From a virus, in the IMG/VR virus record IMGVR_UViG_3300046491_000313, positions 1 to 64,000 of that record: a stretch of 64,000 nucleotides of DNA, one strand, 5' to 3'. Numbering within the stretch: the stretch's first letter is position 1; every line of letters begins with the position of its first letter. The notes under the pieces were generated by a model. The model saw only the letters and a program-made list of their open reading frames with translations. It was not told the origin of the DNA and did no database searches. Position numbers and translations under genes: made by a program. Positions 1 through 64,000 of the stretch are shown piece by piece.

Positions 1-1334
1 CCAAACGGAACGTATCGCTGACTTTGTACCGAGAAACTAAACATACGATGTCTTGTTAACTGTGCAAGACAAGCGCGGCTAATTCCTTCGATAGCAAACG
101 TAAAGGTCATGTGTTCAAGCGTCGAAGTATTCCCGCATACAAGCGTTTTTCCATTTCTTCTAACGACTAAAAACCCTGTTGGAACTTGCACACAATACGT
201 TTTCCCTGTGTAATTTATCACTTTTGGTCCTTCTTCGTACCGACTATCTTTGACAAACGGGTACTTATTTCTTTCTTTTTGAATACTAATTCTTCCGTAT
301 CCATCGTTTTTGTGAGGAATGCCATTTATAGATAGTAATAAAGGAAGTTCTCGGATAAGACTTTCAGAAGTCGTACAATAATGTTCTGCTTTATTGGATA
401 CGGTGTAACTTCCATCTGACTTCATTAACCCTTCGAATAAATGTTCGAATTCTTCCCCTTCTAACCGTTCAAGACCATTCAATGTTTTTTCTCCGTTTTC
501 ATCATAAAAGTCGATCGGATTGACAAAATCAATTTCGATATAGAATTTTTTCCTTCCTTCGTATGATTCGATTTCTTTAACTTCTTTTACTCCATCACAT
601 TTAGAAAGTAACTCTAACAGGTAATTTATTTTTCGTTCTCTTTTTAAATGAAATATCATTTTGTTTGTCTTTTTCGAATAACCGTAACCGTCTCCGATAA
701 AAAATCCGATTAGTTGTAGCTGCTCGTTTGTGAAATCGGTTTGTCTTTCCGTTTCTCTTTTATTGGGAACTTTCATTACTCGATATTCTTTGTAGTCAAT
801 ATCTTTCATTAATTTCGTTTCCCATTTTTTTAAATAGCGACTTGGACTTATAAGCATACGATGGAGAGAAGTAACACCGAAACTTACAGATTGGTTTTCG
901 AAATCGTAAATTTCTCCGTTTTCATCGCCTTCGTTTTCGACATAGACATAATCACGAGTAAATCCTGCAAATGTGCCGTCTTTTTCCACCATCGCTACTT
1001 CGTGCTCATTCGTTAACTCTTTGAATAAAACGAACCCTTTGTTTGTCAATACTTCTGTCTTATCGTCATAGCAGTGTTTGCTGTTTACGATAAAACGGAT
1101 TAAACGGTCTGCTTCCGTTCCTTCTTCGCCATCAGTCGCTTTTTGATTGAAATACTTATTCGCTTCTTTACCGATAATTTCAGACGGTTTATTCGGTGAA
1201 TAACACGTACGAATAGCGGTAAGTGAGACACCTTTTCCGTTAATCTTTTCTTTTACAGATTGTTCGATTTCCTTCTGGAATTCGTCTGATAATTGCGTGT
1301 GTGCTAATAATTTAACGTTTAATTCAGTTTTCAT
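1..1334 (-). CDS. thyX: Flavin-dependent thymidylate synthase ThyX with intein, 3' end cut by window
   Basis: The reading frame runs open from an ATG at 1334 to the window edge. ThyX methylates dUMP to dTMP using FAD and methylenetetrahydrofolate. The spliced protein would read ...NSKH then [15 protein letters not shown], followed by the ThyX signature [14 protein letters not shown], where the classical motif is RHRxxSxxxxSxRY. Between H87 and that threonine lies a 315-residue insert with intein motifs. The C-terminus lies outside the window. The gene overlaps the preceding small membrane ORF by 11 nt. It sits with dut, nrdE, nrdF and a dNMP kinase in a dTTP supply set. Identity as ThyX is clear from the signature motif. 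The intein is inferred from motifs. Confidence 0.93.
129..1073 (-). other. Intein with LAGLIDADG endonuclease domain inside ThyX
   Basis: This is 315 codons inserted in frame within the conserved ThyX segment H-TSTLEH. It begins with Cys ([10 protein letters not shown], splicing block A). It has a block B-like TSLH and ends GKTLVCGN before a Thr nucleophile. The penultimate residue is Gly rather than the usual His. Two LAGLIDADG-type motifs, [11 protein letters not shown] and [12 protein letters not shown], keep their acidic residues, so the homing endonuclease may be active. Splicing itself is inferred, not shown. Confidence 0.88.
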
Positions 1335-1560
1335 CGTTTTCTCCTTTTTCTACTCTATCTTTGAGTTTGTGAAGCTCTTTTTTATCTACGCATTTATTCA
1401 TTCGTTTATTATCAATCGAATACGAGACAAACGTACTCTCTTCTTTGCATCTAATGATTTTCCCTCCAGTCGTAAAAAGCGAAACAAGAAGGAAGAACAC
1501 CATAAAAATAGCGAGTGCCATAACGGCGATTGAAAATCCTTCTAGTAACGCTTTTTTCAT
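1324..1560 (-). CDS. Small predicted membrane protein
   Basis: This is a 78-residue protein with one N-terminal hydrophobic segment (about residues 9-32, [18 protein letters not shown]) followed by a charged Lys/Glu-rich tail. It therefore looks like a single-pass membrane protein with an exposed C-terminus. The start has a GGAGG site 8 nt upstream. It overlaps the thyX start by 11 nt, suggesting coupled translation. I do not recognise a family and no function is assigned. Confidence 0.7.
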
Positions 1561-1561
1561 A

Positions 1562-1684
1562 TTAAAGACCTCCTAGCAATAAAACAAGAACATGAATAAC
1601 TCCCCAAAAGTATATATTCCAGAAAAGTACTTCTAGAAAAAACCAGCCAAATACTTTAAGCGTGTTCGACCAATTGGTTTTCAT
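1562..1684 (-). CDS. 40-residue predicted membrane peptide
   Basis: This short ORF starts at an ATG that shares a base with the dut stop codon (TAATG) and ends just before the next gene. The product begins MKTNWSNTLK and is then almost entirely hydrophobic and aromatic (WFFLEVLFWNIYFWGVI), consistent with a transmembrane segment. The tight coupling to dut and to the following gene supports it being real. Function is unknown. Confidence 0.6.
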   Translation of the reverse strand: MKTNWSNTLKVFGWFFLEVLFWNIYFWGVIHVLVLLLGGL

Positions 1685-2112
1685 TACTTCACACCTGTAC
1701 TTCCAAAACCGTTATCTCCTCGTTCTGTTTCGTCTAACTCGTTTACTTCGAAAAGATCCGCTCTTACAATAGGCGCGATTACTGCCTGAGCAATACGTTC
1801 TCCTTTTGTGACGATCCAAGGTTTGTCATTATGGTTATAGAGGATCACGCCAACTTCCCCTCGGTATGCTTCGTCTATGGTGCCAAAATGCGCTTGCAGC
1901 CCTTTCGTCCCTAATCCGCTTCGTGAACGAACTTGAATCTCGTGGTCTTTCGGGATATTAAATGCTAAACCCGTTTTCACTAACGAATAAGAATGTGCTT
2001 CGATTACAACATTTTCTACGCTTGATAAATCAAAACCACTATCTGAGGGGTGAGCATATTTCGGAATAACTGCCTCGGGGTTTACTTTTTTAACGCCTAA
2101 TTTTACGGACAT
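1684..2112 (-). CDS. dut: dUTP diphosphatase (trimeric dUTPase)
   Basis: The enzyme hydrolyses dUTP to dUMP and pyrophosphate, keeping uracil out of DNA and feeding thymidylate synthesis. All five motifs are visible in order: SDSGFDL (about 23-29), RSRSGL (about 62), GTIDEAYRGEVG (about 77, with the catalytic Asp), GERIAQ (about 103) and the C-terminal RGDNGFGSTG. The 142-residue length is normal for the trimeric family. It lies two small genes from thyX, which uses its product. Confidence 0.96.
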   Translation of the reverse strand: MSVKLGVKKVNPEAVIPKYAHPSDSGFDLSSVENVVIEAHSYSLVKTGLAFNIPKDHEIQVRSRSGLGTKGLQAHFGTIDEAYRGEVGVILYNHNDKPWIVTKGERIAQAVIAPIVRADLFEVNELDETERGDNGFGSTGVK

Positions 2113-2123
2113 GTAAGTTCCTC

Positions 2124-2486
2124 CTAATAAATATTTTGTATATAACGCTTAACGAGTGCGATATTCTTTAAATACGTATCTATATCGTGATGTTTAAACC
2201 ATTCGATAAATGTCTTACCTTCTAGAGCGGCGTGTACTCTGATAATCGCCATTTCTAAAGTAAGATTTTCGTCTTCTTCCATAGCGTCTTCGATTAATTC
2301 TTCTAATATCGGTTCAAGCGTTAGATTCATTTCTTCCATATTAAGATGGTCGATTAACGTTTTTCCTTCTCGTTCCCAACCGTTATTTTGAAAGAATACT
2401 TCGCCTGTGCTGCAGTTAATATACATATCGCCTTTTTCAGCGAAAACCATCTTTACTCTATCTTTCGGGTAAAAGTAAAAGTTCAT
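2124..2486 (-). CDS. Hypothetical phage protein, acidic
   Basis: This is a 120-residue acidic protein with no signal peptide or membrane segment and no motif I recognise. It contains a Glu/Leu-rich central helix (EELIEDAMEEDENLTLEMAI). It overlaps the next upstream gene by 4 nt and lies 11 nt before dut, so it belongs to the same operon. Function is unknown. Confidence 0.75.
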   Translation of the reverse strand: MNFYFYPKDRVKMVFAEKGDMYINCSTGEVFFQNNGWEREGKTLIDHLNMEEMNLTLEPILEELIEDAMEEDENLTLEMAIIRVHAALEGKTFIEWFKHHDIDTYLKNIALVKRYIQNIY

Positions 2487-2734
2487 CGAATACTTCCTCC
2501 GTTTTCTAACGTTTCAATAAGCGAAAGTATGTTCGTATCATTGCTTCGTTTCGCCCATAGTTTTAATTCGTTAAAATACTTAATTTTTTCTAACTCGAAA
2601 TTCATTAAGAAGGCGTCTTTTGTTCGTAGTGCTCCGTAATGGACTTCTTCGATTGCTTTACGTGATTTCTCCGAAAGATGTATGTTTTCATTCGTTTGGA
2701 TATAGTAGATTGCGTCGTGTACTGATCGATCCAT
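2483..2734 (-). CDS. Hypothetical phage protein
   Basis: This is an 83-residue, mostly helical soluble protein with a GGAG site before its ATG. Its start overlaps the 3' end of the upstream gene by 47 nt in another frame, which is long but credible in this compact operon. A plus-strand ORF over the same DNA lacks a ribosome site and is rejected. Function is unknown. Confidence 0.7.
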   Translation of the reverse strand: MDRSVHDAIYYIQTNENIHLSEKSRKAIEEVHYGALRTKDAFLMNFELEKIKYFNELKLWAKRSNDTNILSLIETLENGGSIR

Positions 2735-2966
2735 TTTCCCATCTCCTTTTCGAAATAACTTCGTTATAAATTCGATTTAATTCAGCCATTTGTTCGATAG
2801 GTGTCTCGGGAGCTTTGTAGTTTACGTGCATCTTTTCGATTGGCGGATTTCTAAAATCGTTATTCGGAATACCTAGCGCTTGTTTTATTTCTCGTTTCAT
2901 TTCTTCGCTCGCCGCTTTATAAAACTTTTCGTATTCTTCTGCGATTATTTCTTGTATTCCTTTCAT
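2688..2966 (-). CDS. Hypothetical phage protein
   Basis: This is a 92-residue charged protein rich in Glu, Lys and Arg, predicted helical and cytoplasmic. It starts 2 nt after the upstream gene stops and overlaps the downstream gene, so it is co-transcribed with phoH and dut. No family is recognised. Confidence 0.72.
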   Translation of the reverse strand: MKGIQEIIAEEYEKFYKAASEEMKREIKQALGIPNNDFRNPPIEKMHVNYKAPETPIEQMAELNRIYNEVISKRRWENGSISTRRNLLYPNE

Positions 2967-2968
2967 CG

Positions 2969-3196
2969 CTACACCTCGAAAACGTTATGCGTTGATAAAA
3001 CGTAAAGAGTGTTCGGTGGAGCTATTGGATCAAACTTAATAGGAAGACCTTTATACGTAAGTACGTTACCTTCAGCGACACGTAACTTTTTCCGTAATTC
3101 TAAAAATAAACCGTAATGACACATGATTTCCGTAGCAGTACCATTCATATTAGTGATCATCATATCTAACGCAATTTCAACTTCTTCAATCGTCAT
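2969..3196 (-). CDS. Hypothetical phage protein
   Basis: This is a 75-residue soluble protein (begins MTIEEVEIALDMM) with a ribosome site GAGGTG before the ATG. It follows phoH after a UUCG-capped hairpin. No motif is recognised and no function is assigned. Confidence 0.72.
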   Translation of the reverse strand: MTIEEVEIALDMMITNMNGTATEIMCHYGLFLELRKKLRVAEGNVLTYKGLPIKFDPIAPPNTLYVLSTHNVFEV

Positions 3197-3218
3197 TTCT
3201 TCACCTCATTAAAAGGAG

Positions 3219-3236
3219 TAGGAGCCGAAGCTCCCT
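3219..3236 (-). terminator. UUCG-tetraloop hairpin after phoH
   Basis: On the minus strand GGAGC-TTCG-GCTCC forms a stable hairpin followed by TACTCCTTTT. It resembles hairpins at 6288, 10142 and 17190. It may be a weak terminator or an RNA-stability/processing element. Confidence 0.5.
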
Positions 3237-3973
3237 TATTTAGAACCTTCTTTTTCTTCACGTAATCGTTTAATCGTATCGATCACATTATCGCTGTGAT
3301 TACTGAACCAACCACGGTAATTAGTTAAAAGCTTATGATACGTGACGTTTGTACCTTTGAAATGTTCCATATATACTTCGAATGGCGTTAATCCGCTGTA
3401 TAACTTTAGCTTTTTGTTATCGATTTGACGTAAAGAACCCGTTGTAACGATTTTACAATTATCTTTTGCACGCGTATAAACGGCTTGCAATTCTTCGAGG
3501 TCAAATGATTGTGCTTCATCGATTACAATAAAAGCGTTATCCCATGTAATCCCTCGAGTAAATGCCGTTGTTAAGCAGATGATTTTCGGTTGTTGCTTCG
3601 TAATAGGATTGAAAACGGAATATTTTTCGTAATAACCTGGTTGAACGTTTTCTAATGCTTCAATAGCAGGAGCGAAATAAGGAGCAGACTTTTCGTCCAT
3701 ATCGCCTGGAAGAAATCCTTGATCACGAATACTTACAGCATTACGGATATAAATGATTTTGTCATACGTTCCTTTTTCAACTTCGTAAGCTCCGCACATA
3801 AGTGCAACACTGGTCTTGCCCGTACCCGCTGCCGCCTCACAGAAAACGGCTTGTACGATATCAGTCGGAGCAAATAACGATTGAGTGTAAGCGTACTGGT
3901 GATTATCAGCTAATACATTAAACCCTTTTTCAGCTAACCATTTATATCTCATTTCTCCCATACCTTTTCCCAT
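3236..3973 (-). CDS. phoH: PhoH-family ATPase
   Basis: This is a P-loop NTPase of the PhoH family, common in phages and often near nucleotide-metabolism genes; its exact role is unsettled. It has Walker A AAAGTGKTS (about residues 47-55) and Walker B AFIVIDEAQ (about residue 150). An arginine-rich C-terminus and the 245-residue length fit the short phage form. The ATG has an AAGGAG site 8 nt upstream. A small basic ORF precedes it. Confidence 0.88.
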   Translation of the reverse strand: MGKGMGEMRYKWLAEKGFNVLADNHQYAYTQSLFAPTDIVQAVFCEAAAGTGKTSVALMCGAYEVEKGTYDKIIYIRNAVSIRDQGFLPGDMDEKSAPYFAPAIEALENVQPGYYEKYSVFNPITKQQPKIICLTTAFTRGITWDNAFIVIDEAQSFDLEELQAVYTRAKDNCKIVTTGSLRQIDNKKLKLYSGLTPFEVYMEHFKGTNVTYHKLLTNYRGWFSNHSDNVIDTIKRLREEKEGSK

Positions 3974-4003
3974 TTCAATCTCTCCTTAAAGTTAGTAAAC
4001 TAC

Positions 4004-4174
4004 TTAAATTTGACCTTTTTCAATTAATTTACGAATAGACTTACGAATAACTTTACGAGCGAATTTCCCTTTGTACTTGCTTTTCGCCATCATTTGCTTT
4101 GTGTAATATTGATATTTTGCGTGTTTCTCCTGTGCTTTCGTTGGACCTACGTAGAATTTTTCTTCTGGAATCAT
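4004..4174 (-). CDS. 56-residue basic hypothetical protein
   Basis: The ORF starts at an ATG preceded by a strong GAGGAGGAAAT site and ends 31 nt before phoH. The product is very Lys/Arg-rich (KYKGKFARKVIRKSIRKLIEK), suggesting nucleic-acid binding or association with ribosomes, but no family is recognised. Confidence 0.7.
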   Translation of the reverse strand: MIPEEKFYVGPTKAQEKHAKYQYYTKQMMAKSKYKGKFARKVIRKSIRKLIEKGQI

Positions 4175-4187
4175 GTTAATTTCCTCC

Positions 4188-4805
4188 TCAAATAAATTCG
4201 AATCTAATTTTTTTAGTGGAGAAGCCTGCGTTATTAGCTAAATAAGAAACGTTTCTTCTTTCGATTCCGTAATGCCTCGCCGCTTCCGCTACACTTTCAA
4301 AAAACAATTCGCTACCATCTTCAGAAATTGATTTTACTTTCTTTTTTCTTTTTTTGTTGTTTTCGATAGCGCTTATCCTTGTGTTTTCTTCTCTTTCGAT
4401 AATACGTAAATTCCCTTCTTCATAATGCTTCTTAACGTCAATGCGATCAACAGAAGGGGTAAGACCTTTTTTGATAAATTCAGCAATTTCTTCATAAAAG
4501 TTTGTTTCTAAAAATTCTTTAACTTCTTTTCGATTAGTCCCAATTAAACATTTTATACCTTTCTCAAAATAAGCAGGATAAGACTTTTCAGCTACTTTAG
4601 GGTTTGTTCTACCTAAAATGTTATTTGCCATTCTATCAATACAGTGATTAATAGGGTCATTTTCTTTACTTTTTCTATAACGCTGTCTCTCTGACTCGTT
4701 ATAACAATCGATACATCTAGCTCTCCTACCATCTACTTTATTTTGAGTGTTTTTATGGAAATCTGTAAGGGGTTTTTCAACCCCGCATTTACTACAAGTT
4801 TTCAT
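4188..4805 (-). CDS. Free-standing HNH homing endonuclease
   Basis: This 205-residue protein starts with a four-Cys zinc-binding element (CSKCG...CIDCY). It carries an HNH-type core, SVDRIDVKKHYEEGNLRIIE, and ends with a NUMOD1-like helix-turn-helix (SVAEAARHYGIERRNVSYL). Together these are typical of phage group I intron or free-standing homing endonucleases. It is inserted between phoH and nrdF, not inside an intron that I can see. It has its own sigma-A-type promoter at 4825-4852, unlike its operon neighbours. It probably cuts in or near the nrd genes, which is an inference. Confidence 0.85.
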   Translation of the reverse strand: MKTCSKCGVEKPLTDFHKNTQNKVDGRRARCIDCYNESERQRYRKSKENDPINHCIDRMANNILGRTNPKVAEKSYPAYFEKGIKCLIGTNRKEVKEFLETNFYEEIAEFIKKGLTPSVDRIDVKKHYEEGNLRIIEREENTRISAIENNKKRKKKVKSISEDGSELFFESVAEAARHYGIERRNVSYLANNAGFSTKKIRFEFI

Positions 4806-4824
4806 TTAACATCACCTCTTCTAA

Positions 4825-4852
4825 ATGATAAAAGGTAATACACTTTTGTCAA
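4825..4852 (-). promoter_or_regulatory. Sigma-A-like promoter of the HNH gene
   Basis: TTGACA and TATCAT are separated by 16 bp on the minus strand, directly upstream of the HNH start and in the 55 bp gap after nrdF. The -35 and spacer class match the early promoters elsewhere in the window. Confidence 0.65.
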
Positions 4853-4859
4853 CAATTTA

Positions 4860-5897
4860 TTACAAGTCATCAAAACCATTGTCGTCTGAAATTTTCGCAT
4901 AAGAGCGAGGTTTTGTTTCGAAGAAGTCAGCTTTACTTTCGTTAACATCTTCGTAATACTTAATCCAAGGAATCGGATTTTTTTCGATACGATCAAACGG
5001 CTTTTCGACACCTAATTGGCTAGCTCGTTGATTTGCACGGAACTTTACGTATTCTGAAACGTCATTGATGTTTATACCATCGAATTTATTTCCGATAATA
5101 TGTTCGCTCCACTTAATCTCAAGTTCAGCACCTCGTTTAATCGTTTCTGTTACCCATTTCATATTTTCAGGCGTGTTAAGTTCAGGGTAATCTTCGAGTA
5201 ATGCTTGAAACGTTTGAACGAATAAGTTAACGTGAATTAACTCATCTTTATTAATGTAATTAATCATCTGGCTTGTTCCAGACATTTTTCCATTTCGAGC
5301 AAGGTTGTAGAAAAATGCGAATCCTGCGTAAAAAAAGAGCCCTTCGAGAAGTACGTCATATACGATTGCTTTCATGAACGTTTCAGGCGTCTTATTATTC
5401 GTGAACTCTTCGTATCCTTCAGCGATGAAATCGTTTCGCTCTCGGATAACAGGATCATGCTTCCAAAATTCGAACACTTGTTCTTGTTTGTGTTTCGGTA
5501 CAAGCGATGATAATACGTAAGAATAACTTTGATTGTGAACGACTTCTTGGAATGCAAGAATCGCCATTAATGCATTAAGCGAACTATCTGTTAAAAACTC
5601 GCTTACTTGCGTAGAGAAATCGGTTTGGATACTGTCAAGGAACGCTAGTAATCCGATTATCTTTAAAAACGTGTCTTGCTCGTCTTCGGATAATTCGTTC
5701 CATTGCTTGATGTCATTCGACATGTTGATCTCACTCGGAATCCAAAAATTCGCTAACATCGATTTATACATCGGATAACTCCATTGAAATCGAACATCGT
5801 CCCAGTTAAGAACGTTCGAGCTTTCTCCGTTTACAATTTTCGTAGATTTATTAGGCGCTGTGACATCATACAGTTTACGCTTGTTTAATTCAGTCAT
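4860..5897 (-). CDS. nrdF: Ribonucleotide reductase class I beta (radical) subunit
   Basis: The protein holds the metal cofactor and radical used by the alpha subunit to make dNDPs. Expected ligands are in place: D88 (LLAFLDSIQ), E118 and H121 (FQEVVHNQSY), E185 (LLEG), E219 and H222 (KDELIHVN). Y125 is at the radical position. The 345-residue length is normal. It lies downstream of nrdE with one small gene between, and its start overlaps that gene's stop (TAATG). No intron is seen in this gene. Confidence 0.95.
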   Translation of the reverse strand: MTELNKRKLYDVTAPNKSTKIVNGESSNVLNWDDVRFQWSYPMYKSMLANFWIPSEINMSNDIKQWNELSEDEQDTFLKIIGLLAFLDSIQTDFSTQVSEFLTDSSLNALMAILAFQEVVHNQSYSYVLSSLVPKHKQEQVFEFWKHDPVIRERNDFIAEGYEEFTNNKTPETFMKAIVYDVLLEGLFFYAGFAFFYNLARNGKMSGTSQMINYINKDELIHVNLFVQTFQALLEDYPELNTPENMKWVTETIKRGAELEIKWSEHIIGNKFDGININDVSEYVKFRANQRASQLGVEKPFDRIEKNPIPWIKYYEDVNESKADFFETKPRSYAKISDDNGFDDL

Positions 5898-6262
5898 TAT
5901 TCGTTTCCTCCGTTTTCATCTGTTCCCCAAATATAAAAGTCTCCGTCTTCTTTAAAAATGACGTCTCCTTTTTTCGGTGGATCCATCAACATTCTTATAC
6001 GATCTTTCTTTTCGTGAAGCCAGCGTTGGTTTGTTTGTACGAGCCACATTCCGTTTGGTGTTTCTAGCGTAACGAAAGGACTTGTATCGTGGACGGAAAG
6101 TTCAACGCCATCTACAACGTATTTAAACGGATACTTTTTTATAAAGGTTTCTTCTTCTATTTCGTTTGTATATTCTATTTCCGCTTCAATCGATGAAACA
6201 TTCGCTAATAACTTACCATTAGCGTAAACGTGCATTTTTGTTCCGTTTACTTCCATAACCAT
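5897..6262 (-). CDS. Hypothetical protein between nrdE and nrdF
   Basis: This 121-residue soluble protein begins MVMEVNGTKMHVYANGK. I chose this start because AAGGAG lies 10 nt upstream; a longer frame would run back into nrdE. It contains beta-rich and aromatic stretches (GMWLVQTNQRWLHEKKDR). Its position between the two reductase subunits suggests a nucleotide-metabolism accessory, for example a NrdI or glutaredoxin stand-in, but no redox CxxC is present and I assign no function. Confidence 0.72.
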   Translation of the reverse strand: MVMEVNGTKMHVYANGKLLANVSSIEAEIEYTNEIEEETFIKKYPFKYVVDGVELSVHDTSPFVTLETPNGMWLVQTNQRWLHEKKDRIRMLMDPPKKGDVIFKEDGDFYIWGTDENGGNE

Positions 6263-6287
6263 ATTCGACCACTCCTTATTTAGTATG

Positions 6288-6308
6288 TAGAGGAGCCGAA
6301 GCCCCTCG
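6288..6308 (-). terminator. UUCG hairpin after nrdE
   Basis: AGGGGC-TTCG-GCTCCT forms a hairpin immediately downstream of the nrdE stop codon. It has no strong U-run, so it could be an RNA-stability element rather than a full terminator. Confidence 0.5.
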
Positions 6309-6312
6309 TTTA

Positions 6313-7227
6313 TTAACTTGCACAACTCTCACATTCATCGATGACTACCGCAGTAGAACGAACATAATAGGTCGTTTTCAGGCGGTTTTTCCACGCTGCA
6401 AGGTGTAAGTCGAGTAAATCTTTCGCTTTAATATCGTTTTTCACGTAAATATTAAATGATTGCGATTGATCGACATGTCGTTGTCTTGCTGCGTTTTGCT
6501 TAATCGACCAGTGTTGATCGACTTCATACGCATTTTTGTAAAACCAAAATGTTTTCGCTGAAAGATGAGGTGCAGTGACTGGGATCTTAAAATCTTTCTT
6601 TTCTTCCGTGTACTGACGCTTGAATACAGGATCGATTGAAGCAGAACCGCCCGTCAGAATACTCGTACTTGCATTTGGCGCCACGGCAATTAAATAGCCA
6701 TTACGAATACCGTTTTCTGCAATTTCTTTCGAAAGGTTAGCCCATTTTTCGTCAGCATATCCTCTTCGTTCGAAATACTTGCCTGTTTGCCATTCAGAAC
6801 CTTCAAACATCGGGAACGATCCTTTTTCTTTCGCTAGATTCATTGAAGCTTGAATCGTTAAGAATGCGATACGTTCGTATAGTTTGTCAGCATATTCGAC
6901 AGCTTCTTCGCTTTCCCATTTAATACCTTTAACTGCAAGAAGTTCATGCCAACTAAACGTACCTAAACCAACAGCGCGGTATTTCTGATTCGTTAATTGC
7001 GCTTGTAATACTTCAATCGTATTTAGTCCGATTACATTGTCGAGCATTCTCACTTGAATCGGAATTAAACGATCTAACACATCTTCCTGACCTACTGCTC
7101 GTCCTAGGTGAACCGAAGATAGATTACATACGACGAAATCTCCTGGGTTTTTCGTGATAACGATTTTACCATCTTCCGTCTTCTCTTCGATAACCGTTGT
7201 AGCGGACATATTTTGTAAAATTTCGCT
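6313..7227 (-). CDS. nrdE: nrdE exon 4: ribonucleotide reductase alpha, C-terminal part
   Basis: This exon encodes residues 453-756 of the spliced alpha subunit. It starts with SEILQNMS, directly after the catalytic Cys at the end of exon 3. It contains the second active-site Cys (FVVCNLSSVHLG), the phosphate-binding region PNASTSILTGGSASIDP and the C-terminal redox pair CESC (C751, C754). An ATG three bases upstream is the end of the intron and not a true start. Confidence 0.93.
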   Translation of the reverse strand, partial: SEILQNMSATTVIEEKTEDGKIVITKNPGDFVVCNLSSVHLGRAVGQEDVLDRLIPIQVRMLDNVIGLNTIEVLQAQLTNQKYRAVGLGTFSWHELLAVKGIKWESEEAVEYADKLYERIAFLTIQASMNLAKEKGSFPMFEGSEWQTGKYFERRGYADEKWANLSKEIAENGIRNGYLIAVAPNASTSILTGGSASIDPVFKRQYTEEKKDFKIPVTAPHLSAKTFWFYKNAYEVDQHWSIKQNAARQRHVDQSQSFNIYVKNDIKAKDLLDLHLAAWKNRLKTTYYVRSTAVVIDECESCAS

Positions 7228-8240
7228 CATTTGTGTTCAACGAGATTCGCTACTTCTCGCCCGACTGCTATTAGCAATCCGCTGTATATCACTATACAGA
7301 TCAGACTATATCACGTTCTCATTGAGAACCCTACCGTTTCGGAACGCTTGTCCCTACTCTCTTTCGAGATAGTCGTTGCACGTTTTTCTTTGCTAGAAAT
7401 CGTAATTTTTCGATACATGTAACCATGTATTTTTATATTTTATACTCTCTACTAAACCCGTGTCCTTTAGATTTAGCAAGCGTGTTATCTCGATATTAGA
7501 TTTTCTTTTCTCTAACAACCTACATACACTTTCCACTAACTCTACTGAGTAAATGGAATTAGGGTGTTCTTCTCCAATTTTAAATAGGTTGTTCTTAATA
7601 GCGTGATCAATATTTTCTTGATGACTGACCCACTCTAAGTTAAGAAAACTATTGTCTTTTTTGTTGCCGTTTAAGTGATTTACCTGTAACTTTTCAGAAT
7701 CCGCTATAGGATCGAAAGCCAGTAATACAAGGCGATGTACCAGATATTTTTTCTCTGTTTCACCGTAAAGAGTTACAGTACTGTATCCGTGATTATTAAC
7801 ATAAGGCTTTAATAGCGTATTCGTTTTCGTATTAATTACTCTTCCTTTGTTACTCACTGAGTAGTCACCGTAAGATAAAGGTAAACTTACCAACTGTTCA
7901 TCTTCCATAGGTTCAAAGTTCAATTTCTTGCGTTTTAAACCGAGTTTTTTAAGCTCAGTTGCTACTTTCGCGGATCCAACACCGAATTTTTCTGCTAATT
8001 CTTTATTAGTCATGGTTTGAAAATTATCTTTAAGAAAAACTAAGTCAATAGGTTTTCTTTCCTTCCTTTTGTGCATTTTATCACCTCCTTATTTTAGTAG
8101 GACACTAGCAAAGAAACTTCGCTCAAGATTGTCTTTTTCATTATAATGTATTTTAGATACTTTATTAAAAATAAAAAAGATTTTCCTTGAATTAGATAGG
8201 TTATTCGATACGGATCGCTCCGTAAAGGTGCTAGCATTTA
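7228..8240 (-). ncRNA. Group I intron 3 in nrdE, carrying an HNH endonuclease gene
   Basis: The 1013 nt intron interrupts the codons for NLC and SEI. The 5' exon ends in TGT and pairs with a GCAC guide in the intron (P1, U-G at the splice site). The intron ends in G (AATG). The core shows the P7 pair: AACGACTATCTC (near 7370) and GATATAGTCT (7303-7312). The P4-P5 strand GAAAATCTTTTTT...AAAGACAA is shared with the other introns. The endonuclease ORF sits in a peripheral loop between P5 and P7. It interrupts the gene right at the radical-bearing Cys. Confidence 0.88.
7393..8076 (-). CDS. Intron-encoded HNH homing endonuclease
   Basis: This is a 227-residue protein. An N-terminal helix-turn-helix (MTNKELAEKFGVGSAKVATE) precedes a NUMOD4-type DNA-binding region (YSVSNKGRVINTKTNTLLKP). 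An HNH core follows (VHRLVLLAF...VNHLNGNKKDNSFLNLEWV) with its His and Asn residues kept. It has its own strong ribosome site (AAGGAGGTGATAAA). It lies entirely inside intron 3 of nrdE, so it is expected to spread that intron into intron-less alleles. The frame is intact. Confidence 0.92.
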   Translation of the reverse strand: MHKRKERKPIDLVFLKDNFQTMTNKELAEKFGVGSAKVATELKKLGLKRKKLNFEPMEDEQLVSLPLSYGDYSVSNKGRVINTKTNTLLKPYVNNHGYSTVTLYGETEKKYLVHRLVLLAFDPIADSEKLQVNHLNGNKKDNSFLNLEWVSHQENIDHAIKNNLFKIGEEHPNSIYSVELVESVCRLLEKRKSNIEITRLLNLKDTGLVESIKYKNTWLHVSKNYDF

Positions 8241-8687
8241 ACACAAGTTACTAGAATAAATCATTCCTGCGTGTTTTAAAGGATTCATTCGATTAACTTC
8301 GTCCCTGTATAGCATGTACGGAGTTCCAGTTTCAAGCTGTGAACGCATAATACGTTTCATGATCTCAATCGCTGGAACACGTTCCTTTGATAAGTCGTTG
8401 TTGTTTACGCATTCTTCATACTTTTCTCGGAAACTACCTTTACCGCGTTCTTCATCGTAGAAGTCTTGTAAGTAGTAACCCATTTTCGTTTTTACTTCGT
8501 GAGGATCGAATAAATAGAAATCTTCACGTTTTTCGACTTTTTCCATGAAAATATCAGGAAGGCAAACGCCTGTGAAGATATCGTGGAATCGTTGTCTTTC
8601 GTCACCGTTGTTTAATCGACCATCTAAGAAAGAAAAGATATCTTTGTGCCAGATGTCGAGGTAAACAGCGATACTACCTTGTCGTGA
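8241..8687 (-). CDS. nrdE: nrdE exon 3
   Basis: This exon encodes residues 304-452 of the alpha subunit. It begins SRQGSIAVYLDIWHKDI and ends IYSSNLC, where the last Cys matches the thiyl-radical Cys (Cys439 of E. coli NrdA). Without splicing it would stop at the TAA that begins the intron. The upstream boundary follows the intron-terminal G at 8688. Confidence 0.9.
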
Positions 8688-8937
8688 CCTTGTGTTCGAT
8701 TAAGTTCGCTACGCTTAACCCGTTCATTTAAGAACCGCTGTATATCGCTATACAGAGCAGACTATCTCTTTACCTTTTCAGGTATCCCCCGTTTCGTGCT
8801 GCTTAGCACTACGTCTTTCGACTAGTCGTTACACTTTTTCTAGCTAACTAGAACTTAGCTCGGTATTGTCTTAAAAAGATTTTCACCGAATTAGAGGGAT
8901 TTTCGATACGAGTTTCTTCGTAAAGGGGCTACGTTTA
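8688..8937 (-). ncRNA. Group I intron 2 in nrdE (no ORF)
   Basis: This 250 nt intron lies between GTG GAC CAG TTG GGT and TCA CGA CAA, joining DQLG to SRQGSIAVYLD. P1 pairs GGGT with GCCC. The intron ends in G. P4-P5 (TTCGGTGAAAATCTTTTTAA, then GACAATACCG) and the P7 strands around AACGACTAGTCG are visible. It carries no endonuclease gene and is smaller than intron 3, so any mobility would need an outside nuclease. Confidence 0.87.
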
Positions 8938-9064
8938 ACCCAACTGGTCCACGCTAACAGCTGTATTGTTGAGCTGCTTTATCCACGGCGTTGTTCCTGA
9001 AGATACGCCTTTAAATCCTTTAATATCGCTTCCTCGTGACCTTACAAAACCGAGGTACATACCA
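8938..9064 (-). CDS. nrdE: nrdE exon 2
   Basis: This 127 nt exon encodes residues 261-303 (GMYLGFVRSRGSDIKGFKG, then VSSGTTPWIKQLNNTAVSVD and QLG). The sequence matches the conserved alpha-subunit segment that follows GGGI and precedes RQGxxAVYLD. It has no start codon of its own in frame and is too short to be found as an ORF. It is recognised only by protein homology and splice-site logic. Confidence 0.88.
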
Positions 9065-9325
9065 CATTACCTTCGCATAAGTTCGCTACACTTACACCGC
9101 TTTCGCTGCTACGTGTCACCACGCAGATGAGACTATATCACGATCTCTTATGAGACCCCCTGCTTTTCGAATACCAATCGCTTGTATTCTACTCTCTTTC
9201 GAGATAGTCGTTAGACATTTATGTTTTTCAACAATTTAGTACGGGATTGTCTTAAAATTTTAAGAGTTTCCCCGTTTAACAGGGTTATTCGATACGGATC
9301 ACTCCGTAAAGGCACAGGTTAATTT
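9065..9325 (-). ncRNA. Group I intron 1 in nrdE (no ORF)
   Basis: This 261 nt intron has its 5' exon ending GGCAT, which pairs over five bases with GTGCC just inside the intron, with U-G at the splice site. The intron ends TAATG. Removing it joins NGGGI to GMYLGF. The P7 strands TAACGACTATCTC and GATATAGTCTC and the shared strand TTTACGGAG-GATCCGTATCG are visible. The 5' region is nearly the same as in intron 3, so the two probably share a recent ancestor. Confidence 0.88.
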
Positions 9326-10107
9326 ATGCCGCCACCGTTTTTACTAAGGTTCGCTACATCTGTATTGCTGTCGTAAATGCCTCGTAAACTATCGTCAACT
9401 GTATCGATAAAACAACTCGATAGCTGTCCGTATGATAAACCTGCTGATTTAAGCGTTGGAGTAGCGACTGTCATATACATATTCGATAACGCCCAGTACG
9501 CTTCTTTTACGAGATTTAAACGATCATTCTTTTCTTCTCGCATAAGTGCCATTGCGATAACCAACCAACGTTCTTGAGGTAACTCATATACGTTTTTATC
9601 GTGGTCTGTTGCAAGATAACGATCAGCTAACGTTCGCAGTCCGATATAGTTGAAAAGAAGATCACGTTCAGGTTCGATAATCTTACCGATTTCCTTAATC
9701 TCTTCTTTATTATAATCGCGAAGAAGTTTTCCATCGTAGATTCCTTTTGTTGCGAGTGTTTTAATTAACCCGTAGAAATCTCCGTACTTTTCAGAAGAAT
9801 CGTAGCTTCGATTTTTACTCGCTTTTTTGTAAAGAGAACGAAGGAACACTTGTTCTGCTACGTACGTCCAATCGGGGTGTTGTTCGGTGTCTGTTCCGAT
9901 GTAATCAAGCGCGTTTAAGATCAAGTTGTTCGTGATTACACTTGCCTTTACTTCGCTTTTACCTCGAATGGCGTTTAAGTTCTTTTCGATATACTCATCT
10001 TTATTTAAATGAGGGAAACGTCCTGTAATCTCTTCGATAAAACTAATTAATCTCAGTTCATCGAAAGGGAGTTGACGTGTTCCGTTGTTTTTAGTAATAA
10101 CGGTCAT
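9326..10107 (-). CDS. nrdE: nrdE exon 1: ribonucleotide reductase class I alpha subunit, N-terminal part
   Basis: The alpha subunit reduces NDPs to dNDPs with the NrdF radical. Four exons (10107-9326, 9064-8938, 8687-8241, 7227-6313) sum to 2271 nt and one 756-residue frame, normal for the family. Exon 1 begins MTVITKNNGTRQLPFDELRL with an ATP-cone-like start. It carries the first active-site Cys (QLSSCFIDTVDDS) and ends NGGGI in a codon split by the intron. The conserved protein reads straight through all three junctions, so this is not a pseudogene. The motif at 10168-10209 upstream is a candidate promoter. Confidence 0.94.
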
Positions 10108-10141
10108 TTTCGTATCTCCTTCTCTCTTTAAAATAAATAAA

Positions 10142-10162
10142 GTAAGGAGCCGAAGCCCCTTA
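10142..10162 (-). terminator. UUCG hairpin in the nrdE leader
   Basis: AAGGGGC-TTCG-GCTCCTT is followed by ACTTTATTTATTTT on the minus strand. It lies between the promoter-like motif and nrdE, so it may be an attenuator, a terminator for the upstream genes or a 5' stability hairpin. Confidence 0.5.
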
Positions 10163-10167
10163 ACTGC

Positions 10168-10209
10168 CTTTCTATAATACTAAACACCGAGGTGATCAAT
10201 ATTATTCAG
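10168..10209 (-). promoter_or_regulatory. Promoter-like conserved motif, copy 1 (upstream of nrdE)
   Basis: On the minus strand TGAATAATATT, then 9 nt, then GGTGTTTAGTATTATAGAAA. The same motif with identical spacing occurs at 19425-19467 and 24829-24871, and in weaker form at 53268-53308, each time in a gap before a minus-strand gene. It does not match sigma-A promoters well. Confidence 0.6.
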
Positions 10210-10212
10210 TTT

Positions 10213-10368
10213 TTAAGAAAATAATTTAGATAAAATTTCTTGAAATAAAAACGCCCAAGGAATCGCTACTAAAATGAAACCAAGTGTTGCTCCTTGATTA
10301 CCTAAAAAAGCGTTTAAAACAACGGAAATTAACATAACGGATAAACAGATAAAGGATAGTGTCAACAT
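10213..10368 (-). CDS. 51-residue predicted membrane protein
   Basis: The ORF starts at an ATG 6 nt after GGAGGAAAAA. The product has two hydrophobic stretches (about 3-24 and 29-45) separated by LGNQGATLG, suggesting a two-pass membrane protein. It is the last gene before the nrdE leader. No family is recognised. Confidence 0.65.
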   Translation of the reverse strand: MLTLSFICLSVMLISVVLNAFLGNQGATLGFILVAIPWAFLFQEILSKLFS

Positions 10369-10379
10369 CGTTTTTCCTC

Positions 10380-10874
10380 CTAGATATCAATTAAGTTTTC
10401 TTTAATTAACATGGCGATCACAACGCCTACCGCATCGGACTCATCATCGTTAGCGAATACTTTTTGTTTAATATTGAGTATTTCGCATACTTTCTTTTGA
10501 ACGTCTTGTTTACTTGCGCGTCCGTTTCCAGTTACGAGTTTCTTTAAGCTGCTCGGTGCTAATTCTTTTATTTCGTGATCATGAAGCGCCATTTCAACGG
10601 CACCATGCGTTTTATATAATTTTTGTGTTTCTGTCGGAAAACGTGAAAAACCTTTTTCTTTATAGATTTCTTTAATTTCTCCGAATCTGTCGATATTTCC
10701 AATCATGAAGCTTTTTAATTCTTCGCAGATGTGCATTAAACGTTCGCCGTCTCGTTTTTTTGGCGTTGTTTTTGTGTGGGATACGTCAAGAAGGTAAGGC
10801 TTGCGTTTATCCACTCCGATAAACGCGAACCCAGGTGAAGTTAATGAGAGGTCAATTCCAAGATAGTATTCCAT
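10380..10874 (-). CDS. RuvC-like Holliday junction resolvase
   Basis: This is an RNase H-fold resolvase of the phage RuvC type, expected to cut branched DNA during recombination and before packaging. Acidic active-site residues are visible in GIDLSLTSPGF (about residue 8), KEKGFSRF (Glu, about 72) and DDESDAVGV (about 144-152), with the APSSLKKLVTGNGRASKQDV segment typical of the family. The ATG at 10874 is chosen because AAGGGG precedes it and the upstream gene ends 1 nt before. Confidence 0.88.
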   Translation of the reverse strand: MEYYLGIDLSLTSPGFAFIGVDKRKPYLLDVSHTKTTPKKRDGERLMHICEELKSFMIGNIDRFGEIKEIYKEKGFSRFPTETQKLYKTHGAVEMALHDHEIKELAPSSLKKLVTGNGRASKQDVQKKVCEILNIKQKVFANDDESDAVGVVIAMLIKENLIDI

Positions 10875-10875
10875 G

Positions 10876-11190
10876 TTATTCCCCTTTTTCATCTTTTTCT
10901 GTAAATATTTTAACCGCTTCTTTTAATTTTTCCGTGAACATTTTCCATTCTTCTTCTGATTCAACGCTGAATTTCTTTTCTTCTTCTTTACGTTTTTTCG
11001 CTTTACGAAAATCTAAAATTGTATCAATTGCAATCCAACCTGCTAACACTTTCCAAAAAGCGATTGAAACGCCTCCTAACGAAAGTAAATACCAAACAAC
11101 TGCAGGAATTGCCATAATATAAGCAGCGAAAATTCCAATAATAAGCGTAGCGATAAGTGTACCTGAAACGAGTAATAATGATTTTTTCAT
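10876..11190 (-). CDS. Hypothetical membrane protein
   Basis: This 104-residue protein has two hydrophobic segments (about 4-26 and 29-58), followed by a charged helical tail (FRKAKKRKEEEKKF). It is predicted as a two-pass membrane protein with a cytoplasmic tail. Its start shares a base with the upstream stop. Function is unknown. Confidence 0.72.
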   Translation of the reverse strand: MKKSLLLVSGTLIATLIIGIFAAYIMAIPAVVWYLLSLGGVSIAFWKVLAGWIAIDTILDFRKAKKRKEEEKKFSVESEEEWKMFTEKLKEAVKIFTEKDEKGE

Positions 11191-11492
11191 TATTTATTCT
11201 CCTTTAAAAATGATAAGTCGTTATCTTTTAAAAATTGATGAAGAATAAGTCCTACACGACGGATCTCTTCTTCCTCTTGTTCTTCGTAACCTGCTTCGAA
11301 AAAGATGGCGTGTAATACTTCGTGAACGAACACTTGTTCTTTTCTTTCTCGAGGTAAGTTCGCTTCTAGTTCGATTTCACAATCAACATACGTGACTTGT
11401 CCGAAAAGGTTATGATGATCCGTTAACTTTTCCGTTTCTTTAATCGTGTAAACTGCTCCGCCGACTTTAACATCTTTCGGTAATTTCAGCAT
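11190..11492 (-). CDS. Putative zinc metallopeptidase-like phage protein
   Basis: This 100-residue protein has the zincin motif HEVLHAIFFEAG (HExxH, about residues 57-61) followed by a Glu-rich segment, as in small phage metallopeptidase-like proteins (ImmA/IrrE-like or SprT-like in shape). The substrate is unknown, and whether it cleaves anything is an inference from the motif. It sits among replication genes. Confidence 0.75.
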   Translation of the reverse strand: MLKLPKDVKVGGAVYTIKETEKLTDHHNLFGQVTYVDCEIELEANLPRERKEQVFVHEVLHAIFFEAGYEEQEEEEIRRVGLILHQFLKDNDLSFLKENK

Positions 11493-11493
11493 A

Positions 11494-12471
11494 TTAGTTA
11501 CCTCGCAATTCTTTTAATATTTGGAAGTTTTCGAATGCTTGGTCTTTTTTGTATTGAGGAATGTTCGATTTGATAACGGCTTTTACGTACTCTTTTACTT
11601 CGTTAAATTCGTTATCTGTGAGTGATTTAGCGGTTGCTTCTTTGAAGTTATTAAACGTAAACTTGTCGATGTTCATCTTAGGAGGCGTTTTCTTGTTTGC
11701 TGCGTCTAGTACTTCGACTAAACGGTCTAGCAAATTTTGGCGGTCTGAATCGGTAATATGACGATGGAATACACGAAGATCAGGATATTTCTTGTATTCT
11801 TCTTCCGACATAATCCAATTCTTTTTCGACAAGTTTCCGTACACGATTAAATAATCGTCAATACCGAACATAATCGAATAGGCAACGCACTGTAGGAAAT
11901 GTTCTTCCGTTGGTTCTTTCATGGAGTATTCTGAAGTTTTACTGTGTGAAGTTTGTTTACTTTTGATTTCGATTCCAATCGGTGTACCAGAGGAATGCGT
12001 AAGAAGTCCGTCAGGGGTACCGAATAAGTTAACGGTATGACCTTTATGCGTAACCGTTTTTAACGTTTTAGCAAAGTCTTCCCACATTGGATAACCTTCA
12101 GGTGTTCGTTGAGGTGTAAAGGCGGGCTTTTCTCCCGTTACCTTTTCGTAGTGTTTTTCGATAAAAAGAAGTTGTCGTTGAAGCATATCACCATAAGCTG
12201 TTCCCATAAGCGTCCATCGTCTTTGGTATGAAAGGTGCGTTTGTTCGTCTTTTTTCGCTCCTGTTAATTTAAGATACAATTCACGCTGACAGCTCGATAC
12301 TGACGAAGGAGAAAAGTATTTCGTACCATACGGCGGAAACTTTAACTTAGGATTGCGTTTAATAGCGGCTTGTTGTTCGAGGATCTCGATATCTAAATCG
12401 TCGTCCCATACTTCTTTATACGATTGATACGTTTCAATCATGTCGAAAAATTCTTGTGCGAAATTCGTCAT
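11494..12471 (-). CDS. PD-(D/E)XK exonuclease-like protein (RecB/Cas4-like)
   Basis: This 325-residue protein carries the PD-(D/E)XK signature GTPDGLL...GIEIKSKQT (about residues 151-175) and a downstream Gln/Tyr motif (HFLQCVAYSIMFG) as in RecB-type nucleases. An early Cys (SSCQRELYLKL) recalls Cas4/AddB-type proteins, but a full iron-sulfur Cys set is not seen. It probably processes DNA ends in phage recombination or replication. The ATG follows a GGGGG site. Confidence 0.85.
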   Translation of the reverse strand: MTNFAQEFFDMIETYQSYKEVWDDDLDIEILEQQAAIKRNPKLKFPPYGTKYFSPSSVSSCQRELYLKLTGAKKDEQTHLSYQRRWTLMGTAYGDMLQRQLLFIEKHYEKVTGEKPAFTPQRTPEGYPMWEDFAKTLKTVTHKGHTVNLFGTPDGLLTHSSGTPIGIEIKSKQTSHSKTSEYSMKEPTEEHFLQCVAYSIMFGIDDYLIVYGNLSKKNWIMSEEEYKKYPDLRVFHRHITDSDRQNLLDRLVEVLDAANKKTPPKMNIDKFTFNNFKEATAKSLTDNEFNEVKEYVKAVIKSNIPQYKKDQAFENFQILKELRGN

Positions 12472-12776
12472 TATCGTTTTCCCCCTAATAAATGAATAAA
12501 GTTTGTGTTCGTTTTAACGCCTTCTGTTAGGAAAACGGTATTAGGTCCCCCTACACGTAAAACGCATTCGTTATGCCACGCTAAATCTCTTGCATTTTTT
12601 ATTTCGTATTGGCATATAATAAGGTGCGGACGTTCAGAGCCCTTACGATATCCTCTGATCTGCCGCCCTTTTATGATAACCTCCACAAAGGTATCATCAT
12701 GTCGAGAAGTTCGAGGAAGAGACGATCCAATAATTTTCTGTTCTTTCGAACTCTCGACTAACACTAAAATGTACAT
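12471..12776 (-). CDS. Hypothetical phage protein
   Basis: This 101-residue basic protein has a GAGGAG site before its ATG. It shares one base with the next gene. The opposite-strand ORF of similar length lacks a ribosome site and runs against the operon, so the minus frame is preferred. No motif is recognised. Confidence 0.68.
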   Translation of the reverse strand: MYILVLVESSKEQKIIGSSLPRTSRHDDTFVEVIIKGRQIRGYRKGSERPHLIICQYEIKNARDLAWHNECVLRVGGPNTVFLTEGVKTNTNFIHLLGGKR

Positions 12777-12818
12777 AACGATCTCCTCCTCGGAAAGGGT
12801 GATAAGATGATTTTTGTT

Positions 12819-13199
12819 TTAGGCTTGATCGTGTTTCTCATCGCTAGCTTCTATCACGAGCATACCTGACTTTTTCATTTGCTCCATTTCAGTAAGCGAA
12901 AATAATGTACCGACAAAAGGAATTTTTTTAGGGGTTTCTTCGTATAATTTTTGTTGAAGATTGAATCCGCATAATTCCCATAATTTATTTTTAATTCGAT
13001 TTAAACAAATTTCTTCGCCAATTTCCTTAACGAAGTTTTCAGGATCTACTGCGCAGCTTTGTTCAGTTACAACGAATCCATTCGGTAGTTGAACGGAAAC
13101 AATCGTACATTTACCAAACTTTTCTTCGACTTCAATCGTGGAACTACTTAATAATGCGTCAATTTCTTCTTGGGTTACGGTTGTTTTTCTCTCTTCCAT
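12819..13199 (-). CDS. Phage Gp49-like protein
   Basis: This 126-residue protein resembles the phage Gp49/66 family through the segment SCAVDPENFVKEIGEEICLN followed by IKNKLWELCGFNLQQ. In that family a Cys-Val-Asp-Pro-x-Asn-Phe run and a terminal LWELEGY-like helix are typical. The role of the family is unknown, although members are common in siphophage and myophage replication or late regions. Confidence 0.75.
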   Translation of the reverse strand: MEERKTTVTQEEIDALLSSSTIEVEEKFGKCTIVSVQLPNGFVVTEQSCAVDPENFVKEIGEEICLNRIKNKLWELCGFNLQQKLYEETPKKIPFVGTLFSLTEMEQMKKSGMLVIEASDEKHDQA

Positions 13200-13211
13200 G
13201 AGGTGACCTCC

Positions 13212-13466
13212 TTATAACTTATATTTAATAAGTTCGATTAAATTTTTCTCAATACTGTCGTATAAGTCGATTGTATGTTCAGCTTCGTTTAATTCCTTTT
13301 CGTAACCTGGTATTTTATGAGCAAAACCTCCACCATTCGCTTCACTTACCGAACGCTCACGAGAAAGTCTTTCATAACTTCTTCTACGTTTATCACTTCG
13401 TTCTTCTTTTTCTAATCGTACTTCTTCCAAGAATTTCGCTAATGCATTTAATTCCAACACGATCAC
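13212..13466 (-). CDS. Hypothetical helical protein
   Basis: This 84-residue, very charged protein (EEVRLEKEERSDKRRRSYER) is predicted helical or coiled-coil. It overlaps the SNase gene stop by 4 nt. No family is recognised. Confidence 0.7.
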   Translation of the reverse strand: MIVLELNALAKFLEEVRLEKEERSDKRRRSYERLSRERSVSEANGGGFAHKIPGYEKELNEAEHTIDLYDSIEKNLIELIKYKL

Positions 13467-13840
13467 TCCTCTTCTTCGATATCTAACACTCCGTCATTAT
13501 GCTTTTCAGGCGAATAAATTTCTGCTAAATGTTCTTTTACAAGTAGTTCGTTGATATTCGTTTCACCATCGAAAAGTGTTCCTAACCAACGCTTGTAGTA
13601 ATCTTTTCCTTGTAATTCGACTGTCACCGTTTTCCCTTCGATACGATCCTTTAACCATGCTTTCGTTTTCACACCCATAGGCGCTTCGACTCCATGAATT
13701 TCTGGAGCGTCAATTCCTACCATTCGAATGTTAAGCGTTTGGGAGAGCTTTGTTTCGAAAAACTCCCCGTACACTTCAACTTTAATCGTATCTCCATCGG
13801 TTACTTTTACTACTTTACCTTCATACTTCTGTGTTTTCAT
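13463..13840 (-). CDS. Thermonuclease-like (SNase) protein
   Basis: This is a staphylococcal-nuclease fold protein. It has VVKVTDGDTIKV (about 10-21), IRMVGIDAPE (about 38-47, catalytic Arg and Asp) and a KDYYKRWLGTLF segment corresponding to the RYGR-type motif. It has no signal peptide, so it would act inside the cell, perhaps in host DNA breakdown or salvage. The 125-residue length suits the core domain only. Confidence 0.88.
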   Translation of the reverse strand: MKTQKYEGKVVKVTDGDTIKVEVYGEFFETKLSQTLNIRMVGIDAPEIHGVEAPMGVKTKAWLKDRIEGKTVTVELQGKDYYKRWLGTLFDGETNINELLVKEHLAEIYSPEKHNDGVLDIEEEE

Positions 13841-13858
13841 AGGTGTCTGTTCTCCTTT

Positions 13859-14107
13859 TTATTTAAAAATCTTTTTAAAAATATTTGATTTAACGGATAA
13901 TGGGTTTGTTTCTTTTGTAATTTCTACTCCGTTTTGAAAAATCGTTAATTCAATAATTTCGACAGACGGCATTAATTCTTTTACTTGGTCTATTTCTTTG
14001 GAATCAAGGTGTAAAGCTTTTCCTAAATCAGTCGTAAAATCAATAGCTCCTGATAGGTAAAAAACATTTCGTACATACATATTGTCGATTTTCCCTACAT
14101 AATGCAT
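13859..14107 (-). CDS. Hypothetical phage protein
   Basis: This 82-residue soluble protein begins MHYVGKIDNMYVRN and ends in a Lys/Phe-rich tail (IFKKIFK). It lies 4 nt after the thioredoxin-like gene. I see no known motif. Confidence 0.68.
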   Translation of the reverse strand: MHYVGKIDNMYVRNVFYLSGAIDFTTDLGKALHLDSKEIDQVKELMPSVEIIELTIFQNGVEITKETNPLSVKSNIFKKIFK

Positions 14108-14111
14108 CGTT

Positions 14112-14414
14112 TTATTCCTCCTCGATCATTTCTAAAATCGCTTCAGCGGGCAAAAATCCCATGTGTCGTTTCTTTTCTTCGTTTTCTTTTACGAGAATTA
14201 GTTGAGGAACTTTCATAATACCGAATCGTTCAGCTAAATCGGTATGAACTTCTGCGTCCACTTTGATAATCGGAACATCTGTTCGTTCTTCGATCTCTTC
14301 AAGTTGAATCGTTAACGTTTTACATACACTACATGTTCGCGTATAAAAATCAAGAAGAACGCTTTCTCCGCTTTCTAATAACTCACGTAATTGCTCGCTC
14401 TTTAATTCAATCAT
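14112..14414 (-). CDS. Thioredoxin-like protein
   Basis: This 100-residue thioredoxin fold has the active site TRTCSVCKTL (CSVC, about residues 27-30) after a VLLDFYT strand and the cis-Pro loop KVPQL. It could serve as an electron donor to the phage ribonucleotide reductase, which is an inference from context. The ATG at 14414 is preferred over an upstream in-frame start because it has GGAG 8 nt upstream and overlaps the previous gene's stop by 8 nt. Confidence 0.9.
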   Translation of the reverse strand: MIELKSEQLRELLESGESVLLDFYTRTCSVCKTLTIQLEEIEERTDVPIIKVDAEVHTDLAERFGIMKVPQLILVKENEEKKRHMGFLPAEAILEMIEEE

Positions 14415-14595
14415 TTGTTTTTCTCCAATCGTTAAAGTCATAAGTTGTTAATTCGTTATTTTCCAAAAAATCAATAATTTCAGCGATTTCTCTGTATGTG
14501 ACGACAGTAGGTGAACACTCTTCTCCTACTCGAACACAAGGCACGTTTTTAATTAGATACTTCCCATATTTAACATCAATTAAGGTAATAGACAT
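14407..14595 (-). CDS. Hypothetical small protein
   Basis: This 62-residue protein sits between the DNA polymerase and thioredoxin-like genes and overlaps both. It has two separated Cys (NVPCVRVGEECSP), and its end (IAEIIDFLENNE) is helical, so a degenerate redox fold is possible. I assign no function. Confidence 0.68.
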   Translation of the reverse strand: MSITLIDVKYGKYLIKNVPCVRVGEECSPTVVTYREIAEIIDFLENNELTTYDFNDWRKTND

Positions 14596-16778
14596 TAGTT
14601 AAACCACTCCTCTATAGTTACTCCTTCGCTCCATTTTTTCGGATAAATTTCAACGTCTGATTTTAATGGAACAGATAATCGAATGCAGTTTTCAATTGTC
14701 GATTTAATTAGCAGTACTTGTTCTTTTGTAATCGTCTCAGGTACGTCAAAGATTAATTCGTCGTGAATTTGCAACAAGATATGAGCGTCAATAGACGGCA
14801 ATACTTTTTGAAGTTCAACGATCGCTTTCTTTAATACGATACCTGCTGATGACTGAACGGGGAAGTTGTTACCTTGACGATAAATTCCGTATCTTTCGTA
14901 TTCGTTTGCTTTCTTTAGTTGCTCGTGAAAACGTCTTTTTCTACCGAACATATCCGTTGTATAACCGTTACGAGCGATTAACTCTTTGTTGTCTTCCATA
15001 AACTGCGCAATAGCGGGATACCCTTGGAAAAAGTTATCGATATACACTTGCGCTTCTGCTGACGTACATTCAAGCATTTCTGCAAGACCTTTCGCTCCAA
15101 TTCCGTATAACACACCGAAGTTTAACGTTTTGGCAATCTTACGCCATTTCCATTCAGGCGTTCCTGCCGTGTCTTTAAACTGTTCGATTCGCTCATAAGG
15201 AATTCCACTAGCGGCTGAAGCTGTCGTACTATGAAGATCTCGTCCTGCATTAAAGGCGTCAATCATCGTTTGTTCACTTGCCATAACCGATACAACACGA
15301 AGTTCGATTTGTGAAAGGTCCGCTCCGATTAAAATACGACCGTTATCTGCTTCGAATAGTTTTCGTATTTCATCACGTTTACTCGGAATTTGCTGAGTGT
15401 TTGGGTCTTTACACGTAAAACGTCCTGTTTTCGCCCCAAGTGTATTATGAGAAGGGTGAATCTTTCCGTCGAATTTTACTTCGTTAGGTAATTTAACTGT
15501 GAAAGATGTACGAAGTTTCGACAATTCCCTGAACTCTAAAATCATTGGAATAGACGGGTGTTCTGATTTAATTTTCTTTAACGTTTTAACGCCTGTACTT
15601 CCTTTATCAGGATTGTGTACACGAAGCTCTTCGAATAAAACTTTTGATAACTGAGCGGGACTTGAAAGGTTGATTTCTTTCCCTAACGCTTTGTAAATAT
15701 CTTTTTCAAGTTGTTTTTCTTCTTGCTCTAGTTTCAAATCTAACGTTTTCGCTTCAGTTGAATTAAATCGAATACCACGTAAATCAGCATAAATGAATTC
15801 TTTTAATACAGGAATTTCGACATCAAACGTTAAGTTTTTTAACGTTTCTAAATCTTCTCGTTTATTAAACCAATTCATGATCCATTTATAAAGAGAAAGA
15901 GTAATAGCGGTATCTTTTCCTGCATAACAAAGGGCTACATCAAGCGGAATTTGATTAAACGGTGTTTTTCCGAACAGTTCATCGAAGTTATCCGAAGGAA
16001 TACCTAACCAATCAGTCGCTAAATCTTTTAATCGATGGCTTCTTGTTTCGTCTAACATAAACGCCATCACACGCGTATCAGCTAAAAGATTCTTTACCAT
16101 ATCGATTCCGAAACGAACATGCATGAATTTACAATCAAAGGGAGCGTTATGAAAGATAAACGGTGTTTTCTCTAAATAAGGCTTTAAATGATGGATAATT
16201 CGTTTTTCTGTTAATTTTTCGAATCCTTCTCCGATATTTAATGACGTTTTTTCGGTATGACGTAGCGGGAGGTAAAAGTTGTAATCCTCTGTTGAAATCG
16301 AGAACCCAGCGATAAACCCTTTCCAAGGATCAAGCGCGTCTTCTATATCCTCTTCTCCATACGTTTCTAAGTCGAAGGAAGCTAGTTCCGCTTTTTCTAA
16401 TTCTTGCTTTAGAAGATCTAACGTTTGATTGTCTTTTACGAGAATGTAATTAGCTGGCGTTTTCTTTACCATTTCGGCTAACTTTTCTTCTCGCTGACTT
16501 TCCATTAACGTTTTGTATAATCGAAGCGCTTCTGCTTTTGAAAACTTCTTACCTACGAACGCATGTTCTCTTTTAATCTCGTTGTTTAACATAGCGGACT
16601 GAACTTCACGTAATCGTTCGGTGTCTTTTTCGGTGTTATTCATGCTGAAGATACGTTCCCAAGCTTCGGAGATTGTTTCGTTAGCGGCTTTCTTTTTTGA
16701 GGTAACGTCTTTTACTTTCTCGTTTACCATCTTTCGTTTGTCATCATCGTTATTCAAATTTAATCGTAGTTCTACCAC
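14595..16778 (-). CDS. polA: Family A DNA polymerase with 3'-5' exonuclease
   Basis: This is the replicative polymerase of the phage, 727 residues. Exonuclease motifs: SFDLETYG (D136, E138), FHNAPFDCKF (Exo II) and CYAGKDTAITLSLY (Exo III). Polymerase motifs: A, GADLSQIELRV (about 490); B, RKIAKTLNFGVLYGIG; C, LLQIHDELIFDVPE (about 665-678). No 5'-3' exonuclease domain is present, as usual for phages. The start is a GTG following AGGTGAGA. It overlaps the next gene by one base. Confidence 0.97.
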   Translation of the reverse strand: MVELRLNLNNDDDKRKMVNEKVKDVTSKKKAANETISEAWERIFSMNNTEKDTERLREVQSAMLNNEIKREHAFVGKKFSKAEALRLYKTLMESQREEKLAEMVKKTPANYILVKDNQTLDLLKQELEKAELASFDLETYGEEDIEDALDPWKGFIAGFSISTEDYNFYLPLRHTEKTSLNIGEGFEKLTEKRIIHHLKPYLEKTPFIFHNAPFDCKFMHVRFGIDMVKNLLADTRVMAFMLDETRSHRLKDLATDWLGIPSDNFDELFGKTPFNQIPLDVALCYAGKDTAITLSLYKWIMNWFNKREDLETLKNLTFDVEIPVLKEFIYADLRGIRFNSTEAKTLDLKLEQEEKQLEKDIYKALGKEINLSSPAQLSKVLFEELRVHNPDKGSTGVKTLKKIKSEHPSIPMILEFRELSKLRTSFTVKLPNEVKFDGKIHPSHNTLGAKTGRFTCKDPNTQQIPSKRDEIRKLFEADNGRILIGADLSQIELRVVSVMASEQTMIDAFNAGRDLHSTTASAASGIPYERIEQFKDTAGTPEWKWRKIAKTLNFGVLYGIGAKGLAEMLECTSAEAQVYIDNFFQGYPAIAQFMEDNKELIARNGYTTDMFGRKRRFHEQLKKANEYERYGIYRQGNNFPVQSSAGIVLKKAIVELQKVLPSIDAHILLQIHDELIFDVPETITKEQVLLIKSTIENCIRLSVPLKSDVEIYPKKWSEGVTIEEWFN

Positions 16779-16786
16779 ACTCTCAC

Positions 16787-17164
16787 CTACTTAAAAGGTT
16801 TTAGCTTTTTCCATTTTGTTTCTGCTTCATGAGGCTTACTCCAATATTCCTGCTGTTGTTTCGTGTTATCGATCATGTACACTTCATCGTTATACACACC
16901 GATAATCACATCTGCCTCTTCTTTCGTATATGATTTACCGTTTCCTTTACGTGAAAAGACGACATAGTACGGGTGTTTCTTATCTGTTCGTAGGAGAATC
17001 GTTTTCACTTGTCCTTTTAAAAAGAGACCTGTTTCACGATCTTCGATTACTAAATCGTGTGATTCTTCTACTAATGGACGCGAAACACTATACCCATTAT
17101 TTAATAAAGCAGCACTTGCGATTAATTGCGATTGTTCCCCTGTAATAGACGTTTGACTCGCCAT
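16787..17164 (-). CDS. Putative PD-(D/E)XK endonuclease-like protein
   Basis: This 125-residue protein begins GEQSQLIASAALLNNGYSVS and has SHDLVIEDRETGLFLKGQVK, which resembles the D...QxK core of small PD-(D/E)XK nucleases such as I-Ssp6803I and Holliday-resolvase relatives. It could be a resolvase-like nuclease or a former homing enzyme. It lies directly upstream of the polymerase with a GGGAGTG site. The call rests on a short motif. Confidence 0.6.
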   Translation of the reverse strand: MASQTSITGEQSQLIASAALLNNGYSVSRPLVEESHDLVIEDRETGLFLKGQVKTILLRTDKKHPYYVVFSRKGNGKSYTKEEADVIIGVYNDEVYMIDNTKQQQEYWSKPHEAETKWKKLKPFK

Positions 17165-17189
17165 AATATCACTCCCATGATGTAAATAG

Positions 17190-17212
17190 AAGAGAGGACG
17201 AACCTCTCATTC
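17190..17212 (-). terminator. UUCG hairpin after the SSB gene
   Basis: GAGAGG-TTCG-TCCTCTC is followed by TTCTATTTA on the minus strand just after the ssDNA-binding gene. It may end or process the ssb transcript. Confidence 0.5.
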
Positions 17213-17214
17213 TT

Positions 17215-17979
17215 TTAAAAATTATATTCGCCCTCTGTAAACACATCATCAATATCTTCATCAGTAATCGTTACTTCTTCTGTTTCCGCTGCAGGAGTCG
17301 GAGCAGGAGTTGAAGCAGGTTGACTTACTTTTAACACAGACGTATCCATTCCGTATTTCGTTAAGTCTTCGATTTGTTCTGATTCATTTCGCATTGTAAA
17401 CACTTTACCGAATGCGCTTTTATCGAATTCTTTTTCCGCTAATTTAGCGAAGTTCTCAGATTCACTTGATTTAAGGTCGTCCATATCAACAATCGGATCT
17501 AACGAAACAATTGTGTTTTGACCTTTACCTGATTTCGAAATCTCAAACGCAAACTTTCCGTATTTACCATCATACTTACTAATCGTTTTTAAAAGCATAG
17601 TCGCTTGTTTTTGCGTTACGTCGATGATAATTTCTTCACCTGTTGTTAAGTCGAAGAATCCGAACATATAACGTTCTTTTTTCTTTAACTCGTACCCTTT
17701 TTGACGAAGCTCTTCGCTTTTCTTTTCATCGCTTTCTTGTTTTGCTAATTCGTAGAAATGATTACTTGCTTGGCAATAAAGATCGCCTTCACTGTGTACA
17801 GTCGTATAAAATTTACCGAATACGCTGTGACAGAAATACTGAGCGAATACTTGACGTCCTGGAATTTTCACGCGATAAACAGATCCGTCTTTAAATTTCG
17901 CTAATAGCTTTGAATAATCTTTCTTTTCTGCAGTCATTGCTTCTTCGGCTGCTTGTCCTACTTTGATTTCGTAACTCAT
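17215..17979 (-). CDS. ssb: ssDNA-binding protein
   Basis: This 254-residue protein has the layout of phage single-stranded-DNA-binding proteins. A mixed alpha/beta body is followed by a Pro/Ala linker (QPASTPAPTPAAE) and a strongly acidic tail ending EDIDDVFTEGEYNF, the usual partner-docking tail. I place the start at 17979, with AGGAGTG 7 nt upstream. The region upstream of it holds the hairpin-rich gap 17980-18125. The family assignment rests on layout and location beside polymerase and helicase genes. Confidence 0.78.
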   Translation of the reverse strand: MSYEIKVGQAAEEAMTAEKKDYSKLLAKFKDGSVYRVKIPGRQVFAQYFCHSVFGKFYTTVHSEGDLYCQASNHFYELAKQESDEKKSEELRQKGYELKKKERYMFGFFDLTTGEEIIIDVTQKQATMLLKTISKYDGKYGKFAFEISKSGKGQNTIVSLDPIVDMDDLKSSESENFAKLAEKEFDKSAFGKVFTMRNESEQIEDLTKYGMDTSVLKVSQPASTPAPTPAAETEEVTITDEDIDDVFTEGEYNF

Positions 17980-18125
17980 AAAATCACTCCTAATTAAATG
18001 TATAAAATCATACTCAAGGGTTTTCTCACCCATAACACAACACCAACGAACCGAGGGGATTCGGAAAAAGCGGGGGAGGGGTTCTATATAAATCGTTGAT
18101 GTTGCGTTATCGAAGAGAAAGGGGA

Positions 18126-18503
18126 TTAAATCATAATCCCTAAACTCAACAATAATGCTTGATCGATTTGTTTCATTACTTCTTTGTTTTTCGATAAATC
18201 TCCGACTTTTTCTTTTAGGCGAATTTTGTCGGTTGTATGAATTTGCTCGAGTAAGATCGTGCTGTCTTCATATAAGTGACTAACATCTCGTTTTAAATCG
18301 ACATGCATCGGGTACGAAGAATCTTGACGCTGAGTTGATATAGCTGCGACAATCGTTGTCGGACTGTACGCGTTTCCTACATCGTTTTGAATAATGATTA
18401 CAGGACGGTTTTTACACTGTTCAGAACCTGTACCTTTTTTAAATTCGCAGATATAAACTTCTCCACGTTTGATTTGTCTCGGTTTTGATTTTTGTTTTTT
18501 CAT
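18126..18503 (-). CDS. MazF/PemK-like endoribonuclease, no antitoxin beside it
   Basis: This 125-residue protein has the MazF-family core: IKRGEVYICEFKKGTGSEQC, NRPVIIIQNDVGN, TTIVAAIST and a closing LLLSLGIMI. MazF enzymes cut mRNA at short sequences. The start at 18503 has GGAGG 9 nt upstream; the longer frame would overlap the sigma-like gene. No MazE-like gene lies on either side. It may act on host mRNA or be inactive, and I cannot tell which. Confidence 0.85.
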   Translation of the reverse strand: MKKQKSKPRQIKRGEVYICEFKKGTGSEQCKNRPVIIIQNDVGNAYSPTTIVAAISTQRQDSSYPMHVDLKRDVSHLYEDSTILLEQIHTTDKIRLKEKVGDLSKNKEVMKQIDQALLLSLGIMI

Positions 18504-18555
18504 TATGTACTTCCTCCATTTAATAGTTTCATTGTTCGATAATCGGGTAAATGAA

Positions 18556-19236
18556 TTATAGATACGTTTCGATATCTCCGAATTCAAGTACCGCTTCTTC
18601 ATTATAGTAATCTTTTAATTTCATAATACGACGACGAGCGGTTGAGTTTGAAATCCCTAAACGATTAGCAACTTTCAAAATATTCTTGTCACTACCGTCA
18701 TCATTTAACCAGTTTTGAACGATTTTCGTTGTTATTTCATCGCCTGAGCATTCTACTAAATACGTAATAATCGCTCTTCTTGTATCAGCGTTTGCATGTT
18801 TAACGAAAAGTTCTTCGTCACCTTTAACGGCTTGTCCTGAAAGTTTTGTAAGCGTATCTGTTTCGCTTGTGTCGTTATCTCCTTTTTTAGAAGAAACGGT
18901 ATCAACTAATCCTACGCGTTTGCTTTTGCGATTATTATTTCGAAGTAAGTTTTTACGTAAATTTTTAGCAGCGTTAGAATACATGTTAACGAAATCTCCG
19001 CCTCTAAACTTTTTAATTACGTTCATAAACGTATCGGCGTATAATGCTTCTACGTCCCATTGATCAGCTAGTAATCCTTGTGCTGTTAGGTGGTAATCGC
19101 GTTTTAATGTGTTGTGAATAAGTATGTAAAGTTCGTTTTGAAGTTCTTCTTTTCTTTCTGGTAAAGTCGTTTCTGAAATAATTTCTTCTGCCATTGGATT
19201 GATGATCCCTTTTAATTTTGTTAATTTATTACTCAA
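18556..19236 (-). CDS. Sigma-70-like / RNA polymerase sigma factor-like protein
   Basis: This 226-residue protein has a sigma-region-2-like helix set (YADTFMNVIKKFRGGDFVNM followed by AAKNLRKNLLRNNNRKSKR) and a C-terminal helix-turn-helix (ILKVANRLGISNSTARRRIM). That makes it a candidate phage sigma factor. I favour a TTG start at 19236 because GGGGG sits 8 nt upstream; an ATG at 19251 has no site. A sigma-A-like promoter (19289-19317) and the conserved motif at 19425 lie upstream. Confidence 0.7.
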   Translation of the reverse strand: MSNKLTKLKGIINPMAEEIISETTLPERKEELQNELYILIHNTLKRDYHLTAQGLLADQWDVEALYADTFMNVIKKFRGGDFVNMYSNAAKNLRKNLLRNNNRKSKRVGLVDTVSSKKGDNDTSETDTLTKLSGQAVKGDEELFVKHANADTRRAIITYLVECSGDEITTKIVQNWLNDDGSDKNILKVANRLGISNSTARRRIMKLKDYYNEEAVLEFGDIETYL

Positions 19237-19288
19237 AATTGTTACCCCCATAAAGTTGTTTTAATTTATTTTCTCTTTCTATGTTTTT

Positions 19289-19317
19289 ATTTTATAACTT
19301 TCGTCAACAAATGTAAA
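19289..19317 (-). promoter_or_regulatory. Sigma-A-like promoter of the sigma-like gene
   Basis: TTTACA and TAAAAT are separated by 17 bp on the minus strand, 38 nt upstream of the ATG at 19251. Confidence 0.5.
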
Positions 19318-19424
19318 TAAGGTTTGAAAGCTAAAATAAAAAATATTTTTTTATTTTTCAAGAGAGGAGAAGGGCTCAAGAGAGGAGTGAATTGAGTGTG
19401 GTTTTTATTTGTTCTATTTAGCAG

Positions 19425-19467
19425 CCCTTCTAATATACTAAACACCACACTTGCCAAAATTATTCAC
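19425..19467 (-). promoter_or_regulatory. Promoter-like conserved motif, copy 2
   Basis: TGAATAATTTT, then 9 nt, then GGTGTTTAGTATATTAGAA on the minus strand. Its first bases touch the primase stop codon. The spacing is the same as in copies at 10168 and 24829. Confidence 0.6.
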
Positions 19468-20424
19468 TTAAAATGAAATTTTTTCTACTTTTTTTGAAGA
19501 AGTGATAATTTTCTTTATTTCTTCTTTGTTCCGCACATCGTTCATATCTTTATACGGTTTTGGAATGGTTGTCGAATATAATGTTTTGTATAAAGAAAGT
19601 TTTTGAATTAATTGGCGTTTAATTTTGTTTCCTGTCTCATCGTTATCCGTTGCGATATAAAAACGTTCAACAGGCGACTTAATTAATAACTCCGCTTTAC
19701 GGTTAGAAAGACTCGCTCCTCCGATAGCAATCGAAGGGATCCCGTGTGTCATTAACGTCATGCTATCGATTTCAGCTTCTGTAATAACGGCATAATCGCA
19801 TCTTCTCTTATTAATAATATTTAATCCCCAAATCATATCACGTATAGGAATTCCGTTTTTCGCATACCAAAATTGTTTTGTTTTTGTTTTACGATATTTA
19901 CAGTTTGCGAAGTTTCCATTTACATCGAACCAAGGAATCAAAATACAATCCGTTTTCTCGTTGTAGCGGATCTGACAAAGAGATTGAACGCTTTCCGATA
20001 CACCTCTACTAGAAAGGTATGTCGGATCAAAAATATTCTCCTCTAATAATGTATTGTCGAGAAAATGGTGTTTTCCTTCTTCAACAAAGTCTAAACTTAG
20101 TGTTAATTTTTGGTAGCCAACATCTCCTCCGTAAACCGTTAACAGATAATCTTCCGATTCTTCTACGCTTTCATTACGAAGAAAAGCAAGCAATTGAGCG
20201 AAAGAACCGCTTGCATATTCGTCATCTATCGCTGAACTATCTCCCCAAACGCCTTCATCATACCCATCTTCTGCGATTAATCGACAAAAGAACGAAGGGT
20301 GATGATCTAATTTAAACGGTGAGGAAGCGATTAATTTATTGCTCGTCCAGTTTGGGCGCTGCCAATCGAAGTTTTCTAATTCGGTTTTTACATCTACGGT
20401 AATTTCTTGTCCTCTAATTCGCAT
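19468..20424 (-). CDS. DNA primase with TOPRIM domain
   Basis: This 318-residue primase lays RNA primers for the phage polymerase. The TOPRIM domain is visible as AVITEAEIDSMTLMTHGIPS and then YIATDNDETGNKIKRQ. An N-terminal part lacks an obvious four-Cys zinc finger, though Cys residues appear at about 47 and 141. It is read with helicase, loader and winged-helix genes upstream. The stop lies at the start of the conserved promoter-like motif. Confidence 0.9.
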   Translation of the reverse strand: MRIRGQEITVDVKTELENFDWQRPNWTSNKLIASSPFKLDHHPSFFCRLIAEDGYDEGVWGDSSAIDDEYASGSFAQLLAFLRNESVEESEDYLLTVYGGDVGYQKLTLSLDFVEEGKHHFLDNTLLEENIFDPTYLSSRGVSESVQSLCQIRYNEKTDCILIPWFDVNGNFANCKYRKTKTKQFWYAKNGIPIRDMIWGLNIINKRRCDYAVITEAEIDSMTLMTHGIPSIAIGGASLSNRKAELLIKSPVERFYIATDNDETGNKIKRQLIQKLSLYKTLYSTTIPKPYKDMNDVRNKEEIKKIITSSKKVEKISF

Positions 20425-20433
20425 AGTAGCCTC

Positions 20434-21789
20434 CTAGAATATTTCGTTAAATTGATTTTCTCGTTTTACTTCTGCAGACGGTTCCGTTACGATTCCATAA
20501 GACGGGTGGTAAATTACTTCCACGCGAATATTTTCACTAGAAGAAGAACGCGATTTGTTTATCTCAATCGCACCTAATCCATCTGCTGTATCAATTGCAA
20601 ATAATTGGGAGCAATCTTCTAGTAGTGCTTTTGTTTTCTTTACTTCCGCACGTTCAGGTACTTGAATACTACGTTTTAATTCTTCTTGCTTTTTCTCCGA
20701 CTTCACTTCGTCTGCTTGTGTAATCGCGAAAATAACTGTTTTTGTTTTTCCTGCTAATGCGCGAAGTCTTGAACTTGTAGCTGCTGCGTCTCCTCCGACT
20801 GTTCTCGATGTATTTTTTTCGTAGTGTAAATAATAAAATGGATCCACGACAACAACATCAGCTTTCGTTTCTTCAATGTCTCGCTCTAGTTCGTCTAAAT
20901 CACGTTTTGAAAAATCTTCGTGATCAACACTTCGTACGATAATGTTTCCTGGAATCACGTCGTTAATGTTTTCGAGGAAATCACGGAACCCTTCTTCGAA
21001 TTGAGGAGGAAGATTACCCATCGATAAATCTTTTGTTGCAAAACCCGCTTCCATATCGATACCGTCGATTTTCGCAATTACTTTTCCTAATTTAGCGGAT
21101 ACCATTGAATACATACGTACGAATACTTCGAACCAACTCATTTCCATCGCCCAGATTAAAACAGTTGCTCCTTGGAAGGCTGCTTCTACTGATTCTCTTA
21201 ACGTGAAAACAGATTTACCTCGTCCTGAACGCCCGTAATACACATACATATTTCCGCTAAAATAACCACCTAGTTCATCATTAATCGTTTTAAATGCACT
21301 CTTCCATAAACGAAAACTTTCGCCTTTTTTACGACGATCATATTCCGATAAGAAAGCTTGCGTACCTGACTTCATTGAAATACCAACCGTTTTACGTGAA
21401 TCATTTGAGCGAATGATTGAATCTAAATTATCGATAACCCATTTCGCATAATCTAATCCTTCGCTATCACTTCCGTTAAAACGAGGTACAGCTTCTTGTT
21501 GAAGGAAGTTTCGAATTTGAATGCGTGCTGCATAATTTTTCAGTTCTCCTGATAAGTATTCAAGGCTATCCGTTACGTTTTCAAAATAGGTAAAGGAAGG
21601 GTAAGCCCCGACAACTGTACGAATGTCGGGAGCATTTCCTTTGTTAGTTTCTGCGTACTCTTTAATAAACGAATATACGTTCTGTTCGATCGATGTTGGA
21701 AAGTGTTCTTTTTCGATACCAAAACGTCGTAGCGCTGGTGCATCGTTATTATCACAAACTTTAGAAAGAATCATTTCGCCATAATTCAT
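20434..21789 (-). CDS. Replicative DnaB-like helicase
   Basis: This 451-residue RecA-fold helicase has Walker A YYGRSGRGKS (about 189-198) and Walker B ADVVVVDPFYYLH (about 296). An N-terminal helical domain resembles DnaB. A C-terminal NKSRSSSSENIR with arginines suits the hexamer interface. It overlaps the preceding gene by one base and lies 10 nt before the primase gene, so helicase and primase are made together. Confidence 0.9.
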   Translation of the reverse strand: MNYGEMILSKVCDNNDAPALRRFGIEKEHFPTSIEQNVYSFIKEYAETNKGNAPDIRTVVGAYPSFTYFENVTDSLEYLSGELKNYAARIQIRNFLQQEAVPRFNGSDSEGLDYAKWVIDNLDSIIRSNDSRKTVGISMKSGTQAFLSEYDRRKKGESFRLWKSAFKTINDELGGYFSGNMYVYYGRSGRGKSVFTLRESVEAAFQGATVLIWAMEMSWFEVFVRMYSMVSAKLGKVIAKIDGIDMEAGFATKDLSMGNLPPQFEEGFRDFLENINDVIPGNIIVRSVDHEDFSKRDLDELERDIEETKADVVVVDPFYYLHYEKNTSRTVGGDAAATSSRLRALAGKTKTVIFAITQADEVKSEKKQEELKRSIQVPERAEVKKTKALLEDCSQLFAIDTADGLGAIEINKSRSSSSENIRVEVIYHPSYGIVTEPSAEVKRENQFNEIF

Positions 21790-22409
21790 TATTCTTTTCC
21801 CCCATTTAAAAGCTTTAATTGTTCGATTGCTTCTTCGGCTAATTGCAGATATCCTTCATCTTTCGTTGTTTCGTAAAGGAATTTTGCGGTGTTGTATGAA
21901 TCGAGAAGTGTGTTTACATCTTGCATATTTAGTTCTCGCTCAATCTCTTCAATGTGTTCGATGAAGAACCATTCTGCGTCATCTTCATCTGCTACTAAAA
22001 TAACATTCTCTTGATTTACCATTTTCTCTTCTTCCGAACCAGCTTTTTGTATGCGGTAAGAGATTTGTGCCGTTTGTTCATTTCGAATATGAGACATAAA
22101 TGTTGTTAATTGACAACCAACAATCACCCAATACCCTTTTTCATCTTGTACTTCGATAATGGATCCTTCTGAATAAAGTTGTTCAACTTCAATCGAAATA
22201 ATATCCTCATCTTTTACATCAGTTAAAAAGTCTTCTTCATCAAAATCATCTGCAAGCGCTAAGCAATTAAGCGGCACATACCCTAAGTCTTCCGTTTCAA
22301 GGTGAAGGATCTCGGCTACTTCTTCAATAATTCCTGTAATTTCGTAAGGACCATCTACAAATTCTCCGTCATAATTTACAATGTTTACGATATCTCCGAT
22401 TTTTAACAT
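21789..22409 (-). CDS. Hypothetical acidic protein
   Basis: This 206-residue, strongly acidic protein begins MLKIGDIVNIVNYDGEFVDG, which looks like a small SH3/KOW-like barrel. Charged helices follow. It shares one base with each neighbouring gene (helicase and loader), so it is part of the replication operon. A role in the replisome is possible but unproven. Confidence 0.75.
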   Translation of the reverse strand: MLKIGDIVNIVNYDGEFVDGPYEITGIIEEVAEILHLETEDLGYVPLNCLALADDFDEEDFLTDVKDEDIISIEVEQLYSEGSIIEVQDEKGYWVIVGCQLTTFMSHIRNEQTAQISYRIQKAGSEEEKMVNQENVILVADEDDAEWFFIEHIEEIERELNMQDVNTLLDSYNTAKFLYETTKDEGYLQLAEEAIEQLKLLNGGKE

Positions 22410-23176
22410 TATCTCATTCCCCTTTGTGAGTTTCCTTCGAAATCTAATTCTAATGTTTGGTCTCGCATTCTATCGAACAAACGTTCTTCTCCGAATACTT
22501 CAGGCAAACGACTGATCGGAATGTTACTTGTATAAACTGTAGGCATACAGTTGTTAACGCGGTGATTAATTAACGAGTGTAAATCTCCTCGATGACCTTC
22601 CGTAATCGTACGAACTGCCACATCATCTAATACGAGAAAAGGAACGGTTTCAGCGATCTTTTTCATATTGTAGTATTTTTCCCACGCGTCTTCTGCAATT
22701 TCTTTCGGTACATTTTGACGAGTCGCTTCGTTGTAAATCGTCTGCCATTCATTCGCATCTAAAAAATAAGCAGGAAAGTGGTGAGGCGTTTCTCCTTTTT
22801 TAGACGCATTGATAAATGACTTTACGATATACGTATTTAAAATCGCTGAAGCGGTTGATGTTTTTCCAGTACCTGGGTTTTCGGAATAAAGATAAAGCGA
22901 TAACTGCTCGTCCTTTAAATCACGTGGTTCGAACAATCGCTTTAAATACTTGTCAATGACTCTGTACGCGTTTTCTTGGCGTTGCCTTACGTTGGTATTC
23001 GCAGTCGTAGAAAGGCGGTGAGAACGAGGCGTATTGCCTGTACCGACCCTTCCCGTATCTCCACTAACACCATGCATCTGAATAAACGAAAAACATAGTC
23101 GATTACACGTTCCTTCTTGTCCTGCAAAATTACATGCTCCGTGTCCTAAAATACAGTTCTTTTCATTTGTCGCCAT
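22409..23176 (-). CDS. AAA+ helicase loader (DnaC/DnaI-like)
   Basis: This 255-residue AAA+ ATPase probably loads the DnaB-like helicase. It has Walker A SENPGTGKTSTAS (about 90-102), Walker B VPFLVLDDVAV (about 165) and a sensor-1-like PTVYTSNIPIS with arginine fingers further on. A Cys-rich N-terminus (C8, C15, C23, C27) may bind zinc, as in DnaI-type loaders. The start has GGAGG 7 nt upstream. Confidence 0.87.
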   Translation of the reverse strand: MATNEKNCILGHGACNFAGQEGTCNRLCFSFIQMHGVSGDTGRVGTGNTPRSHRLSTTANTNVRQRQENAYRVIDKYLKRLFEPRDLKDEQLSLYLYSENPGTGKTSTASAILNTYIVKSFINASKKGETPHHFPAYFLDANEWQTIYNEATRQNVPKEIAEDAWEKYYNMKKIAETVPFLVLDDVAVRTITEGHRGDLHSLINHRVNNCMPTVYTSNIPISRLPEVFGEERLFDRMRDQTLELDFEGNSQRGMR

Positions 23177-23187
23177 ATCACGTCCTC

Positions 23188-23373
23188 CTAGTTCTTTTCG
23201 ATAATTAATAAGCTGTTTACACCTGACGGATTTACACTGTTTCGATAAAGGTATTCTTTTAGCTGATTTTCGTCAATACGAAAAGGTGTATCTCCTGTAC
23301 GACTTTTTTGTACTGTGATAATACCGTTTTCAATTTCAATAACTGTTGATACGTATTCCCAATATTTTTTCAT
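23188..23373 (-). CDS. Hypothetical 61-residue protein
   Basis: This small protein begins MKKYWEYVSTVIEIENGIIT and shows no known motif. Its start overlaps the stop of the preceding gene by one base. It belongs to the replication operon. Confidence 0.68.
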   Translation of the reverse strand: MKKYWEYVSTVIEIENGIITVQKSRTGDTPFRIDENQLKEYLYRNSVNPSGVNSLLIIEKN

Positions 23374-23750
23374 TAGATTCTTCCTCCTGAAAGTGAGATC
23401 CCAAAATAACTTTTAGGTTCATGTCCTTCTTTCCACATTTCAAACGCTACTTTTACCCCGCTTTTGAAAACTACTTCAATACAAGGTGTCGCCCAATAAC
23501 TAGCGAAGTAAGGATCTCGAGGTAATCCCTCTACAAGTTCTTTCGGATATAAACCCATCTGACAATCCCAAATCGGTGTTGAAGTGTGCTTGTAATCTTC
23601 TGCTAAACCCGCTGATATCGTATGCAGTGCTTCTTCATTTTCCTCGATAAACTTAGTTACCGCTTCCCAATCCATCGTTTTTGATACATCGTTCTTTGGT
23701 TTAATCATTCCGAAGTAAGGTGTTGAATAATCCGTTTTAATCGTTTTCAT
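23373..23750 (-). CDS. Hypothetical phage protein
   Basis: This 125-residue soluble protein starts at 23750, with GGGGG 8 nt upstream; the longer frame would overlap the previous gene. It contains SYWATPCIEVVFKSG and a final SYFGISLSGG. I do not recognise the family. Confidence 0.7.
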   Translation of the reverse strand: MKTIKTDYSTPYFGMIKPKNDVSKTMDWEAVTKFIEENEEALHTISAGLAEDYKHTSTPIWDCQMGLYPKELVEGLPRDPYFASYWATPCIEVVFKSGVKVAFEMWKEGHEPKSYFGISLSGGRI

Positions 23751-23763
23751 AATCGTTTCCCCC

Positions 23764-24159
23764 TTAAAGTAAGTCGAGCATGTCATCGACAGATAATTTT
23801 TCATTTTCACGTTTCTTCGCTTTTTGTTCATTTACACGAGTTTTTAATACACGTGGAAGAAAACGTTGTTCTAAATACACTTTCATAAACCAAAAGTTTA
23901 ACCCAGGATAATCAGCGCTTGCTTTATGGTTAGCAAAGCAATAGTCGATAAAATCTTTTGTCGCTTGCTTTCCGTTAGCATCGATGAATTTCTTGATCAT
24001 ACCTTTTTCTTGCATGAAACCTCCGCGAGAGTGTACGTATTTAATTCCGTAAACCTCTTCGTGTTTTTCTTTTAAGTAAGCGAGAAACGTATCGGTGTTC
24101 CAATCGTTTAATTCTCGTTCTCTCCATAAATAAGCTTTCGGTAGTTTTTGTTTCGCCAT
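23764..24159 (-). CDS. Hypothetical replication-region protein
   Basis: This 131-residue basic protein (KAYLWRERELNDWN, later YFFANHKAS-like helices and a Lys/Arg-rich tail) has a strong GAGGAGG site. It is transcribed with the loader and helicase and lies just downstream of the winged-helix gene and repeat element. Some phage initiator operons carry such DnaD-like C-domain proteins, but I cannot confirm this. Confidence 0.7.
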   Translation of the reverse strand: MAKQKLPKAYLWRERELNDWNTDTFLAYLKEKHEEVYGIKYVHSRGGFMQEKGMIKKFIDANGKQATKDFIDYCFANHKASADYPGLNFWFMKVYLEQRFLPRVLKTRVNEQKAKKRENEKLSVDDMLDLL

Positions 24160-24190
24160 GCTTACTCCTCCTCGTAAAATTAGCGCCTCA

Positions 24191-24452
24191 CCGTATTCAG
24201 GTTTTCGGACGGGGCTGTTCGTAATTACTCTCTCTCTTTTTCTTCAGCAAAGAATATCATTACCTTTTGCTTGAATAAATGAACGAAGTGTCTTTCTATC
24301 GCGAATTGTATTACTTGTAATACGGTTCGCAATATATTATTACTACATTCAGTTATTACTACATTCAGTCGTTACTACGTTTAGTTATTACTAATATCGC
24401 AGTTTTGCGTATTCGTGAAAACCGTATCCGTGAAAACCGTATCCGTGTTTCC
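24191..24452. repeat. Repeat-rich element, copy A (candidate origin or packaging-type site)
   Basis: It holds, in order, CCGTATTCAGGTTTTCGGAC (24191), a hairpin GCGAATTGTATTAC..GGTTCGC (24301-24330), three and a half 16-nt iterons TATTACTACATTCAGT (24338-24397), and three 15-nt units of GTATCCGTGAAAACC (24409-24452). The same order recurs at 49352-49620 between terL and terS. The 3' part overlaps the end of the winged-helix gene, whose repeats encode the C-terminal TDTVFTDTVF. Confidence 0.8.
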
Positions 24453-24776
24453 TGAATGCGGTGACTTTAAATTGTTTAAATTTGGATTTTCAAAGATATA
24501 ATAGTTGTATCCGCTGAAGTTTCCGTCAATTCGAATCTCTTCTCTAAAGATGTATCCCGCTTCCATTAATTCCTTTATTCCGCTATAAATAGAAGAACGC
24601 CCCTCGGTACAATGTTTAACAATATCATTTACTTGTAGTTTCCAATAATCAGGTTTTGTTAGAAGATAACCTAGGATCCCTTTTGCTTTCATTGATATGC
24701 GACTGTCTTCAAAAAAACTGTTTTCCATTCGTGTATAAGTTGTATCTTGCTTTGAAACGCGTGTAATTAACTCCAC
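24381..24776 (-). CDS. Winged-helix replication-initiator-like protein
   Basis: This 131-residue protein resembles the helix-turn-helix (HTH_36/DnaD-type) domain of phage replisome organisers: SRISMKAKGILGYLLTKPDY followed by VNDIVKHCTEGRSSIYSGIK and a wing. The start is a GTG with AAGGAGG 8 nt upstream. Its 3' end is built over the 15-nt and 16-nt repeats. In many phages such proteins bind repeats inside or near their own gene to open the origin, so autologous binding is a reasonable inference. Confidence 0.78.
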   Translation of the reverse strand: MELITRVSKQDTTYTRMENSFFEDSRISMKAKGILGYLLTKPDYWKLQVNDIVKHCTEGRSSIYSGIKELMEAGYIFREEIRIDGNFSGYNYYIFENPNLNNLKSPHSGNTDTVFTDTVFTNTQNCDISNN

Positions 24777-24801
24777 TTTCTCTTCCTCCTTGTTCGATTT
24801 C

Positions 24802-24825
24802 CCGTATGCGGTTTTTCAAACGGGT
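24802..24825. repeat. Third partial CCGTAT-type repeat
   Basis: CCGTATGCGGTTTTTCAAAC, followed by GGGT, resembles the CCGTATTCAGGTTTTCGGAC start of the two repeat elements. It lies in the leader of the winged-helix gene. Confidence 0.5.
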
Positions 24826-24828
24826 CAA

Positions 24829-24871
24829 CCTTTATACTCTACTAAACACCAACATTTAAAAAATTATTCAC
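24829..24871 (-). promoter_or_regulatory. Promoter-like conserved motif, copy 3
   Basis: TGAATAATTTT, then 9 nt, then GGTGTTTAGTAGAGTATAAA. It lies upstream of the winged-helix gene and its operon, after the stop of the preceding gene. Confidence 0.6.
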
Positions 24872-24910
24872 TTTTATTGAAAAAATTTAAAATAAAAAAA
24901 GTACCCGCGA

Positions 24911-25762
24911 TTAAAACCACGAATACTTATTGAAACTTGTCTCTTTCCATGCAATCATCTTTAATTCTTCAACTGTCAAATAATGTAAGCTTTTAAATTT
25001 ACGACCTGTCTCCTTTTCAAATTTTATAATAATCGAAATATAATGCTCCTGTACTTGTTCGTTTTGGAAGATAAAAAACACTTTGCGATCTAAATAATGT
25101 AACTTCCATAATTTCATCATAATTACTTTCTCATTCCGTTTTTTCCTTTCTACTTCGATAAACGATTGTTTTTTACATCTTTTTAATTCATATAGTACAA
25201 AATCTGGTATGATGTATTTAGGCAACTGATCGTTACCGAACAAACGTTCCCATTCCTCTTGTACTTTTTTAGATCCGAGTGCAATGCGTCGTTTATCATC
25301 AGGATTCGGTTGAACTTCGATTTCATACTTTCGCGGTTTGAATATTCGTTGAATGTCTTTTATGATATCCAAGAATAAATCCTTTTCGCGGTTAATCTTT
25401 TCGATTCCAATCGCTTCTCGCCAAACGTTCACTACTTTCATTGTAGGACGATAATTGAAAAGCTGATCCGATACAATAACGCCTAACGGCTTTCCAGGTT
25501 CCGCTCCTTCAACGGTAATAAAAATAAATGGCTTTGTATTCTCCGTTCCTACTAAACGGAATTCTGCGTATGTACACATCGCATAATCTAATTCTTTAAA
25601 TCGGTTATCTTTTACGTTAATTGACTTGACGAATTCATATACGTGTCTATTCTTCTTACTAATAATCGTCATTCCTCGCCAACTATACGTAGGGAGCATT
25701 TCATCTTCGCCAAACTCATAAAACTCGTTGTTTGTAAATGTCGTAACGTGTGTCATAATCAT
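24911..25762 (-). CDS. Replication-relaxation-like protein
   Basis: This 283-residue protein has the features I know from plasmid-type replication-relaxation proteins (Replic_Relax family): PKYIIPDFVLYELKR followed by SFIEVERKKRNEK. The genes around it, the iterons and the winged-helix protein are also plasmid-like. Its N-terminal half (YSWRGMTIISKKNRHVYEFV) could form a winged helix. The ATG at 25762 has GGGAGG 9 nt upstream. Assignment is from motif memory, not a search. Confidence 0.6.
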   Translation of the reverse strand: MIMTHVTTFTNNEFYEFGEDEMLPTYSWRGMTIISKKNRHVYEFVKSINVKDNRFKELDYAMCTYAEFRLVGTENTKPFIFITVEGAEPGKPLGVIVSDQLFNYRPTMKVVNVWREAIGIEKINREKDLFLDIIKDIQRIFKPRKYEIEVQPNPDDKRRIALGSKKVQEEWERLFGNDQLPKYIIPDFVLYELKRCKKQSFIEVERKKRNEKVIMMKLWKLHYLDRKVFFIFQNEQVQEHYISIIIKFEKETGRKFKSLHYLTVEELKMIAWKETSFNKYSWF

Positions 25763-25948
25763 ATCGATACACCTCCCTCTTTTAACAAATTATAACAGAT
25801 GTCCGCTATATGTGTAGAAAATTCTGGCGAATTTTTTCGGTATATAGTCTCCGCTACCGCTACGTTCTAATACCGATAGTTTTTGAATATCGCGCATAGC
25901 GTAAAGCAGCAGTATGTCAACAAAAGAATGAGTTTTACACAAAAAGAG

Positions 25949-26207
25949 GTATCTGATTTTATAATATGTTTAATTTTAAGCGACGAACTCTATGTCGGGA
26001 GCGAATCTAAAAGTTTAAAAATGAGGGCATTTTGCTAATATTCCATATTCCTTATTTTAATTTATACCTAATCAGATATTTGATTTTTATAAAAAGTGCT
26101 AAATAGATATCTAAATTAGAAAATCCTTGAAATAGATATCTTATTTACTAAATGGCATAAATCAGATATTTAGTTTACGAAAAATCAAAAAATCAGATAT
26201 TTATTTT
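25949..26207. repeat. Six iterons with about 30-bp phasing
   Basis: Units such as AAATCAGATATTTAGTTT and AAATAGATATCTAAATT start at about 26070, 26101, 26130, 26159 and 26190, spaced 29-31 bp, close to three helical turns. A half-like copy at 25949 is 121 bp upstream, about four more periods. Each is a loose palindrome around AGATAT. The last unit covers the -35 of the plus gene at 26256, so a regulator or initiator would bind there. Confidence 0.8.
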
Positions 26208-26235
26208 TACACAAATGGAATTTTTCTGGTATCAT
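26206..26235 (+). promoter_or_regulatory. Promoter of the 26256 gene
   Basis: TTTACA and TATCAT are separated by 18 bp. The -35 lies within the last iteron, implying repression or autoregulation by an iteron-binding protein. Confidence 0.6.
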
Positions 26236-26255
26236 TTAGAAAAGGGGTGATGGAA

Positions 26256-26669
26256 ATGGCAAAAAATAATAATAACAAAATTGACTCAAATAGTGTAGCT
26301 TGGAAACAAAACTTTTTAAATGTTTTCAAAGGAATTAAGCAATGGAATTTTTGGGGAGGTTCTAAACAATCGTATCTTTTACATCTTCCTGAAGAAGTAC
26401 ATACATTAGCGAAAAAGGATTTAGAAAAAATCTTCGCAAACTTTTCCGATATGGATCCGAAAAAACGAGAACTAACACTTCGTAAGTATTTTACGATTCA
26501 CATTATGGTTTCGATGGGTATGACGCACTATAACGATAAGGAAAAGAAATTTGAACGATTAAATAAAACGGACTTGATGGAATCGTTTCTAAAAGTACAT
26601 TCGAGTCAGCTTGAAGATGATTTTGGTTATGTCCGCGATCGTTCTCGTAAAAAAGATAAAAGCGAATAA
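26256..26669 (+). CDS. Unknown protein next to iterons
   Basis: This 137-residue, soluble, Lys-rich protein starts at an ATG 8 nt after AAGGGG. It contains LPEEVHTLAKKDLEKIF and a Lys/Arg-rich end (RDRSRKKDKS). No family is recognised. Its position behind iterons and on its own strand, opposite the replication-relaxation gene, is that of a plasmid copy-control, partition or repressor gene. That is inference from context only. Confidence 0.65.
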   Translation: MAKNNNNKIDSNSVAWKQNFLNVFKGIKQWNFWGGSKQSYLLHLPEEVHTLAKKDLEKIFANFSDMDPKKRELTLRKYFTIHIMVSMGMTHYNDKEKKFERLNKTDLMESFLKVHSSQLEDDFGYVRDRSRKKDKSE

Positions 26670-26686
26670 CACTCGCTTTTTTTTTC
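26658..26686 (+). terminator. Intrinsic terminator after the 26256 gene
   Basis: AAAAGCGA..TCGCTTTTTTTTT forms a hairpin and a U-run overlapping the 3' end of the gene. Confidence 0.85.
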
Positions 26687-26701
26687 TGTACTATAACACA
26701 A

Positions 26702-26746
26702 AAAAAAGACACCGACTATTTTCTCTCGGTATCTTCTACTTACGTA
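26702..26746 (-). terminator. Intrinsic terminator for the 26762 gene
   Basis: GATACCGAGA..TCGGTGTC followed by TTTTTTT is read on the minus strand, downstream of the small gene. Confidence 0.75.
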
Positions 26747-26761
26747 TCCAACTTATCCATT

Positions 26762-26974
26762 TTACACCTTTTCCGTTTCGTATTTAAATTCTTGTTGAAG
26801 TCGTAGCAATGCTGCTTCATATGCAATCGCTTGGGCTTCGTAAAACACTCTCATTCCGTTTTCTGCTTCTCTCGAATTTTTTCGCATATCTTGCGCCATC
26901 TTTTCGAAGTGTTTAATCGTATCCTCTATTTTCGCTCCTCTGAACGCTCTTTCTCTAAATGGTCTTGAACTCAT
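26762..26974 (-). CDS. Hypothetical early protein, 70 residues
   Basis: A GGGAGG site precedes the ATG at 26974. The product is helical and charged (RPFRERAFRGAKIEDTIKHF) and cytoplasmic. It has its own sigma-A promoter with a TTGACAAATGTTAA core and its own terminator, like the other small early genes. Function is unknown. Confidence 0.72.
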   Translation of the reverse strand: MSSRPFRERAFRGAKIEDTIKHFEKMAQDMRKNSREAENGMRVFYEAQAIAYEAALLRLQQEFKYETEKV

Positions 26975-27005
26975 GGTTATCAACCTCCCTATTTTGTATA
27001 AACTT

Positions 27006-27033
27006 ATTATACCATACAATTAACATTTGTCAA
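27006..27033 (-). promoter_or_regulatory. Early promoter for the 26762 gene
   Basis: TTGACA and TATAAT are separated by 16 bp. The TTGACAAATGTTAA core is a near-palindrome. It lies in the 3' end of the upstream gene. Confidence 0.8.
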
Positions 27034-27264
27034 CAATTCCCTTAATATTTCCTTTTTATGTTTTTCTAACGACTTCTCACGCCTCATGATGTACTCTGTA
27101 TCGCTAATATCAATTTGTCTATAAATATGATATGGTTCGGTATAGTTTTTAAACGTTAATATAAAAGTATCCTTATAGTTATCGCCAATCTCGAACAGAA
27201 TTTCTACCTCTCCGTCAATCGGGTCAACTTCGCATATTTCAACGTTTCGTAATCGGAATTGCAT
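27007..27264 (-). CDS. Hypothetical early protein, 85 residues
   Basis: The start at 27264 has GGAGG 8 nt upstream. It is a mixed-charge soluble protein (VEICEVDPIDGEVEILFEIG). It has its own promoter (TTTACA-16-TATAAT at 27287). No family is known. Confidence 0.68.
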   Translation of the reverse strand: MQFRLRNVEICEVDPIDGEVEILFEIGDNYKDTFILTFKNYTEPYHIYRQIDISDTEYIMRREKSLEKHKKEILRELLTNVNCMV

Positions 27265-27286
27265 GTGATCTGCCTCCTTAATTTTT

Positions 27287-27314
27287 ATTATAATCATCAT
27301 TTTATATTTGTAAA
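27287..27314 (-). promoter_or_regulatory. Early promoter of the 27007 gene
   Basis: TTTACA-16-TATAAT on the minus strand, 23 bp upstream of the ATG. Confidence 0.7.
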
Positions 27315-27417
27315 CAAAAAGATAACTTTTTTAGCATATCCTTGTCAACAACTGCATATACTATTAATAACTCCGAGGATAGGGGCGGTTCATTCCGCCT
27401 TCTTTTTATATAAAAAA

Positions 27418-27446
27418 GTCCTCACAACGAGAACTCATTGGAGGAT
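27418..27446 (-). terminator. Terminator for the 27435 gene
   Basis: TCCTC..GAGGA with a following TTTTTTATA on the minus strand. A second hairpin GGCGG..CCGCC with plus-direction T's lies at 27383-27407, but no plus gene precedes it. Confidence 0.7.
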
Positions 27447-27791
27447 AGTTATTACATCGTTTAATTCTTCAATTCCAGCACTGTATAAAAAACGAGCGAA
27501 AACAAGCTTTTGTTCAAATGATAGTTCGGGCGTTTCAATTTGATAAACAAAATAATCGAAAAGTAAATAGGTCTTTTCTAATGGGATAAAAGGCTTAACC
27601 TTATCCAACGCTACTTCTACATAGGACTTTCGAAACAGTTCGTAATCATACGTATGTAAAAATGAATGTTCTTGTAATTTCGTTTTTGCTCGCTCAATTG
27701 TTCCCGAAAACCTTTCTTCCATTCGTAAAATTTCTTCCGCTTGTTCTTTCGTTAAATTCGTAAGATCTAATAAAAAGTCTTCTACTGTCAT
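27435..27791 (-). CDS. Hypothetical early protein, 118 residues
   Basis: This acidic/helical protein (EDFLLDLTNLTKEQAEEILR) lies behind the strongest minus early promoter (27820-27847) and ahead of a terminator. No known domain is visible. It looks like one of the small early genes that modify the host. Confidence 0.72.
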   Translation of the reverse strand: MTVEDFLLDLTNLTKEQAEEILRMEERFSGTIERAKTKLQEHSFLHTYDYELFRKSYVEVALDKVKPFIPLEKTYLLFDYFVYQIETPELSFEQKLVFARFLYSAGIEELNDVITILQ

Positions 27792-27819
27792 TTGTATTCT
27801 CCTAATCTCTTTTTTCTTT

Positions 27820-27847
27820 ATTATAGCATAATCTTAACAAATGTCAA
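27820..27847 (-). promoter_or_regulatory. Early promoter of the 27435 gene
   Basis: TTGACA-16-TATAAT; the -35 spacer begins TTTGTTAA, continuing the near-palindrome. Confidence 0.82.
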
Positions 27848-27854
27848 CACAAAA

Positions 27855-27885
27855 AAAATACCTACCTCAAAAAGAGGTAGGCTTC
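27855..27885 (-). terminator. Terminator of the late operon
   Basis: TACCTC-TTTTT-GAGGTA followed by TTTTTTTT on the minus strand, just downstream of the last tail gene. Confidence 0.88.
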
Positions 27886-27937
27886 AACTTGGAGTGTGTG
27901 TCGAGGGCTAATGCCTCTCGCTTCCGATTTATATTAA

Positions 27938-28062
27938 ATGTTTAGTAAATTACTTAATCCGTCTAGTACTCCTCCGATTGCGTTACTTGTTTCGCTTTTA
28001 CTTGTTTCAGAAGGGGCAACCGAGGTTTGTTCGTCATTGCTTAGCGGTACTCCGTCGTCACT
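27938..28062 (-). other. In-frame extension after the tail-fibre TGA stop
   Basis: After the TGA that ends the fibre gene, the same frame stays open for about 41 codons to TAA at 27938. The frame has no ATG, GTG or TTG start, so it is not a separate gene in that frame. The peptide is Ser/Thr-rich (SDDGVPLSNDEQTSVAPSET) and ends in a hydrophobic helix (IGGVLDGLSNLL). It could be a stop-codon read-through extension, a truncated gene or a sequencing error. Confidence 0.5.
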
Positions 28063-30276
28063 TCAGGAAATAATCACACGAAGAGTTGCGCTAGCACTAC
28101 CGTTATTCGTAATCTTAACGCTTCCAGAAGTCATCGTTACGTCAATTAAATCGCTATCTTTTACATTGCGATATTCTCCTGCCGTTGCCGTTGCGACTTG
28201 AATCGAAACTACAGGGTTGGATTTCGTTGTCGAAATCGATACATTTCCTGCTGCTGCAATCGTTTGTGTACTAACTTCTTTCGCGCCGATTTTAATCCAT
28301 TTACCAGCTGTTGTACCATAAACGTTAATATCTTTAAAGTACGGTTTATATGATGATAAATGCGTAGCCGTTACGTTAAAACGAATATCTTTTGCTTTAA
28401 CAGGAGTCCATGAGAACGTTTTATACGCACCAGAAGTCCACGTTTCAGCCGTATTGCTATAAACAGTTACCCAAACATCAGACTCGTTTAAAATAGAAAT
28501 ACTCCAGTTCTTCGCGTTATATCCCGCTGAGTCAGCTCCGTACGCCAAAACGTCACATGAGTCGATTGTCAACACGTTTCCGCCAAAAGTCAACCCTACG
28601 TACTTCATTCCCGAACCTGTGTTCGCCGCAGGAGCGAAGAAAGTTGTTGTCGAGTTATCGAATGCTTTATAACTTTCCGTCCCCGTATTCTCTGAGTTCG
28701 AATACGCTGTGAATCCGCTAGCAGGATCAGCATTAGCCGTCATTGTCGGAGACTTTTCTACTTTAACAGGATCCGCCGTGCTATCATATACATAAATATC
28801 ACTAGCGTTTGCTGTAACGAGTGTTCCGTGTGGAGCCGTTTCAGGAAGTAAGCTTGAGTTTGCGTAGTTTTTAACGCCTTGTGTATCGACTGCTGTTCCG
28901 TTTAATAACAGTTTTCCATTTCCGTCTGTCGATAAGCCGTCTAACACTGTTTTATTGCTGTGCGTGTGAAGTTCAGCATGCGTATGATTCCCTTCTGAAA
29001 CCGTTCCAGCAGCCGTACCGAAATTTTTATTAAATGCCGTACCTTTTGTCGCAATTTTTGGTTCGTATAAAGCGTCTGCTTCCGTTTGTGTTAAACCATC
29101 AGAAGTACCAACGCTACCGCCACTACCAGATACTTCGATAAAATTATACACAGCGCCAGGTAATAGTTGAATTTCATCAACGATAACACGACCTTTCGAT
29201 ACACTTTCTACACTCGTAACGACTAATCGAAATTCTGTCGCATTCACTTGCGTAGGTAAATCGAATGTTTTTTGTTCCATATCTCCCCAAACTGCGTGAC
29301 CTAAGTCGTAGTTACCTGCTACTTGCCAAATTCCATCAGCGTCTTTATACTCAAAGCGGAATGTGTTCGGGCTACAACTATCGTCTGTACCTGAAGCACG
29401 AAGAGACAATTGTCCTACAGTTTTAGCGGTAGGCACTTTAATATAGAAGTAAAGCGGTAATGTTTGAGATAAAAATGCATCAGCGTGAGCAGACGAAGGA
29501 GCGTTATCAGCAAATGCTTTATAAACCGCACCAGGAGCGCCTGTATCTACGTTTGCTACCGTCATCGCTTCATCTGAATAAGCGCCTACTACATAACCAT
29601 CTTGACTGTTTGACGTTAACGCAGGCATAATATCAGTCGTACTTTGACCTTGTAGTTCGCTTACGTACAATTTATGCGTATCTTCTGTATGAACGAATTG
29701 GTTTTCACCTGTCGCTTGAACATCAGCTAATGTTGCATACGTTGTGATTCCTCTGTCGCCTAAATCTTCTAAATCAGTAAGACGAGAATTGTGTTCGGAT
29801 AATTCCGTTTGAATAGCCGAATCATCGAAAGGTGTTGCTGCAGGCGCTCCTTCTAATGTCGTAATACGTTCGTCTAAATCTGCGTGCGTATGATCAACTG
29901 CTGCTTTTCCGTTTAATGCTTCCGTTAAACCAGTCACGTCTCCTAATGTATGTGTATGAGTCGTATTAGCTTTTTCGCTAATTAAACTTTTTACCGAAGT
30001 ATCATCATATACTTTCGTTTCCACACCGTCAATAAGTACGTTTCCGTTTGTACCTGAAGCTTGGACGGTTGAACCGCCTTCTCCTGTTGGACGAGCCTCT
30101 AAATCCTCAATACGATCTTTTAATCCCGTTTCATCATAAACTTTCGTCTCTTCTCCGTTTACTTTGATATTACCGTTAATATCTGAAGGAGTAACGGAAG
30201 AGCCTCCCCCTACGGAAGCTCCTTCGCTTTCTAGAATGTTTTGAACAATACTTTTAATACTCGGTCTGTACCCCAT
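28063..30276 (-). CDS. Large tail-fibre / receptor-binding protein
   Basis: This 737-residue protein has an N-terminal repeat region of paired NGN-type strands (NGNIKVNGEETKVYD and NGNVLIDGVETKVYD). His-x-His motifs (NTTHTHTLGD, VDHTHADL, GNHTHAELHTHS) of the type that bind metal in trimeric fibres follow. Two discoidin/coagulation-factor-like beta regions come after them. The last part carries a beta-rich C-terminal end. It sits at the end of the late operon, a usual place for host-specificity fibres. Confidence 0.82.
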   Translation of the reverse strand: MGYRPSIKSIVQNILESEGASVGGGSSVTPSDINGNIKVNGEETKVYDETGLKDRIEDLEARPTGEGGSTVQASGTNGNVLIDGVETKVYDDTSVKSLISEKANTTHTHTLGDVTGLTEALNGKAAVDHTHADLDERITTLEGAPAATPFDDSAIQTELSEHNSRLTDLEDLGDRGITTYATLADVQATGENQFVHTEDTHKLYVSELQGQSTTDIMPALTSNSQDGYVVGAYSDEAMTVANVDTGAPGAVYKAFADNAPSSAHADAFLSQTLPLYFYIKVPTAKTVGQLSLRASGTDDSCSPNTFRFEYKDADGIWQVAGNYDLGHAVWGDMEQKTFDLPTQVNATEFRLVVTSVESVSKGRVIVDEIQLLPGAVYNFIEVSGSGGSVGTSDGLTQTEADALYEPKIATKGTAFNKNFGTAAGTVSEGNHTHAELHTHSNKTVLDGLSTDGNGKLLLNGTAVDTQGVKNYANSSLLPETAPHGTLVTANASDIYVYDSTADPVKVEKSPTMTANADPASGFTAYSNSENTGTESYKAFDNSTTTFFAPAANTGSGMKYVGLTFGGNVLTIDSCDVLAYGADSAGYNAKNWSISILNESDVWVTVYSNTAETWTSGAYKTFSWTPVKAKDIRFNVTATHLSSYKPYFKDINVYGTTAGKWIKIGAKEVSTQTIAAAGNVSISTTKSNPVVSIQVATATAGEYRNVKDSDLIDVTMTSGSVKITNNGSASATLRVIIS

Positions 30277-30291
30277 TTTTTATCCCCCTAA

Positions 30292-30594
30292 TTATGCGAA
30301 TAATAGAACAACGATAGGCGAAGTTCCTACTGCTTCTACGTTGATTACTAATTCTCGTAAATTATTAAATGAACCGAAACCTTCTCCTTGTTCAATCGGA
30401 ATAACATCAGGGTATCCGTTAACGCGCATACTAGCTTTTACAGGGACTGTTTTTAAAATGACTTGATAAGCGCCGCGAGGAATAGCGATTGTTTTTTCTC
30501 CTGTTGTCGCTGTACTTACGTTTACTACATGAATGCGTTCTAACCCCTCCTGAATGGGAGTTCCGTTGTCATCAATCTTTACTTGGTAGCTCAT
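30292..30594 (-). CDS. Tail-associated hypothetical protein
   Basis: This 100-residue, beta-strand-rich protein lies between fibre and endolysin genes. It contains IPRGAYQVILKTVPV and ends VVLLFA. It is probably a structural or fibre-attachment protein by position. No family is recognised. Confidence 0.65.
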   Translation of the reverse strand: MSYQVKIDDNGTPIQEGLERIHVVNVSTATTGEKTIAIPRGAYQVILKTVPVKASMRVNGYPDVIPIEQGEGFGSFNNLRELVINVEAVGTSPIVVLLFA

Positions 30595-30614
30595 CTATAT
30601 TCCCCTCACTCTAC

Positions 30615-31532
30615 TTATTTATTTAACTCTTTCTCTAAAGCAGTTTTAGATTTTGGACCATATACACCATCAACGCTTAACCCTGCTTGTTTTTGGTAAG
30701 CTTTTAACGCTTCTTCCGTTTTGTTGCCGAAAATACCGTCTGCTGTTCCGCAGTTATATTTCAACGTATTTAACGCATTTTGAACGGCTTTCACATCATT
30801 ACCTTTGTCGCCTTCTTTTAAAACGCCAGAAGGAAGAGTTACCGTTTCTTTCGCTTTAAGTTTGATTACTTGTCCTACTTTTAGTTTCTTTGGATCCACT
30901 TTCGGATTTAATTTCATGATTTCTTCGTACGTCACACCAGCAGTTTTACGAGCGATACTATAAAACGTATCTCCTTCTTGGATAGTGTATTCGTTAGGAA
31001 GCGGAGAAACAGTAGTTGCCGTTTTAGAAGTCGAAGTCGGAACGTCTGTTCCCGCCACAACTGTACGATAATCCCAGTTATCTCCAGGACAGTTTTTCCA
31101 TGAGTAACCAGGACATTCTTGGTGACCTAGTACTTTTGACACAGAAGGAACTTCTTTTTTCAATTCTTTTACTAAAAGATATAAACTTTCTTTTTGAGCG
31201 TCAGTTGGTTTTTGATTACCTTTTCGGAAGTCTCCTGTTAAACAAATTCCGATTGAACGAGCATTCGAATTACCAACGTGGTAACTTTTGATGTTGTTAT
31301 CGTGACATTGTTTAATTGTACCGTCTTTTTCGATAACATAGTGATAACCAATCCCAGCCCAACCTAAAGATGTAACGTGGTATCTTGCGTATGCTTCCGC
31401 AGAACCTTCAAGTGTTAATGAATGGTGAATAACGATCCAATCTTTTTTCGAAATAGCTACCGTTGAATAACTACCTTTAGATGTTAATTTTCCACGCATA
31501 TCCTTATATTTCGGTAAATTTTTGACTGCCAT
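30615..31532 (-). CDS. Endolysin: N-acetylmuramoyl-L-alanine amidase with LysM and PG-binding domains
   Basis: This 305-residue lysin has an amidase_2 domain (WIVIHHSLTL with H36/H37, later GHQECPGY and CPGDN) at 30-160. A LysM repeat follows (YTIQEGDTFYSIARKTAGVT, about 184-230), then a PG_binding_1 domain (GDKGNDVKAVQNALNTLKY, about 240-305). It cuts the bond between muramic acid and the stem peptide. It lies directly after the holin gene and shares one base with it. Confidence 0.95.
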   Translation of the reverse strand: MAVKNLPKYKDMRGKLTSKGSYSTVAISKKDWIVIHHSLTLEGSAEAYARYHVTSLGWAGIGYHYVIEKDGTIKQCHDNNIKSYHVGNSNARSIGICLTGDFRKGNQKPTDAQKESLYLLVKELKKEVPSVSKVLGHQECPGYSWKNCPGDNWDYRTVVAGTDVPTSTSKTATTVSPLPNEYTIQEGDTFYSIARKTAGVTYEEIMKLNPKVDPKKLKVGQVIKLKAKETVTLPSGVLKEGDKGNDVKAVQNALNTLKYNCGTADGIFGNKTEEALKAYQKQAGLSVDGVYGPKSKTALEKELNK

Positions 31533-31975
31533 TATTTTTCCTCCTCGTTTTTATCTTGATCTTTTTTACCTGTTAAAGGGTTATCGTTTTCGTCAACGAA
31601 TCCCTCTAAACGCTTTTTGATGAATGATGGTATAGGAATGCCTAGGCGTGTGAGGTTTTCTAAAATAGAAATCCCTTCCGTACCCACGATGAAAAGCAAA
31701 CATGCATTTCTCGCAATATCGCCTTGTCCCGTTATCATATCGATTTGTGTCGCTACAATAATAAACGACATCATTCCTGCTTTTTTCGCTACTCCTTTAA
31801 ATCCTGTTTTCGATGACCACTTCTTCTCAGAGAATGACGCCAACATTCCTGTAGCGTAGTCGATAATCATGAAAATAAATACGGCTGTTAACATTTGGTC
31901 GATTCCCCCGAACAAATACGCAGCAGCAGCGAACGACCCACCAGTAAGCCACGTGATAATATCATTTACTCTCAA
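31532..31975 (-). CDS. Holin (phage_holin_4-like)
   Basis: This 147-residue membrane protein has a TTG start at 31975 with GAGGGTGAG upstream; earlier in-frame TTG starts lack a good site. Hydrophobic segments at about 8-24, 31-49, 73-91 and 98-118 are interspersed with a Lys-rich loop (KKWSSKTGFKGVAKKAG). The charged C-terminus (KKDQDKNEEEK) is typical of holins of this family. It is paired with the endolysin. Confidence 0.88.
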   Translation of the reverse strand: MRVNDIITWLTGGSFAAAAYLFGGIDQMLTAVFIFMIIDYATGMLASFSEKKWSSKTGFKGVAKKAGMMSFIIVATQIDMITGQGDIARNACLLFIVGTEGISILENLTRLGIPIPSFIKKRLEGFVDENDNPLTGKKDQDKNEEEK

Positions 31976-31997
31976 ACACTCACCCTCTTTCGCTCCC

Positions 31998-32025
31998 AAA
32001 AGAAAAGACGAGGTTTGCTTCCTCG
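31998..32025 (-). terminator. Terminator between the fibre gene and the lysis genes
   Basis: CGAGGAAGCAAACCTCG followed by TCTTTTCTTTT on the minus strand forms a terminator after the 32037 gene. The lysis genes may therefore be read by partial read-through. Confidence 0.7.
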
Positions 32026-32036
32026 CCTCTATTTTG

Positions 32037-32705
32037 TTAGTTGCTGATTTTTCCCCACGTAATAAACGTTCCGTTATGTTCAGTTACGATTGCATTAATT
32101 GTAGAGTAAATTCGGAATTGGACTTTATCTCCCGTTTTTAATCGGAGTTGAGTTGTTCCCGCTACTTGAGGACCAGCAGGAGACGTATAATAGTTTTGTT
32201 GACCTAGTACACGTTCAGAAACGTAACCGCTACCTCTATCAACGAATACCGCAATATAGCAATATACGTTTGTACTAGCTGTTAATCCCGTTAAGATAAC
32301 GTTTGGAGAGAACGTCCATACACCGTCAGACTTTGCGATAAAGTTCCAGCTATTCGCTGCGGTATTCCATTCTTGCGCTTGATCTGTTTGAAGCGAGTTG
32401 AACGGAATAGGTGTAGCCGTTCCTCCAGCAAAAGAGTAATCTCCGCCTGTTTTCTTCACATATCCGTGAGACCAAGCCGTGTAATCGACTTTATCAACTT
32501 TTGTCGCAAGCTTTGTATCCATCGATGTTTTGTTATAAACATCGTCTGCGTTTGCTTTTGTCGTTTGAAGAGAAGTGATATTATCCGCACTCGCTTTCAT
32601 TTGTGTATCGATAATATCCGAGTTTTGGTTAAACTCTTCACGAATAACCTCGTCGTCTCCCGTCCATTTATTCAATTGATAGTTCGTTGTTTTTTGCGAA
32701 CTCAT
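32037..32705 (-). CDS. Tail-fibre-like protein with C1q/TNF-like jelly roll
   Basis: This 222-residue protein begins with a coiled-coil-like region (EEFNQNSDIIDTQMKASADN). It has a beta-jelly-roll end (WNFIAKSDGVWTFSPNVILT, YIAVFVDRG, VAGTTQLRLKTGDKVQFRIY) resembling C1q-like heads of fibre tips. It follows the XkdU-type gene, where fibre genes usually start. Probably a trimeric receptor-binding tip. Confidence 0.72.
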   Translation of the reverse strand: MSSQKTTNYQLNKWTGDDEVIREEFNQNSDIIDTQMKASADNITSLQTTKANADDVYNKTSMDTKLATKVDKVDYTAWSHGYVKKTGGDYSFAGGTATPIPFNSLQTDQAQEWNTAANSWNFIAKSDGVWTFSPNVILTGLTASTNVYCYIAVFVDRGSGYVSERVLGQQNYYTSPAGPQVAGTTQLRLKTGDKVQFRIYSTINAIVTEHNGTFITWGKISN

Positions 32706-32707
32706 GA

Positions 32708-33319
32708 TTATGCCTCCCCGTTAAAGAATGTCGTTTCTAATTCGTTCCAAGTGCGTCTTGAACCGTCATCTTTATACGCAATGTCACGCCACGTTCTACG
32801 AACACCATTTGTTTTATCTGCGTATTCTAATTCGTCCCAAGTCACATACGTAAACACGAAATCAACTGCAAGATGAGCAGGAACCATTTCTCGAAGTGCT
32901 TTTTGCATAACTGTAATATCTGTCGGCACTCCTCGAATACCTAGAATCATAATTGTGATTCGGTAGTTCGCTGTATCTTCTTTTATTTCCGTGTTATAAA
33001 AGCTATCCGCTAAGTTTTTCAGTCGTTCAACCGTTACCGTACCAATCCCTTTTATCTTCGTTTTAATCGCGCCTCTTCTATCTAAAAGAGTTTTCGTTTC
33101 ATCAGTGGTTATTCCACACGCTTCTTCCCACTTCTCCAAACCCCAAGTCGCTCTATCAACGTAAAATTGGTTTAGTACCTCTTCGATTTCCATTTGATAA
33201 TCTTGAAATTCCGTAGCTTCATCTTTTATTACTTCCATTACTTCTTTAATATCGTAGTAGTACGAAGGAAGGTAATCTTTCAATACCTTCTCGTAATCTC
33301 TACTTTCTGACCCTATCAT
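32708..33319 (-). CDS. Baseplate protein, XkdU/YmfQ-like (DUF2313)
   Basis: This 203-residue protein corresponds to XkdU of PBSX (DUF2313). LPSYYYDIKEVMEVIKDEAT at the start, ATWGLEKWEEACGITTDETK and DRRGAIKTKIKGIGTVTVER are typical of that family. The gene overlaps the baseplate J gene by 4 nt. It is likely a wedge component that connects fibres to the baseplate. Confidence 0.8.
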   Translation of the reverse strand: MIGSESRDYEKVLKDYLPSYYYDIKEVMEVIKDEATEFQDYQMEIEEVLNQFYVDRATWGLEKWEEACGITTDETKTLLDRRGAIKTKIKGIGTVTVERLKNLADSFYNTEIKEDTANYRITIMILGIRGVPTDITVMQKALREMVPAHLAVDFVFTYVTWDELEYADKTNGVRRTWRDIAYKDDGSRRTWNELETTFFNGEA

Positions 33320-34383
33320 GTTAACGTCACCGTCCCAATAACAGGAACTTGCTCTTCTGTTACGGTAATATTCGATGTCCCACCATTTACAGTTAACGTA
33401 TCGTAATCTAGTACACTATCACATTGAAGGATTAACGCTGAGATATAATGGAATCGAACAAGTGTTTCATCAAAAGCAAGCGCTGCTAAATAATAACCAA
33501 CACTTTCGTTAATTTCCGTTTGAGCTTGTGCAAGTGTACGACCTTCTTCTAAGATTAATTTCGCTGTAATATTAATCGGTACTTCAGCAGCCCCGACAAC
33601 CGTAACTGACGCCCCAACAGGACGAACCGTTTCGATATAAGTCGCTACTTCCGTTACTTTTTCAGGAGTAGGCGATTGTTTTGTACTATCGATTACTACA
33701 ACTTTAACCGTCCCATTTCCGTTAAATAACGGGAAGCATTTCGCATCACCGATACCATCAACTTCTTGCGCCCATTTAATATAGTCGTTTACGTTCCCGC
33801 TTGCTTGAGGCGATTGTAAAATTTCTAAATAGCGTTTTAATAAATCTTCGTCTGATTCAATCTCCGTACCTCCGTCAAAACCTTCAGGGTTCGTTACCGA
33901 AACAGTACCCGCTAAATCCCCGATTACAATCGTCGCTTTATCCATTGCGATATTTCCAAGAACACCAGCCGTTTGAGCTTCAGCAGGAACCGTTACTTTG
34001 CCCGTTGAATCAATCGTTGCTTCTTCAGTCGTTAAAAAGTAAACAGGTTTTACGTGATTAGTCGATACTTTCGTACCAAAAGGAATAAGTTTTCCTGCTG
34101 TACCTGTAAACTGTAACTTACCGATTGCTTTTGTCGCACTTTTACGAGTTAATCCCGCTTCACCCGCGCGCAAGTCTAAAAACTCACCGTATGTCGATTG
34201 AGCGAACCCAAAGTTTAATACGTTTTGAAGTTCTAAATACGAGATAGCAAATTCAGCTGCAGCAGGAGCTACCATATCATACGCAACCGAACCTTCTCGC
34301 TTATCTACATCAGATGGAAGACGATCTAGCATTCGTTTTAAAATTGCTTGATACGTTTGATCCGTATATCGTTCTGTAGCCAT
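33316..34383 (-). CDS. Baseplate J-like protein (XkdT)
   Basis: This 355-residue protein resembles the baseplate-J/gp47 family (XkdT of PBSX): RLPSDVDKREGSVAYDMVAP, GEFLDLRAGEAGLTRKSATK and GGTEIESDEDLLKRYLE. It forms the baseplate wedge in contractile tails. It overlaps XkdU and starts 2 nt after the stop of XkdS. Confidence 0.92.
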   Translation of the reverse strand: MATERYTDQTYQAILKRMLDRLPSDVDKREGSVAYDMVAPAAAEFAISYLELQNVLNFGFAQSTYGEFLDLRAGEAGLTRKSATKAIGKLQFTGTAGKLIPFGTKVSTNHVKPVYFLTTEEATIDSTGKVTVPAEAQTAGVLGNIAMDKATIVIGDLAGTVSVTNPEGFDGGTEIESDEDLLKRYLEILQSPQASGNVNDYIKWAQEVDGIGDAKCFPLFNGNGTVKVVVIDSTKQSPTPEKVTEVATYIETVRPVGASVTVVGAAEVPINITAKLILEEGRTLAQAQTEINESVGYYLAALAFDETLVRFHYISALILQCDSVLDYDTLTVNGGTSNITVTEEQVPVIGTVTLT

Positions 34384-34384
34384 C

Positions 34385-34801
34385 TTATACGCTTACCTCC
34401 TCGATTAGTTCCACCCCATCAACGGTAGTAACTGTAAATGTAATATATAAATTCCCTTTTTCTTTTACGATTTCGAAATTGGTTACATCTTTAATTCTGT
34501 CATCGTAAACAAGTGATTCTTTAATAACACGAGGAATTTCTTGTTTTAATAGTTCAAGAGAAACATCATGCCCGATTAATTCTTCCAATTCGCAGCCGTA
34601 TTCTGTCGAGTAAATCATGAAATGAAAACGAGCTGTACGGATCGCTTTTTGAATAAATTGACGTAATGCATCTTCTCCTTCGATCATTTTGTTTGAAATA
34701 ATTCCGTTATCAAAATCGAGGTAATACGTTTTAGAAGGATGAGACGTTCCTGTATCCCCTCCAATTTCAACGGTACCTGATTCAAGAGGCGTAAGTGCCA
34801 T
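34385..34801 (-). CDS. Baseplate protein XkdS-like (DUF2634)
   Basis: This 138-residue protein has the gp25-like wedge layout: TYYLDFDNGIISNKMIEGED, ALRQFIQKAIRTARFHFMIY and YGCELEELIGHD. These match DUF2634 of PBSX XkdS, a lysozyme-like wedge protein without catalytic use. It overlaps the XkdR-like gene by one base. Confidence 0.85.
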   Translation of the reverse strand: MALTPLESGTVEIGGDTGTSHPSKTYYLDFDNGIISNKMIEGEDALRQFIQKAIRTARFHFMIYSTEYGCELEELIGHDVSLELLKQEIPRVIKESLVYDDRIKDVTNFEIVKEKGNLYITFTVTTVDGVELIEEVSV

Positions 34802-35070
34802 TAAAACTTCACCGCCTTATCTATAATAAAAAACACGTTGTTATCCGACATGACAATCACTTTATCGCCAGCCGTTAACTTATCGGATACACCGAACGCG
34901 ACAAAACAATCTTGTTTATCGAGTTCTAATCCGCTTCTATCAAGTTCAATCAATAGCTCGGGAGGAGCTTTTTTGACTGTTCCGATTGTAATATCGACAT
35001 CTTTGTTATAGCCGTGCTCTCTAATAATCTGCAACATTTGACTAAATCCATTACCTTCTAACTTCGCCAT
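34801..35070 (-). CDS. XkdR-like protein (DUF2577)
   Basis: This 89-residue protein fits DUF2577 (XkdR): GFSQMLQIIREHGYNKDVDI, IELDRSGLELDKQDCFVAFG and DKLTAGDKVIVMSDNNVFF. It is a small baseplate or hub-associated protein located between XkdQ and XkdS genes. Confidence 0.82.
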   Translation of the reverse strand: MAKLEGNGFSQMLQIIREHGYNKDVDITIGTVKKAPPELLIELDRSGLELDKQDCFVAFGVSDKLTAGDKVIVMSDNNVFFIIDKAVKF

Positions 35071-35081
35071 TTTACTCCTCC

Positions 35082-36335
35082 TTATCCTACCCAGTTTTTA
35101 AAGTCTTTCCACCAAGAGCCCGCATACCCCGAACCTTCATCTAATGGATCTCCTGAACCTGATGAACCTGTATTTCCGCTTCCACCTGATCCATCGCCCG
35201 ATCCATCGCCTGAACCGTCACTACCAGATCCGCCTGAACCACTTGATCCACTCGAACCAGATGAACCACTTGAACCGCTAGAGCTTGAGTTACCTGCTTC
35301 ATCACTAGGAGGTTCATACTCAATTTTCGGTAAATCGTCAGTAAGAGAAAGCGTTAAACTCATCGTATGTGAACCGTTTGAAAAGGTATGCGTATCAGCT
35401 GTCACGTAATAAGCACCTAACATATTTGTCATCGCTTGAGCGACATAAACCGTTTTACCACTTATAATATCTTCGATACCTAACGCTTCTAGCGATAATT
35501 GTTCTTCGACTTTCCCATGTTCTTTTAACGCTTCTGCTGCTTTTTGGTTTAATGCGGATTGCGTCGTATCGTCACTCGATGTCTCTACTTGCGTCATAAG
35601 TCCGTACTTATTAATCAAGTCTGCATCGGAAGCTATAGCTGTTAGCGTTGTTGTCGTATCGCCACTTGACTTCTCATTAACGTACACAATCTTTGTAAAC
35701 ATGTTTTCGATTGATTGCGAGAAACTTCCTCCTGTGATATTCGCGCCGTCTTCTAGAACCCATTTTACTAATTGCGTTTTACGTTCAAGTAGTTCGAGTT
35801 TTCCTACGTTATTTGAAATCATGAATGAACGACCATTTTGTTTTTTACTTTCAGTTAAAGCCGTTACCATCATATCCCAAACCGTTGCATTTTCGAAAAT
35901 CATACTCGGAATATAGTAGCCAGTATCATCTACCGCACCGTGTGGAATTTCGAACTCCTCGCAAAGTTGAACAATAATATCACTTGCTCTCATATTTCGA
36001 TACTTCTTTTGGATAGCGCTATTTTTCGTTAAATAAATATTTGTATCGTAAGCCGTAACGGAAGAAGTTCCGTCATACGAAATATCATTCGAAAAAATAA
36101 CTCCTCGAAATAGTGTCGTACCGTAGTTCTTTAGTACGACTTCGTTCCCATTTTTTATATTAATCGCTTTTGTACGTCCATTAATCGTATTCTTTAGAGA
36201 TAAACCCAATTGTCTCCCTGATTGCTGCGTATCACCCGACCAAGTTACGCTTGTGACGATAGGCGTAATATCGTACTGAGTTCCCCCGTCTCGATACCAC
36301 ACTTCTATTTTCGATTTACCAGAATAACTAGGCAC
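35082..36335 (-). CDS. XkdQ-like tail hub protein with Gly/Ser-rich linker
   Basis: This 417-residue protein matches XkdQ (phage late-control/gpD-like hub, DUF4815-type): KIEVWYRDGGTQYDITPIVT at the start, and a barrel region VYVAQAMTNMLGAYYVTADT later. Its C-terminus is unusual: about 60 residues of repeated SSG/GSS and GSGDGSG units, followed by GYAGSWWKDFKNWVG. A Trp-rich tail on a flexible linker may dock the spike. It overlaps XkdP by 8 nt. Confidence 0.83.
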   Translation of the reverse strand: MPSYSGKSKIEVWYRDGGTQYDITPIVTSVTWSGDTQQSGRQLGLSLKNTINGRTKAINIKNGNEVVLKNYGTTLFRGVIFSNDISYDGTSSVTAYDTNIYLTKNSAIQKKYRNMRASDIIVQLCEEFEIPHGAVDDTGYYIPSMIFENATVWDMMVTALTESKKQNGRSFMISNNVGKLELLERKTQLVKWVLEDGANITGGSFSQSIENMFTKIVYVNEKSSGDTTTTLTAIASDADLINKYGLMTQVETSSDDTTQSALNQKAAEALKEHGKVEEQLSLEALGIEDIISGKTVYVAQAMTNMLGAYYVTADTHTFSNGSHTMSLTLSLTDDLPKIEYEPPSDEAGNSSSSGSSGSSGSSGSSGSGGSGSDGSGDGSGDGSGGSGNTGSSGSGDPLDEGSGYAGSWWKDFKNWVG

Positions 36336-36984
36336 TTGGTATCACCAAAACTTGACCTGGTTTAATTAAGTTCGGATTCTTTCCTATTTTCGCAACGTTA
36401 GCGTCGTAAATCTTTTTCCACTTCGTCGCATCTCCGTATAAAGAACGAGCAATACCCCATAAACAATCATTCTTTTTTACGGTATATGTCGAAGGTAATG
36501 AGGAAGAACCAGGGCGTTGTGTCGGAGAATCTCCAGGGTTTGTACTATCTGAAATTGTACGAAATGTTAAAAAGCGAAATTCTTTCAAAGTCATATCGAA
36601 ATAAATATCTTCAGGACTACCAGCTCGTTCTTTTTCATAAGAGAAATCGCGAATGGTAACAGGTATATTAACATCTGTTCCCGTAATATTTAGTCGAATA
36701 GGTAGGCGCGTATCTCGCCATTTTTCAATTTGTTGGATTGCCGTTTGAGGATCAGGAATATTCGTATATTCACAAAAAGAAGAGTTGTAGTATTTAGGGA
36801 AAAAAGAAGAGAGGGATACTTCTTTAAGTCCTCTCTCTTTAATAATTTGAATTTCACCTAACTGAGAAACTTCAACATCTTCGAACCCAAACGGGCTAGT
36901 GATAGCTATCGTACTAGGGTTAACAGGAAGTTGAATTCGTTCTGTTCCATTATCATACGATAACCAAAACTCGACTCTACCCAT
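36328..36984 (-). CDS. XkdP-like tail protein with C-terminal LysM
   Basis: This 218-residue protein has a C-terminal LysM (TYTVKKNDCLWGIARSLYGD, then PNLIKPGQVLVIP) and an N-terminal phage-hub region (FGFEDVEVSQLGEIQIIKER, SLSSFFPKYYNSSF). This layout is that of XkdP in PBSX. It probably helps attach the hub to the cell wall during infection. The start has AAAGGAG. Confidence 0.88.
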   Translation of the reverse strand: MGRVEFWLSYDNGTERIQLPVNPSTIAITSPFGFEDVEVSQLGEIQIIKERGLKEVSLSSFFPKYYNSSFCEYTNIPDPQTAIQQIEKWRDTRLPIRLNITGTDVNIPVTIRDFSYEKERAGSPEDIYFDMTLKEFRFLTFRTISDSTNPGDSPTQRPGSSSLPSTYTVKKNDCLWGIARSLYGDATKWKKIYDANVAKIGKNPNLIKPGQVLVIPSA

Positions 36985-36998
36985 TTGTATTCACTCCT

Positions 36999-39530
36999 TT
37001 ATGCACCGTTATTTGCCGCACGATTTACCTCGCGAGCAAACGCAGCAGCAAATTTGTCGATGTCTGCATCTTCTCTGATGATGATTGTTCCTGCTAATGA
37101 ACCGATGTTCACGCCGCCTCCGTAACTTCCAGAGTACTTCCAATCGCTATAGTCTTTATTTTCTTGAGCGGTTAGTACGCGTTCGCCTTTATGAAGCGTC
37201 GCTTGGTATCCATCAAAAGGAATACTAGCGCGTCCGAATCGGTGAGAACCGTCCGTTTTACTTTTTACTTTCGTGCTGGCGTCGTCTAATGAAGGTTTAC
37301 TAGCGTTAACAAGACCAATTTTTTCAAGAACATCTTGCGCTTTCGATAACATTCCGCTTAGGAAACCCGTTACTTTTTCATAAGCGCTTTGGAACGGAGC
37401 AGTAATCTTGCTAGTTAACCCAGCCCATGTTTTTCCAAAAACGTCTAACATTCCTGTTGAAAAATCGAGTGCGTTCGTGATTAAATCATTGAACAATCCG
37501 CCAAGATTCTCATACATGTCATTTCCCCATTTACCTAAAGAGTCGAAAACTGTCGAGAAAAATCGAGCGAAACCGCCAATCATATTATCAACAAACCCAG
37601 TAACTATCGACCATAATCCGCTGAAAAATCCGCTCCAATCTCCGTTAAATAACGCACCCCAAGCATCAAAAATTCCTGAAATTACGTCAGTTATCGTTTT
37701 AAAGGCGTTTTCTATTGTTACAGCCAAAATAGGTAGTAAATCGACAAAAGTATCCCACAAAGAATCACCGAGGAAACCTAAAATCGAGAATACTCCGCTT
37801 ATCGCATTTGTAACGTTTAAAACCATCATATCAAGTGCGCCTTTAGCTACAGTAGTCACGTTAGACCACATATCGCTCCAGCTTTTTTGCTTTTCTGGAT
37901 TAGAAAGATGATCCATCATTCGGTCCCATGTATCAGTAATATACTTTGTAAAATCATTCCAAATCGGAGAAACGTCTTCACCCATTTTTTGAAAAATTTC
38001 TTTCAGTCTATCTTTTACAGGTCCTAGCTTTTCGTTAAATGCCTTAGCCCACGCTTCTACTTTTTCTTTGTTATCTGCTAACCAGAAACCAACTTCGATA
38101 AGAATCGAAATAATTAATCCCCAACCTGTACCTGCGAATAACTTAGAAACAGAACGAAGACCAGCTTTTGAGAATACACGTAGGAATTTCGCTACTTTAC
38201 CTTCGGCGAATGCATAACGAAGTAATCCTCCCCACTTTTTCATTCTCGCTAACATCGCTCCACCAAAGATAAACGCCATTGGTCCAACCATTCGTTTGAA
38301 CATGACGTCAAGCCCTAGTTTTTTACCTAGTCCTTTAAATCCTTTAAGTACGAGTAATGTCGCAAGGAAAGGAGCTAATACTTGCCATACTTTACCTACC
38401 GCTGTATCAGTGTCGCCTAATTGTTTATTGAAATCTTTTAAAACAGGAATAAAGTGCGTACTAATGAATTTCCAGATTTCTTTCATAAGGTCTCGCCAAT
38501 CTTTTAATCTACCTACGAAAGGAGTTAACGTTTTCCGCATATCGTTAATAAACTCTTTAAACGAAGAGCCTGTTAACCAATCATTAACGTCTTTTCCTAA
38601 GTCGATAAAACCGTTGATGATGTAAGCTAATCGTTTACCCCACGTTTTAGCGATTTTATCCATACGTTCAGGCGTAAACCATTTATTAACTTCTCCTAAC
38701 GCTGGTTTTAAATATTTAAGCGTATAGTCACCCATTTTCATAAGCGCCGTTTTCGATTTATTCTTGATTTGCGTCCATAAACCGACAGATGTCGCCATTT
38801 GACGATTGATAAACTCTTGTGTTGCACCACGGTCTTCTAACGCTTTATTTACTACGAATAAGTTCTTTTGTTTTCCTGTTAAACCTAATGCATCGGCTTC
38901 TTCACGCGCTTGTCGGATAACGGCTTTGTTTAACTCGAAACGTTCTTGTAATGAACGGAATGCGTCCATTGAATCGTCAGACATTGCCTCACGCATCGCA
39001 TACGCCGCACCTTGGATCCCTTGTTCAGGATCGAGCGTAGCTAATCGTTCAACTTGTCCTACCGCTTCTTTAAATCCGTCGATATTATCTTTAAACGTAG
39101 AAGCCATACCTTGACCTGCAGCGTAGAAATCTTCAAGCGTAAACATCGATTTTAACTGCTTTGATTCTAAGAAGTCGGTTGCTTCTTTTGTGATTTCTTT
39201 TGTTGGGAATATCGCGCTCATCGCACTTTGAGAGAACTCTTTACGAGCTGCTGCTCCAACGGTTGCATCAAGCAATTTCGCAACTGCTGCCGCTCCACCG
39301 ATCGCCGTAGCTAACGTACCAAACATTTTAATGGAATCACTTAAACCGAAATTCATTTTATGAACTGATGTCGTCAACTTACTAGATTCTGTCGCAAACT
39401 GACCCATTCTATTTCGCGTACGATCCGTTGTACGTTGTAAACTCGTCATTCGGTTATTTAATTGCCCGAGCTGATTCATACCTTGTACACGAACCATAAT
39501 ACGCGCCATCAAGTTCAAACTATTCGCCAT
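36999..39530 (-). CDS. Tail tape-measure protein
   Basis: This 843-residue protein sets tail length. It begins with a long coiled-coil (LNNRMTSLQRTTDRTRNRMG). Hydrophobic segments follow in the middle (LFAGTGWGLIISILIEVGFW and VFSILGFLGDSLWDTFVDLL), ending in KSDGSHRFGRASIPFDGYQA and the charged end. Its length and position between tail chaperones and XkdP are as expected for PBSX XkdO. The start follows GGGGAGGG. Confidence 0.93.
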   Translation of the reverse strand: MANSLNLMARIMVRVQGMNQLGQLNNRMTSLQRTTDRTRNRMGQFATESSKLTTSVHKMNFGLSDSIKMFGTLATAIGGAAAVAKLLDATVGAAARKEFSQSAMSAIFPTKEITKEATDFLESKQLKSMFTLEDFYAAGQGMASTFKDNIDGFKEAVGQVERLATLDPEQGIQGAAYAMREAMSDDSMDAFRSLQERFELNKAVIRQAREEADALGLTGKQKNLFVVNKALEDRGATQEFINRQMATSVGLWTQIKNKSKTALMKMGDYTLKYLKPALGEVNKWFTPERMDKIAKTWGKRLAYIINGFIDLGKDVNDWLTGSSFKEFINDMRKTLTPFVGRLKDWRDLMKEIWKFISTHFIPVLKDFNKQLGDTDTAVGKVWQVLAPFLATLLVLKGFKGLGKKLGLDVMFKRMVGPMAFIFGGAMLARMKKWGGLLRYAFAEGKVAKFLRVFSKAGLRSVSKLFAGTGWGLIISILIEVGFWLADNKEKVEAWAKAFNEKLGPVKDRLKEIFQKMGEDVSPIWNDFTKYITDTWDRMMDHLSNPEKQKSWSDMWSNVTTVAKGALDMMVLNVTNAISGVFSILGFLGDSLWDTFVDLLPILAVTIENAFKTITDVISGIFDAWGALFNGDWSGFFSGLWSIVTGFVDNMIGGFARFFSTVFDSLGKWGNDMYENLGGLFNDLITNALDFSTGMLDVFGKTWAGLTSKITAPFQSAYEKVTGFLSGMLSKAQDVLEKIGLVNASKPSLDDASTKVKSKTDGSHRFGRASIPFDGYQATLHKGERVLTAQENKDYSDWKYSGSYGGGVNIGSLAGTIIIREDADIDKFAAAFAREVNRAANNGA

Positions 39531-39557
39531 AAGTATATCCCTCCCCCTTGTTTACTG

Positions 39558-39791
39558 TTAGTTTCCGCTTCCCATTCGGTTCGACAAGTCTTTTAACGAA
39601 GCGCCTTCGAGCAAATTCGTTCTACCCTTGTTCGCTTTTTTATTCGCTTTATCTTCTTCTTCAAAACGTAATAACATACTCGCATACGCGACTTTTCGGG
39701 AATAAGGATCCCAACTAAGTACGGTATGAGGCGGAATATGATGAAGTTGAAATATTGCGTGGAGGAGCGACAGTTCGCCGCCCTCCTTCAT
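39558..39791 (-). CDS. Tail assembly chaperone, second frame (likely -1 frameshift product)
   Basis: This 77-residue frame begins at an ATG overlapping the stop of the XkdN-like gene (TAATG), but the real expression route may be a -1 shift: the slippery heptamer A-AAA-AAC sits in the correct register just before the stop and leads exactly into this frame. Such gpG/gpGT-type fusions are common in tail chaperones. The encoded piece is Lys-rich (DKANKKANKGRTNLLEGAS). Confidence 0.75.
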   Translation of the reverse strand: MKEGGELSLLHAIFQLHHIPPHTVLSWDPYSRKVAYASMLLRFEEEDKANKKANKGRTNLLEGASLKDLSNRMGSGN

Positions 39792-40189
39792 TAGTTTTTT
39801 ATTTCGTCTTCTTCATCATAGAAACCCGATAGATCAAGGATTTCGTTTGTTAATCTTGCAAGTTCACCCGCAAGTAAACGTTTTTGAATGATATCAGCTG
39901 TTGTCGGACATTCAGGATAACGTTCTTTTAATTCTTTTGCGTTCCAGTTCGGATTAACGCAACCTTTTTCGATGATTAACGATTGAAACTTTTGCTCGTC
40001 AAGGATCTTTTCTCTGTTTTTACCTTTACCTTGAAAGAATGTTGCTTGATTCTGGATAGAGTTGATTAACGCGCCATCTAACGCTTTGATCGTAAAATCT
40101 ACACCAAATCGTTTCATTGTTATATCTTGTTCTAATTTATCGTCAACTGCTAAAAGAGCTGCTAATACATCGTTTTGATTTTTTGCCAT
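39791..40189 (-). CDS. XkdN-like tail assembly chaperone
   Basis: This 132-residue protein sits between tail tube and tape measure like XkdN. Visible segments are MAKNQNDVLAALLAVDDKLE, FQSLIIEKGCVNPNWNAKEL and LAGELARLTNEILDLSGFY. Its 3' end has A-AAA-AAC followed by TAA, the -1 slippery site described for the next frame. The ATG has an upstream GGAGG. Confidence 0.85.
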   Translation of the reverse strand: MAKNQNDVLAALLAVDDKLEQDITMKRFGVDFTIKALDGALINSIQNQATFFQGKGKNREKILDEQKFQSLIIEKGCVNPNWNAKELKERYPECPTTADIIQKRLLAGELARLTNEILDLSGFYDEEDEIKN

Positions 40190-40240
40190 TACACACGACC
40201 TCCAAAGTCAAATTAATATTTTTTTTATTTTTTTAGTGTT

Positions 40241-40285
40241 TTTTACAAAAATAAAAAGAGCAGAGGGATTAACCCTCGCCCTTCT
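40241..40285 (-). terminator. Terminator after the tail-tube gene
   Basis: GAGGGTTAATCCCTC is followed by TGCTCTTTTTATTTTTG on the minus strand. Confidence 0.8.
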
Positions 40286-40291
40286 TACTTA

Positions 40292-40623
40292 TTAAGGAGT
40301 AGCGTTTGTGTCTCCATGAATTGCGTCAACGATTTCGAATCCGCTAAACTGGAACTCCCACTCTTCCTCAACTAGGGAGCCCACTTCGAAATTCATTACA
40401 GGAATACCCGTAAATTGGACCCCTTTCAATCTGACGCGATAAACTTCAGCATTATATGCCTCAGGATCTGCGATCTTCGCCATGATTTCGCAAACGTAAG
40501 GTTTACCTGTGTCAGACATGATTGAACCTACTTGCTCGATTAATTCAGAAGATACGCGGTACCCTGAAATCGAACCTGAACCTGTTAATGAAGTGGTTTT
40601 GTATCCAATCCCAAATTTGTTAT
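40292..40623 (-). CDS. Tail-tube protein XkdM-like, exon 2
   Basis: This is the C-terminal part of the tail-tube protein, residues 47-156 after splicing. It includes YNKFGIGYKTTSLTGSGSIS, GKPYVCEIMAKIADPEAYNA, RLKGVQFTGIPVMNFEVGS and EEEWEFQFSGFEIVD, which fit the XkdM-type tube. In-frame start codons within it (near 40519) are internal. Confidence 0.85.
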
Positions 40624-40852
40624 CGCTAGGCTTTTTATCCTAACTTCTACTAGTCGCCTAGTAGTTCGGCGTACATTTTATTCCTGTAAGGAATTCGGAC
40701 ACTCTTGGGAGAATTATCGCTTCCATAACGCTCATCTCCTACGCTCTACAATGCTAGCGGTCTGCTAGTTATCTCGGAGTTGTCTTCGTGAGATTTTCTC
40801 CGATTTTGCCCGATTATCATTAGTAAATTACTCTACTAAGCGGCAGATGTTT
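40624..40852 (-). ncRNA. Group I intron in the tail-tube gene
   Basis: This 229 nt intron has its 5' exon ending CGGT, paired with GCCG (P1, U-G at the splice). P4-P5 is seen as CGGAGAAAATCT..AGACAACTCCG, the same pattern as in the nrdE introns. P6 is CTAGC..GCTAG and a P9-like hairpin CTACTAG..CTAGTAG is present. The intron ends in G. The P7 strands are more divergent than in the others. It has no ORF. Removing it joins SGTR to YNKFG, matching XkdM. Confidence 0.77.
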
Positions 40853-40991
40853 ACCGTGTTCCACTTCGTTGAACTTCTTCAGTATTGATTTCTACTTTTG
40901 CTTCGATAGACGTGATGTTTGTCAACCAAACTCCGTCCATCCAAACTTCTCCAAACGACCCATTGAGTACGCGAGTTGCGTCCATTGCCAT
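40853..40991 (-). CDS. Tail-tube protein XkdM-like, exon 1
   Basis: The exon encodes MAMDATRVLNGSFGEVWMDG, then VWLTNITSIEAKVEINTEEV and QRSGTR, matching the start of XkdM-type tube proteins. Exons of 139 and 332 nt total 471 nt, a 156-residue protein that stacks into the inner tube beneath the sheath. The ATG has GAGGGGG upstream. Without splicing the frame stops within a few codons. Confidence 0.85.
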
Positions 40992-41017
40992 GTTATATTA
41001 CCCCCTCGGATTAGTTA

Positions 41018-42073
41018 TTACAGATTAATAGAAAGTAAGATACGTTCTACAGAATCGATATCGTCATACGCTACGTCTAAGAAGATTGAATCTCCCGTAG
41101 AAGCAGTTGCATCAAGCGCTACTTCGATGTTTGTTAGAACGTTGTTCGCTTCTAACTCTTCTAGATACGCTTTAATCGCTGCAGATAACGCTTTTTGTCC
41201 GTCTGCGTTGTTGTTGATTTTACCAACGTAGCTATCCTCACCTGTACGCTGAATATCAGTCGCAACGGCTTGTCTAGTTTTCACAGAACGGATTTTCTTA
41301 CCGCTAGTTGCTAAACCTTGAACGATTTTTACTTTTTGTCCGTCGTGTACGAATACTAACGAACCTGCTAGTAAAGCGTCGTTTACTTGTGTGTTTGTTA
41401 AACGTAAAGTCACATCGTCAACAGGTAAAACTGTGTACGTAAGTGAACGGTTTAACGCAACACTTGCTACAACACCCGCGATAAACGGAGCATAAGCAGA
41501 ACTTGTATATTCAACACCCGAAATTTCAACGCCGTTAATCAAGTTAATGATGTAGTCGTCAGAGTTTAGTGTTGTTCTTGCGTTACCTAATGCTGGGTCT
41601 GCGTCAGTAGTAGCGTCTCCACCTAATACAACGGAGAAGTGTTTACCAATTTCACGTTGAGCTTTTACCCATACAAGCGTTTCGTCATGTTGAGGAATCA
41701 TCTCACCGTCAAATACGAATACATCAAACGGACGAGCATCGAATGCAGCGCGTGCTTTGTTGTACACTTCTGCTTCAGTCGGACCATTTGTTGCGTCGAT
41801 TGTAGCTAACGTGTAAACAAGAACTTTACTCGCTCCACCTTGTAAAGCGAATTTAATCGACTGAGTATTGTCAGCTCCGAAAAGTTCGATAGCTGCGTTT
41901 TCGTTATCGATTTCATACACCTTATCTGCTACTGCTGTTCCGCTGAATGTTTTTAAAGGAATCGCTACGATACCGCGTGTTCCGCCAACAATCTTTTCTT
42001 TTGCAGTTTCTACGAAGTTAATATATAACCCTGGTGTTTTAGGCGGGTTATTTACGTCCCAATTTCCTGCCAT
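41018..42073 (-). CDS. Tail sheath protein (XkdK-like)
   Basis: This 351-residue sheath subunit contracts to drive the tube into the cell. The start (WDVNNPPKTPGLYINFVETA) and the later segments (FGADNTQSIKFALQGGASKV, QREIGKHFSVVLGGDAT, GKINNNADGQKALSAAIKAY) match XkdK. The protein is somewhat shorter than some sheaths, which fits the PBSX-type. It confirms a contractile tail. Confidence 0.92.
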   Translation of the reverse strand: MAGNWDVNNPPKTPGLYINFVETAKEKIVGGTRGIVAIPLKTFSGTAVADKVYEIDNENAAIELFGADNTQSIKFALQGGASKVLVYTLATIDATNGPTEAEVYNKARAAFDARPFDVFVFDGEMIPQHDETLVWVKAQREIGKHFSVVLGGDATTDADPALGNARTTLNSDDYIINLINGVEISGVEYTSSAYAPFIAGVVASVALNRSLTYTVLPVDDVTLRLTNTQVNDALLAGSLVFVHDGQKVKIVQGLATSGKKIRSVKTRQAVATDIQRTGEDSYVGKINNNADGQKALSAAIKAYLEELEANNVLTNIEVALDATASTGDSIFLDVAYDDIDSVERILLSINL

Positions 42074-42090
42074 ATCTTCATTACCTCCTG

Positions 42091-42534
42091 TTATTTAATC
42101 ACTGTCGAAACACTCATAATCTTATCGAATGTATCTTGAGAACGCGCTTCACGAGTTTCTGTAACAAGTACACCCATGATAGCGTCTATTTTATTTTCAG
42201 TTTGAAAAGGTTCGGAAATTGCGAAAGTATTAATCCGAATGTATCTCAAACTGTCCTTTATCGGTATCACAATTCGAGCATCTAATAACGTTTTTGAAAG
42301 CTTATCCATTTGATCGAGTACATCTAACGTACTTTCTCCGAAATAAGCAAACTGCCATTCTCGTTCTAATTTCGTATGGAAACGAGTTTCAGTCGTTCTT
42401 ATTTCATTGTGAAAAGATACGACGAAAAGATTCGGGGAAACGTCATCAGGAATATTTTGTCTTTCGAACGTTGCTGTAGGGAAAATGTTTTGAATGAACA
42501 AAACGACACTTTCAAGCTCATTTGAAATACTCAT
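42091..42534 (-). CDS. Tail terminator-like protein (XkdJ region)
   Basis: This 147-residue protein begins MSISNELESVVLFIQNIFPT and fits the head-tail/tail terminator slot between XkdI and XkdK. It contains FHTKLEREWQFAYFGES and IKDSLRYIRINTFAIS. The start at 42534 is chosen because the previous gene ends 3 nt before and GGGGTGG precedes it. Confidence 0.72.
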   Translation of the reverse strand: MSISNELESVVLFIQNIFPTATFERQNIPDDVSPNLFVVSFHNEIRTTETRFHTKLEREWQFAYFGESTLDVLDQMDKLSKTLLDARIVIPIKDSLRYIRINTFAISEPFQTENKIDAIMGVLVTETREARSQDTFDKIMSVSTVIK

Positions 42535-42536
42535 GA

Positions 42537-42983
42537 TTACCACCCCGCCCCTCTTAATTCGCGTAATATCTCTTGTTCAATAACGTTAAGGTATTTCCGT
42601 TGGTTCGCTGTATTTTCAATAAAAGCTTTTTCTAAATAGTAAGGCGAAGTTCCTGGTGTTGTTGGCTTATCATACGTTCTTTTTGGGAAGGCAGCTGCAT
42701 GAAAATACGCATAATCGAATCCTTTATCATTTCTTGCTTTGGAGCGTAGAGTACCTTTTACTTCACCTTTACGAGAAAGATTTCCCGTAATAATACTATC
42801 GGGACGAATCCCTTTACGAAGTTCGCCTGTGTCTTTTGGAGCGACTTCACGCGCATCATCACGCATGAGTTTAAGCGCTTCTCTAACACCGTTTTTAGCT
42901 CCTTCGTCCATCGCTTGAGGTAAAAGCCTTAATGCAAGTTGGAAACGATCAATTCCGCCTATATCGACTGACATACTGATCAT
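42537..42983 (-). CDS. HK97 gp10-like protein (XkdI)
   Basis: This 148-residue protein has FQLALRLLPQAMDEGAKNGV, then DAREVAPKDTGELRKGI and PGTSPYYLEKAF, as in HK97-gp10/XkdI tail-completion proteins. The start at 42983 overlaps the upstream stop (GTATGA). It probably joins head and tail. Confidence 0.86.
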   Translation of the reverse strand: MISMSVDIGGIDRFQLALRLLPQAMDEGAKNGVREALKLMRDDAREVAPKDTGELRKGIRPDSIITGNLSRKGEVKGTLRSKARNDKGFDYAYFHAAAFPKRTYDKPTTPGTSPYYLEKAFIENTANQRKYLNVIEQEILRELRGAGW

Positions 42984-43309
42984 ACTAACACCACCGTGAA
43001 CATAGGTTTTCCGTTTAACCAACGAATCACGTCAATGTTTCTCGGTTCAAACGAGTGAACAATTCCGTGTTCATCTGTGAATTCTAATCGGTCTTCTAAC
43101 GTAATTTCGGGATACTTGTCGAAGATAAACTTTCCGTTTAAAACTAAGTCGTTCATGTTGTATCGTAAGCTTTCTTCCCTGTCGATTCCTTCTTGATAAC
43201 GGCATTTAAGCGTCATAGAAGGCGTTTTTCCGACTGTTTTATGCCCCCAACCATCAGAAACTTGTTTTTTATATACATCAACGGATTGCTTTAAAGGAAT
43301 AACTGCCAT
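42980..43309 (-). CDS. Head-tail adaptor-like protein (XkdH)
   Basis: This 109-residue protein in the XkdH slot contains KTPSMTLKCRYQEGIDREES and ITLEDRLEFTDEHGIVHSFE, compatible with a head-completion family. It begins directly after the connector gene. Assignment is mainly by gene order. Confidence 0.75.
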   Translation of the reverse strand: MAVIPLKQSVDVYKKQVSDGWGHKTVGKTPSMTLKCRYQEGIDREESLRYNMNDLVLNGKFIFDKYPEITLEDRLEFTDEHGIVHSFEPRNIDVIRWLNGKPMFTVVLV

Positions 43310-43696
43310 TTAAAGCACCGTATCCGTTACGACTTTTCCCGTTAATTTAACATCGTTTGCTTTACCGATTAATTCTTTTGCTGTTCGTGGGATTAAATCG
43401 TATATATCGTTTGTTTCGCCTTGTTTGAACGTGAAAGAAGCTACGCCTGTAATACCGAAACTAGCGACACCATACTGTTGCATTTTGTTTGTATCATTGA
43501 AAAACACAGCTAATACAGCAGAAAATTCGAAAATAGCTTCGTGTGGAATTGTGTAGTCAGGATATGTTTCTCCTAGTACGCGTTCTGCGACATTTAGTAA
43601 TCTTCGCTTTTTACTGTCGTCGGAATCTTGCCAATCTTCAATATCAATTATTTGGTTTTCCATATAGTAATCAGCTTCTGATAACAATATCGTCAC
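43310..43696 (-). CDS. Head-tail connector-like protein (DUF3199/YqbG-like)
   Basis: This 128-residue protein sits in the connector position between capsid and XkdH. It includes QIIDIEDWQDSDDSKKRRLL, YPDYTIPHEAIFEFSAVLAV and FGITGVASFTFKQGETN, consistent with a gp6/YqbG-like connector. Confidence 0.78.
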   Translation of the reverse strand: MTILLSEADYYMENQIIDIEDWQDSDDSKKRRLLNVAERVLGETYPDYTIPHEAIFEFSAVLAVFFNDTNKMQQYGVASFGITGVASFTFKQGETNDIYDLIPRTAKELIGKANDVKLTGKVVTDTVL

Positions 43697-43710
43697 GACT
43701 AATCACCCCT

Positions 43711-43938
43711 CTATTGTTTAGCCGAGGGCTTTTTTCGAGAAGTAGCAGGTTTTTTCTCTACTGTTTCCTCCGCTTTTTCTTCTACCTTTTCTTCGACTTC
43801 TTTTTCTACGAAATCCATCTTCTCTAAAATTTCGATTTCTTTTTTATCGTCAGTATGATAAACTCCGTTAAAGAAGTTTTTTCGTGTACCATCGACATAG
43901 AAGCCCAGTTTAGCGAATTTACTTGTAAATTTCGCCAT
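43711..43938 (-). CDS. Small hypothetical protein after capsid
   Basis: This 75-residue protein has a Lys/Glu-rich C-terminal half (VEKEVEEKVEEKAEETVEKK). A beta-rich start (FTSKFAKLGFYVDGTRKNFF) suggests a small fold. Similar small genes follow capsid genes in PBSX relatives. Function is unknown. Confidence 0.68.
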   Translation of the reverse strand: MAKFTSKFAKLGFYVDGTRKNFFNGVYHTDDKKEIEILEKMDFVEKEVEEKVEEKAEETVEKKPATSRKKPSAKQ

Positions 43939-43969
43939 TCTATCATCTCCTCGTCTCGTATTATCAAAA

Positions 43970-44008
43970 ATAAACCCGTAGCCCCTTTAAAGGACTACGG
44001 ATTCTTCG
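43970..44008 (-). terminator. Terminator after the capsid gene
   Basis: CCGTAGTCC..GGGGCTACGG is followed by GTTTATTTTTG on the minus strand. It may reduce expression of downstream genes relative to capsid. Confidence 0.75.
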
Positions 44009-44014
44009 TATCTA

Positions 44015-45109
44015 TTAACCTAAGTTACGGATACGAGCGTGAGCTTCTTCTTGAAGGAATTCAAGCGTGTACTCACCAGTGATCATACCTTCTACATAGT
44101 CACCTTTGTCGCCTAGGAATTTGTGGAAGAATTCGCGGTTAGCAACTGGACGAATTGTAGCACGGTTAGCGTCAAGTAAGATGATTTCGTTAGGATCTAA
44201 GTTCGGGTTCATAACGATTTCGAAATCGCCGAAGTCAGAAGTATAGTGATCTACTACTTGTCCGCGTCCGTTATCTTGACGAGTTAAGCGAATTTCAGCT
44301 TTACCGAAATCAGAGATAAGACGTTTTTGTTTTGGTGAAACGATTAACTTGTAGTTACCGCCTGCAGCTTCAACGCCAGTAGCATCGAATACTGATTGAG
44401 CTAAATCGTTAATCATGTCGTCAGTAAGAGTAGCGCCAGCACCTTCAACAACGTTTGTTTGAATGAAGTCACGAACTCCACGCATATAACGTTTTTCACC
44501 GTTTACATATTTAACGCCGTTGATAACAGCTTTTTCTAACTCAAGCGCTTGTCCTAATTGAACTTTCGCTTTTTCGTAAGAGTAAAGATCAGTAATACCG
44601 TATTGAGCGATCTCTTGTGCTGTTCCTGAAAGTCTGATAGAATCAGAGAAAATTTGAGTAACGTTGTCTTTAGGAACACGTTTTTTGTAGCGGCTAGAAC
44701 GAGCGTCCATACCTTCTTCAGTATCAGAGAACATTACTTCAGCAACAACGCCAACAGCGTGAGCAGCAGCAGTTGTACCAGCATAACCACGTTGTACAGC
44801 AAGTTTTTTGCCAACAGTGTCAACCGTTAAAACTAAAATACGCTCTTCTTCAACTTTGATTACTTGGTTTGTACGGAAAGGCTCTACGTCTTCAACTGTT
44901 AATTCAACAGCAGCAGCGTCAACAGCACCAGCTAGTTTAGTTTTGTCAGCGAAAATAGCATCTTCAAACCATTGGTGTTGAGTTTGAGCAATAGCAGGTC
45001 CGAAACCTAAAAGATTGATCATTGGTGTTTTTGCAGGTGATAAAAGTAAAATCTCATCAACTACGGATTGTTTTACTCCTACTAAATCTGTAGAAAAGAT
45101 TTGTTCCAT
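44015..45109 (-). CDS. Major capsid protein (XkdG-like)
   Basis: This 364-residue protein matches the SU10/XkdG type capsid family: begins MEQIFSTDLVGVKQSVVDEI. NLLGFGPAIAQTQHQWFEDA, VVAEVMFSDTEEGMDARSSR, and the C-terminal YKLIVSPKQKRLISDFG and IRPVANREFFHKFLGDKGDY segments are all as expected. It is preceded by scaffold and followed by a terminator. It has an HK97-like fold by family, which is inference. Confidence 0.92.
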   Translation of the reverse strand: MEQIFSTDLVGVKQSVVDEILLLSPAKTPMINLLGFGPAIAQTQHQWFEDAIFADKTKLAGAVDAAAVELTVEDVEPFRTNQVIKVEEERILVLTVDTVGKKLAVQRGYAGTTAAAHAVGVVAEVMFSDTEEGMDARSSRYKKRVPKDNVTQIFSDSIRLSGTAQEIAQYGITDLYSYEKAKVQLGQALELEKAVINGVKYVNGEKRYMRGVRDFIQTNVVEGAGATLTDDMINDLAQSVFDATGVEAAGGNYKLIVSPKQKRLISDFGKAEIRLTRQDNGRGQVVDHYTSDFGDFEIVMNPNLDPNEIILLDANRATIRPVANREFFHKFLGDKGDYVEGMITGEYTLEFLQEEAHARIRNLG

Positions 45110-45147
45110 TTTGTATTTCCCCCTAGTAATAAATAATTAATGTAGGC

Positions 45148-45885
45148 TTAAAGCCCTAGTTCTTTCTTCTTTCGCATATAAGCAACCATGTCTTCGTGTT
45201 TATTGGTACGTCTAGCGCGATCCGCGTACTCTTTCAGTACTTCTTGTTTTGATTTATTATTTACTGGGTTAGCCGTCGGATTGCTAGGTTCCCCTATTTC
45301 ATGAGGTTTTGCTTCTACTTGGTTTAGTAAAAAAGGCTTAGATTCAATAAGCTCTTTTACGATGTCTTCAACTCCGTTTACCTCGCCGTTTTCTGCTACT
45401 TCTAAAGAAGAAATTTTGGCTTTAGAAAGTTCGAAAGCGTCCTCTAAATACGCAATACCTTTTTCTCGCGCTGCTTTTTCGAAAGCGCCTCTAATTTTTT
45501 GCTGTTTGGACGTTTCGTTCATTAAACGTAAGTTGTCGTTTAATGAAGTAATCGTTTCGTTAGCTTTCGCTAAGTCATTTTGTAGCTTTTCGATTTCTGA
45601 CATTTCTCCGCGCTTACGTTCTTCCTCTTTAGCTTGTAGGTCTTTAGCCGTAGTCGCAAACTCTTTTAAACTATCGATATTGTCAAAACCTAGTTCTTTT
45701 AACGTAGTAGTAAATGTGTTTACTTCATCTACTTTTGCCTTGAAACGATCGTATGGAATCGTTTTAGCTTCTCCTGTGCTAACGGGGTTTTGTGTCTGGT
45801 CCGCACCAGTGTTCGGATTAGCTTGCGTTTCTTGAATAGGGTTTGTTTCTTCTGTATGTTGAACTTGCGTGTTTTCGTTTTCCAT
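45148..45885 (-). CDS. Scaffold protein (XkdF/DUF4355-like)
   Basis: This 245-residue protein starts at 45885 with GGAGG 8 nt upstream. It has an acidic N-terminus and a long coiled-coil (QAKEEERKRGEMSEIEKLQN, then DNLRLMNETSKQQKIRGAFE), ending in a basic segment. This is the usual pattern of scaffold proteins just before the capsid gene. Confidence 0.83.
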   Translation of the reverse strand: MENENTQVQHTEETNPIQETQANPNTGADQTQNPVSTGEAKTIPYDRFKAKVDEVNTFTTTLKELGFDNIDSLKEFATTAKDLQAKEEERKRGEMSEIEKLQNDLAKANETITSLNDNLRLMNETSKQQKIRGAFEKAAREKGIAYLEDAFELSKAKISSLEVAENGEVNGVEDIVKELIESKPFLLNQVEAKPHEIGEPSNPTANPVNNKSKQEVLKEYADRARRTNKHEDMVAYMRKKKELGL

Positions 45886-46026
45886 TTTAATTTCCTCCAT
45901 TTACGAATTTTACGTGTAACGCCACGATAGGATTTTTTAATAGTATTTTAGTAATAGAGGTAAGGGTAAAAAGTACCTCCTTACAACCAAAAGCATGACA
46001 AATGCGAAGTATTTTTCACCTTTTCG

Positions 46027-46845
46027 TTAATTTTCTATATCTTTTTCAGAAATACCTCGAATGTAGTGATGACAATTGGGGTGGAAGCATTCTTTGGTTG
46101 CTTTTATACTTTCGTACGTCGGATAATTTCCTGGAATACTTTCATCTAGTTTTACGATTCTCCCAATCCAATCGTTGCAAGCATCTTTTGCTGTTGGTCC
46201 TGCGATAATCCCGAATTTGTTTCCTCGAGCAATTCCTTCGTTAATCGCTGCTTCATTTAATGCTGTCATTACTTTCGTTTGAGCAACTACTCTCGCATAC
46301 GTCTCTGGTTGCCACGTTCTACCTACCTTATCGACGAACCCGCTTTTAACAGACTGTTTAACGGCTTCTGCGATACGCTGGCGCTGTTTTTGTAGCTCTG
46401 GAAGGTCTAAGGGACTACCTAAAAAACGACGTCTTAGAGAGGCATTTACAGCTTCTCGAAGGGCAGCATCTGTTTTCGTACTCATTGTTCGAATAATTGT
46501 ACGGAAATCGTTCTTCATTTCGCGTGTTAATCGTTTGATTAAACCTTTTTGCAAGTGGTTAAGTGTAAGTTCTCCAACCGTAATGCTTAGTGAAGCAAGA
46601 TAAAGTAAAACCCCTGCTTCTACAACTGCAGGGATTAACTCATCTGTTTTTTCATCTAAGTCTTTAATAGAGACCTCAAGAATACGATTGATTTCTCGAA
46701 TCGTTTTATCGACATCCCCATTGTTGATGGAAAGAAGGTCTAACGCATCGATTTCGCCCAAAATTCTTTGAATGCTTAAACCGAATACTTGTTCGATTTC
46801 ACGTATTTGTTTATCGTATTTTTGTTGGAAATCTAATTCATTCAT
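46027..46845 (-). CDS. Minor head protein, Mu gpF-like
   Basis: This 272-residue protein has the Mu gpF-like end: ALNEAAINEGIARGNKFGII, then ACNDWIGR and CFHPNCHHYIRGIS with the Cys/His pattern. Mu F-like proteins bind the portal and are carried in the head. The N-terminal part is helical. Start with GGAGG upstream. Confidence 0.88.
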   Translation of the reverse strand: MNELDFQQKYDKQIREIEQVFGLSIQRILGEIDALDLLSINNGDVDKTIREINRILEVSIKDLDEKTDELIPAVVEAGVLLYLASLSITVGELTLNHLQKGLIKRLTREMKNDFRTIIRTMSTKTDAALREAVNASLRRRFLGSPLDLPELQKQRQRIAEAVKQSVKSGFVDKVGRTWQPETYARVVAQTKVMTALNEAAINEGIARGNKFGIIAGPTAKDACNDWIGRIVKLDESIPGNYPTYESIKATKECFHPNCHHYIRGISEKDIEN

Positions 46846-46856
46846 ACGCTATCCTC

Positions 46857-47555
46857 CTAGTTTGTTTTTTCGTCCGATCCCGACGAATTCGAATCCTGCG
46901 CAGGTTCCGCTGGAAGTTCGTTAAAAACGTCAGGAGTTGCGGCTAACGCCTGCTCCTGTCTCGCTTTTTTCTCTACTTCGATACGATCTACGATTTCTTG
47001 TGCTTGATCATCATTTAAGTTGTCCGAGCGTTTAATCGCAGAAAGAGTATCAAGCGTAGTTGCTCCGTTTGTACGAATCGCCATGATTTCCGCTTCTTCT
47101 TTCTCGTCTTTTGGAATACCGTCTTTCCACGTTACCTTTGGATAAACTGCTTCGTAAGATTCGAACCCTTTTACGTTCTCATTCGCTTTAATTTCAAGTA
47201 ATTGAGCAGCATAAAGAGCATCTCGAACCGTTTTATCGAGATGTAGTCGAATACGATTTACTTTTGATGTGATTGGCATGAAACGAGCACGAATAGCAGA
47301 TCCATCACTATGCGACGTACCTGAACCCCCTGTATCAGCTGTTAATACCGTTCCGAATAACCACTGAGGCGTTTCTGCTTTCATGAATACAAGACCTAAT
47401 AACGTATCTAATTCACGGAATGCTGAATCAAGTTGCGCTTCCCAAACCATATAACCAGGTTTTTGGTCGTCTTTATCAAGCGGAATGTATTTACCACCCC
47501 ACGGCGTTCCCGCTGTTCCGTTTGCATTTGATAAATCAGGTCCATAAGCTGTAGG
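46857..47555 (-). CDS. Portal protein exon 2
   Basis: This exon encodes residues 324-555 after splicing. It starts PTAYGPDLSNANGTAGTPWG and goes on through EAQLDSAFRELDTLLGLVFM and SKVNRIRLHLDKTVRDAL to a Ser/Asp-rich end. In the unspliced reading the first start codon is at 47450, inside the exon. Confidence 0.86.
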   Translation of the reverse strand, partial: PTAYGPDLSNANGTAGTPWGGKYIPLDKDDQKPGYMVWEAQLDSAFRELDTLLGLVFMKAETPQWLFGTVLTADTGGSGTSHSDGSAIRARFMPITSKVNRIRLHLDKTVRDALYAAQLLEIKANENVKGFESYEAVYPKVTWKDGIPKDEKEEAEIMAIRTNGATTLDTLSAIKRSDNLNDDQAQEIVDRIEVEKKARQEQALAATPDVFNELPAEPAQDSNSSGSDEKTN

Positions 47556-47875
47556 CTTTACCTTCGAGTAAGGTCGTTACCCTTACCCCGTTCCCTAACG
47601 AACCGCTACAAGCTTTCCTTGTAGAAGAGACTATATCTTCGGTAAGCTTCCTTATACCGTCTCCCGTTTCGAGTTCACTTGAACCCTACGTCTTTCGACT
47701 AGTCGTTGAACGTTCCTCATATCTCGTCAGACTTAGAGGCTTCGCTGCTGATTTCCCATCGTGCCTATCCTTTTTATTTTTGACCATCACGCTTGTCGTT
47801 TCCAACTACGTTGTGGTTAAAAAGTTTTTAGGGTGTTCCAGCAATTAGAGAGATTTAACGCGAACCAGTGTGTTA
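47556..47875 (-). ncRNA. Group I intron in the portal gene
   Basis: This 320 nt intron interrupts KHAD-PTAYGPDL. P1 pairs the exon end CGCGGAT with GTTCGCG inside the intron over seven positions, with a U-G at the splice site. The P7 strands are CAACGACTAGTCG (near 47700) and GATATAGTCTC (near 47627). The intron ends in G. It has no ORF, so its mobility would depend on an outside endonuclease. The exons add up to one 555-residue frame. Confidence 0.9.
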
Positions 47876-48844
47876 ATCCGCGTGTTTCCAAAGAATGTAT
47901 GAGATTTGTGTAAGACGGTCATTAATCGCAGCAAGTAAATCCGAAATAACCTCTACTAAACTCATACCTTGCCATTCTGTATCAATCGCAGAATAAGGTG
48001 CATGAAATAAAAGCGGCATTGGTACGCCTGTTTCGACAATATTCTTCTTGTTTTCTGCTTGGCGTCCAGTATCGACTAAATCACCGATTTTATAAACAGG
48101 GATCTGAATACCATAATCCATGTTAAGGTCAAACTCGTTTAATTGGAATTTGTGGAAGAAGATATACCCTGGAATATGGCGCTCTACGTAAAGGTAAGGC
48201 GTTCTTCCTGTTGTAATCAACTGGATATTGTTCTTTTCCAACGCTTCATCACGTAAATCGAAAGGATTATACGGATCAGCGATTCCAAGTGAATCTTCGT
48301 ATTGAACATAAGCAACGTTTACCGCTTTAAAACTTTTCGCATTCTTCCCGCTTTCTTCAGGGAATACGTAGTTTGGGTTAACTGCTTCGATGATACTTTC
48401 CATTGGAACCGTGTCGGGAATTTCTCCGCCGAATGCTAATAGCTCGGAAAAGTCTTGTCGATACCCATAACGTACTTTTAACCACATATCTCCACGGAAT
48501 GCTCCGCTTGTCCCAATATCGTGTAAAAGACTCGTTAAATCGTTTTCTTCTGCTAAGCGATTGACAGCGTCCTGAGAAGCTCCAGATTGCCCGCTCTCGA
48601 ACACAGGAGGCTCGCCAACTAATAGGTCTGCAGGCTTCTGGGAAAGCATCTGAACGACGTTTACAGCCGTGTAGAGCTTACGTAACTGAGGAGCATGCTT
48701 CGACTCTTTTAAAAGTGCTTGTGCGCGGTTATATAAATCTTGTAAATCCTTCCCTTTGTAAATACGTTCACCTTTTTGATATTTAGCGATACGTTCGATA
48801 TCTTTTTGTGGCGGGAACTGTTTACCCGTTTCGAATAATGCCAT
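47876..48844 (-). CDS. Portal protein exon 1
   Basis: The portal ring is the DNA entry gate of the head. The exon has 323 codons beginning MALFETGKQFPPQKDIERIA. It contains YKGKDLQDLYNRAQALLKES, VQMLSQKPADLLVGEPPVFE and the terminal NDRLTQISYILWKHAD, all typical of SPP1/XkdE-type portals. It is read straight after terS. The frame stops at a TAA in the intron, so splicing is needed to make a full portal. Confidence 0.88.
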
Positions 48845-49335
48845 TATTTCTCCTCCTCAAAATCCTCTAGTAATAAAGTATCTGTGTCCGCTTCTTCTTT
48901 TTCCCCTTCTTCTTCGGGTGCTTCGATTAATAGGTCGAGTTCTTTCATACCTAGCAAAATATCTTCGTTAGAACGGTTGATTACTTCCGTTTCTACTCGG
49001 TGGACTTCACTTAATAACCCGAATCTCTTAAAGTATAAATCTAACGCCTTTACGGACGGCTGATCGCCACTGATTGATTTCATTAACTGACGATAAGCGA
49101 AAGAACGTTTTGCTTCGAAGAAATCATCGGCAATCAAGTTTACGTAATCGATAAAATCCTTGTCTTGTGTACGCCATCTATACAAAGACATTCGGGATAC
49201 TTTTATTTCTTGAGCCAATTCCTCCAAAGACATACGCTCTCTATCAGGTAACTCCAAATCGTTTTCCACTAACAAAACGGCAGCCTTTCGTTGCTGCAGT
49301 GTTAATCTCGCTTCTAATTCTTTTTTTGTAGCCAT
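48844..49335 (-). CDS. terS: Terminase small subunit (phBC6A51-type HTH)
   Basis: This 163-residue protein has a helix-turn-helix start typical of phBC6A51-type terminases: MSLEELAQEIKVSRMSLYRW. Acidic residues follow near the end (EDFEEEK). The start at 49335 is used because GGGAGG lies 7 nt upstream; a longer frame back to 49392 would extend into the repeat element. It probably recognises the packaging site. Confidence 0.85.
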   Translation of the reverse strand: MATKKELEARLTLQQRKAAVLLVENDLELPDRERMSLEELAQEIKVSRMSLYRWRTQDKDFIDYVNLIADDFFEAKRSFAYRQLMKSISGDQPSVKALDLYFKRFGLLSEVHRVETEVINRSNEDILLGMKELDLLIEAPEEEGEKEEADTDTLLLEDFEEEK

Positions 49336-49351
49336 TCCATTTCCTCCCATA

Positions 49352-49620
49352 CCGTATTCAAGTTTTCGGACGAACCGTTCTTTGTTACTCATTCTATTTC
49401 TTTTCTTTTAGCATTTTATATAACCTTTTGCTTACATACGTTCGTATGATATTTAATGTTTTCTATCGCGAATAGTATTACTTGTAATACAGTTCGCAAT
49501 ATATTATTACTACATTCAGTTATTACTACCTTTAGTTATTACTACACTTAGTTATTACTAATATGGCACTTTCACGTATCCGTCGAACACGTATTCGTGA
49601 AAACCGTATCCGCGAAACTG
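49352..49620. repeat. Repeat-rich element, copy B, between terL and terS
   Basis: It holds the same order as copy A: CCGTATTCAAGTTTTCGGAC (49352), a hairpin GCGAATAGTATTAC..AGTTCGC (49468-49497), three and a half 16-nt units TATTACTACATTCAGT (49505-49560), and three 15-nt units GTATTCGTGAAAACC (49576-49620). No gene fits here. Being beside terS makes a packaging-site role likely. Confidence 0.8.
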
Positions 49621-49628
49621 AGATACGG

Positions 49629-51383
49629 TTATAGCCAATCAGGTTTTTCGAGCAGCTTCGCTTTAGGTTTCATTACGATTGATGTCGCTATTTGAAGAGC
49701 ATCGATTGAATCGACGTAATCGCCAAACGGGTACTGCGCCATTTGGTCGAGTAATGTTTGGTGCGATGAGTTAAACACAAGTGTTTTATTCGCTACAAGC
49801 GGTTCTAAACTTTCGATACGTTCTTCTTTTGAAGACTTGTGCGATTTAACATCTTTTAATCGAGTTTGGTAGATTCCTTCAACGCGTAGCCTTTCTTCCA
49901 GTTGTCGATAAAACTCATGGTATGCGTTAATCGTTTCAACTCCGAATTGTTTCGGTCTCCAGTAGCGGATTTTCTCAACAACTTTATTCATGAAGATGTG
50001 CGGTTGCTCTTTTGAAGCATACTCGTCCAAAACGAACATTAATCCTGTTAATTCATCGCGTCCTACAATCAAACACGAGTTAAAACAAGAACGACTCGTA
50101 CGTCCCATCGCAATATCCCACGCACCTGTTACGTATAAACGAGAAATCGGGATTTCTTCTCCTTCATAGAAGATTACTTTCTTTCCAAAGTCGTAATTAA
50201 ATCGGTAATAAGCGAAATTTTCAGGTAAGAAGTATTGCTCGTCTTCTGAGAACGCTAGATTACGATATTCCGAGTTAAACGACTTCGTTCCCATGTTCGC
50301 TTTTTTGTGCATAAGTTCACGATACGTCCAACGCCAAGACCATGCCGTTTCTACACCTTGTTCGAGAAGTGGTTTATTCTTTTCATAAAATTCGTTCACT
50401 TCGTCCATCTCATCAGCGCGTGAATATAACTCGATATATTGCTGCCATAAATCAGGATACGCTGGTTCGTTTACGATAGCGCTATGGAACGACTTCTTGA
50501 AATCTTTACGCGACATACAGTGATTTAATAGCCCCGATTGTGATACAACCGTTCCTACAAGAACGATCGCCGTTGATTCAGAACCAATCGGTAGTACTAC
50601 AGAGTTAAACCACGAAATTAGCTTGTCCCTAGCGTCCTTAGTTCCTTCATTATTCATACTAGATGGGTCATCAATGCATACAAGATCTGGACGAAGACTG
50701 CCATGTCTTTTTCCTCGTAATTGCTTGCCCGAACTTGACGCTTCACAGAGTGCATTCGTTAACGTAATAAAGCTTTCTTCGTTATCTTTCTCGTTTTGCG
50801 TTGATTTCGGGTGAAGAAGTACACCAAAGTCATTTCGAAGCTTTTCGTTAAATTTCAACTGCTTATTTACCCAACCAATTAATTTTTTCGAAAGTGTATC
50901 CGTTTCTGAGATAACGAGAATATAGCTTCTTTTTCGAAAAACAAGTTGATGAAGCGGTAAGATGTTCGAAAACGTTCCGCTTTTATTGTGTCCTCGTGGA
51001 GCAGCGATAGCTAAGTTCGTATTTCGCTCTACATGATCAACGTAATCACATAAATCAAAAAAGTCTCGATGTAGTTTCGCCATATCTTCCATTTCTTGAT
51101 GTGCTTCGCCGTTATCCCGATTTCGGATAATATTATCTTCATTGTCAGGATTAGCTCCATCGGATAAATATTCATACGCAAAATAAGCGACATCTTCAGA
51201 CGCTCTGTGTACGCGGTTTAGTTTTTTCAGTTCTTCTTTATCGGATAATAGCATATCTATGTGATGATCCGTCGCTTTACCAGCGTCATATATTAATTTT
51301 AATTTTCGTAAGCGCTCTTTTAATAGTTTCATACGTTCAATGCGTTCATTCGCATTAAGAAACTTACCTTCAATCCAAGCCAT
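49629..51383 (-). CDS. terL: Terminase large subunit
   Basis: This 584-residue packaging motor has a Walker A-like PRGHNKSGTFSN (about 129-140), Walker B RPDLVCIDDPSSM (about 245) and a C-terminal nuclease region with acidic residues (VTGAWDIAMGRT, FVLDEYASKEQPH, DYVDSIDALQIAT). The start follows GGAGG 9 nt upstream. It heads the late operon; terS lies downstream after the repeat element. Confidence 0.93.
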   Translation of the reverse strand: MAWIEGKFLNANERIERMKLLKERLRKLKLIYDAGKATDHHIDMLLSDKEELKKLNRVHRASEDVAYFAYEYLSDGANPDNEDNIIRNRDNGEAHQEMEDMAKLHRDFFDLCDYVDHVERNTNLAIAAPRGHNKSGTFSNILPLHQLVFRKRSYILVISETDTLSKKLIGWVNKQLKFNEKLRNDFGVLLHPKSTQNEKDNEESFITLTNALCEASSSGKQLRGKRHGSLRPDLVCIDDPSSMNNEGTKDARDKLISWFNSVVLPIGSESTAIVLVGTVVSQSGLLNHCMSRKDFKKSFHSAIVNEPAYPDLWQQYIELYSRADEMDEVNEFYEKNKPLLEQGVETAWSWRWTYRELMHKKANMGTKSFNSEYRNLAFSEDEQYFLPENFAYYRFNYDFGKKVIFYEGEEIPISRLYVTGAWDIAMGRTSRSCFNSCLIVGRDELTGLMFVLDEYASKEQPHIFMNKVVEKIRYWRPKQFGVETINAYHEFYRQLEERLRVEGIYQTRLKDVKSHKSSKEERIESLEPLVANKTLVFNSSHQTLLDQMAQYPFGDYVDSIDALQIATSIVMKPKAKLLEKPDWL

Positions 51384-51427
51384 AAGGTATTTCCTCCTTT
51401 TGAATTACTCTGTCAAATTATTGAAAA

Positions 51428-51472
51428 ATTTGACAAAAAAATGTTGACAAAATGTAACATCTCTACTACAAT
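51428..51472 (+). promoter_or_regulatory. Recombinase promoter with an operator-like inverted repeat
   Basis: TTGACA (51444) and TACAAT (51467) are 17 bp apart. Immediately upstream TGTCAAAT..ATTTGACA forms an 8-bp inverted repeat (51410-51435 area), between the terL and recombinase starts, so it may control both. Confidence 0.65.
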
Positions 51473-51545
51473 AAGTATAACGAGTAGGGGTAATTTTTTA
51501 CTTTTACGTGTATTTACTCATAAAATTGACTGGGAGGTGGTAGAT

Positions 51546-52358
51546 ATGAGTACAAAAAATGAAACACAAGAAATGATGACACTTTTAAGTGAAATGATGA
51601 CGAAGTTAAACGCGATGGAAGAGAAAAACATGAAGCTCCAAGAGGAGCTTGAGAAAATTACAGTTAAAAAAAGTCGAAATAAGTCAAAAAAAGCAAAAAA
51701 GAATAAATCAGACATACGCAAAACGCAGCCGATTAAAGATCTCGATACATATAATAACTTTTTGAACGTATTAAAGCCGAGAGACCGCTTAATGTGCTTA
51801 ATCGGTATCGCTTCTGCTCTTCGTATTGGCGATATCATCATTCTTCGCCGCAAAGATGTAGTAGATGAGTCGGGAGTAATTCGTATTACAGAATACGGGC
51901 AAGAAAAAACGTATAAAGAAACGAATGTAGTGTTTGGTGATGAGTTTTCCGCAGAAATTCGCGACCTGCTTGATGAGCTTTCGATTACCGAGGATAATCA
52001 GTTATTGTTCGCAAGTCAAAAGCTTGATGAGTTCGGTAATCCAAAACCAATTAGCCGTCAGCAAGCGTGGAACATTATCACCGCCGCCGCTATTAAGATT
52101 GGTGTAAGAAAACGTGACAGCGACGGTAAGTTAGTTGGACTTCGTTTAGGTTCGCATAGTTTACGTAAAACATTTTCATTTTGGTTTTATACGGTTAATT
52201 CGGAAAAAGGTAGAGCAGCTGAAGCTCTTGCGTATTTAACGAAGATTTTGAACCATTCAGATCCAGCGGTAACTCTTCGTTATATTGGAATCGAGCAAGA
52301 GAAAATCGAGGAAGGTCAAGTTGCAACGCACAACGCATTAAAGCGTACAAGAGGTTAA
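51546..52358 (+). CDS. Tyrosine recombinase / integrase
   Basis: This 270-residue protein has the tyrosine recombinase residues in order: ALRIGDIIIL (Arg), SHSLRKTFSFWF (HxxR, about 200), LNHSDPAVTLRYIGI (H237, Tyr246). The N-terminus is a charged coiled-coil (MEEKNMKLQEELEKITVKKS) instead of a long arm-type DNA-binding domain, as in plasmid resolvases or small integrases. I choose the start at 51546 (GGGAGGTG). It reads away from terL. Integration or dimer resolution is possible. Confidence 0.87.
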   Translation: MSTKNETQEMMTLLSEMMTKLNAMEEKNMKLQEELEKITVKKSRNKSKKAKKNKSDIRKTQPIKDLDTYNNFLNVLKPRDRLMCLIGIASALRIGDIIILRRKDVVDESGVIRITEYGQEKTYKETNVVFGDEFSAEIRDLLDELSITEDNQLLFASQKLDEFGNPKPISRQQAWNIITAAAIKIGVRKRDSDGKLVGLRLGSHSLRKTFSFWFYTVNSEKGRAAEALAYLTKILNHSDPAVTLRYIGIEQEKIEEGQVATHNALKRTRG

Positions 52359-52361
52359 GGT

Positions 52362-52874
52362 CTATTCGTCCTTGGCTTCTTTTTTCGGTTTATACCAAGG
52401 TTCTACATCGCTATCTCTCTCCGTTTCTTTCATTTTTTCGTTGAATATTGCGATAACTTCAGGATACTTTGCTTTAAACTCGGCTTCTGTCAAAATATGT
52501 CCGAAATTGAACTCGGTATGCTTACGTCCGCCTCTGTAAAAGCGACGAATACGCAATAATCCGACATTTTCTAGTATCGTTAAGTGCTTAGCGCATGTTT
52601 TTCGATTGATTGCAAGTTTAAGAGCGAGACGTTCGATACTAATCCATGCTTTCCCGTACATTTCGCTATCGTCCGAGTGATTTTGATGTTGTTTTAGCGC
52701 GCGGTACACGTCTAACGTTGCAGGAGTTACTCGAATCGAAGGATCTTCAGAATATCCTAGCAAGTTATACAGCAACAATTCATTTTCCATCGTTACAAAT
52801 CCTCCGCTATAAATAAGCGTTGCTTTGTCGTTCTTTTTTCGTTTTTGGAATCTCTTCTCGTAGTAGTTTGTCAT
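52362..52874 (-). CDS. Winged-helix-type DNA-binding protein
   Basis: This 170-residue protein has a helix-turn-helix region (ISIERLALKLAINRKTCAKH, then LTILENVGLLRIRRFYRGG) typical of HTH_36-type winged helices. It converges with the recombinase gene, with only 3 nt between. The start at 52874 has AAGGAG. Possibly a transcription regulator or a replication protein. Confidence 0.72.
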   Translation of the reverse strand: MTNYYEKRFQKRKKNDKATLIYSGGFVTMENELLLYNLLGYSEDPSIRVTPATLDVYRALKQHQNHSDDSEMYGKAWISIERLALKLAINRKTCAKHLTILENVGLLRIRRFYRGGRKHTEFNFGHILTEAEFKAKYPEVIAIFNEKMKETERDSDVEPWYKPKKEAKDE

Positions 52875-52875
52875 T

Positions 52876-53211
52876 TTATTTATTCTCCTTACGTTTATTT
52901 TCTTGTCTTTGTTTCGCATAACGGACGAACTCTTCTATAGATAATCCTCCGTGTAGAAATTCGAAGTGTAAAGCAAAAATATCGTCATCTTCGTGGTCTA
53001 ATCCAAAGCAATCGAACGCTACCTTTTCGATTCTCGTTAATTCCTCTGTTAAAAAGTCGGGAGAGTGTGTTGAAACGTTTAAACCGAAGAAATCTCCTAC
53101 CTCATCAATTCGTTTAGCAAGCGACTTTCCTATCGCAAGACATTCATATCCGATTCTTTCTTTATAACGACTATCAAAATCGATTATTTTCGCAGTAGTA
53201 GATAAAGTCAT
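52876..53211 (-). CDS. Hypothetical protein
   Basis: This 111-residue acidic protein (FDCFGLDHEDDDIFALHFEF) has a basic C-terminal tail. It lies 1 nt before the winged-helix gene, suggesting joint function. No family is recognised. Confidence 0.68.
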   Translation of the reverse strand: MTLSTTAKIIDFDSRYKERIGYECLAIGKSLAKRIDEVGDFFGLNVSTHSPDFLTEELTRIEKVAFDCFGLDHEDDDIFALHFEFLHGGLSIEEFVRYAKQRQENKRKENK

Positions 53212-53221
53212 CGTAAAAATC

Positions 53222-53266
53222 TCCTTAAATTAAAAATACGCCATTTTAGGCGTTATTTACGTATGT
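53222..53266 (-). promoter_or_regulatory. Leader hairpin before the 52876 gene
   Basis: On the minus strand ACGCC-TAAAAT-GGCGT followed by ATTTTTA lies between the promoter-like motif and the ribosome site. It may be an attenuator or repressor site. Confidence 0.5.
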
Positions 53267-53267
53267 A

Positions 53268-53308
53268 TAATTCTATATAAGGGACACCCTGAGTTTTAAA
53301 AATGATCA
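53268..53308 (-). promoter_or_regulatory. Promoter-like conserved motif, copy 4 (degenerate)
   Basis: TGATCATTTTT, then 9 nt, then GGTGTCCCTTATATAGAA. The left arm and the GGTGT start have the same spacing as in copies 1-3, though the right arm differs. Confidence 0.45.
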
Positions 53309-53340
53309 GAAAATTTTTTAAGAGAGGACTTTCGAGTACA

Positions 53341-53767
53341 AAAAAAGCCGCCTGGGTATCTAACGATACTAGACGGTTTACAAAGGGGTAAGAATAAAGA
53401 GAAAATCGGAAAGACACTACGTATATAATTGTTAACAGTATTTAACAGCGAACAACACGAGTGTCACACTAGAGATTTCGTTAAAACACCTTTCCCTTAC
53501 GATAAGACTTCGGAATTATTCATTCGGAATCAACTACGATAAGACTTCGAGATAACTGCTTCGAGATAACTGTCGAAATTATCAAGATTATCGGTAAGAC
53601 TACGTTAAGACTTCGAATAGACTTCGATAGGAGTAACGATAGCAACCCCCTGAGTTCGAAAATACTACGTATTATTTTTCTACAGCAGAGAGCGGGAAAT
53701 GGGTGCCGACTTGGGGGCGAAAAAATTTTGTCGAAAAAATATTAAAAATTTCGTGTTTTTTGCGCCA
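53341..53767 (-). ncRNA. Candidate non-coding RNA, about 430 nt
   Basis: A near-consensus promoter (TTGACT-17-TATAAT, 53774-53802) and a strong terminator (AACCGTC-TAGTATC..GATAC-CCAGGCGG then TTTTTTT, 53341-53378) bound a minus-strand region with no credible gene. One 41-codon TTG frame has no proper ribosome spacing. The middle is filled with CGAAGTCTTA-type repeats. No tRNA-like or known riboswitch is recognised. It may be a structured regulatory RNA or a sponge. Confidence 0.55.
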
Positions 53768-53773
53768 TTAATC

Positions 53774-53802
53774 ATTATAAAGCAAAATTAAAAGAAAGTC
53801 AA
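53774..53802 (-). promoter_or_regulatory. Strong sigma-A-like promoter of the candidate ncRNA
   Basis: TTGACT and TATAAT are separated by 17 bp on the minus strand. Upstream is a very AT-rich region like an UP element. Confidence 0.75.
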
Positions 53803-53879
53803 GAAAAATTTAAAACTTTTTTTATTTATCTTGTTAAAACTTGACAAAATTTGATTTAGTCAAATTAATTTTATTTATT

Positions 53880-54290
53880 TATGCAACAATATGATCAATA
53901 TGTCAATACCCTCACGCCTACTCGATACAATATCAAGGGTATGTTATGCCGTCAATGTGTACGGGTAGAATGTGGCGGGGTACCCCCTCGAGTTTATAGA
54001 CACACACCCAGCGGAAGAAAGCAAGTGTTTAAACGATAACCAATCGACACCCTCAACGCTACCCAATCGCCATCATCTCGACACCAGCACGCCACCCCTC
54101 CCCTATCTCTCGATATATTCGCCACCTTATCGCCTACCCTCTCGCCCTCTCCTCTCGGTATATATCCCGCTACCCCCGTTTATGTAGCTCCGCCCGTTTA
54201 TGTCACTCTTCGAAACGATACCGCATCTCTTTTCGATACCCTCACGAATAAGGGATCGTTTAACCTTCTTTTATATAACGAGGAGAAAAG
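53880..54290. other. C-rich, low-G region without clear genes
   Basis: It contains a GGGGTACCCC palindrome (53978), repeats ATACCCTCACG (53909 and 54237), CCCGTTTATGT twice, and runs of pyrimidines. The only long frame over it (53972-54187, plus) has no ribosome site and biased composition. It could be a replication or packaging landmark, but nothing proves it. Confidence 0.4.
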
Positions 54291-54291
54291 C

Positions 54292-54426
54292 ATGATCGCC
54301 TTTTCGTTTCCCTCTCGTTCTCCTCTCGATTCTTTACGATGTTACAAATCGTCGCCATCAAGTCCCGATCTTTTCTTTTGTTTTTTCTCTTTCTTTTCCT
54401 TTTTTGCTTGGTCTTGTTTTACATGA
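54292..54426 (+). CDS. Possible 44-residue peptide
   Basis: An ATG follows AACGAGGAGAAAAGC, a good ribosome site. The product begins MIAFSFPSRSPLDSLRCYKS and ends in a Phe-rich hydrophobic stretch (FFCFFSFFSFFAWSCF). The composition may simply reflect the pyrimidine tract. Low confidence. Confidence 0.3.
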   Translation: MIAFSFPSRSPLDSLRCYKSSPSSPDLFFCFFSFFSFFAWSCFT

Positions 54427-54848
54427 TTCTTTTTTATTTCTTTTCTATTGCATAATGAAGAAATGAAATTTCGAATTTGCGATCTTTTATGTTTTTATTT
54501 GTTTATATTTATTCATTTCTTTGTATATTTATAAGGTCTTGCAATATATATTTTTTCTTATGTCTTTCGTTATTATGTCGGTTAATTTTATTTAATGAGT
54601 ATAAAGCGGATCACCTTTCGGAAAAAAACGGTTTTACTCAAGGAAATTTTTACTCTTACTCACCCATAAGCATGTAAAATGCCCGTATATTTTCACCGTT
54701 TACTTATTTTTTGATCTTTGTTTTTTCGGTGAATTCTAACCCGTTTTTTATCCTAAAAATGGAAAAATGAGCCCTTTTCGTTGTGTCGTTTTTTGTCTAA
54801 TTTTTAGTACTATTTACATATTGACTTTTTTATTTTATTTTTAACTTT
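54427..54848. other. 422 bp AT-rich gap before the first cassette
   Basis: I see no credible gene or clear repeats here. A short plus-strand frame (54477-54677) has no good ribosome site and a biased Phe/Ile/Tyr content. Toward the right end it merges into the first promoter cassette. Confidence 0.4.
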
Positions 54849-54849
54849 T

Positions 54850-54948
54850 CAAAATGTCAAAAATAAAATACTACTTTTTTACTATTTATTGTTGACAATT
54901 GTTAAAAACTGGCTATAATGAAAGTATGAAAAAGGGAGAGTGATAAAA
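54850..54948 (+). promoter_or_regulatory. Promoter cassette 1
   Basis: The ~100 bp block contains AAAATGTCAAAAATAAAATA, TTGACA (54892), TATAAT (54914) and GGGAGAGTGATAAAA before the ATG. It is nearly identical to the other four cassettes. The spacer is 16 bp. Confidence 0.88.
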
Positions 54949-55290
54949 ATGAATAACAATTTAAAATCATTAAAAATAAAAAATTTACGTGTAAGCGTAA
55001 AAGAGAACGAAAGCGGAACGAAAAGCGTTTTTTATAGATTTCGAACAATTGACGAAAACGGGACCATCGATAAATATAACGAATATGCGCAAGTTATCAT
55101 TAATAACGAGGTAAAGGCGGAAAAATTAGACGTTCTTGATCGATTCTTTTATAAATATGACAATATAAACGAAATAGACGAGGAAAAGCGCGCGTTTATC
55201 GATACATTGAAACGAAAAGCATTTTTAAAGCGTTTTTACGCGGCGGCGCGTTCTATTAAAAAAGGAGATGTTAAAAATGCAAACAATTAA
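54949..55290 (+). CDS. Unknown early protein, 113 residues
   Basis: This basic, soluble protein (begins MNNNLKSLKIKNLRVSVKEN) is first in the plus-strand early block, behind cassette 1. It ends with an Arg/Lys-rich tail. No family is recognised; in comparable phages such genes affect host processes. Confidence 0.7.
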   Translation: MNNNLKSLKIKNLRVSVKENESGTKSVFYRFRTIDENGTIDKYNEYAQVIINNEVKAEKLDVLDRFFYKYDNINEIDEEKRAFIDTLKRKAFLKRFYAAARSIKKGDVKNANN

Positions 55291-55474
55291 AAAACTTTTA
55301 AAAAAATACGGTTTAATTATCGGAGGCGCGATCGGTAGCGTGGCGATCCTTCTCGTATTTATGCACTTTTTACCAATCGAAGAAATACGCGCGGGACATC
55401 TTCCGATCGTTTGTCTCTCGTCTCTTCCGATTATATCAGCGCTATTGTATAAGATGAACAAAAACGAAAAATAA
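55277..55474 (+). CDS. Small predicted membrane protein
   Basis: This 65-residue protein overlaps the preceding gene and has GGAG before the ATG at 55277. It has two hydrophobic segments (GLIIGGAIGSVAILLVFMHF and LPIVCLSSLPIISALLYKM) separated by a polar loop. Terminator follows. Confidence 0.7.
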   Translation: MQTIKKLLKKYGLIIGGAIGSVAILLVFMHFLPIEEIRAGHLPIVCLSSLPIISALLYKMNKNEK

Positions 55475-55500
55475 AAGGCTTAAACGCCTTTTTTCTTTTT
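55474..55500 (+). terminator. Terminator after cassette-1 genes
   Basis: AAAGGC-TTAAAC-GCCTTTTTTC with a T-run. Confidence 0.87.
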
Positions 55501-55598
55501 AAAAAGTCAAAAATAAAATACTACTTTTTTACTATTTATTGTTGACAATTGTTAAAAACTGGTTATAATAAAGATATATAAAAGGGAGAGTGATAAAA
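55501..55598 (+). promoter_or_regulatory. Promoter cassette 2
   Basis: Nearly the same sequence as cassette 1, with TTGACA (55542) and TATAAT (55564) 16 bp apart. Confidence 0.88.
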
Positions 55599-55808
55599 AT
55601 GAAAACTTATAAAATTATTGACAAAGATACAAAAACGAAAGACTTGTTATTAATTATTAAAACGGAAGCGACAAAAAAAGAGGTAAACGAAATTGTAAAA
55701 CAAGTACAAAAAATTGACGGTTATACGGTTGATGAATTAATAGAAGCATTCGAAAAACACGAAAAAACTTTTATTATTGATGAAGATATCGAAGAAATTA
55801 ACTTTTAA
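55599..55808 (+). CDS. Unknown early protein, 69 residues
   Basis: This charged, helical protein (KTYKIIDKDTKTKDLLLIIK) lies behind cassette 2. It ends in an acidic tail. It is the first of four genes in this unit. No known family. Confidence 0.7.
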   Translation: MKTYKIIDKDTKTKDLLLIIKTEATKKEVNEIVKQVQKIDGYTVDELIEAFEKHEKTFIIDEDIEEINF

Positions 55809-55826
55809 AAAGGGAGAGTGATAAAC

Positions 55827-56003
55827 ATGAATAAACAAGTAAAAAAACAAATTAAATACACTAATTATAAAACTATGTTAATGATGGGTTATGCAGGATT
55901 TGACAAACAATCGGGCAAATACTGGGCGATTTATTTAACGGAGAACGGTACAACGTTAGATCCTGATGTTGAAATCGTAAACGAAGGAGGCGATCAAAAA
56001 TGA
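55827..56003 (+). CDS. Unknown early protein, 58 residues
   Basis: This protein starts at an ATG after GGGAGAGTGATAAAC and overlaps the next gene by 4 nt. It includes GYAGFDKQSGKYWAIYLTEN. No function is assigned. Confidence 0.68.
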   Translation: MNKQVKKQIKYTNYKTMLMMGYAGFDKQSGKYWAIYLTENGTTLDPDVEIVNEGGDQK

Positions 56004-56143
56004 ATGTAAAAGATATCATTATTAATATTATCGCAATTATCGAGATCGGCGTGTTCTCTTACATGTTTATTCAAGTCGTAAAAGACGAGAGAAAACAAAA
56101 ACGAGAAGACAACGAAACAAAAAAGGGAGGCGATCAAAAATGA
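56000..56143 (+). CDS. 47-residue membrane peptide
   Basis: This short ORF starts at an ATG overlapping the previous stop and ends overlapping the next start. It has an N-terminal hydrophobic helix (IIINIIAIIEIGVFSYMFIQ) then a Lys/Glu-rich tail. A GGAGG site lies upstream. Confidence 0.65.
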   Translation: MNVKDIIINIIAIIEIGVFSYMFIQVVKDERKQKREDNETKKGGDQK

Positions 56144-56496
56144 AAAACAAAATCATGAAAAAATTACTTTATATTATTATAGGTTTAATTATTGGGCTAG
56201 CATTTGGCGTTTTATTCGGTCACAATGAAAAGGGTTTTATAAAAAATAAAAAGGAAGCGTTCGAGAATCAAACGAAATTTTACATAGTAACGGGCGAAGG
56301 TTTTAGCAAATTTTATAACGAAAATTCGATCGAAACGCAAGGCATCGGCGAAAAAGATAAATTTTATTTACTGGATACGGATCCAGGTGTTGAAAAAATG
56401 AATCTAAAAAGCGGTGACATAATCAAGGTAAAATTTGGGACATACGAAGACGAGATCAAAAAAGTCGAAAAAGTGAAAGTTAAAGAAGCGCAATAA
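56140..56496 (+). CDS. Early protein with N-terminal membrane anchor, 118 residues
   Basis: It has a hydrophobic anchor (LLYIIIGLIIGLAFGVLFG, about residues 9-27) followed by a soluble domain with DKFYLLDTDPGVEKMNLKSG, GDIIKVKFGTYE. It may be held in the membrane with the C-terminal domain outside or inside. No family is known. Terminator follows. Confidence 0.7.
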   Translation: MKNKIMKKLLYIIIGLIIGLAFGVLFGHNEKGFIKNKKEAFENQTKFYIVTGEGFSKFYNENSIETQGIGEKDKFYLLDTDPGVEKMNLKSGDIIKVKFGTYEDEIKKVEKVKVKEAQ

Positions 56497-56513
56497 ACGG
56501 CGCTTTTTTCTTT
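56487..56513 (+). terminator. Terminator after cassette-2 unit
   Basis: AAGCGC-AATAAACG-GCGCTTTTTTC. Confidence 0.85.
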
Positions 56514-56560
56514 TTGTTTAAATTATTTTCCATAGTACGATTTTACTATATTATTTCAAA

Positions 56561-56655
56561 AAGTCAAAAATAAAATACTACTTTTTTACTATTTATTGTT
56601 GACAATTGTTAAAAACTGGTTATAATAAAGATATATAAAAGGGAGAGTGATAAAA
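56561..56655 (+). promoter_or_regulatory. Promoter cassette 3
   Basis: TTGACA (56599) and TATAAT (56621) 16 bp apart, with the shared upstream block and GGGAGAGTGATAAAA. The repeated sequence TTATTTTCCATAGTACGATT upstream (56523) is like those at 57976 and 58797. Confidence 0.87.
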
Positions 56656-57177
56656 ATGAATAACAAATTTTTAGAATTATTAAAAGAAAAAAATGAAAGT
56701 GTATATAAAAAACAACGCGTTAAGCTTATCAGCCAATTTGATTTAAACGAAATCAACGAAAAATTAAACGGAGACTTTAAGCAGAAAAACGATATCTTTA
56801 ACATTTTGAGTTTTTTAAAAGAAGACGGCGAAAACTTAGCGGAAATTATGGAAGCTATCGAAATTTATGTAAACTTTAACGAAGAAGACCGTGAGATCCT
56901 CGAATGTTTCCTAGATTATAACAATATTTTAAACGCGGTATTTAAAGTAAAAAACGAAGATTATCATTATTATTATGATAAAATACACTACATAGAAAGT
57001 TTTATCTATAACACGGCGGGAGACTTAGAGCAAACACTCGAGGAGACTTTCGGATCGTTTATTGGTTATTTTATATTTCAATCGGTAGATCTCAAAGACT
57101 TAGCCGACGAGACGATCAAACACTCAGAGGGCATATATGCGCTGAGCGGCGGGAGAGTGATCGATCTTTGCATTTAA
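56656..57177 (+). CDS. Unknown early protein, 173 residues
   Basis: This acidic protein, rich in Asn, Glu and Leu, is the largest of the plus block. It begins MNNKFLELLKEKNESVYKKQ and includes LEETFGSFIGYFIFQSVDLK. Antirestriction proteins of the ArdA class are acidic and of similar size, but I see no signature strong enough to name it as one. Function is unknown. Confidence 0.72.
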   Translation: MNNKFLELLKEKNESVYKKQRVKLISQFDLNEINEKLNGDFKQKNDIFNILSFLKEDGENLAEIMEAIEIYVNFNEEDREILECFLDYNNILNAVFKVKNEDYHYYYDKIHYIESFIYNTAGDLEQTLEETFGSFIGYFIFQSVDLKDLADETIKHSEGIYALSGGRVIDLCI

Positions 57178-57202
57178 AAAAGGTTTAACCGCCTTTTTTT
57201 CT
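57177..57202 (+). terminator. Terminator after cassette-3 gene
   Basis: AAAAAAGG-TTTAACCG-CCTTTTTTT. Confidence 0.8.
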
Positions 57203-57218
57203 TTTTCTCAAATTCTCA

Positions 57219-57316
57219 AAATGTCAAAAATAAAATATAACTTTTTTACTATTTATTGTTGACAATTGTTAAAAACTGGTTATAATAAAGATATATAAAA
57301 GGGAGAGTGATAAAAC
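57219..57316 (+). promoter_or_regulatory. Promoter cassette 4
   Basis: TTGACA (57259) and TATAAT (57281) 16 bp apart with the shared flanks. Confidence 0.87.
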
Positions 57317-57637
57317 ATGAAATATAAAAATAATGATGTATTAGAAAAATTTTTAAACGGTGAAGAAGCGACAAACGGGCGAAATTTACATAGCGAAAAA
57401 GACGGAGACGCGATCCGCCTCGTTAATTATTCGACAATTATAGCAAAAATAACGATCGACGGCGTTTTATTGATTAACGAGTTAAAATATAGTGTGACAA
57501 CGACAAAGCATCAAAATTTTTTAAAACGAAACGGCGGCGCATTTATCGAGTTATCCGAATACGATGTACGCATGATCAACAATTGGAAAAAAGAACGCGT
57601 TCGATTAATCTTTAAAAATGGTGGTGTAAACGTATGA
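57317..57637 (+). CDS. Unknown early protein, 106 residues
   Basis: This basic protein includes GRNLHSEKDGDAIRLVNYST and ends KKERVRLIFKNGGVNV. It overlaps the next gene by 4 nt. No family recognised. Confidence 0.7.
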   Translation: MKYKNNDVLEKFLNGEEATNGRNLHSEKDGDAIRLVNYSTIIAKITIDGVLLINELKYSVTTTKHQNFLKRNGGAFIELSEYDVRMINNWKKERVRLIFKNGGVNV

Positions 57638-57951
57638 ATATAAAAAACAATTTCGAAAAAATACATATTGCAAAAACTGAAAAAGGCGCTTTAATCAAAT
57701 ATAAGCGCCGCCAAATGTTGATCGATTCTTTCGAAGAGTTAACACATAAAGAGTTATTAAAAAGACTTTTCGAAGAGGCGGAGGCATACGATCAAAAAAT
57801 GGATTTTTCGACATTTTGCGAAAAATATAACTATAATAGTGATTCTATTAACGATCTTTCGATTTATAACGAATTTTTAAAAAACGGTTACAAATTAAAA
57901 AAGCTTTTCGCCAATGATTACGAAGAGATCCGAGAAAAAGCGTTGAAATAA
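57634..57951 (+). CDS. Unknown early protein, 105 residues
   Basis: This charged protein follows at a 4 nt overlap and contains FEEAEAYDQKMDFSTFCEKY and KKLFANDYEEIREKALK. It is predicted helical. Terminator overlaps its end. Confidence 0.7.
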   Translation: MNIKNNFEKIHIAKTEKGALIKYKRRQMLIDSFEELTHKELLKRLFEEAEAYDQKMDFSTFCEKYNYNSDSINDLSIYNEFLKNGYKLKKLFANDYEEIREKALK

Positions 57952-57968
57952 GACGGCGCTTTTTTCGT
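57939..57968 (+). terminator. Terminator after cassette-4 genes
   Basis: AAAAAGCG..CGCTTTTTTC with a T-run. Confidence 0.78.
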
Positions 57969-58189
57969 TTCCTCAAAAAATTATTTTCGATAGTATCATT
58001 TTAACACTATTAAAAACAGGCGTTCGAAAATACCTTATTTTTACATTTTTATTGATCGTTTAAGGTGTTTATATGTTCCCTAAAATATGGCAAAAATTTA
58101 CGTTTAAACGCTTTATTTTTCAAATTTAACAAATATAAAAAGGCGTTTTTTAACGTTTTTTCGTTGTTTTATCGATTGAATCACGGGAA
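57969..58189. other. AT-rich gap with a repeated motif
   Basis: ATTTTCGATAGTATCATTTT, then AACACTAT, at 57976 recurs at about 58797 and in altered form at 56523. I see no gene here. Confidence 0.45.
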
Positions 58190-58286
58190 AAAGTCAAAAA
58201 GAAAATAACACTTTTTTACAATTTATTGTTGACAATTGTTAAAAACTGGGTATAATTAAAGTATAGAAAAGGGAGAGTGATAAAAC
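58190..58286 (+). promoter_or_regulatory. Promoter cassette 5
   Basis: TTGACA (58229) and TATAAT (58251) 16 bp apart, with the flanks slightly more divergent. Confidence 0.85.
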
Positions 58287-58634
58287 ATGAAAAAAGAAAA
58301 AGAAGCTTTCAAAATTAATTTTTGTAAAACGTGGGGAAAAGATGGATCCGTGTATAACGGATATATAAGAATGAATCAAGATCTTTTCGATGAGGTTATA
58401 AACTACATAAAAGAACAAGACGGCGAGGCGTGGCATTACTATAAATTTCATATTTTAGAAAATAAAGATTTTACACACAATGAAGAAAAGAATCAAATGA
58501 TCTATTTTACATCTTTAGAATTTTTAACGGTATTTTTTGGATACGCCAAGCATAAAAAAGGGTTACCTTTTAACGAAAAAAGATTTTTTGCATTAAAAAA
58601 CGCTTTTATCGTTGTCGATTTAGAAAAGGCTTAA
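58287..58634 (+). CDS. Unknown early protein, 115 residues
   Basis: It begins MKKEKEAFKINFCKTWGKDG and contains LEFLTVFFGYAKHKKGLPF. It is a charged soluble protein, last gene of the plus block, with a terminator after it. No known domain. Confidence 0.7.
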   Translation: MKKEKEAFKINFCKTWGKDGSVYNGYIRMNQDLFDEVINYIKEQDGEAWHYYKFHILENKDFTHNEEKNQMIYFTSLEFLTVFFGYAKHKKGLPFNEKRFFALKNAFIVVDLEKA

Positions 58635-58648
58635 ATGCCTTTTTTTTG
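58623..58648 (+). terminator. Terminator after cassette-5 gene
   Basis: AAAGGC-TTAAAT-GCCTTTTTTTTG. Confidence 0.87.
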
Positions 58649-59419
58649 ATCTTTTTCTTGCATTTTTTTCTTTTCATGTTAAAATTAAACTATAAATAAA
58701 AAACTAGGAAAAGCGATCTTTCGTTTTCTCCTGGTTTTCGTCGTTTTAAGGGTAATGTCAATTTTAAAAAATCAATTTTTGACAATTTTAAACTTTATTT
58801 TCGATAGTATCATTTTGATAATATCAATTTAACACTATGAAAAAAATTAAAATTTGAATTTGTCGAATTTTGTCGAAAAAATCGATATTTTTTGAAATGA
58901 AAATTTTTGAGGTTTTTCGCAGATCGAGGGAAAGGTTTCACCACCACCATGATTTCTCCTATAAAAAGCTGCCTCAGATCTATAGGGGGGAGGAGAGGAA
59001 GAAGGTCGAGGCTACCTCGGCTCTTATAAATAAAAAGACTTTTATCACAAACCTTTTTCGATAAGAAAGTCGATGAAAAAATCGTTGGCTTTCTTTTTTA
59101 TTTTGTCGAACTTTTTTCGAAAACTTTTCGGTGAAGTCGATTCAACTTTTTTTTCGAAAACTTTTTTCGTTTCTCTGTCAAAAACCATCGAACTTTTTTC
59201 ACTCTTTTTCGGTGAAAACTTGCTAAAAACTCGACCATTTTTCGATTTATTTTTCGGTGAAATTTGTCTCGAAAAGTTTTCGAACTTTTTCCGAACATTT
59301 TCTCGGAGTTTTGGCGAACATTTTGGCGAACATCTTCTGCAATTTTTCGATGAATTTTTACATAAAATCGAAACGATATGGCGGGGGTCTTTTCAGGATC
59401 AGTGCCTTGGGATCTTGGA
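58649..59419. other. ~770 bp low-complexity region without convincing genes
   Basis: It is built of TTTTCGGTGAA, TCGAACTTTTTTC and GAAAACTTTT-type repeats, with a purine-rich segment at 58986-59010. The ORFs on either strand (59073-59498 plus and 59098-59298 minus) have compositions that follow the repeats and lack good ribosome sites, so I treat them as chance. It may be a replication origin, a spacer or a divergent RNA. Confidence 0.45.
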
Positions 59420-59455
59420 ATCGAAAAAGCTTCGTATCATAACGATACAAAGCCT
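59420..59455 (-). terminator. Terminator for the 59437 gene
   Basis: GGCTTTGTATC-GTTAT-GATACGAAGC followed by TTTTTCG is read on the minus strand and overlaps the gene's end. Confidence 0.75.
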
Positions 59456-59757
59456 TGTTTATCGAAATCAATATGCAGCGAACTTACATCTATCTTAGTC
59501 GCTAGAGGACTTTGGTTTTCACCTCTTTCTGGGTCATCGAGAATAGGTTTCACTTGACCATACGCTTCTTTAATAATATGTACGTCAACATTCGTTAATA
59601 AACTTTCCAACTCACCGCGAACAAACTTATCTACATGGTATAACTTCCCTTCTTCGTTCACATAAGCGAATAAAGCTAAGCTCATTTCTGTATTAATTTC
59701 CATATAAGTCGATCTACCTTTCTTTCTAAATAAAATAAGTGCTTTTGTTTCTTTCAT
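59437..59757 (-). CDS. Unknown early protein, 106 residues
   Basis: It starts at 59757 (AGGGGAGTGAT upstream). The product is mixed alpha/beta, ends FDKQGFVSL and has no known motif. It has its own promoter (59787-59814). Confidence 0.7.
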   Translation of the reverse strand: MKETKALILFRKKGRSTYMEINTEMSLALFAYVNEEGKLYHVDKFVRGELESLLTNVDVHIIKEAYGQVKPILDDPERGENQSPLATKIDVSSLHIDFDKQGFVSL

Positions 59758-59786
59758 TATAATCACTCCCCTTTTTGTATATTCTT

Positions 59787-59814
59787 AGTATAATCTATTT
59801 CCAACAATTGTCAA
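59787..59814 (-). promoter_or_regulatory. Early promoter of the 59437 gene
   Basis: TTGACA-16-TATACT on the minus strand, with TTGACAATTGTTG at the -35. Confidence 0.8.
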
Positions 59815-59828
59815 CAAAAAAGAATAAA

Positions 59829-59860
59829 AAAAAATAACGATTATTTTCAATCGTTATTCT
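59829..59860 (-). terminator. Terminator of the 59847 gene
   Basis: AATAACGATT-GAAAAT-AATCGTTATTTTTTTTT is read on the minus strand and overlaps the gene's stop. Confidence 0.8.
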
Positions 59861-60440
59861 TGTCGTTTAGCAATTTTAATCGAATGTTTTTATGGCTTCG
59901 AATTTTCTCGATTAACTCTTCATGAAAATCAAGCGCATAGATATCAGTAGCAAGCGGTATGTAAAAGTTCTCCCCTAATAACGCTAAAGACTCGTCGTTG
60001 TTTCGTTTATTTATGCGATAAACAAATTTTGCTCCAAGTTTTTCGATTTCAAAAGAGATCATCTTTTCGCTTTCACTTTCTTGCATACGAATTTTTCGAA
60101 TCACGATATCGGAAATTTGGTTTACCTTTTCGAGGATAAGCGCATAATGCATGATACTCGTTTTTAAATAACGATACCCATACATTTCGTTTAATTCCTT
60201 CCTAACCACTTCTTCCGAAACGCTCGGTAACACACCTCCATAAAAGACTTCTTCGTGTCTTTCCATTGTTTTCGTATTTACGATAAAATTTACTTCGAAT
60301 AAATCCTCTACGTAATCATGTTCGCTTTCTTCGTTTTCTGCTTCGCTTCCCATTACGATATATTCCGCTGAGTAAACACCTTCCGCTAACTTTCTGTATG
60401 GTTTTAAATCCGCATAATCGACATCAAAATAATAACTCAT
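59847..60440 (-). CDS. Unknown early protein, 197 residues
   Basis: This is an acidic, mixed alpha/beta protein (EDLFEVNFIVNTKTMERHEE; MISFEIEKLGAKFVYRINKR). No motif is recognised. It has its own promoter (60466-60493) and terminator. It is one of the larger early genes here. Confidence 0.7.
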   Translation of the reverse strand: MSYYFDVDYADLKPYRKLAEGVYSAEYIVMGSEAENEESEHDYVEDLFEVNFIVNTKTMERHEEVFYGGVLPSVSEEVVRKELNEMYGYRYLKTSIMHYALILEKVNQISDIVIRKIRMQESESEKMISFEIEKLGAKFVYRINKRNNDESLALLGENFYIPLATDIYALDFHEELIEKIRSHKNIRLKLLNDKNND

Positions 60441-60465
60441 TGTATCTCCCCCTTTATATACGTTT

Positions 60466-60493
60466 ATTATAACAGGATAATAACAATTGTCAA
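60466..60493 (-). promoter_or_regulatory. Early promoter of the 59847 gene
   Basis: TTGACA-16-TATAAT on the minus strand, with TTGACAATTGTTA. Confidence 0.82.
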
Positions 60494-60512
60494 CACGTAA
60501 ACAAACAAAAAA

Positions 60513-60535
60513 AAGACGAATTATTTTTCGCCTTT
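60513..60535 (-). terminator. Terminator after the 60521 gene
   Basis: AAGGCGAA-AAATAA-TTCGTCTTTTTTTTG on the minus strand. Confidence 0.8.
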
Positions 60536-60739
60536 TGTTTTGTCATCGATATTTTTCAGCGCTTCTCCTAACGCTTCAAAATCTTTTCCCTCTAAAACAA
60601 CGTGGAAATCCGTTTCTCTTTTGTCTTCTTCGATAGCAAGAATGTAATAAATATATTCTTTCCCATCGATTTCTTGCATTCTTTTCGTTACGTTAAACTT
60701 ACCTTTTCCGAATGTATGTACGTTAATTGACGTTCTCAT
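60521..60739 (-). CDS. Unknown early protein, 72 residues
   Basis: This small protein (VTKRMQEIDGKEYIYYILAI) overlaps the upstream gene by 4 nt. It shows no known motif; predicted alpha/beta. Confidence 0.68.
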   Translation of the reverse strand: MRTSINVHTFGKGKFNVTKRMQEIDGKEYIYYILAIEEDKRETDFHVVLEGKDFEALGEALKNIDDKTKGEK

Positions 60740-60990
60740 TTCGCTTCACTCTCCTTTATCCATGTATTCGTTAAATTATAAACCAAACCTTTTAATAACG
60801 ACTTTCGATTCATTAACTGTTCACCTGTCTTTAAATCGAATAGCGTTGTGCAATCAAGATCTACACGATTATGTAAATGCGTTAAAATCAAACATACGTT
60901 TCTATTATCATCTAAAACTACATCAAATAAAACCATTTTACCTTCTTTCGTTTTCAATAAAACTTTTGTTTCGTTAATTTGCTTAACCAT
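60736..60990 (-). CDS. Unknown early protein, 84 residues
   Basis: The protein begins MVKQINETKVLLKTKEGKMV. It has a ribosome site AAAAGGGGTGATG before the ATG. It is co-transcribed with the 60521 and 60997 genes. No family known. Confidence 0.68.
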   Translation of the reverse strand: MVKQINETKVLLKTKEGKMVLFDVVLDDNRNVCLILTHLHNRVDLDCTTLFDLKTGEQLMNRKSLLKGLVYNLTNTWIKESEAK

Positions 60991-60996
60991 TCTACA

Positions 60997-61329
60997 TCAC
61001 CCCTTTTCATTTAAACTTTCGTAATAAGAAGTATAGCGAGCTTTTTTCCACGCTTTCCAATTTTCAAGAACCGCTTTTATACGCAACTCCTTAACTTCTT
61101 TAATTTTTTCGATTGTCTTATGTATAATCTCTAACTCTTTTTCTTCCCCAAAATGAATTACTTTTTCTTTATCATTGATAACGATAGATATAAAAATATA
61201 GTTTTCCGCTAGTCCGCCTTTCCATAACTCAGCATAATAGACTTTCTTTTCGTCTTCAAACGATATATAAAACTCTATTATGTCGTTTAACGTGTTGGTG
61301 TCGTACTCAAAATCTACTATTTTAATCAC
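60997..61329 (-). CDS. Unknown early protein, 110 residues
   Basis: The start is a GTG at 61329 with AAGGAG 9 nt upstream; an upstream TTG sits too close to that site. The protein is acidic and alpha/beta (FEYDTNTLNDIIEFYISFED) with a basic end. It heads a three-gene early unit. Confidence 0.68.
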   Translation of the reverse strand: MIKIVDFEYDTNTLNDIIEFYISFEDEKKVYYAELWKGGLAENYIFISIVINDKEKVIHFGEEKELEIIHKTIEKIKEVKELRIKAVLENWKAWKKARYTSYYESLNEKG

Positions 61330-61359
61330 TGTTAACAACTCCTTTATTTATCTACTTCC

Positions 61360-61387
61360 ATTATAAGGAAATAAAAACATTTGTCAA
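61360..61387 (-). promoter_or_regulatory. Early promoter of the 60521-61329 unit
   Basis: TTGACA-16-TATAAT on the minus strand. Confidence 0.82.
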
Positions 61388-61433
61388 CAAAAAAGATCAG
61401 AAAAAATAAAATAAAAAAAAGTATAAAAAGTAG

Positions 61434-61461
61434 TTGACAATTGTTATTTATTGATTATTAT
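61434..61461 (+). promoter_or_regulatory. Early promoter of the 61522 gene
   Basis: TTGACA-16-TATTAT on the plus strand, with TTGACAATTGTTA. It faces away from the promoter at 61360. Confidence 0.78.
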
Positions 61462-61521
61462 GTAGTCAGTAACAAAGGAAAAGATAAAAATAAAAAAATA
61501 AAAAACTCGGAGGAATGTCAA

Positions 61522-61674
61522 ATGACAAAATATCAAGTAATTTATAAAAAGGTTGTATCTTCTTCATCTAATCAAGTAAAGAAATTAGAAAACTCTCTCA
61601 AAAAAGAAGAAGGTAAACAACTAAAAAATTATACTCACCCTTTAAATGATATATACGCTAGTATCCGTAAATAA
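61522..61674 (+). CDS. Small unknown protein, 50 residues
   Basis: The ATG at 61522 follows GGAGGAATGTCAA. The product is basic and Ser-rich (KKVVSSSSNQVKKLENSLKK). It is the only plus gene between two minus units. No family is recognised. Confidence 0.62.
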   Translation: MTKYQVIYKKVVSSSSNQVKKLENSLKKEEGKQLKNYTHPLNDIYASIRK

Positions 61675-61677
61675 AGA

Positions 61678-61705
61678 AAAGACGACCATAAAGTCGTCTT
61701 TTTTA
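61678..61705. terminator. Bidirectional terminator
   Basis: AAGACGAC-CATAAA-GTCGTCTTTTTT serves the plus gene at 61522 and the minus gene at 61703. Confidence 0.85.
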
Positions 61706-61882
61706 CTTATTTAAAAAGCGTAATACTTTGTTGTAGTTCTCGATGTTTTTCTCAAATGGTCGCTCTGTTTGTAGAATCGAAAACACTTCGTTTATAATAT
61801 CATCGAACTGCCAATCCATTCCGTCTAACTCTTGGTACTGTTTCTTACACTTCGCTAATCTTTCTTTATTATATGTATCCAT
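61703..61882 (-). CDS. Small unknown protein, 59 residues
   Basis: The ATG at 61882 has GGGGGAATTAATT upstream. The product begins MDTYNKERLAKCKKQYQELD and is helical. Promoter at 61912-61940 (TTGACA-17-TAAAAT). Confidence 0.7.
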   Translation of the reverse strand: MDTYNKERLAKCKKQYQELDGMDWQFDDIINEVFSILQTERPFEKNIENYNKVLRFLNK

Positions 61883-61911
61883 AATTAATTCCCCCTTTTT
61901 GATATACTCTT

Positions 61912-61940
61912 ATTTTATTAAATTTAAAAACAATTGTCAA
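61912..61940 (-). promoter_or_regulatory. Early promoter of the 61703 gene
   Basis: TTGACA-17-TAAAAT on the minus strand, with TTGACAATTGTTT. Confidence 0.68.
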
Positions 61941-61948
61941 CAAAATTC

Positions 61949-61976
61949 TTTACTTTTTTCTTATGACTGCTATACT
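61949..61976 (+). promoter_or_regulatory. Early promoter of the 62009 gene
   Basis: TTTACT-16-TATACT on the plus strand, 33 nt upstream of the start. Confidence 0.6.
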
Positions 61977-62008
61977 TATATTAAAAGAGAACCAGGGGGA
62001 AAATAAAA

Positions 62009-62299
62009 ATGAAAATCGAAATCGTGTCGTTTAGAAAGGTAATCGAAATGGGGACGAACCCACTGTTTGATATATCGTTTAAATCGGACGGAAAAGTAAA
62101 GCGCATAGCTATCGAAAGAAGTGTTAGCTCCGAGCAAAAGCCGTTCACTATCCTTCGTTCAGGTTATTCGTTTAAAGTAATCGCATTAGAAGAGGAACAC
62201 TTGTTCGAAAAATTCCTTATCCAAAAGCGAAATGTTCACCTATATTTTCTTCAAATTTTGCTCGATGTTCCGCAGCTTCGAGTTAAGCTTATCGTCTAA
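62009..62299 (+). CDS. Unknown early protein, 96 residues
   Basis: It starts after GGGGGAAAATAAAA. It contains VIEMGTNPLFDISFKSDGKV and SVSSEQKPFTILRSGYSFKV. It looks like a small alpha/beta protein. No family known. Confidence 0.68.
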   Translation: MKIEIVSFRKVIEMGTNPLFDISFKSDGKVKRIAIERSVSSEQKPFTILRSGYSFKVIALEEEHLFEKFLIQKRNVHLYFLQILLDVPQLRVKLIV

Positions 62300-62315
62300 T
62301 TAACGAAATTACATA

Positions 62316-62348
62316 CGAAAAAAACGAGGGTTATCGGTCCTCGTTTTT
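62316..62348. terminator. Bidirectional terminator
   Basis: AAAACGAGG-GTTATCGGT-CCTCGTTTTTC serves the plus and minus genes on its sides. Confidence 0.85.
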
Positions 62349-62349
62349 C

Positions 62350-62772
62350 TTATAGATAGAACGATTGGATTCGTTTAAACTGTACTAGCGTGCAATAGAT
62401 ATGTACGTCCCATTCACGGTTATTAAATCGAATACGTAAAACAGCATGCGATTGATCTTTTCGTTTTTTCTTCGCACCTAATGCGCCTCCTACAACCATT
62501 CCGATAGGTCCCGCAATAACGCCGCCTGTTATCGCTCCTACTGCCGCTTTTCCTACGTTTCTTTCTGACGTAATGTTTTCGTACCACTGAATATCAAGAA
62601 CGGTACACGTTAAATCTGACGCAAATCCGTACTGCAATATTAACTTCCCTTTCTTATCGTGTTGGTAAATATCGATTGTTTCACGGTTATGATCGAAATA
62701 CTTTACATTCGGAAACCCTCCGATGTATCCAACCGTTTCTCTTTTTCTCGTAAGCTCTTTCCAAATTCCCAT
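62350..62772 (-). CDS. Early protein with Gly-rich membrane segment, 140 residues
   Basis: The start at 62772 is supported by AAGGGAGTGAT. A Gly-rich hydrophobic stretch (VGAITGGVIAGPIGMVVGGA, about residues 85-104) resembles glycine-zipper membrane segments; the flanks are basic. It could insert into the host membrane. No family is recognised. Confidence 0.7.
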   Translation of the reverse strand: MGIWKELTRKRETVGYIGGFPNVKYFDHNRETIDIYQHDKKGKLILQYGFASDLTCTVLDIQWYENITSERNVGKAAVGAITGGVIAGPIGMVVGGALGAKKKRKDQSHAVLRIRFNNREWDVHIYCTLVQFKRIQSFYL

Positions 62773-62793
62773 AATTATCACTCCCTTTTCCAT

Positions 62794-62822
62794 AACTTAA
62801 TCGCATTGTTGCTTTTTGTCAA
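62794..62822 (-). promoter_or_regulatory. Weak early promoter of the 62350 gene
   Basis: TTGACA-17-TAAGTT on the minus strand. Confidence 0.45.
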
Positions 62823-62834
62823 GAAAAAAGATCA

Positions 62835-62868
62835 AAAAAAGAAGACGAAGAATTACTCCTCGTCTTTT
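62835..62868 (-). terminator. Terminator after the 62853 gene
   Basis: GACGAG-GAGTAATT-CTTCGTC then TTCTTTTTTTG on the minus strand, overlapping the gene end. Confidence 0.75.
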
Positions 62869-63299
62869 CTCGGTAGTTTATCGGTAGGCTTTAACTTCTT
62901 AAATACGCCTTCTACGTATAAAATTTCGTACATTGAACGCCCTCTACGTAGTGGAATGTTGTACTTTTTACCGTCTGAACCTATGAAGTGTTCGGCGAAT
63001 GAATCCGAGGACTCTTTTAGCAATCTTCGCTTTATTTGAGCTTCGGATAAGAACGGGTGTTCTTCTTTTCTTACCTTGTATGGGTCCGTATCCTTTATTT
63101 CTTCCATTAAAATATACTGCGTTAAGCGCGATAGTAGATTCGAAGGTGGTCTTAGCTCTACTTGTTCAACATAAGCGTCAATCAACTCTTCGATTTTCTC
63201 TATACGTTTTTCTCTGTCACCAATTCTTGCGTCAATAAGGCGCTGTGTGTACTCTTCTAATTCTTTTACGTAATCACCTTTAGGATTAAAGATATACAT
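62853..63299 (-). CDS. Hypothetical protein beside a sigma-like regulator, 148 residues
   Basis: The start at 63299 is chosen because GGGGG lies 10 nt upstream; it overlaps the upstream gene by 14 nt. The protein is helical and basic (YVKELEEYTQRLIDARIGDR). It is probably co-translated with the regulator. Function is unknown. Confidence 0.68.
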   Translation of the reverse strand: MYIFNPKGDYVKELEEYTQRLIDARIGDREKRIEKIEELIDAYVEQVELRPPSNLLSRLTQYILMEEIKDTDPYKVRKEEHPFLSEAQIKRRLLKESSDSFAEHFIGSDGKKYNIPLRRGRSMYEILYVEGVFKKLKPTDKLPRKDEE

Positions 63300-63612
63300 C
63301 GTTGTCATACCCCCATGCTGCAAATACTGCTGCGATTTTTTCTACGGCTTTTTCTTTTCGTTTATATACCATTGATACCGCGCAATCCATTTCTTTCGCA
63401 ACGATTGTCTGCGTTTGATCCTGGTAGTACAAACGTTCAACTGTTTCATGTTCAAGCGGCGTTAACTTCGCTTTTTTAATCGCTAATTCTACGTCCGATA
63501 ACAATTCACTCGCTTCTAAATCCGATTGGTAATAACGTCTTGAAGCAAAAAACGGTAAATTTACTAAGAATCTTTCCATACCTTCTTTTGTTGATAATGA
63601 TTTTTTTGTCAT
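63286..63612 (-). CDS. Sigma-region-4 / ArpU-like transcriptional regulator
   Basis: This 108-residue protein has a sigma-region-4 helix-turn-helix: LTPLEHETVERLYYQDQTQT, then VAKEMDCAVSMVYKRKEKAV. Similar small phage proteins (ArpU, RinA types) switch on late genes. The start has GGAGG 5 nt upstream. It is a candidate late-gene activator. Confidence 0.75.
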   Translation of the reverse strand: MTKKSLSTKEGMERFLVNLPFFASRRYYQSDLEASELLSDVELAIKKAKLTPLEHETVERLYYQDQTQTIVAKEMDCAVSMVYKRKEKAVEKIAAVFAAWGYDNDVYL

Positions 63613-63660
63613 GATTTCCTCCAGGTTTTGTTTTTCCCCCTGAAGAATCCCCTCATGAAA

Positions 63661-64000
63661 TTAAATACGTTTATCCATCATTAAATCGATTTGTTTATAA
63701 AGCTCGTTCAATTCCCCATAATTGTAAAGCTCATAATCTACTTCAAACGTATCGATATAAGATTCTGTTTCGTGTTCTAAATCTTCTTTTGAGAAAGAAT
63801 CGTTTCGTTCAATCATACGTTTTAAACGGATATCATCATCACAGTTTACTCGTACGATTTTAAACCCTTCTGCTTTACATCGTTCATACTCGTTAGGCTG
63901 ACGAAGATCTGTTATTAAAATCTTTGTCGCGCCGCAGTACTCGATTGCAAAGTTTACATCTTCGAATAAATGATGTACCCATATATCAGGAGCACGCTTT
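63661..64000 (-). CDS. dNMP/nucleoside monophosphate kinase-like protein, N-terminus outside window
   Basis: The frame is open to the window edge; 112 codons are visible. They include PDIWVHHLFEDVNFAIEYCG, ILITDLRQPNEYERCKAEGF and VNCDDDIRLKRMIERNDSFS, resembling the C-terminal half of phage deoxynucleoside monophosphate kinases (T4 gp1-like). The P-loop would lie outside the window. It fits the dTTP-supply genes at the other end. Confidence 0.75.
   Translation of the reverse strand, partial: KRAPDIWVHHLFEDVNFAIEYCGATKILITDLRQPNEYERCKAEGFKIVRVNCDDDIRLKRMIERNDSFSKEDLEHETESYIDTFEVDYELYNYGELNELYKQIDLMMDKRI

Follow-up and report, generated by a model that had tools for sequence, protein, structure and literature searches.

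A five-unit dyad array, probably an operator array, at the promoter of an orphan gene in a temperate Bacillales-type phage

Analysis of IMG/VR record IMGVR_UViG_3300046491_000313 revealed an array of five units at 26070–26206, each a 16-bp dyad of the form AAnnAGATATYTnnTT, beside the promoter of a small orphan gene (the 26256 gene). Judging from the sequence, we favour on balance an operator array that is specific to this lineage, probably autoregulatory, and part of a self-contained transcription unit. The kind of system is ordinary; the candidate binder is new. A centromere-like site, a lysogeny switch and a replication origin were weighed as alternatives and are, in that order, progressively less likely.

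Source record and phage relatives

The window, the whole 64,000-nt stretch of DNA that was analysed, comprises bases 1–64000 of a 67,683-bp record, which lacks terminal repeats and may be incomplete. The record is temperate siphophage-like and of Bacillales type, encoding terminase, portal, tail and lysis proteins, an integrase, primase, helicase, helicase loader, A-family DNA polymerase and ribonucleotide reductase; part of these protein identities were assigned by reading translations. The integrase is a tyrosine integrase (51441–52358). Megablast of 20–40 kb against GenBank phages found no close relative. The DnaB-like helicase showed 42–55% identity to distant relatives, namely Bacillus phages phi18-2 and KLEB27-1, Sporosarcina phage Lietuvens, Enterococcus siphophages and prophages on Brevibacillus and Cytobacillus contigs, and the related loci of the latter two genera sit in chromosomal contigs. 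Rfam matches identified three group I introns, all on the minus strand (8738–8947, 9109–9335 and 47606–47900), the last of which adjoins the portal gene.

The five-unit array and its significance

The first-pass annotation had placed five unit starts at 26070, 26101, 26130, 26159 and 26190, and all were found there, with exact AAATCAGATATTTA only at 26159 and 26190, AATCAGATATTTG at 26070 and AAATAGATATCT at 26101 and 26130. With the AGATATYT core as reference, centre-to-centre spacings were 31, 29, 30 and 31 bp (Table 1), and the core of unit 2, AGATATCT, is a perfect palindrome. A five-link chain of identical 6-mers at 28–32 bp arose in none of 2000 dinucleotide-preserving shuffles of 25780–26255, the shuffle maximum being 3. 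Such a five-unit chain occurs once in the window and is absent from all 90 of the related phage loci, which amount to about 1.4 Mb.

Table 1. Coordinates of the array, the outlying site and adjoining features
Feature	Coordinates	Strand	Description
Divergent gene	24911–25762	-	283 aa; not Replic_Relax by profile tests
Promoter-like sequence of 24911–25762	25789–25818	-	TCTACA, 18 bp, TGnTATAAT
Promoter-like sequence	25936–25965	+	Spacer contains the probable sixth site
Probable sixth site	25943–25959	-	AAATCAGATACCTCTTT; inverted; 13.2 bits
Unit 1	26070–26085	.	Dyad AATCAGATATTTGATT, centre 26077.5
Unit 2	26101–26116	.	Dyad AAATAGATATCTAAAT, centre 26108.5
Unit 3	26130–26145	.	Dyad AAATAGATATCTTATT, centre 26137.5
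Unit 4	26160–26175	.	AATCAGATATTTAGTT, centre 26167.5
Unit 5	26191–26206	.	AATCAGATATTTATTT, centre 26198.5; in contact with the -35 hexamer
26256 promoter	26206–26235	+	TTTACA, 18 bp, TATCAT, preceding TG (extended -10)
Small orphan gene	26256–26669	+	137 aa
Terminator-like hairpin	26658–26680	.	Both strands; overlaps the end of the 26256 gene

Pairwise identity among the units was 0.81 over core offsets -4 to +8, and in the 7 bp preceding the sites it was 0.21, compared with 0.32 expected by chance. The invariant columns, counted from the start of AGATAT, were -4, -3, 0–5, 7, 11 and 12. Since conservation is limited to the sites, separate binding-type sites appear to be what is under selection. 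The sequence does not give the appearance of a recent tandem duplication.

A spacing of close to three helical turns, as suggested, requires about 10.1 bp per turn; at 10.5 bp per turn the first and last sites would lie about 170 degrees apart, on nearly opposite faces. With spacings of 29–31 bp, the sites would share one face only if local twist is near 10.1 bp per turn. At 19% G+C, the array region is among the most AT-rich in the window. Intrinsic bending through phased A-tracts was considered and rejected for lack of signal, no 10.5-bp phasing being seen in AAA/TTT runs.

A further copy at 25949 had been counted as the first of six iterons in one register. The phasing stands for five sites, and this copy is a probable inverted, out-of-register outlier with one core mismatch; it lies 127 bp ahead of unit 1, a distance not divisible by 30. 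Outside the array, no other match in the record scores as high (11.8 bits for the next), and 7 among 500 shuffled versions of the 300-bp flank reached its score (p about 0.014), a moderate level of significance.

No comparably strong site was found elsewhere in the record, so the action of the sites would be local. Copies of AGATAT upstream of early genes at 55–57 kb were rejected as further sites on their low scores; they belong to a promoter block that surrounds the transcription start and occurs repeatedly. This near-identical block of about 90 bp recurs at 54850–54940, 55500–55590, 56560–56647, 57220–57317 and 58190–58287, comprises TTGACAATTGTTAAAAACTGGTTATAAT, an AT-rich upstream element and an identical ribosome-binding site, and precedes five small plus-strand genes that are probably a co-regulated early set. 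Between the 52362–52919 gene and the plus-strand early genes, the 53200–54900 interval showed little coding signal and contains the short repeats CTTCGAGATAACTG and GATAAGACTTCG.

Phasing conserved in relatives, one of three points on which the earlier proposal was to be judged, was not observed, as the array is absent from them. Both the array and the 26256 gene are missing from the 90 related loci and from the whole named relatives, a joint absence that is expected if the two were acquired together as one cassette. Pattern scans of IMG/VR returned unrelated simple repeats or single pairs and no comparable cluster beside a similar gene, and the region gave chance-level matches only in BLASTN searches of phages and plasmids.

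The 26256 gene and its product

The 26256 promoter (TTTACA-18-TGgTATCAT) scores 10/12. The array abuts its -35 box, and unit 5, whose centre lies at about -43.5 relative to an inferred start near 26242, is in contact with the hexamer. A ribosome-binding site, AAGGGGTG, lies at 26242–26249, and the coding signal of +0.30 bits per codon, present in one frame only, matches that of the phage's other genes. The gene is the sole evident plus-strand gene before about 51 kb and opposes nearly all of its neighbours. Given this orientation and its own promoter, ribosome-binding site and terminator-like hairpin, it looks like a self-contained, opposed unit of moron or lysogeny type.

Homologues of the 137-aa product were found neither in Pfam, PHROGs, NCBIfam, PDB sequences and GenBank phages, nor in PLSDB plasmids, IMG/VR and GTDB genome contigs, nor in 399 genomes from the order of a Cytobacillus host. 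Recurrent weak matches sharing a short 'IFA..NFSD..PKKR' string, which we take to be mostly TrmB-like tRNA methyltransferases, were rejected as chance. The RHH_1 and Arc profiles were silent against the protein, profile searches revealed no HTH, and no initiator family matched. Single-sequence AlphaFold models were weak (pLDDT 47 and 67): the full-length model showed a strand at 40–43 and helices at 46–61 and 68–80, at pLDDT of about 50, and the fragment model showed two helices and no strand. Foldseek searches with the models returned no fold match. By eye, residues 36–90 resemble a ribbon-helix-helix (strand, helix, helix), a likeness that is unproven.

Operation as an operator array

The array comprises multiple copies of one dyad at a promoter, beyond chance, which is the make-up of a promoter-proximal operator array. 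A protein that binds DNA as a dimer would occupy the five dyads, the 26256 product being the simplest candidate, and occupancy of the site touching the -35 box would set the output of the promoter. Autorepression by occlusion of polymerase is slightly preferred over activation, and the position of unit 5 would allow either. Through cooperativity, the upstream sites may make the response steeper; the inverted site near 25950 may take part in a loop or silence the second promoter-like sequence. As for the earlier suggestion of a cooperative operator, the anatomy of tandem dyads abutting the -35 box of a small, self-contained, opposed gene fits; we infer the cooperativity, as we do the identity of the binder and the sign of control.

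Several features sit less easily with an operator array. The 26256 product has no recognised DNA-binding domain, and the sites may be bound by a different protein of the phage or its host. About 14 bp separates the 16-bp sites, such that adjacent dimers are not obviously in contact, and five sites over 140 bp exceed the needs of simple autorepression.

The divergent gene and the replication genes

The 24911–25762 gene had been described as replication-relaxation-like, a label that profile searches did not support: Pfam Replic_Relax (PF13814) matched nothing in the record at E <= 10. Against a profile built from 15 proteins, taken from Bacillales genomes and phi18-2 gp32, the gene product scored 1 bit by HMMER and 2% probability by hhalign. 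A short PD..F..LY...FIEV.R likeness to phi18-2 gp32, which itself matches the Replic_Relax profile, was rejected by this purpose-built profile. Genes downstream in the same orientation include an HTH_36 initiator-like gene that has a tandem repeat of its own (24337–24447), a DnaC-like loader, helicase and primase.

Initiator-like genes are located at 24381–24776 and 52362–52919. The latter, on the minus strand, adjoins the integrase gene 30 kb from the helicase, and related prophages carry weak homologues of its product at the head of their replication module. Two copies of a roughly 230-bp element lie in the window (24200–24450 and 49370–49620); the element contains a GCGAAT...TTCGC-type hairpin, 3.6 copies of TTATTACTACATTYAG and CGTATCCGTGAAAAC repeats. 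The first copy adjoins the 24381–24776 gene, and the second separates the genes for the terminase small and large subunits. A role as an origin or packaging signal is possible.

Alternative readings

The main rival is a centromere-like maintenance site, on the ground that the corresponding slot holds actin-like or FtsK/replication-relaxation genes in two related phages; we nevertheless consider it unlikely. The 26256 protein would form a partition complex on the array for an extrachromosomal prophage and repress its own promoter, working as a one-gene system or together with a motor that comes from the host or has escaped recognition. In known centromeres, arrays of repeats sit at the promoter of the operon that encodes the binder, which also acts as repressor (PMC5016525), and here a repeat array likewise lies at the promoter of a small gene with a putative binder role. 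In both relatives this slot, which lies between the lysis and replication modules, contains maintenance genes of plasmid type: an actin-like gene (Pfam ALP_N, 58.3 bits) and a small gene in Lietuvens, and FtsK/SpoIIIE and Replic_Relax genes in phi18-2. Bacillus phage B83 is a plasmid prophage that encodes ParM and a ribbon-helix-helix protein and has iterons within the 165 bp upstream of parM (PMC6669507). Against this, no motor NTPase was found, as PF13614 (ParA), PF17989 (ParM/Alp) and PF00091 (tubulin) were silent across the 67.7-kb record, a result that is not final for a record that may be incomplete. The tyrosine integrase and the presence of related loci in chromosomal contigs of Brevibacillus and Cytobacillus also count against it. 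A bolder version, to which we give little credence, is that the 137-aa protein founds a new DNA-binding family and, working without an NTPase, binds the three-turn-spaced array as both autorepressor and centromere, forming a single-gene maintenance or immunity cassette in the slot.

Genes opposed to the lytic direction are often lysogeny genes, and the 26256 product might be a lysogeny repressor in a genetic switch, with sites between divergent promoters shutting the 24911-and-replication operon and tuning the repressor gene. Divergent promoters do lie on either side of the site region, and the 24911 gene is followed by the replication genes described above. We regard such a switch as distinctly unlikely, given that the leftward promoter overlaps no site (the nearest, at 25950, is about 130 bp off), that strong sites are absent from early promoters elsewhere, for example the five copies of the repeated promoter at 54.8–58.3 kb, and that profile searches of the 26256 protein revealed no HTH. 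Highly improbable, in our view, is that the units are the iterons of a replication origin, recognised by an initiator. The array shares with iteron plasmid origins its repeats in an AT-rich region, here near replication genes. Unlike those origins, it consists of dyads at three-turn spacing and has no cognate Rep-type initiator alongside; the 26256 and 24911 products match no initiator family. The DnaA box TTATNCACA has only four exact copies in the window, the nearest at 29144 and none within 2.9 kb of the array, and GC skew shows no turn at 26 kb. The initiator-like genes lie elsewhere, at 24381 beside another tandem repeat and at 52362, the latter with relatives in related phages. The form of a plasmid origin, as first suggested, thus finds no support in the absence of a Rep-type initiator and a nearby DnaA box.

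Comparison with known systems

Omega heptads are contiguous and ParR iterons close-packed; the array described here differs in its 16-bp dyads about 30 bp apart, and has neither a recognisable ribbon-helix-helix domain in the candidate binder nor a partner NTPase. It resembles the omega system of pSM19035 and the ParG/ParR type in the tandem arrangement of sites at a small gene's promoter, with a binder expected to repress itself (PMC5016525), and array length may likewise set affinity (PMC5016525). Repeats before a small module also characterise the ParMRC-like locus of B83 (PMC6669507) and the actin-like pair of Lietuvens, the latter in the same lysis–replication slot. Unlike in these two, there is no actin-like gene here and the array precedes a small orphan gene rather than an NTPase gene. 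In Lietuvens (L021 1600–1718), TCATACG-type repeats lie directly before the actin-like gene and look like a parC-type centromere. The FtsK/SpoIIIE and replication-relaxation pair of phi18-2 also occupies this slot; here, by contrast, the 24911–25762 gene falls outside Replic_Relax in profile tests and no FtsK-like gene adjoins it.

Implications

If the 26256 protein binds the array, it would represent a new small DNA-binding family with a well-marked recognition site. Comparison of the slot, which holds an actin-like gene in Lietuvens, FtsK and replication-relaxation genes in phi18-2, and the array with its orphan gene here, would then show related phages swapping unrelated maintenance or lysogeny cassettes between their lysis and replication genes.
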